NCBI GenBank assembly: GCA_020629695.1
Contig: JAHDCV010000029.1
Coordinates: forward strand, 1 to 44,613
Direction: 5' to 3'
Length of the DNA: 44,613 nt
DNA from: Acidimicrobiales bacterium
Lineage (GTDB): Bacteria > Actinomycetota > Acidimicrobiia > Acidimicrobiales > SZUA-35
Part shown: positions 1 through 44,613 of the stretch, in pieces
Position numbering within the stretch: position 1 is the first letter of the stretch
How the letters are laid out: each line of letters starts with the position of its first letter
The notes under the pieces: generated by a model
The model's input: the letters and a program-made list of their open reading frames with translations, nothing else
What the model was told of the DNA's origin: nothing
Database searches by the model: none
Made by a program: the position numbers and the translations under genes

Positions 1-1574
1 AGCGCTGCCCTCGCCGCCGGGTAGTCGGCCTTGCCGTTCGCCTTCCGGGCCAAGGTCTCCACGACGACTACCCGCTTCGGCACCTTGTAGCCGGCGAGCC
101 GACCGTCCTTCAGGAAGGCTCGGAGCTCGGCCTCGTCGACGGCGCCCGCATCGGCTTCGACCACCGCCGCCACGGCCTGCCCCCACTGCGGGTCGTCGAC
201 CCCGACGACGAGGCAGTCCCGCACGGCCGGATGTGTCTTCACGGCCTCCTCGACCTCTTCGGGGAAGACCTTCTCCCCGGCGGTGTTGATGCAATTGCTC
301 CCACGACCGAGCAGGTGGATCGAACCGTCGGCCGACACCGTGCACATGTCCCCGGGGAACGAGTACCGCACCCCGTCGATCGTGCGGAACGTCGACGCCG
401 TTTTCTCCGGGGCGTTGTGATAGCCGAGCGGCTGGGGCCCGCCGACCGCGAGCCAACCCACGGTGCCGCTGCCCGGTTCGACCGGCTGGTCGGCGTCGTC
501 GAAGACCCGACAGTTCGGGCCGAGTTCGAACGACGCCGTGTCGGGCCCTCCGGCCGCGGTCGACGCGGTCGAGCCGATGGACGCCGCCTCGGTGGAGGCC
601 AGCAGATCGAGCAGGACCATGCCCGGGTGGATGTCGAGCAGGCGTTCCTTGATCGGCGCACTCCAGATGGCCCCCGTCGACCCGATGATCCGGAGCGTGC
701 GAATCGCCTCGGGCCGATCGGCCAGCGCGTCGAGCATGGGCCGGGCGAACGAGTCCCCGACGATCACGATGCCCTCGACGGCGTGTTGTTCGATCAGGTC
801 GAGATGGTGCGCCGCGTCGAAGCCGTCGGCGTTGTCGGTGACGACCGCCGTGTCGCCGTTGCACATCATCGTGATGCCCATCCAGAGCGCGGCGCCGTGC
901 ATGAGTGGTGAGCCGACGAGGCCGATCGAGTACGCCTTCGGGCGAGCCTCGTCGCGGGTGAGGGCCACGATGGCCTCGGTGGTCACGCCATCGGGCAGCT
1001 CGGCCCCGAAGATCACGGTCGCCATGTCGCCGCACGCCCACACGACACCCTTGGGGTAGCCGGTGGTGCCGCCGGTGTAGATGAAGATCGGATCCTCGTG
1101 CTGCCGATCCAATCCGAGCGGCGCTGCGTCGTGGGCGGCGATCGCGGCCTCGTAGCCGAGCGTGCCGTCGCCCGGTGTGCCCCCGACCTGGATCAACGTG
1201 CGGCCGGCCAGCACGTCGTCGTCGAGATCGGCCAACACGCCGGCCAGGCGGTGGTCGAACACGACGACCCGGGCGTCGGCATCGGCGACGAGATGGGCGA
1301 CCTCGTGCGCGACGTAGCGGTAGTTGATGTTGGCGTGGGCGAGGCGGGCCTTGAACGTGGCGGCCAACAGCTCCAGGTACTCGGCCCCGTTGAACAGGAA
1401 GAAGGCGACCCGGTCACCCGGCGCAGCGTCCGCATCGAGCAGGGCCCGAGCGAGGGCGTTGGTGCGGCGGTCGAACTCGGCCCACGTGGTGACCCCCCCG
1501 TCGTGCACGATCGCCGGCTTGTTCCCGAGGGCCGGACCGATCGCGTCGAGGATGTCGCCGAAGTTCGTGCCCAT
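1..1574 (-). CDS. AMP-dependent acyl-CoA ligase (FadD-type), 3' end beyond the window
   Basis: This is a class I adenylate-forming enzyme that activates a carboxylic acid through an acyl-AMP and transfers it to coenzyme A. The frame reads back from an ATG at 1574 through 524 codons and leaves the window without a stop, so only the extreme C-terminus is missing. The AMP-binding loop YTGGTTGYPKGV is at residues 166-177. A C-terminal block containing GRGSNCINTAGEKVFPEEVEE and a late lysine in KANGKADY matches the hinge and catalytic lysine of the family. The INTAGEKVFPEEVEE wording recalls FadD17/FadD19-like ligases of Actinobacteria, which act on steroid or branched side chains; that substrate is inference. 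The ATG shares one base with the TGA of the upstream lactonase gene, so the two are probably translationally coupled. Confidence 0.88.
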   Translation of the reverse strand, partial: MGTNFGDILDAIGPALGNKPAIVHDGGVTTWAEFDRRTNALARALLDADAAPGDRVAFFLFNGAEYLELLAATFKARLAHANINYRYVAHEVAHLVADADARVVVFDHRLAGVLADLDDDVLAGRTLIQVGGTPGDGTLGYEAAIAAHDAAPLGLDRQHEDPIFIYTGGTTGYPKGVVWACGDMATVIFGAELPDGVTTEAIVALTRDEARPKAYSIGLVGSPLMHGAALWMGITMMCNGDTAVVTDNADGFDAAHHLDLIEQHAVEGIVIVGDSFARPMLDALADRPEAIRTLRIIGSTGAIWSAPIKERLLDIHPGMVLLDLLASTEAASIGSTASTAAGGPDTASFELGPNCRVFDDADQPVEPGSGTVGWLAVGGPQPLGYHNAPEKTASTFRTIDGVRYSFPGDMCTVSADGSIHLLGRGSNCINTAGEKVFPEEVEEAVKTHPAVRDCLVVGVDDPQWGQAVAAVVEADAGAVDEAELRAFLKDGRLAGYKVPKRVVVVETLARKANGKADYPAARAA

Positions 1575-2431
1575 CAGGCCGCGCCGTGGCTCGCCGACGG
1601 CACGTCGACCCGCATGGTCCGGATCGAACCGAGGCCGAGGCCGGCGACCTGGTCGGGGGCGCTGCCCGGAGCACACAGGGCGAACAGCGTGCGACCGTCG
1701 TCGCCACCGAGCACACACGCGAAACACCCGTCGCCGGTCTCGACCGAATCGGTGACCTCGCCACCTTCGACGACACGGACCACCCGACCCCCGACGGCAT
1801 CGGCGAACCAGATGCCGCCGTCGGCGTCGAGATCACAGCCATCCGGTGCCGTGCCGGGGATGTCGGCCCAGACCCGGCCGTTCGAGAGTGTCGCATCGTC
1901 GGCGATGTCGTACGCCCGGTAGCGGGCACCGAAGCTCTCGCCGACGATCAGCGTCGAGCCGTCGGGTGTGATGACGGCGCCGTTCGGGAACAACAGGTCG
2001 TCGGCGACGGTCTCGACACTCCCGTCCGGGCGGACGAGTGCGAGCTTCGCCGGGGTCACGTTCCGGAAGTCGGTGACGATGTCCCAGCCGAAGTTGCCGA
2101 CATAGGCGTTGCCGTTGCCGTCCACGACCATGTCGTTGCAGTGGAACGTGGCGATGTCGCCGAGATCGGCGTGCTCCGCCAATTCGTCGTCCGCGAAGCG
2201 CAGGACCTTCCGGTCCAGCATGGAGACGAGCAACAGCGAGCCGTCCGGCATCCAACCGAGACCGGAGGGTTGCGCGTCGCCGGGGAGCTCGAGGATCGTC
2301 TCCCGTCGGCCGTCCTCGCCGACCGCGTACACCCGGTGTTGGTAGAAGTCGGAGTACCACAGCCGGCCGTCCCGCCAGCGCGGCCCCTCTCCGAAGTCGA
2401 GACCGTCGAGGAAGGGTTCGAACTGCGCCAT
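1574..2431 (-). CDS. SMP-30/gluconolactonase-family protein
   Basis: This 285-residue protein belongs to the SMP-30/gluconolaconase/LRE-like six-bladed beta-propeller family, metal-dependent hydrolases of lactones or related esters. It opens with the typical DFGEGPRW block, whose Glu15 is the expected first metal ligand. Later it carries NDMVVDGNGNAYVGNFG, LFPNGAVITPDG and GCDLDADGGIWFADA, which supply the usual Asn and Asp ligands. No signal peptide is seen, so it should be cytoplasmic. It is the first gene of a two-gene minus-strand unit, and its TGA overlaps the ATG of the acyl-CoA ligase (TGATG). A TAGGTT hexamer 6 nt before the ATG suggests a leaderless transcript. The substrate is unknown; coupling to a CoA ligase suggests ring opening followed by acid activation. 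Confidence 0.85.
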   Translation of the reverse strand: MAQFEPFLDGLDFGEGPRWRDGRLWYSDFYQHRVYAVGEDGRRETILELPGDAQPSGLGWMPDGSLLLVSMLDRKVLRFADDELAEHADLGDIATFHCNDMVVDGNGNAYVGNFGWDIVTDFRNVTPAKLALVRPDGSVETVADDLLFPNGAVITPDGSTLIVGESFGARYRAYDIADDATLSNGRVWADIPGTAPDGCDLDADGGIWFADAVGGRVVRVVEGGEVTDSVETGDGCFACVLGGDDGRTLFALCAPGSAPDQVAGLGLGSIRTMRVDVPSASHGAA

Positions 2432-2437
2432 GGGGCG

Positions 2438-2443
2438 AACCTA
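2438..2443 (-). promoter_or_regulatory. -10 hexamer TAGGTT, leaderless start of the SMP-30 gene
   Basis: On the minus strand TAGGTT lies 6 nt before the ATG at 2431, and no Shine-Dalgarno sequence is present. This spacing places the transcription start at or next to the start codon. Confidence 0.55.
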
Positions 2444-2476
2444 GGCGAGGGCCGGTTCGCTGTCAGAGGCCGTTCG

Positions 2477-2482
2477 TAAGGT
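2477..2482 (+). promoter_or_regulatory. -10 hexamer TAAGGT, leaderless start of the helicase gene
   Basis: TAAGGT lies 7 nt before the ATG at 2490, with no Shine-Dalgarno sequence. Only 58 bp separate this start codon from the divergent one at 2431, so the two promoters must share upstream DNA. Confidence 0.5.
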
Positions 2483-2489
2483 CCCCCTC

Positions 2490-4583
2490 ATGGCCGCCGC
2501 GATCACCACACCCCCTCCCGCACGCGTCTCCGCCGGCACGGACGAGCCGTCCGCGCTGGACCGGATGTCGTTGAACGCGGAACAGACCGCGGCGGCCACC
2601 CATCGCGGCACACCGCTCCTGGTCGTGGCCGGTGCGGGCACCGGCAAGACCAAGACCCTCGTCGCCCGACTCACGTCGTTGCTGGACGAAGGTGTCGACC
2701 CGTCACGGGTCCTGTTGTTGACGTTCACCCGCCGAGCCGCGGCCGAGATGCTCGGCCGTGTCGAGGCGGCCGCCGGTCACGGCGCACGACAGGTCTGGGG
2801 CGGCACCTTCCACGCCGTCGCCAACCGCCTGCTCCGATCCGTGGCGACCCAGATCGGCCTCGCCCCCGACTTCACACTCCTCGACCCGGCCGACGTCGGC
2901 GATCTGTTCTCGATGATCCGCTCCGAACACGTGACGGCGGGCGGACGCCGGTTCCCGAAGTCGGACACGATCGCGTCGATCTACAGCCGGACCGTCAACG
3001 CGCAGGCCCCGCTCGACGACGTGCTCCGCAAGGACTTCGGCTGGTGCATCGAGCACCGCGAGGCACTCGGCCACATGTTCGACGGCTACACCCGGGCGAA
3101 GCGCCAGCAGAACGTCCTGGACTACGACGATCTCCTCCTGTTCTGGCGGGCGGTCATGGCCTCCCCCCTCGGTGCGGAGCTCCGGGGTCGGTTCGATCAC
3201 GTGCTCGTCGACGAGTACCAGGACACGAACCCGATCCAGGCCGACATCGTGAACGGCCTGTGCCAGGGGGACGCGGCAGCGACGTTGTGCGTGGTCGGCG
3301 ACGACGCACAGGCGATCTACGGCTTCCGTGCCGCCACCGTCGCCCACCTGCGGGAGTTCGAGGCCAGCTACCCCGAAGCCCACGTCGTCACGCTCGAGCA
3401 GAACTATCGATCCACCACACCGATCCTGGATCTGGCCAACGCCGTCCTGGCCCAATCGCCGAACCATCGCCGCAAGCAGCTCTGGACCCGGCGTTCGGGC
3501 ACCCGCCGACCCGAGCTCGTCACCTGCCACGACGAGGCCGACCAGGCCAGGGTCGTGTGTGATCAGATCCTCGAGGCACGCGAACGCGGGATCGACCTCC
3601 AGGAACAAGCCGTGTTGTTCCGGGCCGGCCACCACGCCGACCAGCTCGAACTGGAGCTGACCCGCCGCGACGTGCCGTACGTGAAGTTCGGCGGGCTGTC
3701 CTATCTCGAGACGGCCCACGTGAAGGATCTGCTCTCGTTGCTCAGGATCGCCGACAATCCCGACGACCGTCTCGCGTGGCACCGGGTGCTCACCATGCTC
3801 GACGGTGTCGGTCCGGCGACGGCCGGCCGACTCCTCGACGAGCTCGGCGTCGACGACGAGGCGTCGGACGCGCTGTCGAGGTTCATCGACGGCGCCGGCG
3901 AGATGCCGGAGAGCGCCGAGCTGGCCGCCGCCGAACTCCGCGCCGCCCTGGGCGACTGCCGTGACGGCGAGCTGGACTGCCGCCACCAGGTCGACCGGCT
4001 CCGCCCCTACTGCGTGTTGACCTTTCCCGGCCGCTACGACAACGCCCCGGCCCGCCTCGGCGATCTCGAACAGCTCGCCGCCTCGGCCGGCGACCAGACC
4101 GATCGGAGCCGGTTCCTCACCGAGCTCATGCTCGATCCGCCGTCGAAGACCTCCGACCGCGCCGGGCCGCCGCATCGGGACGACGATTGGCTGACCCTGT
4201 CCACCATCCACTCGGCCAAGGGCGGCGAGTGGCGACGGGTGCACCTGCTGCACGCCGCCGACGGCAACCTGCCCGCCGACATGGCCATCTCGGATGCCGA
4301 CGGTCTCGACGAGGAACTCCGCCTCGCCTACGTCGCCCTCACCCGGGCGAAGGACGAGCTCACCGTGACGTTCCCGCTCCGCTTCCACGTGCACAAACAA
4401 CGCCGCGACGACCGCCACGTCTACGCACAGCTTTCCCGCTTCCTCGAACCCGTCCGCGGACACTTCGACGAGTCGTCGACGTCGGCGGCCGGAGGCGCCA
4501 CCACGATCGATCTCGATCCGAATCTCCGAGTCGGCGTGGCCGACGAGGTCGACAGCCTGCTCGGTTCCCTCTGGTCGAGCTGA
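2490..4583 (+). CDS. UvrD/PcrA-like superfamily 1 ATP-dependent DNA helicase
   Basis: This 697-residue protein carries the full SF1A helicase set. A Q-motif-like LNAEQ lies near residue 28, the Walker A loop GAGTGKT at 48-54, Walker B DEYQDTN at 241-247, motif III VGDDAQAIYGFR at 269-280, motif IV QNYRS at 304-308, motif V TIHSAKGGEW from 572, and motif VI LAYVALTRAKDEL at 612-624. Such enzymes unwind DNA 3' to 5' in excision repair, replication restart or recombination. It is slightly shorter than typical UvrD or PcrA (about 720-770 residues), and I see no C-terminal nuclease domain. The ATG at 2490 is favoured by the -10 hexamer 7 nt upstream. The next gene, 39 nt downstream, encodes a DNA glycosylase, consistent with a repair role. 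UvrD, PcrA and other SF1 paralogues cannot be told apart here. Confidence 0.92.
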   Translation: MAAAITTPPPARVSAGTDEPSALDRMSLNAEQTAAATHRGTPLLVVAGAGTGKTKTLVARLTSLLDEGVDPSRVLLLTFTRRAAAEMLGRVEAAAGHGARQVWGGTFHAVANRLLRSVATQIGLAPDFTLLDPADVGDLFSMIRSEHVTAGGRRFPKSDTIASIYSRTVNAQAPLDDVLRKDFGWCIEHREALGHMFDGYTRAKRQQNVLDYDDLLLFWRAVMASPLGAELRGRFDHVLVDEYQDTNPIQADIVNGLCQGDAAATLCVVGDDAQAIYGFRAATVAHLREFEASYPEAHVVTLEQNYRSTTPILDLANAVLAQSPNHRRKQLWTRRSGTRRPELVTCHDEADQARVVCDQILEARERGIDLQEQAVLFRAGHHADQLELELTRRDVPYVKFGGLSYLETAHVKDLLSLLRIADNPDDRLAWHRVLTMLDGVGPATAGRLLDELGVDDEASDALSRFIDGAGEMPESAELAAAELRAALGDCRDGELDCRHQVDRLRPYCVLTFPGRYDNAPARLGDLEQLAASAGDQTDRSRFLTELMLDPPSKTSDRAGPPHRDDDWLTLSTIHSAKGGEWRRVHLLHAADGNLPADMAISDADGLDEELRLAYVALTRAKDELTVTFPLRFHVHKQRRDDRHVYAQLSRFLEPVRGHFDESSTSAAGGATTIDLDPNLRVGVADEVDSLLGSLWSS

Positions 4584-4610
4584 CGAGCGGAGATCGCGCC
4601 ACAGGTCGCC

Positions 4611-4616
4611 TACGGT
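4611..4616 (+). promoter_or_regulatory. -10 hexamer TACGGT, leaderless start of the AlkA-like gene
   Basis: TACGGT lies 6 nt before the ATG at 4623 without a Shine-Dalgarno sequence. The glycosylase may therefore have its own promoter despite following the helicase closely. Confidence 0.45.
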
Positions 4617-4622
4617 TCGGCG

Positions 4623-5507
4623 ATGCCGTCCCGGACGATCGAGGTCCCCCCGTTACTGCGGGTGCGCGCCACGATCGCCGGCGCCAAGACGGCCCGAGCC
4701 ACACCGGCCGGCGACGTCTGGTGGTCGACCGAGACCCCGATCGGCGACGGCACCGCCCGTCTCGTGCCGGTCTCGGAGACCCGGGTCGAGGCCGAGGCCT
4801 GGGGGGCGGGCGCCGAGTGGCTGCTCGACCACACCCCGGGCCTGCTCGGTTGCGAGGACGATCTCGACGGGTTCCGACCTGACGGGATCGTCGGACGTTG
4901 GTGGTTGGAGCGTCCGTTCCGCCTGACCAAGACCAACCGCCTGTGGGATGCCCTCGTCGTGGCGATCCTCGGCCAGAAGGTCCAGGTGGCCAACGCCTAC
5001 CGGAGCCGGCGACTGATCGCCCGACAGCACGGGCGACCTGCGCCGGGACCGACCGAGGACTTCATCCTCCCCGGCCCGGAAATCGTGGCCGAGCTCGGCT
5101 ACGCCGACTTCCACGGTCTCGGCGTCGAGCGAAAGCGGACCGAGATCCTCCGGACCGCCGCCCGGGAGTTCCGCCGTCTCGACCATCTGCACGACGCCGA
5201 ACCCGCCGCGGTCCAGGCGCGCCTGCAGCGCCTCCGCGGCATCGGCCCGTGGACGGCAGCGATGACCACGTCGATGGCACTCGGTGATCCCGACGCCGTG
5301 CCGGTCGGCGACTTCCACATCCCCAACACCATCGCCTGGCATCTCGCCGGTGAACCCCGCGGCACCGACGAACGGATGCTCGAACTCCTCGAGCCGTACG
5401 TGGGGCATCGGTGGCGGGTCGTCCGTCTGGCGAAGAGCGCCGGCTCCGCGCCGAAGTACGGACCGAAGCTCAGCTTGACCGACCACGGGCTGCACCTCGG
5501 CCGATGA
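4623..5507 (+). CDS. AlkA-like DNA-3-methyladenine glycosylase (HhH-GPD family)
   Basis: This 294-residue protein is a helix-hairpin-helix base-excision glycosylase that should remove alkylated purines such as 3-methyladenine. The HhH element LQRLRGIGPWTAAM spans about residues 201-214. It is followed by the GPD segment PDAVPVGDFHIPN, whose Asp230 is the expected catalytic aspartate. The N-terminal 95 residues are not strongly similar to the AlkA beta domain. The stop TGA overlaps the ATG of the DUF72 gene (ATGA at 5504-5507), indicating coupling. A second, distinct AlkA-type domain is fused to Ada at 17539-18942, so the organism has at least two alkyl-base glycosylases. Confidence 0.88.
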   Translation: MPSRTIEVPPLLRVRATIAGAKTARATPAGDVWWSTETPIGDGTARLVPVSETRVEAEAWGAGAEWLLDHTPGLLGCEDDLDGFRPDGIVGRWWLERPFRLTKTNRLWDALVVAILGQKVQVANAYRSRRLIARQHGRPAPGPTEDFILPGPEIVAELGYADFHGLGVERKRTEILRTAAREFRRLDHLHDAEPAAVQARLQRLRGIGPWTAAMTTSMALGDPDAVPVGDFHIPNTIAWHLAGEPRGTDERMLELLEPYVGHRWRVVRLAKSAGSAPKYGPKLSLTDHGLHLGR

Positions 5508-6391
5508 CCGCCACGTTGCTGGTGGGCTGCCCGATGTGGGCGCACCGGCCGTGGATCGGCCGGTTCTTCCCGCCGGAGACGAAGGCCGGCGGCGAACTCG
5601 TGCCCTACGCGCACTGGTGCTCGGCCGTCGAAGGCAACACGAGCTTCTACGCGCTGCCGAGCGAGTCGACCATCGCGAACTGGGCCGAGCAGGCACCGCC
5701 GTGGTTCCGGTTCTGCTTCAAGTTCGGATCGGACATCACCCACGATCGCCGTCTCCGCAACACCCAGGACCTCGTCGCCATGACCCTCCGTCGTTTCGAG
5801 CCGCTCGGCGATCGACTCGGGCCGATGCAGATCCAGCTCCCCGGCTCCTTCGGCCCCGACGATCTCGGCGCACTCGACACGTTCCTCCACACCCTCCCCC
5901 TCGACCTCGATGTCGCCGTCGAAGTCCGCCACCCGGCGTTCGAGGCCGACGCGGCGGCCGAACGTCCACTCAACGACCTGCTCGCCCATCACGGGGCGGA
6001 CCGGGTGCTGCTCGACAGTCGGGCGCTGTTCGCCGTACCGCCCCGGACACCGGAAGCCCGCGAGGCATGGGAGCGCAAACCCCGCCTCCGGGTCCGGCCC
6101 GTCGCCACCGGGAGATTTCCGATCGTGCGCCTCATCGGGGCCGACGAGCCCGCACCACTCGACGACACCCTCGAGAGCTGGATTCCGCGGCTCGTGCGAT
6201 GGCTCGAGCACGACGCCACGCCGTACCTGTTCATCCACACACCGAGCAACGACGATGGTCCCGCACTCGCTCGCGACGCCCACGACCGGGTGGCCGCTGC
6301 CTACCGGTCGGCGACCGGCGCCGACCTCACACCCTTGCCGGACAACCGCGCCCATCGAGCCCCCACGCAGGACGGCTTGTTCGTCGACTGA
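5504..6391 (+). CDS. DUF72 (YecE-like) family protein
   Basis: This 295-residue protein matches the DUF72/YecE family, predicted TIM-barrel proteins of unproven function. Family landmarks are the opening LLVGCPMWAHRPWIGRFFPP, the EGNTSFYALPSESTIANW segment, FCFKFGSDITHDRRL and AVEVRHPAF. I place the start at the ATG at 5504, which overlaps the glycosylase stop by ATGA. The open frame extends further upstream, but only inside the glycosylase gene and without family similarity. The coupling to a glycosylase hints at nucleic-acid maintenance, but that is inference from position only. Confidence 0.85.
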   Translation: MTATLLVGCPMWAHRPWIGRFFPPETKAGGELVPYAHWCSAVEGNTSFYALPSESTIANWAEQAPPWFRFCFKFGSDITHDRRLRNTQDLVAMTLRRFEPLGDRLGPMQIQLPGSFGPDDLGALDTFLHTLPLDLDVAVEVRHPAFEADAAAERPLNDLLAHHGADRVLLDSRALFAVPPRTPEAREAWERKPRLRVRPVATGRFPIVRLIGADEPAPLDDTLESWIPRLVRWLEHDATPYLFIHTPSNDDGPALARDAHDRVAAAYRSATGADLTPLPDNRAHRAPTQDGLFVD

Positions 6392-6436
6392 CCCCGAATC
6401 CACCGGCACGACGATCCGCGTGACGAACGCGGCTGG

Positions 6437-6442
6437 TAGAAC
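6437..6442 (+). promoter_or_regulatory. -10-like hexamer TAGAAC, possible leaderless start
   Basis: TAGAAC lies 6 nt before the GTG at 6449. The same hexamer at the same spacing precedes the ATG of the AdaA-AlkA gene at 17539. Confidence 0.4.
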
Positions 6443-6448
6443 GAACGG

Positions 6449-7669
6449 GTGGACGTCATCATCGTCGGAGCCGGCCTGGCCGGGCTCGCAGCAGCCGTCG
6501 ATCTCCAGAGCCGTGGACACGAAGTCCGCATCCTCGAGGCCTCCGACGGCGTCGGCGGGCGGGTGCGAACCGACGTCGTCGGTGATGGCCATCTCGCCGA
6601 TCGCGGCTTCCAGATCCTGCTCTCGGCCTATCCCGAAGCACAGGAACTGCTCGACTACGACGCCCTCGACCTGCAGGCCTTCAGCCCGGGTTCCCTGATC
6701 CGTTGGAACGGCGCCTTCCATCATCTCGGCGACCCCCTGCGGGACCCCTCGTCGCTGTTGCCGACGCTCCGAGCCCCGGTCGGCTCGCCGCTCGACAAGG
6801 CCCGGATCCTCAAGTGGCGGCTCGAGACGACCCGGGGTCCGATCTCGGCGTTGTGGCAGCGTGAGGACGTCACCGCGGCGACCCGCCTCGAAGAACTCGG
6901 ATTCTCCGAGGCCATGCGGGATCGCTTCCTGCGCCCGCTGTTCGCCGGCATCACGCTCGAGCCCGAACTGCAGGGATCGAGCCGGGTGATCGACTTCGTG
7001 TTCCGCATGCTCGCCACCGGTGATGCCGTCGTGCCAGCCGCCGGTATGGGAGCGATCCCCGACCAGCTCGCTGCGAAACTCGGCGATCACGTGCTGCTCC
7101 GTCACCCGGTCGTCGAGGTCGGCGGCCACCACGTGGTGATGGCCAACGGAGAACGGCACGACGCCGACGCCGTGGTCGTCGCCACCGGCGTCGACGGTGC
7201 CCGTGAACTGACCGGCACGGCCGAACGGCCCTGGCGGGGTGTCACGACCGTCTGGTTCGGCGCCGACGAGGCGCCCCACGACCAGCGGCTCTTGGCGCTG
7301 AACGGTCATGGCGTCACGCCCATCAACTCGATGGCGGTCATGTCGAACGTCGCTCCCGCCTACGCCCCGGCGGGCAGGGCCACGATCCAGGTCTCGGCGC
7401 CGTCGCTCGACGAGGGCCTCGCCGACGCGATGACGGACACGCTCGTGCAGTGGTACGGCCCCGTGGTGCGGAACTGGGAGCGGCTCCGGGTCGACCGGAT
7501 CGCGAAGGCCCAGCCCGCACAGCTGACCGGCCTCGACCGCCCCGGCGCCATCCGGGCTTCATCGGGAGCGGTCGTGTGCGGCGACCACACCACCGACGCA
7601 TCGATCAACGGGGCGCTCGCCGCCGGCCGGGCCGGCGCCCGCCTGGTCGTCGAGAACACCGGACGCTGA
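6449..7669 (+). CDS. FAD-dependent amine oxidase/phytoene desaturase-like oxidoreductase
   Basis: This 406-residue flavoprotein has the N-terminal dinucleotide-binding fold VIIVGAGLAGLAAAVDLQ, with glycines 7, 9 and 12 and the ribose-binding Glu30. The flavin-contact motif GVGGRVRTD follows. A C-terminal AAGRAGARLVV segment is typical of the NAD(P)/FAD-dependent oxidoreductases that include protoporphyrinogen oxidase, phytoene desaturase and monoamine oxidase. No membrane segment is seen. The GTG start at 6449 is the only one that keeps the Rossmann strand at the very N-terminus, and the TAGAAC hexamer supports it. The substrate cannot be assigned. There are no carotenoid or haem genes alongside. 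Confidence 0.85.
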   Translation: MDVIIVGAGLAGLAAAVDLQSRGHEVRILEASDGVGGRVRTDVVGDGHLADRGFQILLSAYPEAQELLDYDALDLQAFSPGSLIRWNGAFHHLGDPLRDPSSLLPTLRAPVGSPLDKARILKWRLETTRGPISALWQREDVTAATRLEELGFSEAMRDRFLRPLFAGITLEPELQGSSRVIDFVFRMLATGDAVVPAAGMGAIPDQLAAKLGDHVLLRHPVVEVGGHHVVMANGERHDADAVVVATGVDGARELTGTAERPWRGVTTVWFGADEAPHDQRLLALNGHGVTPINSMAVMSNVAPAYAPAGRATIQVSAPSLDEGLADAMTDTLVQWYGPVVRNWERLRVDRIAKAQPAQLTGLDRPGAIRASSGAVVCGDHTTDASINGALAAGRAGARLVVENTGR

Positions 7670-7715
7670 CGCACGCGGACACCCCGACGGCCAGGCGGCG
7701 ACGCGGAGCGCAGCA

Positions 7716-7727
7716 GCACCCGGGTGC
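7716..7727. promoter_or_regulatory. 12-bp palindrome GCACCCGGGTGC upstream of the LLM gene
   Basis: A perfect 12-bp inverted repeat ends 4 bp before the TAGGTT hexamer of the next gene, inside the promoter spacer. It could be an operator, but short GC palindromes are common in such DNA. Confidence 0.25.
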
Positions 7728-7731
7728 GCAG

Positions 7732-7737
7732 TAGGTT
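7732..7737 (+). promoter_or_regulatory. -10 hexamer TAGGTT, leaderless start of the LLM gene
   Basis: TAGGTT lies 6 nt before the ATG at 7744 with no Shine-Dalgarno sequence. Confidence 0.55.
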
Positions 7738-7743
7738 CGGGCC

Positions 7744-8499
7744 ATGATCTCCGTCGGCGTTCAGCTCCAGCCCCAGCACTGCACCATCGATGCCATCCGC
7801 GACGCCTGGCGGGCCGCGGACGAGTCGGGGCTCGACTCCATCTGGACCTGGGACCACTTCTTCCCACTGTTCGGCGACCCCGACGGCACGCACTTCGAGG
7901 GTTGGACCCTGCTCGCCGCCATGGCGACGGAGACCAGCAACGCCAGGCTCGGCATGCTCGTCGGCTGCAACAGCTACCGGAACCCGGAGCTGCTCGCCGA
8001 CATGGCTCGCACCATGGACCATCTCTCCGGGGGCCGCATGTACCTCGGCATCGGGTCGGGCTGGTTCGAGCGCGACTACGCCGAGTACGGCTACGACTTC
8101 AGCACCGCAGGCGGCCGACTCACCGACCTCCGCGATGCCCTGCCGCGGATCAAGAACCGGCTGATGAACCTCAACCCCCGACCTCTCGGCGAACTCCCGC
8201 TGATGATCGGCGGCGGGGGCGAGAAGCGAACGCTCAAGTACACGGCGCAGTTCGCGGACGCCCACAACACCTTCGGCCCGCCGGATGTGTACGCCCACAA
8301 GATGACCGTGCTGAACGAGTGGTGTGCCGAGGTCGGCCGTGATCCGTCCGAGATCGAACGCACCGTCGCGATCGACGGCAGCCAGCTCGACTGGGCCGAC
8401 GAGCTCGTCGCGGCAGGCGCGACGCACATCATCGTGATGACCCCGCAGCCGTTCGATCTCGATCCCGCACTCGAGCTCCGGGCCCGCCTCAACCCCTGA
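7744..8499 (+). CDS. LLM-class (luciferase-like) F420-dependent oxidoreductase
   Basis: This 251-residue protein is a bacterial-luciferase-like TIM-barrel oxidoreductase of the type that in Actinobacteria usually uses cofactor F420 or FMN. Diagnostic segments are GLDSIWTWDHFFPL near residue 30, LGMLVGCNSYRNPELLADMARTMDHLSGGRMYLGIGSGWFERDY in the middle, and PLMIGGGGEKRTL near 155. It is shorter than the 300-350 residues of many family members, but both ends look intact. The TGA shares one base with the ATG of mutM (TGATG at 8497-8501), so the two form a coupled pair. No functional link to MutM is known to me, and the substrate is unassigned. Confidence 0.87.
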   Translation: MISVGVQLQPQHCTIDAIRDAWRAADESGLDSIWTWDHFFPLFGDPDGTHFEGWTLLAAMATETSNARLGMLVGCNSYRNPELLADMARTMDHLSGGRMYLGIGSGWFERDYAEYGYDFSTAGGRLTDLRDALPRIKNRLMNLNPRPLGELPLMIGGGGEKRTLKYTAQFADAHNTFGPPDVYAHKMTVLNEWCAEVGRDPSEIERTVAIDGSQLDWADELVAAGATHIIVMTPQPFDLDPALELRARLNP

Positions 8500-9305
8500 T
8501 GCCCGAACTCCCCGAGGTCGAGACGGTCCGCCGACAACTCGAACCCCGACTCCCCGGTCGGACCGTCGTGGAGGCGGGCTCCCATCCGTCGGCGAAGTTC
8601 ACGCCGGCCACCGAGGTCACCGATGCGACGTTCGCGTCGATGGGGCGACGCGGCAAGTTCCTGCTGCTGTCGACCACCGACGACCGGGAGCTGGTCGTGC
8701 ATCTCGGCATGACGGGCCAGCTCCGCTTCGGTGGCCCGGATCCACAACTCGACGACCCCTATCTCCGGGCGTGGTGGCGGCTCGACGATCGGACCACGCT
8801 CGAGTTCGCCGACGTCCGCCGGTTCGGCCGACTACGGGTCGTGCCGGCTGGCGACTACCGGACGATCCCGACGCTGGCCGTGGCCGGTCCCGAACCCTGG
8901 GATCCCGAGCTCACGGGGCGCCGTTTCCACGCCGCCGTCAAGGCGAGCAAGCGTGCGATCAAGACCCAGTTGCTGTCGCAGCGGCCCGTCGCCGGTGTCG
9001 GCAACATCTACGCCGACGAGGCGCTCTGGGCGGCCGAGATCAACCCGAAGGTCACCCGGCTCGGCGAGGATCGGGCCGCTCGGCTGCTCGACGAGGTGCG
9101 AGCAGCCCTCGAGCGTGGACTCGATGGCGGGGGCACGACATTGCGCGATTACCGCAACGTCGAGGGCGGCACCGGCGAGAACCAGCATCGCCTCGCGGCC
9201 TACGGCCGCGCCGGGCTGCCGTGCCTGCGGTGCGGCACCGTGCTCACCTCCGAGGTGATCGACGCCCGCACCACCACCTGGTGCCCGGCCTGCCAGCGGC
9301 GTTAG
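8499..9305 (+). CDS. mutM: Formamidopyrimidine-DNA glycosylase
   Basis: MutM (Fpg) excises 8-oxoguanine and formamidopyrimidines and then cleaves the abasic site. The 268-residue protein begins MPELPEVETV, so processed Pro1 is the catalytic nucleophile and the adjacent Glu is present. Lys53 in GRRGKFLLL matches the conserved lysine. The H2TH region GVGNIYADEALWAAEINP lies near residues 165-185. The C-terminal zinc finger has cysteines 242, 245, 262 and 265, with the damage-contacting arginine at 257. Length and all key residues are standard. The gene overlaps the LLM oxidoreductase upstream by one base, and its TAG overlaps the stop of the convergent VOC gene. Confidence 0.96.
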   Translation: MPELPEVETVRRQLEPRLPGRTVVEAGSHPSAKFTPATEVTDATFASMGRRGKFLLLSTTDDRELVVHLGMTGQLRFGGPDPQLDDPYLRAWWRLDDRTTLEFADVRRFGRLRVVPAGDYRTIPTLAVAGPEPWDPELTGRRFHAAVKASKRAIKTQLLSQRPVAGVGNIYADEALWAAEINPKVTRLGEDRAARLLDEVRAALERGLDGGGTTLRDYRNVEGGTGENQHRLAAYGRAGLPCLRCGTVLTSEVIDARTTTWCPACQRR

Positions 9306-9793
9306 GCCCCGAGAAGGCGCCCCTCCATCTCGTGCAGCGGCGCGCGGAGCAACTCGAGTCGAGTGCCATCGGGGTCCATGAAGTAGATCGATTCCTCGAC
9401 GTGTTCGGGCCCGACGACGTCGACACCGGCGGCGCCGAGGCGTTCCTTGGCCGCATCGAACTGCTCCGGACTCACCGAGATCGCGAGGTGGTGGAACCCC
9501 CCGAGCACTTCCCTGTACGGCTCGAGCCCGAGCCCGGGAAAGTCGAAGAAGGCGAGCAGGTTGCCGTGGCCGATGTCGAAGAAGAAGTGGGTCGAACCCT
9601 CGTAGTCCCGGTTCTCGAACAACTCGATCAACGGGAAGCCGAGCACGTCCTGGTAGAAGCGGATCGTCTGCTCGACGTCGGAACAGAGCAACGCGAGGTG
9701 ATGCACCCCACGTGCGGTCGAGGCGGGACGCAGCTCCCGCGATCGCAGATGCGCGTCGCGGATCCGGTCCCATTCAGCGGTGCGGTCGGTCAT
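9302..9793 (-). CDS. VOC-family (glyoxalase/dioxygenase-like) protein
   Basis: This 163-residue protein has a vicinal-oxygen-chelate fold. GVHHLALLCSDVEQTIRFYQDVLGFPLIE is the first beta-alpha-beta module with its metal-ligand histidine. GGFHHLAISVSPEQF opens the second module, and IYFMDPDGTRLELL carries the expected C-terminal glutamate. Such proteins may be lyases, dioxygenases or antibiotic-binding proteins, and the reaction cannot be named here. I chose the ATG at 9793 over an upstream one at 9838, because the longer version would run through the hairpin at 9821-9857. The TAA at 9302-9304 overlaps the TAG of mutM on the other strand by two bases. Confidence 0.82.
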   Translation of the reverse strand: MTDRTAEWDRIRDAHLRSRELRPASTARGVHHLALLCSDVEQTIRFYQDVLGFPLIELFENRDYEGSTHFFFDIGHGNLLAFFDFPGLGLEPYREVLGGFHHLAISVSPEQFDAAKERLGAAGVDVVGPEHVEESIYFMDPDGTRLELLRAPLHEMEGRLLGA

Positions 9794-9820
9794 GGTGGCG
9801 GTCACTTCCAGCGTGGGTGC

Positions 9821-9857
9821 GGTCGGGCCGGCCCGCACGCTGCGGGACGGCCCGACC
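9821..9857 (-). terminator. Stacked GC hairpin after the YceI gene
   Basis: A 9-bp perfect stem (GGTCGGGCC pairing with GGCCCGACC) encloses a 2x2 internal loop and a second 6-bp stem (CCCGCA with TGCGGG) with loop CGC. It lies between the stop of the minus-strand YceI gene (9883) and the VOC start (9793). No U-tract follows, as is common for actinobacterial terminators. Confidence 0.5.
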
Positions 9858-9882
9858 CCGATCGGACGGGGGACAGTGTCGG

Positions 9883-10446
9883 TCAGTCGGTGGCCGGCGC
9901 GACGAACTGGAGCTCGAGCGCCACCTTCACCTTGTCACCGATCACGACACCGTCGGCGCCGAGCGGGATCTCGAAGTCGACCCCGAACTCGGACCGGGAG
10001 ATGGTGGTCTCGGCGCTGAACCCGACGCGGAAGCCACCCCACGGATCGCCGGAGGTCCCGTTCAGCTCGACGTCGAAGGCGACCGACCTGGTGACACCGT
10101 TGATCGAGAGGTCGCCGGTGAGCTGCCAGTCGGCGCCCGCTCCCGAGATGGCGGTGGAGGTGAAGGTCATGGACGGGTCGGACTCGAGGTCGAAGAAGTC
10201 GGTCGACCGGAGGTGGCCGTCGCGCTGCTCGTTGTTCGTGTCGATCGAGGCGAGGGCGACCTCGGCTGTGACCGAGGTGGTGTCGAGGGTCTCGCCGACG
10301 ATCAGCGAGGCATCGAACGAACCGAACCGGCCGCGGACCTTGGACAGCCCGAGGTGACGCACCGTGAACTCGACGGCGGAGTGGGTCGGGTCGAGCGTCC
10401 AGGTTCCGGCGGCGATCGGCAGAGCGGAGGTGTCGGTGATGCTCAT
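9883..10446 (-). CDS. YceI-family protein
   Basis: This 187-residue protein is a YceI-like lipocalin-fold protein, a family that binds isoprenoid or amide lipids. It shows the characteristic opening AAGTWTLDPTHSAVEFTVRHLGLSKVRGRFGSFDA, then EQRDGHLRSTDFFDLESDPSMTFTST and the closing FGVDFEIPLGADGVVIGDKVKVALEL. No signal peptide is visible, so unlike E. coli YceI it should be cytoplasmic. The ATG at 10446 is chosen because AAGGAG sits 6 nt upstream of it on the minus strand; an in-frame ATG exists at 10482. It is divergent from a MarR-type regulator. YceI-MarR divergent pairs are frequent in Actinobacteria, and the palindrome between them suggests direct control. Confidence 0.9.
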   Translation of the reverse strand: MSITDTSALPIAAGTWTLDPTHSAVEFTVRHLGLSKVRGRFGSFDASLIVGETLDTTSVTAEVALASIDTNNEQRDGHLRSTDFFDLESDPSMTFTSTAISGAGADWQLTGDLSINGVTRSVAFDVELNGTSGDPWGGFRVGFSAETTISRSEFGVDFEIPLGADGVVIGDKVKVALELQFVAPATD

Positions 10447-10496
10447 CGTGAGCTCCTTCATGAAGTGGGGGTGGCGGAGCACCCGTGGTCAGGGTA

Positions 10497-10502
10497 CGTC
10501 AA
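10497..10502 (-). promoter_or_regulatory. Possible -35 box TTGACG for the YceI gene
   Basis: On the minus strand TTGACG lies 3 bp from the palindrome at 10505-10518 and 50 bp upstream of the YceI start. The matching -10 is not clear. Confidence 0.3.
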
Positions 10503-10504
10503 TG

Positions 10505-10518
10505 CTTCAAATTTGAAG
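10505..10518. promoter_or_regulatory. 14-bp palindrome CTTCAAATTTGAAG, candidate MarR operator
   Basis: This perfect inverted repeat is the most AT-rich spot in the neighbourhood. It lies between the divergent YceI and MarR genes, overlapping where the -35 of marR would fall and abutting the possible -35 of yceI. MarR dimers bind palindromes of this size, so autoregulation plus control of yceI is the simplest reading. Confidence 0.65.
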
Positions 10519-10531
10519 GTTATTCCCGACC

Positions 10532-10537
10532 TACGAT
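10532..10537 (+). promoter_or_regulatory. -10 hexamer TACGAT, leaderless start of the MarR gene
   Basis: TACGAT lies 7 nt before the GTG at 10545. The in-frame ATG at 10536 overlaps this hexamer and is therefore unlikely to be the start. Confidence 0.5.
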
Positions 10538-10544
10538 GAAATCC

Positions 10545-11003
10545 GTGAATGACGACGTGCGGTGGCTCGACGCCGACGAGCAACGGGCCTGGCGGGCCTT
10601 CCTCCGCATCCGCCGCGACCTCGACGCCGAACTCGGGCGCCGGCTGCGATCCCGGGGCCAGATGGACATCCTCGACTACGAACTGCTCGTGATCCTCTCC
10701 GAAGCGCCCGACCGCCGCCTGCCGATGGGGGAGCTCGCCGCCGAGTCCACCACGTCCGCTTCTCGGCTCACCTACCGGGTCGACCGACTCGCCGAGCGGG
10801 GTTGGGTCGACCGATGCGCCAGTCCGAGCGACGCCCGGAGCACGCTGGCGATCCTCACCGACGCGGGCTTCTCGGCACTGGAGATCGCCGCGCCGGATCA
10901 CCTCCGCGACGTTCGGACCCTGCTGTTCGACCACGTCGAGCCCGGCGAGCTGAAGCCCGTGGCCGATGCCCTCGAACGCATTGCCGACCGGCTCGCGACA
11001 TGA
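10545..11003 (+). CDS. MarR-family transcriptional regulator
   Basis: This 152-residue protein opens VNDDVRWLDADEQRAWRAFLRI, a typical actinobacterial MarR N-terminus. It contains the winged-helix core DYELLVILSEAPDRRLPMGELAAESTTSASRLTYRVDRLAERGWVDR, with the basic wing following at DARSTLAILTDAG. It probably represses its own gene and the divergent yceI through the palindrome at 10505-10518; the ligand is unknown. The start is placed at GTG 10545 from the leaderless signature. The TGA overlaps the ATG of the next gene (ATGA at 11000-11003), so the regulator sits at the head of the pantothenate chain. Whether it controls panC and panB is open. Confidence 0.9.
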   Translation: MNDDVRWLDADEQRAWRAFLRIRRDLDAELGRRLRSRGQMDILDYELLVILSEAPDRRLPMGELAAESTTSASRLTYRVDRLAERGWVDRCASPSDARSTLAILTDAGFSALEIAAPDHLRDVRTLLFDHVEPGELKPVADALERIADRLAT

Positions 11004-11746
11004 GGATCCGGATCATCGGCATCGGTCGGGCGGGCGGCTCGTTCGCCCGAGCACTCGCCCACGTCGGCCACGAGGTCGTGGTCGCCGAACGCCACGACGA
11101 CCCGGCCATGTCGGCGTCCGACGTGGACGTCGTCCTGCTCGCCGTACCGGACCGGGCGATCGCCGCGGTGGCCGAGCGCATCACACCCGGCCCGGCGACG
11201 ATCCTGCACTGTTCGGGGGCGACGACCCTCGCGCCGGTGCGCCATCACCCACGGCACGGTTCGATCCACCCGCTGATGACCCTGCCCGACGCCACGACGG
11301 GAGCCCGGCGCCTGCTCGACGACTGCACGTTCGCGGTCGACGGCGACGCTGCCGGCGACACCATCGTGCGAGACCTCGGAGGCAACGCGATCCGGGTCGA
11401 CGACGACCGGCGTGCCCTCTATCACGCCGCCGCGGCCATCACCTCGAACCACACCGTCGCCCTCGCCGGGCAGGTCGCCGCGATCGCCGCCGAACTCGGC
11501 CTGCCGGCGGAGGCATTCTGGGGACTCCTCCGGGCCTCGGTCGACTCGATCGTCGATCTCGGGCCCGAGGCGGCACTCACCGGACCGGCGGCCCGGGGCG
11601 ACATCGCGACACTTCGCGCCCATCTCGAGGCCCTGCCGGAGGACGAACGCGAGGCGTACCGAGCACTGGCCCGACGGGCCGGCCGACTGGCCAGCCGAGA
11701 GATCGACTTCGATCCGCGGCCCGGCGAGGGCAGACTCTCCGGGTGA
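11000..11746 (+). CDS. Rossmann-fold/DUF2520 protein, putative NAD(P)-dependent reductase of the pantothenate cluster
   Basis: This 248-residue protein begins with a dinucleotide-binding strand MRIRIIGIGRAGGSFARALAHVGHEVVVAE. It continues with SDVDVVLLAVPDRAIAAVAERI and TILHCSGATTLAP, the layout of the Rossmann-like plus DUF2520 family. The C-terminal helical half (AAAAITSNHTVALAGQVAAIAAELGLP) resembles the dimerising domain of ketopantoate reductases. It overlaps marR upstream (ATGA) and panC downstream (GTGA). Homologues commonly sit beside panC in Actinobacteria. No classical panE lies in the window, so a role as ketopantoate reductase is a reasonable hypothesis, but it is not shown by the sequence. 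Confidence 0.8.
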   Translation: MRIRIIGIGRAGGSFARALAHVGHEVVVAERHDDPAMSASDVDVVLLAVPDRAIAAVAERITPGPATILHCSGATTLAPVRHHPRHGSIHPLMTLPDATTGARRLLDDCTFAVDGDAAGDTIVRDLGGNAIRVDDDRRALYHAAAAITSNHTVALAGQVAAIAAELGLPAEAFWGLLRASVDSIVDLGPEAALTGPAARGDIATLRAHLEALPEDEREAYRALARRAGRLASREIDFDPRPGEGRLSG

Positions 11747-12669
11747 GCGCCACCTCCGGAATCGAGACCGTCGGAACGATCACCGAGCTCCGGCGACGGC
11801 TGGAGGCCGAGCGGGCGACCGGCCGGACCGTCGGGTTCGTGCCGACCATGGGGTATCTCCACGATGGACACGCCTCCCTCATGCGGGCCGCGGCAGCCGA
11901 GAACGACGTCGTCGTCTCGTCGATCTTCGTGAACCCACTGCAGTTCGCGGCCGACGAGGACCTGGACGACTATCCCCGAGACATCGAGCGCGACACCGCA
12001 CTCGCCGAGGCCAACGGCGTGCGCCTGCTCTTCGTGCCATCGGTGACCGAGATGTATCCCCGTGGCCCGGTCGACACGGTGGTCGCGGTTCCCGAACTCG
12101 CCCGACGGTGGGAGGGCGCGACCCGCCCGACCCACTTCGACGGTGTGGCCACGGTCGTGTCGAAGCTGTTCAACATCTCCGGGGCCTGCCGGGCCTACTT
12201 CGGCGAGAAGGACTACCAACAGCTGCAGATCATCCGCCGCATGGTCGACGATCTCTCGATCCCGGTCGAGGTGAAGGGTTGTCCCATCGTCCGGGAGGCC
12301 GATGGAGTGGCGATGTCGAGCCGGAACTCCTACCTCACGCCCGAACAACGGGCGGCCGCCCCGGTGCTGCGACGAGCACTCGACGCCGGCGTGGCCGCGG
12401 TCGCCGACGGCCAGGCCGATCCCACCGCCGTGATCCGGACGATGGCCGACGTCGTCGCAGCCGAACCACTGGCGGCGCTCGACTACGCCGCCGTGGTCGA
12501 CCCGGCCACCCTCGCCGCACCGGCCACGATCGACGGCGAGGTCCGACTCCTCATCGCCGCACAGATCGGGCGGCCTCGACTCATCGACAACGCAGGTGCC
12601 ACGATGGAGACCCCCGTTCCGGCACCCGACGCCGGCGGCACCGGCCTCAGTGTGGAGGACCCCCGATGA
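11743..12669 (+). CDS. panC: Pantothenate synthetase (pantoate-beta-alanine ligase)
   Basis: PanC joins pantoate and beta-alanine using ATP, the last step of pantothenate (vitamin B5) synthesis. The 308-residue protein has the nucleotidyl-transferase signature FVPTMGYLHDGHASL around residues 32-46, including the HIGH-type histidines 40 and 43. SIFVNPLQFAADEDLDDYPRD, YFGEKDYQQLQIIRRMV and GVAMSSRNSYL follow, all diagnostic of PanC. The GTG at 11743 overlaps the upstream stop by GTGA. The last 25 residues extend past the usual end and look unstructured. The enzyme is cytoplasmic and feeds coenzyme A synthesis, which both acyl-CoA ligases of the window consume. Confidence 0.97.
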   Translation: MSATSGIETVGTITELRRRLEAERATGRTVGFVPTMGYLHDGHASLMRAAAAENDVVVSSIFVNPLQFAADEDLDDYPRDIERDTALAEANGVRLLFVPSVTEMYPRGPVDTVVAVPELARRWEGATRPTHFDGVATVVSKLFNISGACRAYFGEKDYQQLQIIRRMVDDLSIPVEVKGCPIVREADGVAMSSRNSYLTPEQRAAAPVLRRALDAGVAAVADGQADPTAVIRTMADVVAAEPLAALDYAAVVDPATLAAPATIDGEVRLLIAAQIGRPRLIDNAGATMETPVPAPDAGGTGLSVEDPR

Positions 12670-13523
12670 AGCGACCCTCGATCCCTGCGATCCGCAACTC
12701 GAAGCGACGCGACGGCGCCGACCCGCTCGTGATGGTCACGGCCTACGACGCACCGTCGGCGCGGGTCTCCTCCGAAGCCGGTGTCGACATGATCCTGGTC
12801 GGCGACAGCGTCGCGATGGTGGTGCTCGGCTACGACGACACGATGCAGGTGACGACCGACGACATCGCCCACCATGTCGCCGCCGTCGCCCGAGCCAATC
12901 CGAATGCCATCATCATCGGTGACATGCCGTGGATGAGCTTCCACGTGTCGGTCGAGGAGACGGTGCACAATGCGGCCAAGCTCATCCGAGCCGGGGCCCA
13001 CTGTGTGAAGCTCGAGGGTGGGCGCAAGCGCCTGCCGATGATCGAGGCGATCCGCGCGGCGGAGATCCCCGTGATGGGCCACGTCGGGCTCACCCCGCAG
13101 TCCATGAACGTCATGGGCGGATTCAAGATCCAGGCCCGCCAGGCGGCGGCCGCACGTTCGCTGGTCGACGCGGCCAAGGCGCTCGAGGGCGCCGGCTGTT
13201 TCGCGATCGTGGTCGAGGGGGTTCCCGACGCCGTCGGCCGCATGGTCACCGAGGCCATCAACGTGCCGATCATCGGCATCGGCGCCGGCCCCGACTGCGA
13301 CGGCCAGGTCCTCGTGTACCACGACCTCATCGGCCTCGAGAACCGCTTCAAGCCGAAGTTCGTGCGTCGCTACGGCACCGCGTACGACGACCAGGTCGCG
13401 TCGGTGACGCAGTACGCCAGCGATGTTCGCAGCGGCGCCTTCCCCGGCGCCGACGAGACCTACCAGGCGAACGACGAACTCACCGAGGCGCTGGGCCTCT
13501 ACGGCTCACAACCCGAGGACTGA
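12666..13523 (+). CDS. panB: 3-methyl-2-oxobutanoate hydroxymethyltransferase
   Basis: PanB makes ketopantoate from 2-oxoisovalerate and 5,10-methylene-tetrahydrofolate, the first committed step of pantothenate synthesis. The 285-residue protein has metal ligands Asp47 (in LVGDSVAMVVLG) and Asp86 (IIGDMPWMSF), the substrate segment HCVKLEGGRK with Glu117, and the C-terminal VYHDLIGLENRFKPKFVRRY block. The ATG overlaps the panC stop by ATGA at 12666-12669. With the DUF2520 gene and panC it forms a compact pantothenate operon that lacks panD. Its one-carbon donor is also the product of the glycine cleavage system encoded 17 kb away. Confidence 0.97.
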   Translation: MKRPSIPAIRNSKRRDGADPLVMVTAYDAPSARVSSEAGVDMILVGDSVAMVVLGYDDTMQVTTDDIAHHVAAVARANPNAIIIGDMPWMSFHVSVEETVHNAAKLIRAGAHCVKLEGGRKRLPMIEAIRAAEIPVMGHVGLTPQSMNVMGGFKIQARQAAAARSLVDAAKALEGAGCFAIVVEGVPDAVGRMVTEAINVPIIGIGAGPDCDGQVLVYHDLIGLENRFKPKFVRRYGTAYDDQVASVTQYASDVRSGAFPGADETYQANDELTEALGLYGSQPED

Positions 13524-13526
13524 CCC

Positions 13527-13541
13527 ACCCGAGCGGCGGGT
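13527..13541. terminator. Weak hairpin between panB and the CPBP gene
   Basis: ACCCG and CGGGT pair across five bases in the 23-bp gap between two convergent genes. It is short and lacks a U-tract, so terminator function is uncertain. Confidence 0.25.
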
Positions 13542-13546
13542 CGACC

Positions 13547-14371
13547 TCAGAATCCGACGACGAGGCCACCCACCGACGGGGGACCGAACAGCGCGACCGC
13601 CGTGGCCGCGGTGTTGATGAGCACGTGGGTCACGATGCTCGGACCGAGTCGACCGGTGAGGATCGTCTGGGCCGTCATGACGATCGCGAGTGCGAAGATC
13701 CCGGCGTAGAGGGTCGCGACCTCGCCGAGGGTGCCGGGCTGGAAGTGGCCGAGGCCGAACACGATCCACGACACGATCGATCCGGCGACGATGTTCCACC
13801 GTTTGGTGAGTGCACGCAGGACGAGCCCACGGAAGAACAACTCCTCGCCGATCGGGACGACGATGGCCACGAGGCCGGCGACGACGAACGCCGTCCACGG
13901 CTGATCCGAGACGTCACCGATGAAGCCGGTGTTCGAGACCGTCTCCTCCTGGCCCGTCAGTGCCATGGCGGTGAACATGAACATCGCGACGGTGATCATC
14001 GCTGCGAAGAAGCCGCCGATGCCGAGTCCGATGTCGGCCGCGCGGAATCGAAGGCCGAGATCCTCGGCGAGTGAACCACTCCCCCGCCGCTTGACGGCGT
14101 AGAGCGGCATGCCGAACCAGACGAGTGCCCCGAGGGCGAGCGTCACGATCGTGTCGATGCCGTCGTCGGGGATGACCGCGGTCAGGGCGAAGATCAATCC
14201 GGTCGTCGCGATGAGCGCCGGCACGGTGAGGACCACCTCGAGCGGCCCCCAACGTTGCTCCCGCCACGGCTGGCCCGGCGACCACCAGTGCTTCGGCGGC
14301 GGGACGTAGCCGACGGGCACCGGCGCCGGCTCGAACGCGGGCACCTGTGGAGCTGTGGAACTGGTCGACAT
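13547..14371 (-). CDS. CPBP-family intramembrane metalloprotease
   Basis: This 274-residue protein has a proline-rich cytoplasmic N-terminus of about 40 residues and then six to eight hydrophobic segments. Family motifs are EELFFRG at 176-182, the histidine of FGLGHF at 209, and THVLIN with His249 and Asn252, which together form the Rce1/CPBP zinc site. Such proteases process prenylated or bacteriocin-like substrates, or act as bacteriocin immunity proteins. The substrate here is unknown. I chose the ATG at 14371 because GGAGG lies 5 nt before it; an in-frame ATG at 14407 lacks this. It is divergent from the RNB nuclease gene and convergent with panB. Confidence 0.88.
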   Translation of the reverse strand: MSTSSTAPQVPAFEPAPVPVGYVPPPKHWWSPGQPWREQRWGPLEVVLTVPALIATTGLIFALTAVIPDDGIDTIVTLALGALVWFGMPLYAVKRRGSGSLAEDLGLRFRAADIGLGIGGFFAAMITVAMFMFTAMALTGQEETVSNTGFIGDVSDQPWTAFVVAGLVAIVVPIGEELFFRGLVLRALTKRWNIVAGSIVSWIVFGLGHFQPGTLGEVATLYAGIFALAIVMTAQTILTGRLGPSIVTHVLINTAATAVALFGPPSVGGLVVGF

Positions 14372-14476
14372 GGGTTCCTCCATCTGCGCACCTCCTCCAT
14401 CGGCCATCGGTCACTCGAACCTGAGCGTCGCGTGCGCCCGGCCCGCACCACCCCATGGTGGCCGATCGCCGCGGGG

Positions 14477-14482
14477 TAGGTT
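14477..14482 (+). promoter_or_regulatory. -10 hexamer TAGGTT, leaderless start of the RNB gene
   Basis: TAGGTT lies 7 nt before the GTG at 14490. This argues against the longer open frame beginning at 14355, which lies inside the divergent promoter region. Confidence 0.55.
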
Positions 14483-14489
14483 CGGTCGC

Positions 14490-15917
14490 GTGCCCACCGC
14501 TCCTCTGCACGCATCCGCCGATCTCGCCGACCGCCTCCGGGACGGATTCGCCGCGATCCGAACCGAACTCCGGGTTCCCGAACGCTTCAGCGACGAGGTG
14601 CTCGCTGCAGCAGAGGCCGCCCGACCGGTCGAGATCGAGCGAGCGGATCTGCTCGACGTGCCGTTCGTGGCGATCGATCCACCGGGCGCCACCGATCTGG
14701 ATCAGGCCTTCTGGGCCGCCCCGACCGGTTCGGGCTGGACGATCCGGTACGCGATCGCCGACGTCGCCGCCTTCGTGCGGCCCGGCGATCCGATCGACCT
14801 CGAGGCCCGCGAGCGTGGTGTCACGCTCTACTCACCCGACATCCGCACGCCGCTGCATCCCGAGATCATCTCGGAGGATCGGGCGAGCCTGCTCCCGGGC
14901 GGTGAGCGCCCGGCACTCGTCTGGCACATCGAACTCGACGCCGAGGGCATGCCCACCTCGGCCCGCATCGAGCGGGCGACGGTGCGGGTACGGGCGGCCA
15001 TCTCCTACGCCGAGGCCCAGCAACGGATCGAGGCCGGCGGCGAGGAACTCTTCGATGCACTCGCATCGATCGGGCGCCTCCGTCAGGCCCGCGAAGCCGA
15101 CCGGGGCGGGGTCAGCCTGAACCTGCCGTCGCAGGAGGTCGTGTTCCACGACGGCCACTACGACCTCGAATACGACGAGACCATCCCGGTCGAGGGGTGG
15201 AACGCTCAGATCTCACTCCTCACCGGCATCGTCGCCGCCGACCTCATGATCGGCGCCGGTGTCGGCATGCTCCGGACCCTGCCGCCACCCCGCCGACGCG
15301 ATGTCCGCCGCCTCCGTCGGCAGGCCGAGGTGCTCGGGGTGCCTTGGCCGGACCACGTCGACTATCCGGATTTCATCCGTGGCGTCGAGCCCAACAACCC
15401 CCGTTGCCAGGCGCTGCTCATCCAGTCGGCCCGGACCCTGCGGGGCGCCGGCTATCAGGGCTTCCAGGGTGAGCTTCCCGAACTGCACGAACACGGGGCG
15501 ATCGCCTCGCCGTACGCCCACGTGACGGCTCCGCTCCGCCGCCTGATCGACCGCTTCGGCAACGAGCTGCTGCTGTCGATCTGTGCCGACGAGGCGCCAC
15601 CTGCCTGGGTCATCGAGGCGCTCGACGAGCTGCCGTCGCTCATGGGTCGGGCCCGCTCGCGGGAGTCGGCGCTCGAACGTGCCATGGTCGACTTCACCGA
15701 GACCGTGATGCTCCAGCCCCGCGTCGGGGAGATGTTCGATGGCGCCGTGGTCGACATCGACACCAAACGCGACCGGGCGACGGTGCAGATCGCCGAGCCG
15801 CCGGTCGTCACGAGGGTCCGCCCCGACGGGCTCGAACTCGGCCAGACCGTCGAGCTGCGGCTCGACGGGGTCGACACGAATCTGCGCACGCTCGCCTTCA
15901 CTCCGATCGCGCCATGA
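14490..15917 (+). CDS. RNB-domain 3'-5' exoribonuclease
   Basis: This 475-residue protein is a short RNase II/R-type exoribonuclease. The catalytic block VPFVAIDPPGATDLDQAFWA gives Asp63, Asp69 and Asp71, matching Asp201, Asp207 and Asp209 of E. coli RNase II. The fourth position (Asp210) is Gln72. Later blocks include FVRPGDPIDLEARERGVTLYSP, the strand-binding SPYAHVTAPLRRLIDRF and a short C-terminal S1-like segment. It lacks the N-terminal cold-shock domains of full-length RNase R. The GTG start is set by the TAGGTT hexamer. Its TGA overlaps the ATG of the serine hydrolase gene (ATGA at 15914-15917). Confidence 0.9.
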   Translation: MPTAPLHASADLADRLRDGFAAIRTELRVPERFSDEVLAAAEAARPVEIERADLLDVPFVAIDPPGATDLDQAFWAAPTGSGWTIRYAIADVAAFVRPGDPIDLEARERGVTLYSPDIRTPLHPEIISEDRASLLPGGERPALVWHIELDAEGMPTSARIERATVRVRAAISYAEAQQRIEAGGEELFDALASIGRLRQAREADRGGVSLNLPSQEVVFHDGHYDLEYDETIPVEGWNAQISLLTGIVAADLMIGAGVGMLRTLPPPRRRDVRRLRRQAEVLGVPWPDHVDYPDFIRGVEPNNPRCQALLIQSARTLRGAGYQGFQGELPELHEHGAIASPYAHVTAPLRRLIDRFGNELLLSICADEAPPAWVIEALDELPSLMGRARSRESALERAMVDFTETVMLQPRVGEMFDGAVVDIDTKRDRATVQIAEPPVVTRVRPDGLELGQTVELRLDGVDTNLRTLAFTPIAP

Positions 15918-16939
15918 CACTCCTGCCGCTCCCGACCATCACCCGCCCGTCGCCGGGTGCGGCGTGGCCGACGGGCGACCCCGTCGGCGAGGTCGAACGG
16001 GATCGGCTCGACGAACTGCTCGCCCGGGCGTTCGACGAGAACCCCGCACCACAGACCCGACTCAGCCTCGCCGTCGTCGTCATCCAACACGGTCGTCTCG
16101 TCCTCGAGCGCTACGGCGAGACAGCCGGGCCGCACGAACCGCTCATCTCCTGGTCGATGGCCAAGAGCGTGACCGCGGCCCTCGTCGGTCTGCTCGTGCG
16201 CGACGGCCGGCTCGACCTCGATGCCCCGGCGCCGGTCGCAGCCTGGGCCGGCGACGAACGTCGGGCGATCACGCTCCGCCATCTCCTGCACATGAGTTCC
16301 GGGCTCTCGTGGCGGGAGGACTACGTCGACGGCGAAGCCTCCGACGTCATCGAGATGTTGTTCGGTTCGGGGTCCGACGACGTCGCCGGTTTCGCGGCCG
16401 GGCTGCACGCGGTGTCGGCGCCGATGACGGAGTTCAACTACTCGAGCGGCACGACCAACATCGTCGCGGCGATCGTGCGGGACGAACTCGGTGGCGAGGC
16501 CGCCACCCGGACCTTCATGGAGCAGCGCCTGTTCGGACCGCTCGGCATGTCCTCGGCCGACCCCCGCTTCGATGACGCCGGCACGTTCATCGGCAGCTCC
16601 TTCCTCTACGCGACCGCCCGCGACTTCGCCCGTTTCGGCGAACTCCATCTGCGGGACGGCCACTGGGGAGACCAGCAGCTCCTCCCGGAGGGATGGGTCG
16701 ACCTCGCCCGGACCCCGGTCGGGATCGAGGTCCCCGAGCTGAACGACTACGGCCTGCACTGGTGGTTGTGGCGTGATGAACCCCACGTGTTCGGCTGTCA
16801 CGGCTATGAGGGGCAGTACATCGCCGTCGATCCGACCCGGGATCTGGTCGCCGTGCGACTCGGCAAGACACCCGAACCGGAGACGGCCGAGGCGCGGCAC
16901 TGGTTGCGCGATGTGATGCGTTGTTTCCCGACGATCTGA
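15914..16939 (+). CDS. Serine hydrolase of the class C beta-lactamase/esterase family
   Basis: This 341-residue protein is a penicillin-binding-protein-like hydrolase. The nucleophile motif SMAK (Ser81, Lys84) lies in LISWSMAKSVTAAL. The second catalytic element is Tyr176 in NYSSGTTN, and the third is the HGYEGQ segment near residue 296. Relatives include 6-aminohexanoate-dimer hydrolase, esterase EstB and D-aminopeptidases, so beta-lactam hydrolysis should not be assumed. No signal peptide or lipobox is visible, which argues for a cytoplasmic esterase or amidase. It overlaps the RNB gene by ATGA and converges on the GNAT gene with 6 bp between stops. Confidence 0.87.
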   Translation: MTLLPLPTITRPSPGAAWPTGDPVGEVERDRLDELLARAFDENPAPQTRLSLAVVVIQHGRLVLERYGETAGPHEPLISWSMAKSVTAALVGLLVRDGRLDLDAPAPVAAWAGDERRAITLRHLLHMSSGLSWREDYVDGEASDVIEMLFGSGSDDVAGFAAGLHAVSAPMTEFNYSSGTTNIVAAIVRDELGGEAATRTFMEQRLFGPLGMSSADPRFDDAGTFIGSSFLYATARDFARFGELHLRDGHWGDQQLLPEGWVDLARTPVGIEVPELNDYGLHWWLWRDEPHVFGCHGYEGQYIAVDPTRDLVAVRLGKTPEPETAEARHWLRDVMRCFPTI

Positions 16940-16945
16940 GCGGGC

Positions 16946-17443
16946 TCAGATTCCGAGATCGGCCGCGGTGATCGCGTAGAGGATCTGATCGCCCCAGATC
17001 CCGTTGCGCATCTGCGCCCCGCGCAGCACGCCCTCGCGCACGAAACCGGCCTTCTCGAGCGCGCGTTGCTCGGCGATGTTGTCCACCGAGGTGTCGGCCT
17101 CGACGCGGTTGCTGGGCGTGGTCGCGATCAGCCGCTCGGCCAACATGCGCTGCGCCGCAGCGCCGTGTCCCCGGCCCCGGTGTTCGGGGAGGATCGTGAT
17201 CCCGATCCGCCAGGCGAGGCTCGGGCGGGTCGGCCCGTAGGGATTTCCGAACCAGGTGAGATCCCCGATGGCCGTGCCGTCCTCCAGCTCGATCACGACC
17301 CGGCCGGCGCCGGGCAGTGCCACGCGCAGCGGCGCACCCGAGGTCGAGTCGAAGTGGTTGAACGGCCCCGCGACGTCGGGTTCGAGCAGGCGTTCGAAGA
17401 GCTCAGCGTCTCGCTGGGCATCGACAGGGCGAAGTCGGACCAC
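16946..17443 (-). CDS. GNAT-family N-acetyltransferase (RimJ/RimL-like)
   Basis: This 165-residue protein is a GCN5-related acetyltransferase. The acetyl-CoA pyrophosphate loop is ILPEHRGRGHGAAAQRML (the R-G-x-G-x-A pattern), preceded by LAWRIGI. NIAEQRALEKAGFVREGVLRG forms the C-terminal signature seen in RimJ/RimL-type enzymes and ribosomal or small-molecule acetyltransferases. The start is a GTG at 17443. It stands alone on the minus strand between the serine hydrolase and the divergent AdaA-AlkA gene. The acceptor is unknown. Confidence 0.87.
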   Translation of the reverse strand: MVRLRPVDAQRDAELFERLLEPDVAGPFNHFDSTSGAPLRVALPGAGRVVIELEDGTAIGDLTWFGNPYGPTRPSLAWRIGITILPEHRGRGHGAAAQRMLAERLIATTPSNRVEADTSVDNIAEQRALEKAGFVREGVLRGAQMRNGIWGDQILYAITAADLGI

Positions 17444-17526
17444 ATCCCAGCATGCCGGATCGACGGCCAGGTCGGGTGGACCACCGCACTGTCCGAATTC
17501 GGCCAGCTCACGTCGCTGACCAGCGA

Positions 17527-17532
17527 TAGAAC
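17527..17532 (+). promoter_or_regulatory. -10-like hexamer TAGAAC, possible leaderless start of the AdaA-AlkA gene
   Basis: TAGAAC lies 6 nt before the ATG at 17539, and there is no Shine-Dalgarno sequence. As an Ada-type activator the product may bind close to this promoter, but I could not identify an Ada box. Confidence 0.45.
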
Positions 17533-17538
17533 AACCAC

Positions 17539-18942
17539 ATGCTTCCCGCCGGCCTCGATCACGATCAGTGCTACGCCGTGATCCGCCGTCGCGATGGCCG
17601 ATTCGACGGCCGATTCGTCACCGCGGTCCGCACGACCGGGATCTTCTGCCGGCCCTCGTGCCCGGCCCGGACCCCGGCGAGCGCGAATGTCGAGTTCTAC
17701 GCGGTCGCGGCAGCGGCCGCCGACGCGGGATTCCGGGCATGCCGACGGTGCCGGCCGGAACTCGCGCCGTCCGACCCCGAGTGGCACCGGACCGACGTGC
17801 TCGTCGGTGCCGCCCTCGATCTGCTCGACGACGGCGCGTCTCCCGCCGAGGTGGGGCGCACCCTCGGGGTCTCCGAACGCCACCTTCGACGCGAGTTCGT
17901 CCGCCAACTCGGCACGACACCGAGCCGGGTCGTCCGGATGCGACGGCTGGCCACCGCGAGGCTGCTGCTGGACCACTCCGACCTCAGCGTGACCGACGTG
18001 GCCTTCGCCGCGGGGTTCGAGAGCATCCGGACGTTCAACACCTCGTTCCGTGCGGCGTTCGGTGCCGCCCCGAGCGAGCTGCGTCGTCGGGTGGCCACCG
18101 GGGGACGCCCCGGGTTCACGGTACGGCTACGAGCCCGGGGTGATCTCGCCCTCACGCCCGTGTTCGACTTCCTGGCCGCACGGGCGATCCCCGGCCTCGA
18201 GATGGCCGAGCCGGGTGCGTGGCGCCGGCATCTCCCGGGTGGATCGATGACACTCCGACCCGACCCCGCTGCGGTCGATCAGCTCCGGGTCGATCTGGAT
18301 CTCGACGACGTGACCGGCATCCATGCCGCGCTGTCGGTCGCCCGGCGTGTGATGGATCTCGATGCCGACGTCGCGGCGATCGGCGACGACCTCCGTATGG
18401 ATCCGACACTCGCGACCTATGTGGGCGACGCCGCACCGAGAGTGCCGGGAGCCGTCAACCGGTTCGAACTGTGCTGTCGAGCGATCGTCGGGCAACAGGT
18501 CTCGGTCGCCGGAGCGACCACGTTGCTCGGCCGCCTCGTCTCCCGGGCCACGGGCACCGAACCGGGCGCGCCCATCTCGAGCTTCCCGAGCGCCGACGCC
18601 GTGTGCGCCACCGATCTCGCGGGTCTCGGCATGCCGACCGGGCGGATCGACACACTCCGACGACTCGCCGAAGACGTCAGCGACGGATCGCTCGACCTCG
18701 ACGCCACCCCGGACGAGGTCGAGCGCCGACTCCTCGAACGCAAAGGCATCGGTCCCTGGACCGCCGGCTATGTCCGGATGCGAGCGGGCGATCCCGACGG
18801 ATGGCCGTCCGGCGATCTCGTCCTGCGACAGCGACTCGGCATCACCGCCGCCGAGCTCGACCGGCATGCAGACAACTGGCGCCCCTGGCGGGCGTATGCC
18901 GCCTTCGCCCTCTGGCAGGGCACGACCGTCGACCGCCCCTGA
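17539..18942 (+). CDS. AdaA-AlkA fusion: alkylation-responsive activator and 3-methyladenine glycosylase
   Basis: This 467-residue protein joins three repair modules. The N-terminal Ada domain has the zinc cysteines 37, 41, 68 and 71 within GIFCRPSCPAR and ACRRC; Cys37 is the expected acceptor for methyl phosphotriesters. An AraC-type HTH domain occupies about residues 85-185, with SPAEVGRTLGVSERHLRREF and SVTDVAFAAGFESIRTFN. An AlkA N-terminal domain and an HhH-GPD glycosylase domain follow, with KGIGPWTAGYVRMRAGD and catalytic Asp426 in PSGDL. It should sense methylated DNA, activate transcription and excise alkylated bases. The O6-methylguanine transferase domain of E. coli Ada is absent and is supplied by ogt 29 bp downstream. 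Confidence 0.95.
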   Translation: MLPAGLDHDQCYAVIRRRDGRFDGRFVTAVRTTGIFCRPSCPARTPASANVEFYAVAAAAADAGFRACRRCRPELAPSDPEWHRTDVLVGAALDLLDDGASPAEVGRTLGVSERHLRREFVRQLGTTPSRVVRMRRLATARLLLDHSDLSVTDVAFAAGFESIRTFNTSFRAAFGAAPSELRRRVATGGRPGFTVRLRARGDLALTPVFDFLAARAIPGLEMAEPGAWRRHLPGGSMTLRPDPAAVDQLRVDLDLDDVTGIHAALSVARRVMDLDADVAAIGDDLRMDPTLATYVGDAAPRVPGAVNRFELCCRAIVGQQVSVAGATTLLGRLVSRATGTEPGAPISSFPSADAVCATDLAGLGMPTGRIDTLRRLAEDVSDGSLDLDATPDEVERRLLERKGIGPWTAGYVRMRAGDPDGWPSGDLVLRQRLGITAAELDRHADNWRPWRAYAAFALWQGTTVDRP

Positions 18943-18971
18943 CCACCCGAGACCGAGAGCGAGACCAGATC

Positions 18972-19487
18972 ATGCAGACCACGCATCACACCTACACCAC
19001 ACCCGCCGGCCCCCTCACGGTCCTGACCCACGGCGACACCATCGTCGCCGCCGGGTTCACCGACGACCCGACCCGCCTCCACGATCGGCTCCACACCGAT
19101 CGCGCCCATCCGCTCGCACCGGGTGAGTCGCGTGCGGTCGGCGACGCCGTCGCCGCGTGGTTGGCGGGTGACCACACCGCCTTCGACGGCTTGCGCCTCG
19201 AACAACATCACACCGAGTTCCAGGCCGCGGTCTGGGACGGTCTCGCACGGATTCCGGCCGGCGCGACCGCGAGCTACAGCGAACTCGCCGACGACGTCGG
19301 ACGCCCGTCGGCCACCAGGGCCGTCGGCTCGGCGTGCGGGGCCAACCTGATCGCCCCGATGGTGCCGTGCCATCGGGCGCTGCGGTCCGACGGCTCGCTC
19401 GGCGGGTACGAGTACGGACTCGACGTCAAGCGCTGGTTGCTCGACCACGAAGGCGTCGGCCGCCCCGAACAGCTGACGATGGCCTAG
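18972..19487 (+). CDS. ogt: Methylated-DNA-[protein]-cysteine S-methyltransferase
   Basis: Ogt directly transfers the alkyl group from O6-alkylguanine to its own cysteine in a suicide reaction. The 171-residue protein has the active-site motif PCHR at 132-135 with acceptor Cys133. The HTH segment GATASYSELADDVGRPSATRAVGSACGAN carries the arginine finger. The N-terminal part is short. It follows the AdaA-AlkA gene by 29 bp and was probably brought under the same alkylation response. The stop TAG at 19485-19487 forms a CTAG with the stop of the convergent Ppx/GppA gene. The active-site cysteine contrasts with the alkyltransferase-like protein at 38305-38598, where it is tryptophan. Confidence 0.95.
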   Translation: MQTTHHTYTTPAGPLTVLTHGDTIVAAGFTDDPTRLHDRLHTDRAHPLAPGESRAVGDAVAAWLAGDHTAFDGLRLEQHHTEFQAAVWDGLARIPAGATASYSELADDVGRPSATRAVGSACGANLIAPMVPCHRALRSDGSLGGYEYGLDVKRWLLDHEGVGRPEQLTMA

Positions 19488-21043
19488 ATCGGCTCGCCCC
19501 GCTCGATCCGCACCTCGGCGTCGAGGGCGATCGACAGCAGTCGGGATCGTTCCCGCGCCGCGTGGAGTTCGAGGGTGAGCGGATCGTCGGCGTCGGATGG
19601 CACCGCCTCGATCACGATCTCGGCTCGATCGCCGTCGGACGCCTCCTCGTGCAGCACTCGAACCGTGCGCACCGCGGCGGCGTGTCGACGGTCGAGCCCG
19701 ATGGCGATCCGCACCATGCCGGCGAGGGCCCGCACGGCCCGCTGGTCCTCCGGACGCAGCGCGGCGAACGGAGGATGCTTCTCGGCCGGCAGGCTCTTGC
19801 GGTGATACCGGGCGATCTGTGCGACGAGCTCGATCTCGTGATCGGTGAAGCCCGTGAGTTGCTCGGTGTGGCGGATCACGTAGTAGCTGTGCTTGTGATG
19901 CCCCGAATGTGAGATGAAGAGCCCGATGTTGTGGAGGATCGCGGCGGCCTCCAGCAGTTCCCGGTGCTCATCGCCGAGGCCGTGGCGCCCCCGGGTCCGA
20001 TCGAACACGGCGAGGGCCAACCCGGCGCTGTGCCGGGCATGCGCTGCATCGGGGTCGAGCTGTTCGGCCAGCCGCACGACGTTCGCACGGCGCAGATCCC
20101 GGAGGTGTTCGAACCCGACGACGTTGAAGCGGTCGAGCAACACACCTTCCCGAAGGGCGTAGTCCGAGATCCGGATCTCGGTGATGCCGAGCGCCGCGGC
20201 ACTCTCGGCGAGCAGCAGCATGCCGCCCACGATGATGTCGACTCGCTTGGCATCGAGTGCGGGCCAGCGACGCCGATCCGCACTCGTCGAACCGACCAGG
20301 TCGGCGGCGAGCGCTTCGAGCTCGGCCGTGGTGAAGCGGACACCGTTCATCTGGAACGGCTCTTCCCCTCGGCGGGCGGCGGCCATCGCCGCGACGGTCG
20401 CGATCGTGCCGGATGACCCGACCACGACGTCGGGAGCATGCCCGCGTACCGCCCGGGCCACCGGTTCGAGGGTGGAGCGGACATGGGTCCGGCAGGCGGC
20501 GACGGCCTCGGCGGTCACCTCGCCGTCGGGGAAGAAGCGCTCGGTCAGGCGGATGGCGCCGAGCCGGGTGCTGCGCGCTTCGATGACCTCGCCACGATGC
20601 CCGACGAGGTATTCCGTCGAGCCACCGCCGATGTCGATCAGCAGGAGACGCTCGTCGAAGACCGGCAGGGCCTGGAGCACGCCGAGATGGATGAGGCGGG
20701 CCTCCTCGAATCCCGAGATCACCTCGATCTCGACCCCGACCTCCGCTCGGGCGCGGTCGAGGAAGACGTCGCGGTTCTCGGCCTCGCGGACGGCGCTCGT
20801 CGCCACCGCCACGACGTCGGCGTCGTGAGAGGCAGCGACCGCGACCATCCGGTGAAGGGCGTCGATGCCGCGTTGGATCGCCGCATCGGTCAGCCGCTTC
20901 ATGTCGCCCGATCCCTGACCGAGGCGGACCATGTCCTTCTCGGTCGTGATGACCTCGAACCCCCCGGCCGCCGTCGCCCGGGCGACGACCAGGTGCATCG
21001 AGTTCGTGCCGATGTCGATGGCTGCCAGGGTGTCTCGAGTCAC
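19484..21043 (-). CDS. Ppx/GppA family phosphatase with C-terminal HD-like domain
   Basis: This 519-residue enzyme belongs to the exopolyphosphatase/guanosine-pentaphosphate phosphatase family. The ASKHA phosphate-binding loops are AAIDIGTNSMHLVV at residues 7-20 and LLIDIGGGSTEYLV around 142. VVGSSGTIATVAA follows. The C-terminal half carries the helical HD-like domain with AAILHNIGLFISHSGHHKHSYYVIRH. It should hydrolyse terminal phosphates of polyphosphate or pppGpp; the two activities cannot be told apart by eye. The GTG at 21043 must be close to the true start because the first motif begins at residue 7. Only 19 bp separate it from the divergent prmA start. Confidence 0.92.
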   Translation of the reverse strand: MTRDTLAAIDIGTNSMHLVVARATAAGGFEVITTEKDMVRLGQGSGDMKRLTDAAIQRGIDALHRMVAVAASHDADVVAVATSAVREAENRDVFLDRARAEVGVEIEVISGFEEARLIHLGVLQALPVFDERLLLIDIGGGSTEYLVGHRGEVIEARSTRLGAIRLTERFFPDGEVTAEAVAACRTHVRSTLEPVARAVRGHAPDVVVGSSGTIATVAAMAAARRGEEPFQMNGVRFTTAELEALAADLVGSTSADRRRWPALDAKRVDIIVGGMLLLAESAAALGITEIRISDYALREGVLLDRFNVVGFEHLRDLRRANVVRLAEQLDPDAAHARHSAGLALAVFDRTRGRHGLGDEHRELLEAAAILHNIGLFISHSGHHKHSYYVIRHTEQLTGFTDHEIELVAQIARYHRKSLPAEKHPPFAALRPEDQRAVRALAGMVRIAIGLDRRHAAAVRTVRVLHEEASDGDRAEIVIEAVPSDADDPLTLELHAARERSRLLSIALDAEVRIERGEPI

Positions 21044-21048
21044 CCCCC

Positions 21049-21054
21049 TAGTCT
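21049..21054 (+). promoter_or_regulatory. -10 hexamer TAGTCT, leaderless start of prmA
   Basis: TAGTCT lies 8 nt before the GTG at 21063, inside the 19-bp gap between two divergent start codons. The -35 region must lie within the Ppx/GppA coding sequence. Confidence 0.45.
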
Positions 21055-21062
21055 CGGAGGTC

Positions 21063-21902
21063 GTGAGCTGGATCGTGCGGATGCGGGTGGACGTCCCCGG
21101 CGGGTCGACGTCGGACGAGGCGGAGCGCCTCTCCGCCCTCGCGTGGAACCGTGGCTCGACCGGTGTGGCGGAGGTCCCCGGTTCGGACGGCACGGCCGAG
21201 CTCCTCGCCGGGTTCGACGCCGAGTCCGTCGCACGCGAGTTCGCTCGCGACAGCGGTGGACGTGTCGAGCGCGTCGACCCGACCGCCTGGCAGGCACCGC
21301 CGACGACGGTCACCACGATCGAAGGACCACCGACGGTCATCATCATCGGCGTCGACGAGCCGACCCCGGACGACGTGGCGACCGATGCCGTGCACATCCG
21401 GATCGATGCGGCCGGCGCGTTCGGCCATGGAGCACACCCGACGACGACGCTCGCGCTGCGCCTGCTGGTGCCGGCGGTCGTCGCCGGGGGTGCCGGTCAC
21501 CGGGTGCTCGACGTGGGTGCCGGGTCGGGCGTGCTGGGTGTCGTCGCCGCCCGCCTGGGCGCCCGGGTGTCGGCGACCGAGATCGACGCCGACGCCCACG
21601 CGGTGATCGCGGCCAACGCCGCTCGCAACGACGTCGACATCGTCCTGCTCCCCGTCGACCTCGGCGCCATCGAACCGCCCGAGCTCGCGGTCGTGAACGT
21701 GCTGCTGGTCGTCCAACGCGAACTCGCCGCCGCGTTCGCATCGATGCCTGCGACCGGGTTGATCCTCACCGGGGTGCTCGTCGAGCAGCTCGACGAACTC
21801 CTCGCGCTCCATCCCGGACGGCCCGTGCACCAACGGCTGGAACTCGACGGTTGGGCGGCGGTCCTGCTCGGTCCCGACACCCGCGTCGCGGCGGCGTCGT
21901 GA
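21063..21902 (+). CDS. prmA: Ribosomal protein L11 methyltransferase-like enzyme
   Basis: PrmA methylates ribosomal protein L11 using S-adenosylmethionine. The 279-residue protein has the family-specific AFGHGAHPTTTLAL around residues 119-132 and the SAM loop VLDVGAGSGVLGVVAARLGA from 148. The acidic ATEID and the NVLL segment near 212 correspond to the NILA-type substrate motif. The N-terminal 110 residues would form the L11-recognition domain, though they are divergent from E. coli. The GTG start is supported by the TAGTCT hexamer. The stop overlaps the GTG of the next gene (GTGA at 21899-21902). Confidence 0.85.
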   Translation: MSWIVRMRVDVPGGSTSDEAERLSALAWNRGSTGVAEVPGSDGTAELLAGFDAESVAREFARDSGGRVERVDPTAWQAPPTTVTTIEGPPTVIIIGVDEPTPDDVATDAVHIRIDAAGAFGHGAHPTTTLALRLLVPAVVAGGAGHRVLDVGAGSGVLGVVAARLGARVSATEIDADAHAVIAANAARNDVDIVLLPVDLGAIEPPELAVVNVLLVVQRELAAAFASMPATGLILTGVLVEQLDELLALHPGRPVHQRLELDGWAAVLLGPDTRVAAAS

Positions 21903-22483
21903 CCACCGTCTGGTATGTCTCCTACGGCAGCAACCTGCTGGCCGAGCGGTTCCGGTGCTATCTCGAGGGTGGTCTCGCCCCCGGCGCGACCGGGGTCCCG
22001 CAGCCGCCGGCCCGGGATCGCCGACCGCCGCGGGCCGATGGCCCGATCGCGATCCCCCACCGCCTCCGCTTCTTCGGCCGATCCGCCCGCTGGAACGGCG
22101 GCGGCGTCGCCTTCGTCGACCCCGTCGACGACCCGGGCAGCCGGACGCTCGGCCGGGGCTGGCGGATCGGGGTCGACCAGCTCGCCGACGTGGCTCGGGG
22201 CGAAGCCGGCGCCGACGCAACCGTCGAGGTCGACCTCGACCGGCTTCGTGCCATCGGCCGGATCGAGCTCCACCCGGGGCGGCGGTACGGCACGCTCGTG
22301 CACCTCGGTCGACACCCCGACGGCGACGACCTCGTGACCATCACCTGCACGGGGGTCGACGGCCTCGGTCCACCCAACCCTCCCGACGAGTCCTATCGGG
22401 CGGTCATGATCCGCGGCCTCCGGGAGACGTGGCGCCTCGATCACGCCGCCGCCGATCGGTACCTCGACCGTCACCTCACCTGA
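21899..22483 (+). CDS. Gamma-glutamylcyclotransferase (GGCT)-like fold protein
   Basis: This 194-residue protein begins VTTVWYVSYGSNLLAERF; the YGSN motif forms the substrate loop of the GGCT/AIG2-like fold. It continues with HRLRFFGRSARWNGGGVAFVDP, also typical. In GGCT enzymes a glutamate in the second half is the catalytic base; I cannot assign it with confidence here. Members act on gamma-glutamyl-amine or peptide bonds, but many bacterial ones have no known substrate, and some databases mislabel this type as histone deacetylase. The gene overlaps prmA by GTGA and is the last of that pair. Confidence 0.75.
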   Translation: MTTVWYVSYGSNLLAERFRCYLEGGLAPGATGVPQPPARDRRPPRADGPIAIPHRLRFFGRSARWNGGGVAFVDPVDDPGSRTLGRGWRIGVDQLADVARGEAGADATVEVDLDRLRAIGRIELHPGRRYGTLVHLGRHPDGDDLVTITCTGVDGLGPPNPPDESYRAVMIRGLRETWRLDHAAADRYLDRHLT

Positions 22484-22515
22484 CCGGCCTCTGGCCCGGG
22501 CGGCCGGCGGGCCGG

Positions 22516-22521
22516 TAGCTT
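22516..22521 (+). promoter_or_regulatory. -10 hexamer TAGCTT upstream of the NMO-like gene
   Basis: TAGCTT lies 8 nt before the ATG at 22530. A CTGGCCCG block begins 25 bp upstream of it, as also seen before the acyl-CoA ligase promoter at 24755. Confidence 0.45.
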
Positions 22522-22529
22522 CGGCCGCC

Positions 22530-23504
22530 ATGACGCCCGATCCGGAAACCATGCCGAACACGACGATCAGCTTCGACAACCGCGTCACCGAGGCGCTCGG
22601 CACCCGCTATCCGATCGTCCAGGCCCCCATGGGATGGATCGCACGTTCGCAACTGGCCTCCGCGGTCTCCAACGCCGGTGGGCTCGGGATCATCGAGACC
22701 TCCTCGGGCGAGCTCGACACGATCAAGGCCGAGATCGCCAAGATGCGCGACCTCACCGACCAGCCGTTCGGGGTCAACATCGCCCAGGCATTCGTGCGGG
22801 ACCCGTCGATCGCCGATTTCGTGATCGATCAGGGTGTGCGCTTCGTCACCACCTCGGCCGGGTCGCCGACCCGCTACACCGAGACCCTCAAGGCCGCCGG
22901 CCTCACGGTGTTCCACGTCGTGCCGACGCTCGCCGGAGCGATGAAGGCGGTCGACGCCGGCGTCGACGGCCTGATCGTCGAAGGCGGTGAGGGCGGCGGG
23001 TTCAAGAATCCCGATCCGGTCGCTTCGATGGTGTTGCTGCCCCTCGTGCGGTCGAAGGTCTCGGTGCCGATCGTGGCCGCGGGCGGCATCGTCGACGGTG
23101 CGTCGATGGCGGCCGCCTTCGCCCTCGGCGCCGAAGGAGTCCAGCTCGGCACCCGCATGGTGTCCGCGGCCGAGTCGCCCGTGCACGATCACTGGAAGCA
23201 GGCCATCATCGAGGCCGCCGAGACCGACACCGTCATGCTCAATCAGCGGCATTCCCCCGCCCTCCGGGCGCTCAAGACCGATCGATCGACGGGGCTGCAA
23301 TTCGCCGAACACAACGTCTTCGGCGACTTCGGGGATCCGCAGTCGCTCTACTTCGGAGGCGACATGGAGGGGTGCATCGCGCTGACCGGACAGGTCGCCG
23401 GCCGGATCGACCGGGTGGAGCCGGTGGCGGAGATCCTGGAGCGTTGTGTCACCGAGTTCGGCGACGTGCTCGACGCGATGGCCGACCGATACCTCCGGGG
23501 CTGA
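22530..23504 (+). CDS. Nitronate monooxygenase-like FMN-dependent TIM-barrel protein
   Basis: This 324-residue protein matches the nitronate monooxygenase/2-nitropropane dioxygenase family. Family blocks are YPIVQAPMGWIARSQLASAVSNAGGLGII near the N-terminus, PFGVNIAQAF near 79 and IVAAGGIVDGASMAAAFALGAEGVQLGTR in the FMN phosphate-binding region. The usual GGHxG segment carrying the catalytic histidine reads EGGEGGGFKNP at residues 151-161, so the histidine is absent. That makes true nitronate oxidation doubtful. Related actinobacterial flavoproteins of this type act as enoyl or dienoyl reductases in steroid breakdown (IpdC-like, from memory). It lies 1 bp upstream of a rhodanese gene and 1.3 kb from an acyl-CoA ligase. 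Confidence 0.83.
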   Translation: MTPDPETMPNTTISFDNRVTEALGTRYPIVQAPMGWIARSQLASAVSNAGGLGIIETSSGELDTIKAEIAKMRDLTDQPFGVNIAQAFVRDPSIADFVIDQGVRFVTTSAGSPTRYTETLKAAGLTVFHVVPTLAGAMKAVDAGVDGLIVEGGEGGGFKNPDPVASMVLLPLVRSKVSVPIVAAGGIVDGASMAAAFALGAEGVQLGTRMVSAAESPVHDHWKQAIIEAAETDTVMLNQRHSPALRALKTDRSTGLQFAEHNVFGDFGDPQSLYFGGDMEGCIALTGQVAGRIDRVEPVAEILERCVTEFGDVLDAMADRYLRG

Positions 23505-23505
23505 C

Positions 23506-24351
23506 ATGACCGACGAACTCCGCGACCGCCTCGGCTTCGATGCCCCACCGATCATCTCGGCTGCGGAGGTCGCGGTCGCCATTGCCGACGGTCGACCGGT
23601 TGCCCTCGCCGACATGCGGCCCGAGTCTGACGACGGCACACCGGTGCCACGTCGCCCCGGCGCGGTGATCGTCGATCTGGACACCGTCTGTGCCGACCCA
23701 CCCGCACCCGTGCTCGGGCGGCACCCCCTCCCCTCGTCCGAGCGGTTCGCCGCCGAGTTGGGCGCGCTCGGCCTGAGCCCGCACCATCACGTCGTGGTGT
23801 ACGACGATCTCGCGGGCCTCACGGCCGGCCGGCTCGTCTGGATGCTCCGCACCCTCGGACGGCCGGCGTCCCTGCTCGACGGCGGAGCGGCGGCCGCCGA
23901 CGCCGCCGAGCTCGCCACACCGACGCCTCCGCCGACCTCGGTGTCGGCCGTGCCCTGGCCGACGGAGGCGATCGTCGACGCCGATGAGGTCGCGGCGACG
24001 GTCGCCGCCGGCGGCACCGTGCTCGATGCCCGATCGCCGGAGCGGCATCGGGGTGAGGTCGAGCCACTCGACGCCGTCGCCGGGCACATCCCCGGAGCTC
24101 GCAACGTGCCGTTCCTGTCCACGATGGACGACGACGGACACCTCCTCGACCCGGGCCGACTCGCCGAGCGCCTCGCCTCCTTCGACGAGCAGACCGTCGT
24201 CAGCTGCGGCTCTGGCGTCTCGGCGTGCCAGCTCGCCCTTGCCATCGAGCAGATCAACGGTGGCAGACCTCGCCTCTACGTGGGATCGTGGTCCGGTTGG
24301 TCGACCGACCCCGGTCGCCCGATCGCCACCGGACCTGAAGCCACGCCATGA
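23506..24351 (+). CDS. Double-domain rhodanese sulfurtransferase (thiosulfate/3-mercaptopyruvate type)
   Basis: This 281-residue protein has two rhodanese domains. The N-terminal one (about residues 15-130) lacks a catalytic cysteine. The C-terminal one contains AGHIPGARNVPF and the active-site loop CGSGVSACQ with Cys234. That loop resembles 3-mercaptopyruvate sulfurtransferases (CGSGVTA) more than thiosulfate rhodaneses. It would move sulfane sulfur to cyanide, thiols or biosynthetic acceptors. The ATG at 23506 follows the previous stop by one base, and the stop overlaps the next gene by ATGA at 24348-24351. This suggests co-translation of three genes. Confidence 0.88.
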   Translation: MTDELRDRLGFDAPPIISAAEVAVAIADGRPVALADMRPESDDGTPVPRRPGAVIVDLDTVCADPPAPVLGRHPLPSSERFAAELGALGLSPHHHVVVYDDLAGLTAGRLVWMLRTLGRPASLLDGGAAAADAAELATPTPPPTSVSAVPWPTEAIVDADEVAATVAAGGTVLDARSPERHRGEVEPLDAVAGHIPGARNVPFLSTMDDDGHLLDPGRLAERLASFDEQTVVSCGSGVSACQLALAIEQINGGRPRLYVGSWSGWSTDPGRPIATGPEATP

Positions 24352-24713
24352 CCGAGACCGAAGAACACCCCATCCTGACCCGGGCACGGGACCTGTGCCT
24401 CGGCTTCCTCGACTCCATCGAGGACGACCGCGATGGCCACCCCACCTTCCGTGTGCGGGAGAAGGCGTTCGCCTGTGCCGTCACCGGTGCCGACGGCGAG
24501 ATCTCGCTGCTCATGCAGGCGGCGGCCGGCGAACAGGACAGCCTGCTCGCCGAAGGACCCCCCTTCTTCCTGCCGAAGGGATGTGCGAAGGGCTGGATCG
24601 GCATCACCCTCGACGACGACACGGACTGGGACGAGGCCGAGGAGCTGCTCGGCGACTCGTACCGGGCCATCGCTCCCAAGAGTGTCGTCCGCAAGCACGA
24701 CGGCTTGCGCTGA
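24348..24713 (+). CDS. MmcQ/YjbR-family protein
   Basis: This 121-residue protein resembles the MmcQ/YjbR (CyaY-like fold) family. Typical features are a helix at the start, HPTFRVREKAFACAVTGADGEISLLMQA in the middle, and a C-terminal WIGITLDDDTDWDEAEELLGDSYRAIAPKSVVRK. The family is thought to bind DNA or small molecules, but no activity is established. It overlaps the rhodanese gene by ATGA and ends the three-gene unit that starts at 22530. Confidence 0.75.
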   Translation: MTETEEHPILTRARDLCLGFLDSIEDDRDGHPTFRVREKAFACAVTGADGEISLLMQAAAGEQDSLLAEGPPFFLPKGCAKGWIGITLDDDTDWDEAEELLGDSYRAIAPKSVVRKHDGLR

Positions 24714-24754
24714 CCGGGCGCTCGGACCGTCTGGCCCGCGGGCCGGGAGCGTCA

Positions 24755-24760
24755 TAGGTT
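24755..24760 (+). promoter_or_regulatory. -10 hexamer TAGGTT, leaderless start of the acyl-CoA ligase gene
   Basis: TAGGTT lies 7 nt before the ATG at 24768. A 12-bp palindrome GGCCCGCGGGCC occupies 24733-24744, in the promoter spacer or -35 region. Confidence 0.5.
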
Positions 24761-24767
24761 CGACGCC

Positions 24768-26234
24768 ATGAGCGACCCGTCCTTCGCCGCCCGACTGCGT
24801 TTCCTCGCCGCCGAGTCGCCCGAGGCCCCGGCGGTCACCTTCACGGGCACGGGAGAGACGCTCACGATCGCGGAGCTCGTGGCCGGCGCTCACCGACTCG
24901 GCCGGTCGCTCCGGGCCCTCGGTGCGGGTGAGGGCGCCTTCGTCACGATCGCCGAGCCGAACGGCGTCGAGTTCTTCCTCGGTGTCGCCGCATGCTGGAT
25001 GATCGGGGCGACGCCCCAACCGGTGTCGCCGAGGCTCCCCGAAGCCGAACTCCGGGCGATCATCGATCTGGCGGACCCGGCGGTCGTGATCGGTCCGCCG
25101 CCGGGCATCGACCTGGGCGAGCGAGCGACGTTGCCCCGCGGGAGCCGCGGTGAAGGCCACGACGACGGTCCGCTCCCCGATGCCATCGCACCGTCGTGGA
25201 AGGCGCCGACCTCGGGCGGCTCGACCGGACGACCCAAGTTGATCGTCGCCGGTGATCCCTCGATCTACACCGAATCGACGGCGAGCCTCGGCGCACTCCT
25301 CGGCTGCCGCCCCGGCGCCGTGCTCGTGATGCCCGGCCCGATGTACCACAACGGGCCGCTCGTCTGGGCACTGTCCGCGCTGTTGAACGGAGGCCACGTC
25401 GTCGTGCTCCCACGCTTCGATGCCGCGGCGACACTGGCGGCGGTCGAGGCCCATCGGGGCACCGTGCTCTACCTCGTGCCGACGATGATGCAGCGCATCT
25501 GGCGGCTGGAACCCGACGATCGGCTCGCGCACGATCTCAGCTCGCTCGAGAAGGTCTGGCACCTGGCAGCCCCCTGTCCGCCGTGGTTGAAGCGGGAGTG
25601 GATCGACTGGCTGGGCGGTGAGCGGATCTGGGAGCTCTACGGCGGCACCGAGGGGCAGTGCTTCACGATCCTCGACGGCAACGAGTGGGTCGACCATCCG
25701 GGCTCGGTCGGGCGGGCCGTGTCGGGCGAACTGGCGATCTTCGATGAGGACGGCACGCCGCTCGGTCCCGACCAGATCGGCGAGGTCTGGATGCGGCCGA
25801 CCGGCCGCGAGACCCCGACCTACCGATACATCGGCGCCGAGGCGGAGGTGCGCGACGGCGGGTGGGAGTGCCTCGGCGACATCGGCAGACTCGACGCCGA
25901 CGGCTTCCTCTTCCTGACCGACCGTCGGTCCGACATGATCCTCGTCGGTGGGGCCAACATCTACCCGGCCGAGGTCGAAGCCGCCATCGACCGGCATCCG
26001 GCGGTGCGGTCGAGCGCGGTGATCGGCCTCCCCGACGACGAGCTCGGCAACCGGGTGCACGCGATCGTCGACGCGCCGGGCGGCGTGGAGATCGACGAGT
26101 TGCTCCGATTCGTGGCCGACGAGTTGGTGCGGTACAAGATGCCGCGGACGGTCGAGTTCGTGGACGCCCCGGTACGCGACGACGCCGGCAAGGTGCGTCG
26201 GAGTCAGCTCCGGGCCGAACGCCTGCCTGGATGA
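24768..26234 (+). CDS. AMP-dependent acyl-CoA synthetase/ligase
   Basis: This 488-residue enzyme is an adenylate-forming acid-CoA ligase. The P-loop-like motif TSGGSTGRPK is at residues 148-157, the adenine-binding ELYGGTEGQ near 292, the GDIGRLDADGFLFLTDRRSDMILVGGANIYPAEVE hinge near 375-405, and the C-terminal catalytic lysine is Lys475. It is shorter than many FadD proteins and recalls bile-acid or cholate-type CoA ligases. The substrate is inference. It has its own leaderless promoter and converges on the DUF1444-like gene, with a hairpin between them. Confidence 0.88.
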   Translation: MSDPSFAARLRFLAAESPEAPAVTFTGTGETLTIAELVAGAHRLGRSLRALGAGEGAFVTIAEPNGVEFFLGVAACWMIGATPQPVSPRLPEAELRAIIDLADPAVVIGPPPGIDLGERATLPRGSRGEGHDDGPLPDAIAPSWKAPTSGGSTGRPKLIVAGDPSIYTESTASLGALLGCRPGAVLVMPGPMYHNGPLVWALSALLNGGHVVVLPRFDAAATLAAVEAHRGTVLYLVPTMMQRIWRLEPDDRLAHDLSSLEKVWHLAAPCPPWLKREWIDWLGGERIWELYGGTEGQCFTILDGNEWVDHPGSVGRAVSGELAIFDEDGTPLGPDQIGEVWMRPTGRETPTYRYIGAEAEVRDGGWECLGDIGRLDADGFLFLTDRRSDMILVGGANIYPAEVEAAIDRHPAVRSSAVIGLPDDELGNRVHAIVDAPGGVEIDELLRFVADELVRYKMPRTVEFVDAPVRDDAGKVRRSQLRAERLPG

Positions 26235-26255
26235 ACCGAGCGAGCCCTTCGCGCC

Positions 26256-26274
26256 CGTCCGGCGGGGCCGGACG
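26256..26274. terminator. Bidirectional hairpin between convergent genes
   Basis: An 8-bp perfect stem (CGTCCGGC and GCCGGACG) with loop GGG lies in the 46-bp gap between the stops at 26234 and 26281. It could serve both genes. No U-tract is seen. Confidence 0.5.
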
Positions 26275-26280
26275 ACCGTC

Positions 26281-27450
26281 TCAGGCGGCAGCGGCGAGCT
26301 GCATCAACTCGATCTGATCGGGGAACGACGAGACCCGATACCGAGGCGGGTGATGCATCGTGGGTTCCATCAGCGCTCCGACCGCCGCTTCGGCCGCCTC
26401 CCAGGGAACGATCAGCGGCTCGGTCCCGGTCGATCGGGTGAAGGCGATCGCATCGGTGCGTGGCAGCAGACTCGGCACCCCCTCGGTCCACGTGGTGACG
26501 GTCTCGAGCCCGCGGCGTGGCGAGTCTCGGAACACCACCGACGCCACGAAGATCTCCTCACCGACGAGGTGCTGGATCGACGGCGCGAGGTCGTTCGCCG
26601 TCCGCTCGACATCCATCCGGGTCAGGCGACGCCAGGGCAGATAGGCGGGATGGTCGGGAGTCAACTCGAGCCGCTCCCAGTAGCCGGCCTTGCCGACGAT
26701 CGGCCAGGTCGACACGAGGTCGGTCCGATTCGGATCGGACAGTGCTCGCTCGAACAGGCTCACGATCGCCCGCTCGTCATCGGCAGGGCAGACGAGTGCG
26801 CGGTCGCGATGCGAGACCAGCACGACGAACGATCCGTCGTGGGACCCGAAGTCGAGCGCTTCGAGTTCGCCCGGCACACAGAACCGGGTGGCGGCGTGGG
26901 GGTCGCCCACCGAGGTGTGCGCCACCCGATCCTCCCCCAACATCCACCCGTCGTGGCCCCGGTCGGCCAGCGTGCCGAGGGCGATCGGGAAGATGTCGCG
27001 AAAGGTCATGTCCCAGTTCTTCAGCATCGCCTCGGTGATGGGAGCCACGATCCGGTCGTGTTCGGCCACCACCGTCACGGCGAGCTCGGATGTGAGCTCC
27101 AGCGACGGAATCACATCCGCGAGCGGACCGCGGCGGAGGCTGGCGACACGGTGCGCCTCGAGCTCCGCTCGGGAGCGAACGGCGAGCACCAACTGATCCT
27201 GATCGGGCCGGACGGCGGTGTCGCTACTGCTGAGCAGATCGGCGATGCGGTTCTCGAGCCAGTTGTCCCGATCACTCTCGGGGCGGGCGAGCCATTCGGA
27301 ACGGACGTCCTCGAGCTCGATCAACGACTGATCCACCTGGATGCGTTTGGCCACCGGGTCGTACGCGAAGGGACGGCCCCCGGCTTGGCGTTGCACGGTG
27401 GCGGTGACGGCGGCGATGAAGTCGGGCGACTTCCGTCGGAAGAGCGGCAC
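26281..27450 (-). CDS. Conserved hypothetical protein, DUF1444-like
   Basis: I do not recognise a function. The protein is about 389 residues if it starts at the GTG at 27450 (VPLFRRKSPDF), or 404 residues from a GTG at 27495 whose extra residues look non-coding. Layout recalls DUF1444 (YtpQ): a charged N-terminal domain, SLELTSELAVTVVAEHDRIVAPITEAMLKNWDMTFRDIFPIALGTL, then FGSHDGSFVVLVSHRDRALVCP. No signal peptide or membrane segment is seen. The C-terminal 150 residues match nothing I know. It is divergent from the phosphotransferase gene at 27531 and convergent with the ligase. The family match is from memory and uncertain. Confidence 0.65.
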   Translation of the reverse strand: MPLFRRKSPDFIAAVTATVQRQAGGRPFAYDPVAKRIQVDQSLIELEDVRSEWLARPESDRDNWLENRIADLLSSSDTAVRPDQDQLVLAVRSRAELEAHRVASLRRGPLADVIPSLELTSELAVTVVAEHDRIVAPITEAMLKNWDMTFRDIFPIALGTLADRGHDGWMLGEDRVAHTSVGDPHAATRFCVPGELEALDFGSHDGSFVVLVSHRDRALVCPADDERAIVSLFERALSDPNRTDLVSTWPIVGKAGYWERLELTPDHPAYLPWRRLTRMDVERTANDLAPSIQHLVGEEIFVASVVFRDSPRRGLETVTTWTEGVPSLLPRTDAIAFTRSTGTEPLIVPWEAAEAAVGALMEPTMHHPPRYRVSSFPDQIELMQLAAAA

Positions 27451-27530
27451 ATCGCTCTGATCGGCACGTCGAGCCGAAATCTGAACGAGGCACACTCGCC
27501 CAATCGGGCCGGAGCTGCGATCATCGGGCG

Positions 27531-28580
27531 GTGACCGACAACGACACCGCCCCCAAGGGCATCGACCTCCCCGCTGTCTCGGCGTGGCTCGATGCGAACA
27601 TCGAGGGCGTCGAGGGCCCCTACGAGGTCTCGTTCATCACGGGCGGGCACTCCAATCTGACCTATCGGGTGCGCCCGGCGCGGGGCGGCGATCTCGTGCT
27701 CCGACGTCCGCCCCTCGGCGCCGTGCTCGAATCGGCCCACGACATGTCACGCGAACACCGCATCATCGCCGGCGTCGGCCAGACGAACGTGCCGGTGCCC
27801 GCTGCACTGGGCCTCTGTGAGGACGTCGAGGTCAACGGTGCGCCGTTCTACGTCATGAATCACGTGGAGGGCACCGTGCTCCACGACCTCGAGACCTCAC
27901 TCGCCTCCGTGACGAACGAGACGGTGCGCCACGGGCTGTCGGTCGACGTGGCCAACGTGCTCGCCGACCTGCACCGCGCCGATGTCGACGGCATCGGCCT
28001 CGGTGAGTTGGGACGGAAGGAGGCGTACCTGGACCGCCAGCTCCGCCGATGGAGCCGGCAGTGGGAGGCGGCCAAGACCCGGGAGTTGTCCGACATGGAA
28101 GACGCCTACACCCTGCTGGTGGAGGCGAAGCCGGAGCAGCGGTACACGGGCATCGTGCACGGCGACTACCGCCTCGGCAACATGCTGGTCGACCCGGTCG
28201 CCGGCACCGTGCAGGCGGTGCTCGACTGGGAACTCTGCACCCTCGGCGACGTCCTCGCCGATCTCGGCTACCTGCTCAACAACTGGGCTGAAGACGGTGA
28301 GAGCGTGGTCCGGGGGGCCACGGCCTATCCGACGATGGCCCCCGGTTGGATGAGCCGAGACGCGTTGATCGGCACCTACGTCGAGCGGACGGGCTTCGAG
28401 GTCCAGGGCATCGCCTATTACCAGGCATTCCAGTTCTGGCGCCTCGCCGCGATCGTGGAGGGTGTGCTCGCCCGATACCTCGCCGGGGTGATGGGAGACG
28501 GGGGCGACACCGATCTGTTCCGCGAGCAGGTGAACTCGCTCGCCGCCGAGGCGCTCCGCCTCGTCCGCACGCTCGGCTGA
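27531..28580 (+). CDS. APH-family phosphotransferase (ACAD10-like kinase)
   Basis: This 349-residue protein has the aminoglycoside-phosphotransferase/choline-kinase fold. SFITGGHSNLTYRVRP is the nucleotide-binding loop region. HGDYRLGN at residues 210-217 carries the catalytic aspartate, and AVLDWELCTLGD with Asp232 is the metal-binding DxE/DxD segment. The NLTYRV and DLGYLLNNW wording matches the acyl-CoA dehydrogenase-10-like branch found beside fatty-acid catabolism genes. That branch is thought to phosphorylate hydroxyacyl-CoA or related molecules rather than antibiotics. A GATCAT hexamer 6 nt before the GTG may be a -10. Confidence 0.87.
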   Translation: MTDNDTAPKGIDLPAVSAWLDANIEGVEGPYEVSFITGGHSNLTYRVRPARGGDLVLRRPPLGAVLESAHDMSREHRIIAGVGQTNVPVPAALGLCEDVEVNGAPFYVMNHVEGTVLHDLETSLASVTNETVRHGLSVDVANVLADLHRADVDGIGLGELGRKEAYLDRQLRRWSRQWEAAKTRELSDMEDAYTLLVEAKPEQRYTGIVHGDYRLGNMLVDPVAGTVQAVLDWELCTLGDVLADLGYLLNNWAEDGESVVRGATAYPTMAPGWMSRDALIGTYVERTGFEVQGIAYYQAFQFWRLAAIVEGVLARYLAGVMGDGGDTDLFREQVNSLAAEALRLVRTLG

Positions 28581-28652
28581 GCCCATCACCGCCCGCACCG
28601 GGCCGATGGACGAGCGACAGCGCGAGTTCACCGGAGCGCCATGCGAGGTCGT

Positions 28653-28658
28653 TACGGT
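28653..28658 (+). promoter_or_regulatory. -10 hexamer TACGGT, leaderless start of surE
   Basis: TACGGT lies 6 nt before the ATG at 28665. This choice removes eight upstream residues that an earlier in-frame ATG (28641) would add. Confidence 0.5.
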
Positions 28659-28664
28659 CGGGTG

Positions 28665-29492
28665 ATGCGGATCATGGTGACGAACGACGACGGCATCGAC
28701 TCGGTGGGGTTGCACGTGCTCGCCCGAGCCGTCGCCGAGCACGGCGACGTCACCGTGATCGCCCCCGACAGCGAGTACTCCGGTGCCGGAGCCGCCATCG
28801 GCGCACTCTGGCAGGCCCAGCACGAGGTCCACGAGGTCTCGATCGAGGGCATCGAGCGTGCCTATTCGGTGTCGGGTGCGCCGGCGCTGTGCGTCATGTT
28901 CGCCCGGATGGGAGCCTTCGGCGACCCGCCCGACCTCATCGTGTCCGGCATCAACCCGGGAGCGAACGTCGGCCGATCGGTGTACCACTCGGGAACGATC
29001 GGAGCCTGCCTCACCGGGCGGAACGGTGGGATCAGCGGCATCGCGGTGTCGCAGTCGGTTCCCCACTTCGGTGTCGAGGGCCAGGCCTGGGACGACGTCG
29101 TGGCCGACATGCCCTGGGAGACCGCCGCCGCCGTGGCCGCCGACCTCGTGGCCGCATTCGTCGCCGACCCACCCGAGGCCGGCTCGGTCCTCAACGTCAA
29201 CGTGCCCGGCGTGCCACTCGCCGACCTCACCTCCTACCGGTGGACCGAGGTCGGCACGGCGCCCCCTCGAGCGATGTCGACCGCGACGCTCGAACCGAAG
29301 CACGGCCATCTCGGCGCCTACCGGGTCGAGTTGGCATGGGGTGATGCCGCAGAGCTGTCCCCCGAGACCGACACCGGGGCCATCATGAACGGCGAGGTGT
29401 CCCTCACCTGGCTCAGCCGGATCGTCGCCGAGCATCGTCCCCGGCACGAAGCCGTCGAGGCGGCCCTCGGACGCCGCCTGCGCCCGAACTGA
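28665..29492 (+). CDS. surE: 5'/3'-nucleotidase SurE
   Basis: SurE is a metal-dependent phosphatase that removes phosphate from nucleoside 5'- and 3'-monophosphates. The 275-residue protein begins MRIMVTNDDGIDSVGL with metal ligands Asp8 and Asp9. Ser39 in PDSEYSGAG and Asn97 in SGINPGANVG complete the site, and YHSGTIGACLTG is the conserved turn. The start at 28665 is set by the leaderless signature. It stands alone on the plus strand, and its stop is 2 bp from that of the convergent unknown gene. The classical partner genes (pcm, rpoS, nlpD) are not here. Confidence 0.95.
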   Translation: MRIMVTNDDGIDSVGLHVLARAVAEHGDVTVIAPDSEYSGAGAAIGALWQAQHEVHEVSIEGIERAYSVSGAPALCVMFARMGAFGDPPDLIVSGINPGANVGRSVYHSGTIGACLTGRNGGISGIAVSQSVPHFGVEGQAWDDVVADMPWETAAAVAADLVAAFVADPPEAGSVLNVNVPGVPLADLTSYRWTEVGTAPPRAMSTATLEPKHGHLGAYRVELAWGDAAELSPETDTGAIMNGEVSLTWLSRIVAEHRPRHEAVEAALGRRLRPN

Positions 29493-29494
29493 GC

Positions 29495-30019
29495 TCACGC
29501 GGCGTCATCGAGATCGTCCGGATCCGGCCGGAGCGGACGCAGACCCTCGAGTGGGCCGCCACACCCCCACGACCAGGCGAGGGCGTGCTGGGCGAGGAGA
29601 TGCATGGTCTCGCGTCGGATCTGATCGTCGTCGCTCGTCCACGCCCGACTCGGATCCGTCGCATAGGCCATGGACCGCACCAACTCGCCGTCGGTGTGCA
29701 GCCAGTCGAGCAGATCGAGACCTTCGGCGGCCAGCTTCCGCCGCGCCAGACGGAACAGTCCGAGGTCCCGCTCGACCAGGTCGTCGCCCACGCCCGGGCC
29801 GGCCTGGAGAAACAGCGTCTGGAACGCCGACGGTTCGCGATCGGCGTGGAGCACCGCCCGGTCGATCATCGAGAACACGTCCGTCTCGCCGGGGGGCATC
29901 ACCTCCACCCGCACCGGGCGACACCCGCGGAACAGGACCACGGCGTCGCGTCGCTCACCCGGGTCGATCAGCTCGACGGCGAGTTGGCCGGCATCGAAGA
30001 AGTTGAACAGTTCACACAT
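29495..30019 (-). CDS. Hypothetical protein
   Basis: I do not recognise this 174-residue protein. It starts MCELFNFFDAGQLAVELI and is acidic, with a central DAVVLFRGCRPVRVEVMPPGETDVFSMIDRAVLHADREP segment and a helical C-terminal half containing DLLDWLHTDGELVRSMAY. It has no signal peptide or membrane segment. The composition of the frame (few Arg/Pro runs) and a strong GAGGAGGA Shine-Dalgarno sequence just before the ATG argue that it is real. It lies between surE and the divergent unknown gene at 30192. A dyad at 30030-30049 sits immediately upstream of its ribosome-binding site. Confidence 0.65.
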   Translation of the reverse strand: MCELFNFFDAGQLAVELIDPGERRDAVVLFRGCRPVRVEVMPPGETDVFSMIDRAVLHADREPSAFQTLFLQAGPGVGDDLVERDLGLFRLARRKLAAEGLDLLDWLHTDGELVRSMAYATDPSRAWTSDDDQIRRETMHLLAQHALAWSWGCGGPLEGLRPLRPDPDDLDDAA

Positions 30020-30029
30020 GGGTCCTCCT

Positions 30030-30049
30030 CACCGGTGTGCGCACCGGTG
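30030..30049. promoter_or_regulatory. Paired CACCGGTG dyad upstream of a hypothetical gene
   Basis: Two copies of the self-complementary octamer CACCGGTG are separated by four bases (TGCG). On the minus strand the second copy runs directly into the AGGAGGA ribosome-binding site of the gene starting at 30019. It could be a protein-binding site or an mRNA hairpin next to the ribosome-binding site. Confidence 0.4.
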
Positions 30050-30191
30050 GACCACGCCCGAGGGCGGTTGCACGTCGAGGCAGCCGGGGCTGCGAGCGCA
30101 TCGGAGAACCGAGTCGTGGAGGAACGGTAGATCGCGGGTGTGACAGCCACCCGATGCCGGCTGCGTCGTGTCGAGGTGCGACGCTGCCTCG

Positions 30192-30602
30192 ATGGAACCC
30201 ACGGTGTTGCCCGTCCTGGAGGTCGGCACGACCTTCGATGCCGACGGGCGGGCACTGCCGACCGCCGTCGTGGACGGAACGAACCATCCCGAGGTCGCCG
30301 ATCTCGCTCGGGTCCACGCGATGGAGGGTGTCGGGGATCTCCGGACCGAGGCGATGCGTCTGCCGACCGACCGACCCGACGTCGGCGACGCCCTGCTGCT
30401 CGGCGTGCGCATGACCTCACCGGTCATCGCGATGTTCGTGCTCGTGTTCGACCTCGAGGCACATCGACCGATGCTCCGCCACGCCGGCGAGCTCGGTGCG
30501 TTGGTGATCGCCCACACGCCGCCGTCGTCGGCCGGCGACGACCATCCGGCGTGGCTGTCGATCAACCTCGACGGCGACGCCCTCGCCGCGCACCTGGCCT
30601 GA
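30192..30602 (+). CDS. Hypothetical protein
   Basis: I do not recognise this 136-residue protein (MEPTVLPVLEVGTTFDADGRAL...). The first half holds short beta-like segments, and the second half has VIAMFVLVFDLEAHRPMLRHAGELGALVIAHTPP, which looks like a buried strand-helix unit. The sequence is balanced, unlike the Arg- and Pro-rich false frames around it. The start is uncertain: ATG 30192 or GTG 30168, neither with a clear ribosome-binding site. A TAGATC hexamer at 30128-30133 could be a -10. It ends 52 bp before the glycine riboswitch promoter. Confidence 0.55.
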   Translation: MEPTVLPVLEVGTTFDADGRALPTAVVDGTNHPEVADLARVHAMEGVGDLRTEAMRLPTDRPDVGDALLLGVRMTSPVIAMFVLVFDLEAHRPMLRHAGELGALVIAHTPPSSAGDDHPAWLSINLDGDALAAHLA

Positions 30603-30653
30603 CCTGGCCCGCGGGCGGATGAGGTCGGGGCAGACGTCGGCCCGCCGATCGGT

Positions 30654-30659
30654 TACCAT
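30654..30659 (+). promoter_or_regulatory. -10 hexamer TACCAT of the glycine riboswitch transcript
   Basis: TACCAT lies 22 nt before the first paired base of aptamer 1, the distance expected for a short 5' end. No good -35 box is seen. Confidence 0.45.
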
Positions 30660-30680
30660 CGCCGCAGGTCGAACGAGGCC

Positions 30681-30858
30681 GAGCGGGAGAGTGTGTCGGC
30701 CCCGGCCGGCGCCACCGAAGGAGCAACCGCCCCGGAATCTCTCAGGTACCAGGTACCGCTCGGAGCAACGGCCACGCTGGAGAGCAGGTGATGGCGACAT
30801 CACCTCACCGAAGGGGAACAGGTCCTCGGACCCCGAACTCTCAGGTCACCGGACAGCG
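30681..30858 (+). ncRNA. Tandem glycine riboswitch
   Basis: Two glycine aptamers lie in tandem. Aptamer 1 closes with GAGCGG (30681-30686) pairing with CCGCTC (30756-30761). Aptamer 2 closes with CGCTG (30775-30779) pairing with CAGCG (30854-30858). Both contain the conserved ACCGAAGG and CTCTCAGG blocks, and a 13-nt linker joins them. The element precedes gcvT and gcvP, the standard target. Glycine binding would be expected to raise expression of the cleavage enzymes. Confidence 0.95.
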
Positions 30859-30860
30859 GG

Positions 30861-30889
30861 GGCACCAACTCGAACGAACGAGAGGTGCC
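30861..30889 (+). promoter_or_regulatory. Hairpin masking the gcvT ribosome-binding site (candidate expression platform)
   Basis: GGCACC (30861-30866) pairs with GGTGCC (30884-30889), and inside it CTCG pairs with CGAG around the loop AACGAA. The 3' arm covers the AGAGG ribosome-binding site at 30881-30885 and ends at the base before the ATG. It starts 2 nt after aptamer 2, so translational control is likely. Confidence 0.55.
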
Positions 30890-31990
30890 ATGTCCGAGAC
30901 GTCCCCGACATCCGAGCCCCGGCGTACCGCGCTCTACGACACCCATGTCGCCGCCGGCGCCCGCATGGTGCCCTTCGCCGGCTGGGAGATGCCCATCCAG
31001 TACGAGGGTGTGATCGCGGAACACACGTGGTGCCGCACCCACGCCGCACTGTTCGACGTCGCCCACATGGCCGTCGTGGATCTGCTCGGTGAGGACCCGG
31101 CGAGCGCGCTGGAGCGCCTGACCCCCGCCGGGATCACGACGCTCGACGCCGGGCGGCAGCGCTATCTGCTCCTCACCAACGACGCCGGCGGTGTGATCGA
31201 CGACGCGATGGTCGCCAACATCGCGCCGGGCCATCTGCGTCTGGTCGTGAACGCCGGTCGCCGAGACGTCGACCTGCCCCACCTGATCGCCGGACTGCCG
31301 GAGCTGGACGTCATCGAACGGACCGACCTCGGCATCCTCGCCCTCCAGGGGCCCGAGGCCGCCGCCGTCATCGAACGGGTGATGCCCGGCCACCTGCCGG
31401 GTCGCTTCCTGGACGTCGTCACCGTGGACGACCTCACCGTCTCGCGCTCGGGCTACACCGGCGAGGACGGCGTCGAGATCATCGCCCCGACCGAACGCCT
31501 CGGCGGTCTCGCCGACCGGCTGATCGCCGACGACCGTGTCGCATGGGCCGGACTCGGCGCCCGCGACACGCTCCGCCTCGAAGCCGGGCTCTGCCTCTAC
31601 GGCAACGATCTCGACGAGTCGATCTCGCCCGTCGAAGCCGGGCTCGTCTGGTCGATGCCGAAGCGCCGCCGCGAGGCCGGCGACTTCCCGGGTGGCGCAC
31701 GCGTGAGCCGCGAGTTGGCCGAGGGTCCCCGCTGGACCCGCGTCGGTCTGCGTCCCGATGGGCGCCGCCCCGTACGGGACGGCGCCACGCTCACCTCGGC
31801 CGACGGTGCCGACGCCGGCATCGTCACCTCGGGCGGTTTCGGCCCGACCGTCGATGCGCCGGTCGCGATGGGCTATGTCCCACCCGCGTTCGCCGAGCCC
31901 GGCACACCCCTCGTCGCCGAGGTCCGCGGCAAGTCCGTGGCCGTCACCGTCGCCGAGCTCCCGTTCGTCCCCGCCAACTTCGCCCGCTGA
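30890..31990 (+). CDS. gcvT: Glycine cleavage system T protein (aminomethyltransferase)
   Basis: GcvT transfers the methylene group from aminomethyl-lipoyl-GcvH to tetrahydrofolate, releasing ammonia. The 366-residue protein has [15 protein letters not shown] at the start, [14 protein letters not shown], the folate-binding [21 protein letters not shown], the FPGG segment, and the C-terminal [18 protein letters not shown]. These are complete hallmarks of the T protein. The ATG at 30890 directly follows the masking hairpin. It is separated by 11 bp from gcvP. The product 5,10-methylene-tetrahydrofolate is also the donor used by PanB. No gcvH or lipoylation gene is present in the window. Confidence 0.96.
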
Positions 31991-32001
31991 GGAACCCCGC
32001 G

Positions 32002-34893
32002 ATGACCACCCAGAACCCCACCAATGCCCACACCGCGTTCGAGACCCGCCACCTCGGTCTCGAGGGTGACGACGAGGCCAAGGCCCTCGCGCTCGTCGGC
32101 TTCTCGTCCGCCGACGAGCTGCTCCGGGAAGCCGTGCCCGAGGTGATCCGCCTCGACGACGCCCTCGACGTTCCCGGGCCGGAGACCGAGACCGAGGCAC
32201 TCGCCGCGCTCCGCCGGATCGCCGACCGCAACCAGGTCCTGACCTCCCTCATCGGGCAGGGCTGGCACGACACGATCACCCCGGCGGCGATCCGGCGGAA
32301 CATGATCGAGAACCCCGCCTGGTACACCGCCTACACGCCGTACCAGCCCGAGATCTCGCAGGGCCGACTCGAGATGCTGACGGTGTTCCAGACGATGGTC
32401 GCCGACCTGACGGGCTGCGAGCTCGCCAATGCGTCCCTCCTCGACGAGGCCACCGCGGCGGCCGAGGCCATGCAGATGTTGCGGCGTCTCGACAAGACGA
32501 AGCGCTCGGCGTTCTTCGTCGACGCCGACAGCCATCCGCAGACCAAGGCCGTGATCGCGACCCGAGCCGAACCCCTCGGTATCGAGCTCATCGTCGGCGA
32601 CCCGGAGACCGATCTGGTGTCGGGCGACGTCGCCGAGACCGTCTTCGGTGCCTTCGTCACCCATCCCGGCTCGTCGGGTCGCATCCGCGACCTGGCCCCG
32701 ATCATCGAGGCCACCCACGCCGGCGGGGCCCGGATCGCGGTGTCGACCGACCTGCTCGCCTGCACCCTGCTCACGCCGCCGGGAGAACTCGGCGCCGACG
32801 TCGTGGTCGGCTCGGCCCAGAGGTTCGGTGTGCCGATGGGCTTCGGCGGCCCCCACGCCGGCTTCCTCGCCACGGCCCAGAGCCACGCCCGCTCGTTGCC
32901 GGGTCGCCTCGTCGGGGTGTCGGTCGACGCCCACGGTGACGCCGCCTACCGGCTGGCCCTCCAGACACGCGAACAGCACATCCGCCGCGACAAGGCGACG
33001 TCGAACATCTGCACCGCCCAGGCGCTCCTGGCCAACGTGGCCGCGGCCTACGCCTGCTGGCACGGTCCGGACGGTCTGCGGGCCATGGCGCTCCGGATCG
33101 AGGCGCTGACCGACGCACTCGTCGTCCTGCTCGACGGCTCGGGCCACGAGGTCGTGTCGGGCCCCGGCTTCGACACGGTCACCGTGCGGGTCGACGACGG
33201 CGTCGAGGCCGTCCTCGCCGACGCCCGCGCCGCGGGTTTCAACCTGCGTCGCGTCGATGACACCTGTGTCGGCGTCAGCTTCGACGAGACCTCGACGAGC
33301 CACACCCTCGAGGCCGTCGCCCGGGCCGCCTTCGGCCTGTCGGTCGAGGTCGACCACTCGACGTTCACCCAACCCGACGAACCGGTCGCCATCCCCGAGG
33401 GTTTCCGCCGCACGTCGCCGTTCCTCACCGACGAGCGCTTCCACCGTTTCCGCTCCGAGCACGAGATGCTCCGCTGGCTCCGTCGACTGTCCGACCGCGA
33501 CCTCGCACTCGACCGCACGATGATCCCGCTGGGCTCGTGCACCATGAAGCTGAACGCCGCGGCCGAGATGGAGCCGATCACGTGGCCGGAGTTCGCCGGT
33601 ATGCACCCGTTCGCCCCGGCCGACCAGCGCGAGGGCTACGTCGAACTCATCACCGAGCTCGAGCGCACTCTCGCCGAGATCACCGGCTACGCCGCCGTCT
33701 CCCTCCAGCCGAATGCCGGCTCCCAGGGTGAGTACGCCGGCCTCCTCGCGATCCGCGCGTATCACCGCAGCCGCGGCGACGAGCAGCGCACGATCTGCCT
33801 CATCCCGTCGTCGGCCCACGGCACGAACGCGGCCTCGGCCGTGATGGCCGGCCTCGACGTGAAGGTCGTGGCCTGCGACGACGCCGGCAACATCGACCTC
33901 GCCGACCTCCGGGCGAAGATCGCCGACGCCGGTGAGCAACTCGCCGCCCTGATGATCACCTACCCCTCGACCCACGGCGTCTACGAGGAGACCGTGGTCG
34001 AGGTGTGCGCGGCGGTGCACGATGCCGGCGGGCAGGTCTACACCGACGGCGCCAACCTCAACGCCCTCGTCGGCATCGCCCGTCCCGGTCGCTTCGGGTC
34101 GGACGTGTCGCACCTGAACCTCCACAAGACGTTCTGCATCCCCCACGGCGGCGGCGGCCCCGGCGTCGGCCCGATCGGGGTGGCCGCCCACCTCGCACCC
34201 TTCCTCCCGGGACATCCCGAGGTCGCCGATCTCGTGCCCGGCGCCGACGACACGCTCGCCGTCGGTCCGGTCTCGGCCGCACCCTGGGGCTCGGCCGGGA
34301 TCCTGCCGATCTCGTGGATGTACTGCCGGATGATGGGCCCGGCCGGGCTCCGTCGTGCGACCGCAGTCGCGGTGCTGGCCGCGAACTACGTGGCCAAGCG
34401 CCTCGCCGAGCACTATCCGATCCTCTACACGGGTCCGGACGGCCTCGTGGCCCACGAGTGCATCATCGACATCCGTCCGCTGCACGAAGCAACGGGTGTG
34501 ACGGTCGACGACATCGCCAAGCGCCTCGCCGATCTCGGCTTCCACGCGCCGACGATGTCGTTCCCGGTCGCCGGCACGTTGATGGTCGAGCCGACCGAGT
34601 CCGAGTCGCTGGCCGAGCTCGATCGGTTCTGCGACGCGATGGCACTGATCGCCGCCGAGATCGACGACATCGCCGAGGGTCGGATCAGTGCCGACGACTC
34701 GCCGCTGCGTCACGCGCCGCACACCGCGGCCGTGGTGATGGCGGACGACTGGGAGCGGGCCTACCCCCGCTCCCAGGCCGTGCCCGGGTCGCTCGTCGAC
34801 CACTACTTCCCACCGGTGGGTCGGGTCGACAACGCCCACGGCGACCGCAACCTCGTGTGCTCCTGCCCGCCGCTCGACGCGTACGGGAGCTGA
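32002..34893 (+). CDS. gcvP: Glycine dehydrogenase (decarboxylating), P protein
   Basis: GcvP decarboxylates glycine with pyridoxal phosphate and passes the aminomethyl group to lipoyl-GcvH. This is the full-length single-chain type (963 residues), with two homologous halves. The N-terminal half has [18 protein letters not shown] and [23 protein letters not shown]. The C-terminal half has [22 protein letters not shown], the cofactor lysine Lys709 in [23 protein letters not shown], and [17 protein letters not shown] near the end. The ATG at 32002 lies 11 bp after gcvT. A longer open frame running in from 31543 lies over gcvT in another frame and is not coding. Confidence 0.97.
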
Positions 34894-34906
34894 CGACCGG
34901 ACCGGT

Positions 34907-35290
34907 TCAGCCGGCGGCGGCGATCGGGCCCATCCCGGGCTCGGCGCCGTCGTCGGCGCGCACCCCCCGGAAGGCCCGCGACAGCAACGGCGACGACGCG
35001 GCGAGATTCGCCGGTTCGGCCGAGGTGTCCTCGTAACGCTCGTGCCAGTCGTAGCCGGTCAGGCCCGGTTGGGGCAGCGGCTTGTCGTCGAACAACACCA
35101 GTTGGGAGTCCCGATCGTCGATCAGGCTCCACCCGACCGGCGCCGTCACCCGATCGGCGTGTTCGGTACAGAGCATCACGCCCTGCGCCTCGTCCGTCAG
35201 GTCGATGAGGCGGGCCTCGGCCACCCGTGCATCCACGAGCAGGTCCGTCGAGGGTTCACCCTGACAACGGAGGCGAGCGCACGAGACCAC
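34907..35290 (-). CDS. DUF3499-like small zinc-ribbon-type protein
   Basis: This 127-residue protein has CARLRCQGEPSTDLLVDARVAEARLIDLTD and LCTEHADRVTAPVGWSLIDDR. The C-x4-C pair, the later cysteine and the CxxHADRxTAPxGW segment match the actinobacterial DUF3499 family (CSRxGC... LCxxHAxRLTAPRGW). Cysteines and a histidine suggest one zinc site; the function is unknown. I place the start at the GTG at 35290 because TACGTT lies 8 nt upstream on the minus strand. The much longer open frame to 35485 is rich in Arg, Ser and Ala and looks non-coding beyond this point. It converges on gcvP with 13 bp between stops. Confidence 0.7.
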   Translation of the reverse strand: MVSCARLRCQGEPSTDLLVDARVAEARLIDLTDEAQGVMLCTEHADRVTAPVGWSLIDDRDSQLVLFDDKPLPQPGLTGYDWHERYEDTSAEPANLAASSPLLSRAFRGVRADDGAEPGMGPIAAAG

Positions 35291-35298
35291 GGCGCCCG

Positions 35299-35304
35299 AA
35301 CGTA
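35299..35304 (-). promoter_or_regulatory. -10 hexamer TACGTT, leaderless start of the DUF3499-like gene
   Basis: On the minus strand TACGTT lies 8 nt before the GTG at 35290, with no Shine-Dalgarno sequence. Confidence 0.45.
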
Positions 35305-35366
35305 CTGGGCCGGATCGATGGAGTGGTGGATGCTCACCTGATTTCGCGCTGTGCGAAGATGCCGCC

Positions 35367-36329
35367 ATGGACCGAGCCCTCCCGCATCTGGCCGCGACCA
35401 TCGACGACCCGACCGCACGCCTCGTCCGGGTGATGTCGTTGCGGGGCTTCGGTTTACGAGACGCCGCCGACGGCGCGGTGCTCACCGGAACCGGCGACGG
35501 CGTCGCCGTTCACGGCGAGGTGCTCGCCGGCCTCGCCGACGCCACGATCCGCACGGCGAGCGCGGAACGGGCCGTGATCCGGGCGAGCATCACCGATCGT
35601 GACGCCGACGCCGGGGGCCTCGTCTGCGGAGGAGTCGCCGAGCTGCTGGTCAGCCCCCTCGGCGACCTTCCGGCCGACGCACGCAACGCGCTCCTCGATG
35701 CACGTGCGGTCGCCCTGGTCGCACGCCTCGACGGAGGCGGCACGGACCATGCGGTCCACCCCCGTTCGGAGCCGACGACGCTGCCGCCCGATGTGCATCG
35801 GGCCGCGCTCGACCTGCTCGGTCGGGGTGCCACGGCGAGCGCCGCGCTCGATGACGAGTGGGTCGCCCACGCCGTCGTGCCCACCACCCGCCTCCACGTC
35901 GTGGGGACGGGCGCGATGGCCGAGGCCATCACCGCCCAGGCCGAGCTGCTCGGCTGGTCCGCCGGACGAGCCGACGACGTCGACACTGCCCTCGACTGGC
36001 TCGACGACGCGACCGCGGCCGACGCCCTCGTCATCCTGAGCCACGATCGTGCCGTCGACGTGCCGACGATCGCGGCGGCTCTCCGCAGCCCCCTCGGGTA
36101 TCTGGGGGCGATGGGTTCTCGCGGCACCCAGTCCGCACGACGCAGCCAACTGACCGGACAGGGCTTCACCGAGGCCGACCTCGCACGGATCCACGGCCCC
36201 GTCGGCCTCGACCTCGGTGGACGTCGACCAGCCGAGACGGCGGTGGCGATCGCGGCCGAGGTGATCGCCGTCCGCAACGGCAAACGACCGGGCTCGCTCC
36301 GGGACGGTTCGGGCTCCATCAACGGGTGA
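35367..36329 (+). CDS. XdhC/CoxI-family protein
   Basis: This 320-residue protein has the two XdhC domains. The N-terminal part (to about residue 100) contains the conserved GLVCGGVAELLVSP with Cys87. The C-terminal Rossmann part contains RLHVVGTGAMAEAITAQAELLGW, LVILSHDRAVD, GYLGAMGSRGTQSARR and IHGPVGLDLGGRRPAETAVAIAAEVIAVRNGK. XdhC proteins bind and sulfurate molybdenum cofactor before inserting it into xanthine-dehydrogenase-type enzymes. No molybdoenzyme subunit or cofactor gene is in the window, so the client lies elsewhere. A GAAGAT hexamer 6 nt before the ATG may be a weak -10. Confidence 0.88.
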   Translation: MDRALPHLAATIDDPTARLVRVMSLRGFGLRDAADGAVLTGTGDGVAVHGEVLAGLADATIRTASAERAVIRASITDRDADAGGLVCGGVAELLVSPLGDLPADARNALLDARAVALVARLDGGGTDHAVHPRSEPTTLPPDVHRAALDLLGRGATASAALDDEWVAHAVVPTTRLHVVGTGAMAEAITAQAELLGWSAGRADDVDTALDWLDDATAADALVILSHDRAVDVPTIAAALRSPLGYLGAMGSRGTQSARRSQLTGQGFTEADLARIHGPVGLDLGGRRPAETAVAIAAEVIAVRNGKRPGSLRDGSGSING

Positions 36330-36375
36330 GCGGGACGCTCACCTCCGACGCCGATCGGCCGACGGGAGCACGGTC

Positions 36376-37329
36376 ATGACTGCCACCTCGCCGCGTCACG
36401 CGCCCACACATCCGCACGACCACCCGACGATGACGCCCTACGGCGCCATCGCCACGCGCCCGACGACGCCGCGGGGACACGCCGTCGCCGCCGCGAAGTC
36501 CACCCTCCGCAGCATCGGCATGGCGACCGCCGGTTGGCGGAAGGACCCGGACTATCTGATCATCGGCACGAAACGGGGCGGAACGACCTCACTCGCCCGC
36601 TGGTTGTTGGAACACCCTGAAGTCACCGGCATGTGGCCGCCACCCGAACATCGCAAGGGTGCCTACTTCTTCGATGTCAACTACGGGCGGGGCCGTCGGT
36701 GGTATCGATCACACTTCCCGACCCGCTTCAGCCACAAGCGAGCGGAGGCCGCCGCCGGGCACCGGCTCCTCGTCGGCGACGCCACGCCCTACTACCTGCA
36801 CCATCCGCATGCGGCCATCCGGGCCCGCCGGATCCTGCCCGGCGCCCAGGTCATCGCCCTGCTCCGGAACCCGATCGACCGCGCTCACTCCCACTGGCAG
36901 GAGCGTGTGCGGGCAGGTGTCGAGACCCTCGAGTTCCCCGAGGCGATCGAGGCCGAGGCCGAGCGGATGGACGGCGAGACCGCACGGATGGAGGCCGATC
37001 CGGCCTACGTCAGCTTCGCCCACCAGCACTACAGCTATCTCGATCAGGGCCGCTACGCCGCCGGGCTGAAACGGTGGTTCGACGCCTACGGCCGCGAACG
37101 TGTGCTCGTGATCCGCTCGGAGGACATGTACGACGACCCGGCCTCGATCTACGACCAGACCTGCGACTTCCTCGGTCTGGGGTCCCACCGACCCGCGGCG
37201 TTCGACGCCTGGAACCTGAAACCCAAGTCGGCGCTCGATCCCGCCGTGCGCGCCCGCGTCGCCGCCGCATTGACCGACGACATCGCCGAGGTCGACGAGC
37301 TGCTCGGCCGGGACATGGGCTGGGCATGA
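36376..37329 (+). CDS. Sulfotransferase domain protein (NDST-like)
   Basis: This 317-residue protein is a PAPS-dependent sulfotransferase. The 5'-phosphosulfate loop DYLIIGTKRGGTTSLARWL lies around residues 59-77 and the 3'-phosphate motif ALLRNPIDRAHSHWQE around 161-176. YLDQGRYAAGLKRWFDAYGRERVLVIRSEDM is the segment typical of heparan N-sulfotransferase-like bacterial enzymes. A His- and Pro-rich N-terminal 45 residues precede the domain. The acceptor could be a glycan, lipid or other hydroxyl or amine. The TGA overlaps the ATG of the next sulfotransferase gene (ATGA at 37326-37329). Confidence 0.88.
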   Translation: MTATSPRHAPTHPHDHPTMTPYGAIATRPTTPRGHAVAAAKSTLRSIGMATAGWRKDPDYLIIGTKRGGTTSLARWLLEHPEVTGMWPPPEHRKGAYFFDVNYGRGRRWYRSHFPTRFSHKRAEAAAGHRLLVGDATPYYLHHPHAAIRARRILPGAQVIALLRNPIDRAHSHWQERVRAGVETLEFPEAIEAEAERMDGETARMEADPAYVSFAHQHYSYLDQGRYAAGLKRWFDAYGRERVLVIRSEDMYDDPASIYDQTCDFLGLGSHRPAAFDAWNLKPKSALDPAVRARVAAALTDDIAEVDELLGRDMGWA

Positions 37330-38300
37330 CCACCGTGGCCGATCCGACGCGACGATCCGACGATCGCCCGACCGACCGCCAACGAGTGCTCTTCGTCGGC
37401 GGCCTCGGACGGTCCGGATCGACACTGCTCGAGAAGCTCCTGAACGAACTGCCCGAGACCCGTTCGGTCGGCGAGACGCTGCACCTCTGGGAGCGGGGCA
37501 TCCGTGACGCCGAACGTTGTGGGTGTGGCGACGAGTTCGCCGAGTGCCCGCAGTGGCAGGCGATCGGTGCGGCGGCGTTCGGTTCCTGGGACCGGGTCGA
37601 CCTCGACGACGTGATCGACCTGCGGTGGCGGATCGACCGCAGCCGCCGACTGCCACAGATCTTCGATGCCGTGCGCCGCCAGCGACCGTCGCCCGATCAG
37701 GCTCGCTACGTCGACCACCTGTCGAAGGTGCTCCATGCGGCAGCGGCACTCGATGACGGGCCGACCGTGTTGCTCGAGTCCTCCAAACACCTGTCGACCG
37801 CCGCACTGCTCGCCACCGACCCGAGCCTCGACGTCCGGGTCGTCCATCTGGTGCGAGACCCCCGCGGGGTGGCCTATTCATGGACGAAGTCCGTCGAACG
37901 CCCCGAGGCGGACGGCTCGATGATGCCGACGTATTCGCCGGCACGGACCGCCTTGCGTTGGGTGACCGACAACCTCGGCTTCGAGGCCCTGCATGCACTC
38001 GGGGTTCCCATGGAACGTGTGCGCTACGAGGACCTGCTGGCCGACCCCGTCGGAGTACTCCGACGCATCACCGCGATGGCCGACCTGCCGGGCACGTCGT
38101 TCGAGTTCGTCGACGGTGCCGAGGTCCACGTCCGGGAACCCATGCACTCCATCGCCGGCAACCCGATGCGCTTCGGCGGCGACCGGATGACCCTCCGTCT
38201 CGACGACGCCTGGCGGTCGAAGCTGTCGGCGAAGGACCGTCGCACGGTCACGGCGATGTGCGCCCCGATGCTGAAGCGCTACGGATACCCGCTGCGCTGA
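37326..38300 (+). CDS. Sulfotransferase family protein
   Basis: This 324-residue protein is a second PAPS-dependent sulfotransferase, from a different branch than its neighbour. The 5'-loop is RVLFVGGLGRSGSTLLEKLLNELP around residues 20-43, and the 3'-phosphate motif VHLVRDPRGVAYSW lies near 180. VRYEDLLADPVGVLRRI is the conserved downstream helix. CGCGDEFAECPQW near residue 60 has three cysteines that may form a local structural site. It overlaps the upstream sulfotransferase by four bases, so the two probably act in one pathway. No PAPS-synthesis gene is present in the window. Confidence 0.88.
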   Translation: MTTVADPTRRSDDRPTDRQRVLFVGGLGRSGSTLLEKLLNELPETRSVGETLHLWERGIRDAERCGCGDEFAECPQWQAIGAAAFGSWDRVDLDDVIDLRWRIDRSRRLPQIFDAVRRQRPSPDQARYVDHLSKVLHAAAALDDGPTVLLESSKHLSTAALLATDPSLDVRVVHLVRDPRGVAYSWTKSVERPEADGSMMPTYSPARTALRWVTDNLGFEALHALGVPMERVRYEDLLADPVGVLRRITAMADLPGTSFEFVDGAEVHVREPMHSIAGNPMRFGGDRMTLRLDDAWRSKLSAKDRRTVTAMCAPMLKRYGYPLR

Positions 38301-38304
38301 GGGC

Positions 38305-38598
38305 CTATCCGGGCCGCACCCGCCCGTCGACGACATTCACGCCTTCGGCCCGCAGTCGTCGGGTCTGCTCCTCCACGTTGTGGGGAATCAGCCGGCCCGC
38401 CGCGTTCACGATCCGCCACCACGGGAGGCCGGTGGAGCGCGACAACAGCGTGCCCACGGCTCGGGCGGCACCCGGGAAACCGGCTTCGGCCGCGACCTCG
38501 CCATAAGCCATGACCTCACCGGGTTCGGTGCCCTCGATCACCGCCCGGACGGCCGTGTCGAAGTCCACGCCGTCGTCGTTGCGGCGTTCGGCGGTCAT
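38305..38598 (-). CDS. Alkyltransferase-like (ATL/MGMT-family) DNA-binding protein
   Basis: This 97-residue protein has the C-terminal DNA-binding fold of O6-alkylguanine transferases. Segments are GEVMAYGEVAAEAGFPGAARAVGTLLSRS, with the recognition helix and arginine finger, and LPWWRIVNAAGRL. The reactive PCHR is replaced by PWWR at residues 59-62, so the acceptor cysteine is tryptophan and the histidine is also lost. Alkyltransferase-like proteins of this kind bind O6-alkylguanine and hand it to nucleotide excision repair. The ATG at 38598 overlaps the stop of the HD gene (ATGA). It is the last gene of the four-gene minus-strand unit. Confidence 0.88.
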   Translation of the reverse strand: MTAERRNDDGVDFDTAVRAVIEGTEPGEVMAYGEVAAEAGFPGAARAVGTLLSRSTGLPWWRIVNAAGRLIPHNVEEQTRRLRAEGVNVVDGRVRPG

Positions 38599-39419
38599 GC
38601 CTGCGCGGCCCACCACGCGTCGAGTCGGTCACGGATGGCCTCGTCGCCGAGCTCACCCTCGGTCCGCTTGATCTCGAGCAGATGCGCGACCGCCTTGCCG
38701 ACCAGCGGCCCCGGCGGCATGTCGAGGTGCTCCATGATCGCCTGGCCGTCCATCTCCGGCCGTTCGGCCGCGGCGGCGTCGGACTTCGCGAGATCGAGGA
38801 TGCGCTGCTCGAGCTCGTCGATCTGGGACTGGAGACGAGCGGCCTTGGCCTTGTTGCGTGTGGTGCAGTCGGACCGGACGAGTTCGTTGAGGTGGCCGAG
38901 CAGGTGGCCGGCGTCGCGGGCGTAGCGCCGCACGGCCGCGTCGGACCATCCGTCGGCGTACCCCTTGAACCGGCCGGACAGACGGACGAGTTCGGTGACG
39001 TCGCGCCGCATCTCCTTGGGGTACTCCAACTCCGCGAGTCGCTTGCGGGTCATCTTCGCCCCGACGGCCTCGTGGTGACGGAACGTCACTCCGCCGTGTT
39101 CGAACGAGCGGGTCCTCGGCTTGCCGATGTCGTGGAACAACGCAGCCAGCCGCAGGGTGAGGTCGGGACGGGTCTTCGCGGTGACGGCGATGGTGTGGGC
39201 GAGCACGTCCTTGTGACGGTGGATCGGATCCTGCTCCAACCGGAGCGCCGGCAACTCGGGCACGATGTCGCCGGCGACGCCACGGTCGACGAGGTCCCAG
39301 AGACCGTCGGTGGGATCATCGGCCAGGAGCACCTCGTCGAGCAGCCCCCGTCGTTCCTCGGGTGTCATGGACCCAGATGTAGCACCGGATCGCGCCGATG
39401 CCGCAGCCGATTCACTCAT
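38595..39419 (-). CDS. HD-domain protein equivalent to the C-terminal part of a CCA tRNA nucleotidyltransferase
   Basis: This 274-residue protein is collinear with the second half of actinobacterial CCA-adding enzymes. QDPIHRHKDVLAHTIAVTAKTRPDLTLRLAALFHDIGKPRTR gives an HD motif at His96-Asp97. GVTFRHHEAVGAKMTRKRLAEL follows, then VRRYARDAGHLLGHLNELVRSDCTTRN, a coiled-coil-like helix, and RPEMDGQAIMEHLDMPPGPLVG. The N-terminal nucleotidyltransferase head with its paired carboxylates is missing and is not encoded just upstream. It may be a phosphohydrolase, a tRNA-binding remnant or a split subunit. The ATG overlaps the upstream gene by 8 nt; an internal ATG at 39368 is an alternative. Confidence 0.82.
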   Translation of the reverse strand: MSESAAASARSGATSGSMTPEERRGLLDEVLLADDPTDGLWDLVDRGVAGDIVPELPALRLEQDPIHRHKDVLAHTIAVTAKTRPDLTLRLAALFHDIGKPRTRSFEHGGVTFRHHEAVGAKMTRKRLAELEYPKEMRRDVTELVRLSGRFKGYADGWSDAAVRRYARDAGHLLGHLNELVRSDCTTRNKAKAARLQSQIDELEQRILDLAKSDAAAAERPEMDGQAIMEHLDMPPGPLVGKAVAHLLEIKRTEGELGDEAIRDRLDAWWAAQA

Positions 39420-40194
39420 CGATCGGGGACGCGAGCTCGAGGGCGGAGATCGTCAGAGCGCCCGACGAACGCACGACGATGCGACCGGGCAGAACGGCGG
39501 GTTCGTCGGGGTCCCGATCCACGACGGTGACCATCTCGTCGACCTCGATGGTCGCCGCGGCGAGCTCGGCGTCGTAGCCGTCGCCCGCGGGGAGTGCGAT
39601 GTCGATGTCCCCGGTGCCGGCGCGCACGGTGACCTCGGCGGGCGCCTGGATGAACCGCAGGTCGACGTCGCCCTCGGACGCCGCGACGTCGACGACGTCG
39701 GCGTCGAGGCGAGCCGCACGGACGGAGCCATCGGTCGTCACCCGAAGCGAGCCGACCACGGCCCCCAGCTCGACCGAGGATCCCGAGGCGATCGCCGTGA
39801 GCGCGCCGCTGAACTGGTCGACCTGGATGACGTCGCCGTCGTTGATGGTGACGAGCTCGATGCCCGGGCCGACCTCCACGCGGATCTCGGCCCGACACGA
39901 CACACCACCGCAACGGACCCGGAGCACCGTGGTGCCGCCGAGGTCCTCCCGTTCGAGGTCGGGACGCCCGAAGAACCACGACTCCGAGATCGTCGCCATC
40001 GCGCCGTCGAGGCGCTCGACGACGTGGATCGGGCCGGCGTCGGAGACGACCATCAGACGTTCGGGCTGGCCGAGCTCGACCACTCGGGTGTTCGACCGGT
40101 CGAGCGCGATGAACGCCGCCCAGGCCGCCACGGCGACGCCGAGCACGATCCACCGACGCCGCAGGCGACGTGCCGACGGCCGCTCGGAGATCAC
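39412..40194 (-). CDS. Membrane-anchored DUF4097-like beta-repeat protein
   Basis: This 260-residue protein has a basic N-terminus (RRLRRR), one membrane segment at about residues 15-31 and then a domain outside the membrane. That domain is built from short repeating strands such as GSLRVTTDGSVRAARLDADVVDVAASEGDVDLRFIQAPAEVTVRAGTGDIDIALPAGDGYDAELAA. The alternation of G-D/S turns is typical of DUF4097 putative-adhesin beta-helices. Two nearby cysteines (RCGGVSCRAE) could form a disulfide. Function is unknown. It overlaps the GH3 gene by ATGA upstream and the HD gene by 8 nt downstream. Confidence 0.75.
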   Translation of the reverse strand: MISERPSARRLRRRWIVLGVAVAAWAAFIALDRSNTRVVELGQPERLMVVSDAGPIHVVERLDGAMATISESWFFGRPDLEREDLGGTTVLRVRCGGVSCRAEIRVEVGPGIELVTINDGDVIQVDQFSGALTAIASGSSVELGAVVGSLRVTTDGSVRAARLDADVVDVAASEGDVDLRFIQAPAEVTVRAGTGDIDIALPAGDGYDAELAAATIEVDEMVTVVDRDPDEPAVLPGRIVVRSSGALTISALELASPIDE

Positions 40195-42620
40195 CCGGCG
40201 TCGATCTCCAGCGAGGCGACGAGCTCACGACTCGACCAACCGAGATCCACGGTGACCGCCCCCGGGCGCGGGCTCCACTGCCCCGGCTCGGTCCGCCACT
40301 CGTCGAGCACGTGACGATCGATCGAGACGACCACACGATCCGAACCACCGACGTCGAGACGAGCCACGGCGAAGCCGCCGAGCGAGCGGTCCGGGTGACG
40401 CTGCGGACCGGCGTCGGTCGACACGTAGGCCTGCACGACGGCCTTGCCGGGCCGTTGGCCGGTGTTGCTCACCGTGACCGTGACCTCGATCGAGTCCTCA
40501 CCGGCGGAGGCCGACGCATCGCCCATCTCGAACGTCGTGTAGGACCGACCCTGCCCGAACGCCACGGCGACGTCGAGGTCTCGCACGTCGTACCAACGGT
40601 GACCGACGAAGACCCCCTCGCGATAGTGGGTCAGGTCGCGGTCGCCCGGAACGTCGAGGATCGTCGGTGCGTCGGTGATGCGACGAGGGAAGGTGACCGG
40701 CGATCGGCCGCCGGGGTCGGCCCGACCCGTGAGGATGTCGGCGAGAGCGCCGCCGAACTCCTGACCCGGGTACCAGGCGAGCAGGGTCGCGGCAGCGGCG
40801 TCGAGCCAGGGGAGATCGACGGGTCCGCCTGCGTTGACGACCACGACGGTGCGAGGATTCGCCGCGATGCAGCGCTCGACCAGCTCGACCTGACGACCGG
40901 GCAGCCCGAAGTCGGGTCGGTCGTGGCCTTCGGTCTCCCACTCGGCGTTCAGACCGACCACCACAACGGCGACGTCCGCGGCCGCGGCCGCCTCGACGGC
41001 GGCATCGAGGAGCGCATCGTGGTCGACCGGCTCGAGCCAGCCGAACCGGAGACCGGCGAGCAGCGGGTTGTCGCCGCGGGACCACTCCACCACGACCTCG
41101 ACCTCGGTGCCGGCTCGCAGCTCGATCGCGCCGGTGACCTCGGCGGTGCCCATCTGATAGAAGACGTCGCCCGGCTGCGGAGCGGTCCAGTTGTCGACGA
41201 CGAGTGCGCCGTCGACGAGCACGCGGGTCCGGCCGACGCCACAGACACCGAACTGGTGCGAGCCGTCGACCTCGATGCGGAGCCGGCCGGTGTAGCGGCG
41301 GGACCAGACGAACGGGTCGGGTGTGTCCTGGGGCCCGTGCACGACGGCGGTCACGGCGGCCTGGGTCCAGTGATCGAGCACCTCACCGCCGAGTTCGGCG
41401 TCGGCGAACACCTCCACCGAGATCGGATCGTCGCCGACCCACCGGTCGTTCTCGACGCGGGGCAGATAGCGGTGCGCGAGGCAGCCGACCTCGTGACGGA
41501 TCTCGACCTCGCCGGCGAGCTCCTGCAGACCGGCGAGCGGCGAGCACAGGTGATGCGGCTTGACACCCGCCGAACCGCCACCCACGGCGACACCCGGATC
41601 GGCGTTCGGCCCGATCACCGCGATCGATCCGAGCCGGCCCATGTCGAACGGCAGTGTCCCGTCGTTGTGGACGAGCACCATGCCGTCGGCGGCCACGGCG
41701 CGCACGGCCGCCCGCTCGAGCGGGTCGTCGACCGAATCCTCGACCGTGAGGTCCTCCATCGCGTGCTCACCGATGCGGCCGGTGCGCTCGGCGAGGCGGA
41801 GCATCTCCATGACCCGGGCATCGAGGGTCGTCTCGGCGAGTTCACCGGCGTCGATCGCGGCCCGCAGGTTCGCGCCGAACGCGAGGGGCGGTCCGGGCAT
41901 CTCCAGATCCATGCCGGCTTCGATCGGGCCGACCGCCGAGTGGGTCGCCCCCCAGTCGCTCATCACCAGCCCCGACCAACCCCATTCGTCGCGGAGCAGG
42001 TCGGTCAGCAGCGCCTTGTCCTCGGTGCAGTGCACACCGTTGAGGCGCGGGTAGGCGGCCATGATCGTCCACACCCCGGCGTCGACGGCGGCCTTGAACG
42101 GGCGCAGGTACACCTCCCGCAGGGTCCGATCGTCGATCTCGGACGAGACGATGAACCGGCGGTACTCGACGTCGTTGGCGACGAAGTGCTTCGCGCAGGC
42201 CGCGACCTCACCGGTCGACTGGACACCGGCGATGTAGGACGCGCCGATGAGCGACACGAGCGTCGGGTCCTCACCGAAGGACTCGAAGTTGCGACCGCCG
42301 AGCGGGTGTCGGGCGATGTTGAGGGTCGGGGCGAGCAGCACCTGGGCCCGCTTGCGCTGGAGTTCGACCGCCAGCAGCTCGCCGACCCGGAAGACCTGGT
42401 CCCGGTCGAACGATGCCGCCAGATTGACCGCGGCGGGGAAGCAGATGGCGGGTGTCCCGAGCCCGGAGTCACCACGGACCCCGTTCGGCCCGTCGCTCAC
42501 CTTGATCGACCCGACACCCAGCCGTTCGACGGGGCGGGTGTACCAGGTCGACTCGCCGGCGACGAGCGAGACCTTCTCGTCGAGGGTCAGTTGGGCGAGG
42601 AGTTCGTTCAGGTCAGCCAC
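40191..42620 (-). CDS. Glycoside hydrolase family 3 beta-glucosidase-like enzyme with PA14 insert
   Basis: This protein of about 809 residues has the GH3 N-terminal TIM barrel (IKVSDGPNGVRG, LLAPTLNIARHPLGGRNFESFGEDP, CAKHFVANDVEYRR). The nucleophile is Asp222 in GLVMSDWGATHS. A C-terminal alpha-beta domain (AVIGPNADPG, EWETEGHDRPDFGLPGRQ) is interrupted by a PA14-like insert at roughly 400-520 (RYTGRLRIEVDGSHQFGV). A fibronectin-III-like tail (VTVTVSNTGQRPGKAVVQAYVS) closes it. It should release glucose or another sugar from beta-linked glycans or glycosides. No signal peptide is seen, so it is probably cytoplasmic. I chose the GTG at 42620 (VADLNELLAQLTLDEKV) because GGAG lies 8 nt before it; an in-frame ATG at 42680 adds 20 unlikely residues. 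Confidence 0.92.
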   Translation of the reverse strand: MADLNELLAQLTLDEKVSLVAGESTWYTRPVERLGVGSIKVSDGPNGVRGDSGLGTPAICFPAAVNLAASFDRDQVFRVGELLAVELQRKRAQVLLAPTLNIARHPLGGRNFESFGEDPTLVSLIGASYIAGVQSTGEVAACAKHFVANDVEYRRFIVSSEIDDRTLREVYLRPFKAAVDAGVWTIMAAYPRLNGVHCTEDKALLTDLLRDEWGWSGLVMSDWGATHSAVGPIEAGMDLEMPGPPLAFGANLRAAIDAGELAETTLDARVMEMLRLAERTGRIGEHAMEDLTVEDSVDDPLERAAVRAVAADGMVLVHNDGTLPFDMGRLGSIAVIGPNADPGVAVGGGSAGVKPHHLCSPLAGLQELAGEVEIRHEVGCLAHRYLPRVENDRWVGDDPISVEVFADAELGGEVLDHWTQAAVTAVVHGPQDTPDPFVWSRRYTGRLRIEVDGSHQFGVCGVGRTRVLVDGALVVDNWTAPQPGDVFYQMGTAEVTGAIELRAGTEVEVVVEWSRGDNPLLAGLRFGWLEPVDHDALLDAAVEAAAAADVAVVVVGLNAEWETEGHDRPDFGLPGRQVELVERCIAANPRTVVVVNAGGPVDLPWLDAAAATLLAWYPGQEFGGALADILTGRADPGGRSPVTFPRRITDAPTILDVPGDRDLTHYREGVFVGHRWYDVRDLDVAVAFGQGRSYTTFEMGDASASAGEDSIEVTVTVSNTGQRPGKAVVQAYVSTDAGPQRHPDRSLGGFAVARLDVGGSDRVVVSIDRHVLDEWRTEPGQWSPRPGAVTVDLGWSSRELVASLEIDAG

Positions 42621-42718
42621 GGCGTGTACTCCGGCTCGAGGGTCGTGCCGCAGTCTCTCGCCTCCGGGGCGGGCTGACACGCCCGGGGCCGGAGAAGCTG
42701 ACCTCCGTCAGCGACGGG

Positions 42719-42976
42719 TCAGATCAGGAACGGGATGGCGGCGACGAGGTGGACCGTGCCGAGCACGAGCGCCTGGGCCGGCGTCAGCGGTGTGCCATCG
42801 GTGTGGGCGATGCCCGAACCGACGACGAGCACGGTGGCGATGGCCATCGCCGGGACGAACCCGCCGAACACGATGCCCATGAGCACGATCGCCGCGCCCA
42901 TGGTCGCCACGATCTGAGGTCCCACCGTCGAGTTCCCGTGTCGTCCGACCGTCAGGTCGATCGTTGCTGCCACCAT
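42719..42976 (-). CDS. Small hydrophobic membrane protein
   Basis: I do not recognise this 85-residue protein. After a short polar start (VGRHGNSTVG) it is almost wholly hydrophobic, with segments near residues 22-40 and 43-54 and a third at the C-terminus (ALVLGTVHLVAAIPFLI). That suggests two or three membrane helices. The ATG at 42976 is chosen because AAGGAG lies 8 nt upstream; a GTG at 42985 overlaps that ribosome-binding site and is unlikely. It is divergent from the anchored protein gene at 43251. Confidence 0.6.
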   Translation of the reverse strand: MVAATIDLTVGRHGNSTVGPQIVATMGAAIVLMGIVFGGFVPAMAIATVLVVGSGIAHTDGTPLTPAQALVLGTVHLVAAIPFLI

Positions 42977-43125
42977 CGTTCCCACTCCTTCATCCGCCTT
43001 CGTGATCGTGCCATCTCCGACGTTTCGATGCGACCTGGGGTTGCAGATCGCCGTTCTTCGTCACCGGTTCGACATCTGTGAAACCCGCGCGTCACACGAA
43101 CCCGGTCGCTTCCGTACCGAACAGT

Positions 43126-43160
43126 GGACGTTCGCGACTTTCCGGAAGTCGCGAACGTCC
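43126..43160. repeat. Perfect 15-bp-stem inverted repeat in a divergent intergenic region
   Basis: GGACGTTCGCGACTT (43126-43140) and its exact complement (43146-43160) flank the loop TCCGG. It lies in the 274-bp region between start codons at 42976 and 43251. No T-run follows in either direction and no gene ends here, so it is not an obvious terminator. The rest of this intergenic region shows no clear gene. Confidence 0.8.
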
Positions 43161-43239
43161 GAAAGACACACGGCCCCGGCCTCGGCGTCAACGTCGATCC
43201 GAGGTCGGGGTGCCGTGCATCGCCCACCCCGCTCCCCCC

Positions 43240-43244
43240 GGAGG
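43240..43244 (+). promoter_or_regulatory. Shine-Dalgarno GGAGG that sets the start at 43251
   Basis: GGAGG lies 6 nt before the ATG at 43251. The open frame extends upstream to 43002, but it crosses the inverted repeat and carries no ribosome-binding site there. Confidence 0.7.
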
Positions 43245-43250
43245 CCAATC

Positions 43251-44036
43251 ATGAAACGAGTCCTCGCCGGTGCTTCGATCGGCGCAGCCTTCACACTCGC
43301 CGTCGTCCTGGCCGCATGGACCGGCGTCATCAGCTTCACGCCGCCCTGGCAGATCGCCTTTCCGGACTTCACCGACACCGAGGTCGAGATCTCCCTCCCC
43401 GAGGAGGCGCGGATCGTCGCGGTCGAGAAGATCACCCTCGACTGCCGGGCCCGGGTGCACGCCGAGGTGCCGATCGAAGGCAAACGCGACCATCTCGCCT
43501 TCGGACAGGTGTACCGGACCGACACCGTCGAGATGACCGCCTACGGCGACCTGGACACCTGTGTGAGCGGCCACTCCGCTCGGGTCCACCGCCACGCCGA
43601 CGGCACCACCGAGGTCGTGATCCCGGGCGAGTCGATCGTGTTCGTCCGACCGCGAGTCGACACCGTCCGCACGGCCGAGACCGTGACGGTCGACAAGGGC
43701 CTGGTCGGCAAGTTCACCGATGTGGCCCCGTGGGTCTCCGACGACCTCGGACTCACGCCGCTCGCCTACGCCCATGCCCAGAACGTGATCGGCTCCTCGT
43801 CGTGCACCGCTGCGGCCTACGACGTGACCGAGCAGCTCATCATCGACGCCTACACCGAGCAGTTCGTCGACCAGGGCGCCGACCCCGACGCCCTGTCGGT
43901 CACGATCGACGGTGACCCGATCTTCTCGAGCGACGTGCCCGCGGACTTCGGCGAGCACGTGCAGATGGGCACCACCGGTGGTGAGGTGACCTGCACCCCG
44001 GCCGACGGCCTGGGTGCGATCACCGATGTCGGCTGA
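43251..44036 (+). CDS. Membrane-anchored hypothetical protein, possibly DUF4230-like
   Basis: This 261-residue protein has one hydrophobic helix at residues 5-26 (ASIGAAFTLAVVLAAWTGVI) after MKRVLAG, then a soluble domain expected outside the membrane. Four cysteines (65, 104, 185, 248) could make two disulfides. The order of elements recalls DUF4230: strands around GKRDHLAFGQVYRTDTVEMTAYGDLD, then TTEVVIPGESIVFVRPRVDTVRT, and a C-terminal helix followed by DALSVTID. That similarity is from memory and weak. The start has a good ribosome-binding site. The gene lies 50 bp upstream of arfB and 90 bp downstream of the inverted repeat. Confidence 0.7.
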   Translation: MKRVLAGASIGAAFTLAVVLAAWTGVISFTPPWQIAFPDFTDTEVEISLPEEARIVAVEKITLDCRARVHAEVPIEGKRDHLAFGQVYRTDTVEMTAYGDLDTCVSGHSARVHRHADGTTEVVIPGESIVFVRPRVDTVRTAETVTVDKGLVGKFTDVAPWVSDDLGLTPLAYAHAQNVIGSSSCTAAAYDVTEQLIIDAYTEQFVDQGADPDALSVTIDGDPIFSSDVPADFGEHVQMGTTGGEVTCTPADGLGAITDVG

Positions 44037-44072
44037 GAGCGAAACCCGCCGGATCGGCGCCGTGCCGACCGG

Positions 44073-44078
44073 TACGGT
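44073..44078 (+). promoter_or_regulatory. -10 hexamer TACGGT, leaderless start of arfB
   Basis: TACGGT lies 8 nt before the GTG at 44087, with no Shine-Dalgarno sequence. Confidence 0.45.
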
Positions 44079-44086
44079 GCCCTGCC

Positions 44087-44500
44087 GTGGACGGTGATCT
44101 GACCATCTCGAACTCGGTCACCGTGCCCGCGAACGAACTCGTCTGGCGGACGACCGCCTCCGGGGGTCCGGGTGGACAGCACGCCAACCGGGCCAACACC
44201 CGGGTCGAGCTGGTGTTCGAGATCGAGACCTCGCCATCGCTGACCGACGGCGTTCGTCAGCGCCTCGCCGATCGGTTCGGCCCGCGACTGCGGGTCGTCG
44301 TCGACGAGACCCGGTCGCAGCATCGCAATCGCGAGCTCGCCGCCGAACGCATGCGCGACCAGATCGCCGAAGCGCTGCGGCCGGTGCGGAAGCGGCGGCC
44401 CACGAAACCGACCCGAGGCTCGAAGGAGCGACGGATCACGGCCAAGAAGCAGCGCTCGCAGACCAAGCAGGGCCGCGGCCGCTACCGAGGCGACGGCTGA
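44087..44500 (+). CDS. arfB: Alternative ribosome-rescue factor ArfB (YaeJ-like peptidyl-tRNA hydrolase)
   Basis: ArfB enters stalled ribosomes and hydrolyses peptidyl-tRNA with a release-factor GGQ motif. The 137-residue protein has ASGGPGGQHANRANTRVELVFE, so the GGQ lies near residues 31-33. Unlike release factors it has no codon-recognition domain. The C-terminal tail is long and strongly basic (KERRITAKKQRSQTKQGRGRYR), as needed to thread into the empty mRNA channel. The GTG start at 44087 is supported by the TACGGT hexamer. Just downstream lies the triple 26-bp repeat, then the end of a convergent gene. Confidence 0.92.
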   Translation: MDGDLTISNSVTVPANELVWRTTASGGPGGQHANRANTRVELVFEIETSPSLTDGVRQRLADRFGPRLRVVVDETRSQHRNRELAAERMRDQIAEALRPVRKRRPTKPTRGSKERRITAKKQRSQTKQGRGRYRGDG

Positions 44501-44507
44501 TCCTGTC

Positions 44508-44585
44508 GATCTGTCGGCTCAGCCGACGGTGCCGATCTGTCGGCTCAGCCGACGGTGCCGATCTGTCGGCTCAGCCGACGGTGCC
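44508..44585. repeat. Three exact tandem copies of a 26-bp hairpin unit
   Basis: The units occupy 44508-44533, 44534-44559 and 44560-44585 without mismatch. Each contains GTCGGC-TCA-GCCGAC, a 6-bp stem (extendable by one wobble and one C-G pair) with a 3-base loop. The array begins 7 bp after the arfB stop, and its last unit contains the stop of a possible minus-strand gene. It may act as a repeated bidirectional terminator. Confidence 0.9.
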
Positions 44586-44613
44586 GTCGAGCGTCACCGT
44601 GACCGGCGCTCCG
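44571..44613 (-). CDS. Possible C-terminal end of a gene entering from the right
   Basis: On the minus strand the last 43 bases read GAPVTVTLDGTVG followed by TGA at 44571-44573. The wording looks like the tail of a beta-rich protein, but 13 residues are too few to identify it. The stop lies in the third copy of the tandem repeat, so the repeat may have grown by duplication of this gene's end. Confidence 0.35.
   Translation of the reverse strand, partial: GAPVTVTLDGTVG

Follow-up and report, generated by a model that had tools for sequence, protein, structure and literature searches.

A hairpin over the gcvT Shine-Dalgarno sequence behind a tandem glycine riboswitch in an Acidimicrobiales bacterium: a candidate translational ON platform, conserved in part of its family

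The stretch of DNA analysed here, 44,613 nucleotides from an Acidimicrobiales bacterium and hereafter the window, carries two glycine aptamers of the Rfam family RF00504 ahead of genes of the glycine cleavage system. In an Rfam search both aptamers exceeded the curated cut-off of 32 bits, and no further Rfam family exceeded its cut-off anywhere in the window. The aptamers are adjacent and separated by a short linker, the arrangement that defines a tandem glycine riboswitch, and gcvP is the probable next gene of the gcvT operon:

30674-30768, forward strand: glycine aptamer 1 (RF00504, 59.3 bits)
30769-30866, forward strand: glycine aptamer 2, Rfam span (RF00504, 45.3 bits)
30890-31990, forward strand: gcvT, aminomethyltransferase of the glycine cleavage system (TIGR00528, 298.2 bits, above cut-off)
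32002-34893, forward strand: gcvP, glycine dehydrogenase (TIGR00461, 1301.7 bits, above cut-off)

Matches to RF00504 are found in 33 of the 39 genomes of the family, in 112 of 298 genomes of the order and in 32 of 119 genomes sampled from the phylum (the source genome being included in each count); the sole other genome of the genus that was compared, 81% complete, gave no match. The best named relative of gcvT, at 59% identity, belongs to a metagenome-assembled genome of an uncultured Acidimicrobiales bacterium (L068). Read as its longest open frame (window 30788-31990, 400 amino acids), gcvT would begin at a GTG inside aptamer 2, and automatic annotation could therefore place its start within the riboswitch. 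Downstream of gcvP, window positions 35367-36329 encode an XdhC-like maturation protein, with two NCBIfam matches that both fall below their curated cut-offs.

The comparisons below draw on leaders of the same family (36 regions plus the window), of which the 31 that begin with gcvT were used; four begin with gcvP (L047, L051, L059, L061) and two were unparsed (L041, L057). Around the aptamers, the following elements were assigned:

30654-30659, forward strand: likely -10 element TACCAT (TANNNT), 7 nt upstream of P0, from the position of the motif across leaders
30667-30671, forward strand: P0 helix, leader strand GGUCG, partner of 30769-30773, from leader-linker complementarity
30769-30773, forward strand: P0 helix, linker strand CGGCC, from the same complementarity; its CC is also Rfam's partner of G30861 and G30860
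30775-30779, forward strand: aptamer-2 P1 core, 5' strand CGCUG, from Rfam; CUCUG in other family gcvT leaders
30854-30858, forward strand: aptamer-2 P1 core, 3' strand CAGCG, from Rfam and from the family alignment A1
30858-30862, forward strand: G-run, invariant in 23/23 leaders of A1, which excludes L045 and L060, whose G-run is absent or shorter

Complementarity between leader and linker, summed over 35 leaders (L039 and L041 omitted), gave a score of 387, which none of 500 shuffles attained (their mean was 324), and GGUCG/CGGCC is thereby well supported as the P0 helix known from other tandem glycine riboswitches. In Bacillus subtilis, according to the available part of one study, P0 is glycine-independent and required for function (PMC5666159). 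The first-pass annotation had begun the leader at 30681, whereas the functional leader reaches further 5', to the P0 strand at 30667-30671. Because 20 of the 35 leaders have a TANNNT box whose end lies 6-8 nt before P0 (a count for which no chance expectation was computed), the mRNA probably begins at P0, with a transcription start at about 30666-30667; a sigma-70 promoter scan of the window leader found no promoter. The P1 core of aptamer 2 comprises five pairs in the 31 family gcvT leaders, CUCUG/CAGAG, which in the window have undergone a matched change to CGCUG/CAGCG.

Between aptamer 2 and the gcvT start lies a hairpin, here called H, which had been proposed from the window sequence and which a sequence check placed at the same positions, behind the tandem riboswitch and directly before gcvT-gcvP:

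30861-30866, forward strand: outer 5' arm of H, GGCACC (sequence, fold, covariation)
30884-30889, forward strand: outer 3' arm of H, GGTGCC, its last base adjoining the ATG at 30890 (sequence, fold, covariation)
30869-30872, forward strand: inner 5' arm of H, CTCG (sequence, fold)
30879-30882, forward strand: inner 3' arm of H, CGAG (sequence, fold)
30880-30885, forward strand: Shine-Dalgarno (SD) sequence GAGAGG within H (sequence, motif)

The loop of H is AACGAA (30873-30878), and an AA/A internal loop separates the inner from the outer stem. The 3' arm had been said to cover AGAGG (30881-30885), and it does so for four of the five bases, A30883 being unpaired. H begins two bases past the aptamer-2 P1 core, inside the conserved G-run, the last two Gs of which are its first two bases. 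That H and P1 do not overlap, as also claimed, holds for the five-pair core; Rfam, however, draws an eight-position P1 (30772-30779/30854-30861) that shares G30861 with H and in which linker bases C30772 and C30773 pair with G30861 and G30860. H thus has the form of an SD-hiding platform, with the SD in a helix that adjoins the aptamer. P0, at the probable start of the mRNA, comes together with P1 and the foot of H within a few bases.

The predicted stability of H is -15.8 kcal/mol, against a mean of -6.0 for shuffled sequences (z -4.36; none of 200 equally stable). Against a null from the same genome, namely 125 gene starts with an SD motif in 395,339 bases (350,726 plus the window, gcvT excluded), this stability is by itself only mildly unusual and proves little: four of the 125 have a -31 to +3 region at or below -15.8 kcal/mol, and seven combine a fully paired SD with -12 kcal/mol or lower. 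Single-sequence stability was accordingly abandoned as proof of H, and because four other gene starts are equally stable, the case for H rests on its relatives.

For the family comparison, the P1 strand CAGAG served as anchor for the 5' arm and the SD as anchor for the 3' arm, complementarity being ignored at this step. All six outer pairs of H are standard in 19 of the 31 gcvT leaders, which span seven genera (g1, g3, g4, g5, g9, g10, g11); the 12 without the full six are both leaders of g2, the leader of g7, four of g8, L040 (g5), and L052, L056, L060 and L063 (g9), with L049 and L050, which could not be anchored on GAGG/AAGG, counted among those without. Across the full set of 31 the shuffle test is weaker: 145 of 186 cells are paired, compared with a mean of 137.1 when the 3' arms are dealt at random among species, and 21 of 2000 deals reach 145. 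The alignment A1 retains 23 of the 31 leaders: six were dropped for length (L032, L033, L052, L054, L055, L060), and L045 and L056 were omitted though their length fitted, an omission that favours the hairpin. In A1, 89.1% of the cells of H are paired against 85.8% in shuffles (3/500 as high).

Covariation of the two arms, which had been named as a check on the hairpin, was found, at one pair. Position 30863:30887 is C-G in 14 of the 23 aligned leaders, U-A in seven, U-G in one and unpaired in one; its covariation score of 0.249 is reached by one of 500 shuffles, while slid registers score 0.037-0.143. The U-A form occurs in g4, g5 and g10, and within g4 other species carry C-G. The remaining pairs of H show one-sided variation or none in A1, and RNAalifold on this alignment gives a weak consensus of three pairs only (-0.72 kcal/mol), with 30863:30887 again the sole covarying pair. 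The covariation of H is thus real but modest, a single pair among the aligned sequences. Ahead of the start codon, 20 of the 31 family gcvT leaders carry the motif GAGGT[A/G]CC, compared with one of the 125 other gene starts of the source genome.

Leaders were also taken from the wider order, where 80 regions, one per genome, were drawn from the 112 of 298 genomes with a match and 71 were parsed; L181, anchored on the wrong aptamer, was dropped from the G-run count and retained in the other order counts. CCC occurs at -8 to -1 in 15/31 family and 32/71 order leaders, compared with 10/125 gene starts of the source genome. Within these operons, 5 of the 18 internal gcvP starts are preceded by the triplet too (p 0.13 against 15/31), so the excess is not secure, and CCC before the start, not being clearly commoner than at these internal starts, was rejected as a specific mark. 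Among 101 family and order leaders, CCC ahead of the start codon is missing from all five that have no G-run (L045 and L190-L193), whereas the 96 with a G-run divide into 47 with CCC and 49 without (Fisher p 0.04).

A scan for terminator-like sites (a G+C-rich hairpin followed by a T-run) found none in 30600-31000, and an intrinsic-terminator platform was on this result rejected for the window. The suggestion of translational control through hiding of the SD is supported: H is kept in 19 of 31 leaders, has one covarying pair and ends right at the start codon, in a leader where the scan turned up nothing like a terminator. Riboswitches outside Firmicutes are predicted, in the available part of one survey (PMC2258182), to act as a rule on translation, and Actinobacteria are described as favouring translation inhibition by riboswitches in the accessible text of another (PMC6944388).

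The aptamers, P0, the P1 core, H, the SD inside H and the start codon touching it can all be read from the sequence. Our preferred account, which we consider on balance probable, is a tandem glycine riboswitch with a translational ON platform whose OFF state is H. Without glycine, P1 would be loose and H complete, possibly with the extension discussed below, so that ribosomes could not start on gcvT. With glycine, the aptamers would fold and P1 would be locked, its 3' end lying at the foot of H; the foot of H would then no longer form or stack freely, H would be weakened, and gcvT-gcvP would be translated. The ON direction is suggested by analogy, because gcv genes degrade glycine and activation has been printed for Streptomyces griseus and Neisseria: the gcvTH and gcvP glycine riboswitches of S. 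griseus are activating according to the title of the original report and to papers citing it, and for N. gonorrhoeae gcvT the available part of the report states that no Rho-independent terminator is predicted and that glycine raises expression (PMC13104608). That a locked P1 weakens H we infer, and this coupling is the weakest step of the proposal, since at most one base is common to both here.

Folding of the window leader bears directly on that step. In the window model H has a probability of at least 0.996 whether unconstrained or folded with P0, with P1, with both or with the longer P1, and the SD remains paired when P1, P0 or both are forced; at most one base is common to H and the aptamer. 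Forcing the longer P1 costs H its outermost pair only (-15.8 to -12.1 kcal/mol), and the SD is still paired. In folds of the 31 family leaders, from the linker to 25 nt beyond the start, forcing the P1 core alters the mean accessibility of the SD by over 0.1 in six, upward in L040 and L053 and downward in L033, L045, L052 and L056. Strand exchange through the longer P1 was rejected as a route to an open SD, since with the CC/GG pairs at the base of P1 forced the SD was not exposed in the window. Translation drops steeply as the stability of an SD hairpin rises, and the loss of a few kcal/mol from H could for this reason still matter.

An alternative pairing of the G-run had been offered in the first-pass annotation as a way to open H. 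On paper it is available, C30772 and C30773 with G30861 and G30860, but the same Cs serve P0 and the SD stays paired. A broader form of this idea is that the linker CC at 30772-30773 exchanges between the leader GG, in P0, and G30861 and G30860, making P0 and the foot of H interdependent. The sequence allows each of the three pairings and Rfam draws the longer P1; we nevertheless regard the exchange as improbable, given the support for P0 in the shuffle test (0/500) and its glycine-independent yet required role in the accessible account of B. subtilis (PMC5666159), the survival of all but the outermost pair of H at -12.1 kcal/mol, and the fact that of the 31 family gcvT leaders seven form neither of the two extra P1 pairs and one forms only one.

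In the same model the start codon, too, speaks against the preferred account. A30890 is unpaired with a probability of 0.97 in the unconstrained model or with P0 alone, and of 0.20-0.23 with P1 forced, which makes the start codon less accessible. Taken at face value, the state with P0 and the five-pair P1, which keeps H whole and leaves the start codon less accessible than in the unconstrained fold, would suit an OFF switch, the glycine-folded tandem completing H or hiding the start codon. This is the least probable of the explanations considered, because gcvT-gcvP degrade glycine and published reports describe activation by glycine riboswitches that precede genes of this kind.

Rather unlikely, though a stronger contender, is that H is a conserved hairpin that dampens translation without being regulated, glycine acting elsewhere, for example on a Rho-dependent transcription step or on RNA decay. 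Such a hairpin would explain why H is predicted in every modelled state of the window while having at most one base in common with P1, and the source genome has other gene starts with a stable fold across the SD, so that such folds are no rarity there. It fits less well with the start of H in the G-run beside aptamer-2 P1, with its conservation and single covarying pair, and with the joint absence of G-run and CCC in five leaders (p 0.04).

A variant of the preferred account would extend H across the start codon into a longer OFF hairpin, H+:

30850-30855, forward strand: possible 5' arm of H+, CGGACA, comprising aptamer-2 core and the first two P1 bases (local fold only)
30891-30896, forward strand: possible 3' arm of H+, UGUCCG, from the start codon to codon 3 (local fold, pair counts)

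The added pairing would exclude P1 and the aptamer-2 core, including the glycine pocket, and glycine would remove the extension. A local fold of 62 nt places H+ on top of H at -25.6 kcal/mol, while in every state of the full-leader model its pairing probability is 0.0. Among the 14 family gcvT leaders with a UC second codon, ten have at least four H+ pairs (G-U allowed) against 5.4 expected by dealing (19/5000), a pattern that was noticed first and then tested on the same family data; in the 71 order leaders the corresponding count is 7/17 against 6.1 (2008/5000), and the UC second codon is missing from 17 of the 31 family leaders. The available part of the N. gonorrhoeae report provides a parallel, its gcvT OFF hairpin likewise taking glycine-pocket bases of aptamer 2 and, as in the window, including the region just before the gcvT start; H itself, by contrast, begins past the P1 core, so that the aptamer would be reached by the doubtful H+ alone (PMC13104608). 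Because the pattern was tested after it had been noticed and did not hold up among the order leaders, we keep pairing between the start codon and the aptamer core as a weak lead, and a switch working through H+ seems unlikely to us, the more so as H would leave the SD hidden even with glycine.

Returning to the preferred ON platform, glycine might act on it without ordinary strand exchange, through a stacking or steric choice at the junction where a locked P1, P0 and H lie within two bases of one another, or through the pairing of aptamer core and start codon just described; we hold this doubtful. For the tandem aptamers of Vibrio cholerae, the accessible part of a cryo-EM preprint places A-minor contacts of P3 of aptamer 1 in P1 of aptamer 2. 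It also describes a fold that is essentially unchanged by glycine, in a construct lacking the expression platform, which weighs against the preferred account (PMC12060979).

The system as a whole is of an ordinary kind, a tandem glycine riboswitch before gcv genes, in a platform variant of which we found no description: our literature search, in which few subscription papers were covered, found no published account of the present SD-hiding platform. The Streptomyces gcv tandem riboswitches are similar, as far as the available descriptions go, in having RF00504 before gcv genes in an actinobacterium with ON logic, but the gene order here is gcvT-gcvP and the arm sequences differ. The gcvT riboswitch of B. 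subtilis likewise has tandem aptamers, a P0 leader-linker helix and one platform before a gcvT operon; its OFF state, in the accessible text, is a Rho-independent terminator, the kind of site absent from window positions 30600-31000 (PMC5666159). If ordinary strand exchange suffices, the window would hold a routine ON switch. What it adds, for a glycine riboswitch from an order that has received little study, is an SD-hiding platform that is conserved and contains one covarying pair. The natural variants that follow the same short P1 include SD hairpins, other G-run hairpins and at least one terminator-like hairpin, and they form a usable comparison set for asking how aptamer-2 P1 signals to a platform with which it shares almost no bases.

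In other order leaders with the same kind of P1, different hairpins stand behind it, for instance, with the 3' arm placed between the SD and the start, GGAGGTC/GACCTCC in L151 and L155, GGGGAACC/GGTTCCCC in L160 and GGGAAGC/GCTTCCC in L162. In the phylum sample, L253 and L256, from two large genomes, show a related design, in which the P1 tail GGAGGCC can pair with a GGCCTCC lying after the SD (AGGAGG) and before the start codon; their 3' arm thus follows the SD, whereas that of H in the window runs across it.

Terminator-like structures appear among the relatives as well. In another family of the order, the scan lists for the gcvT leader L191, which has no G-run, a hairpin resembling a terminator that follows aptamer 2 directly and ends in a T-run, and the gcvT leaders L190 and L192 look similar by eye; compared with the translational leaders, L190-L192 may mark a change from a translational to a transcriptional platform within the order. 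In L060, at about 317-365, a long G-run hairpin (GGGGTGAAACG/CGTTTCACCCC) followed by TTTT was seen by eye, possibly a terminator in place of the SD hairpin; it is absent from the scan output, the scan having a loop limit of 8. Finally, seven leaders from one other family of the phylum (L248-L251, L254, L265 and L268; f75) carry CAGGACG as the 3' strand of aptamer 2, in which GGACG has a possible partner in a CGTCC a short way downstream, ahead of a gene starting GTGGC[GA][CA]G.
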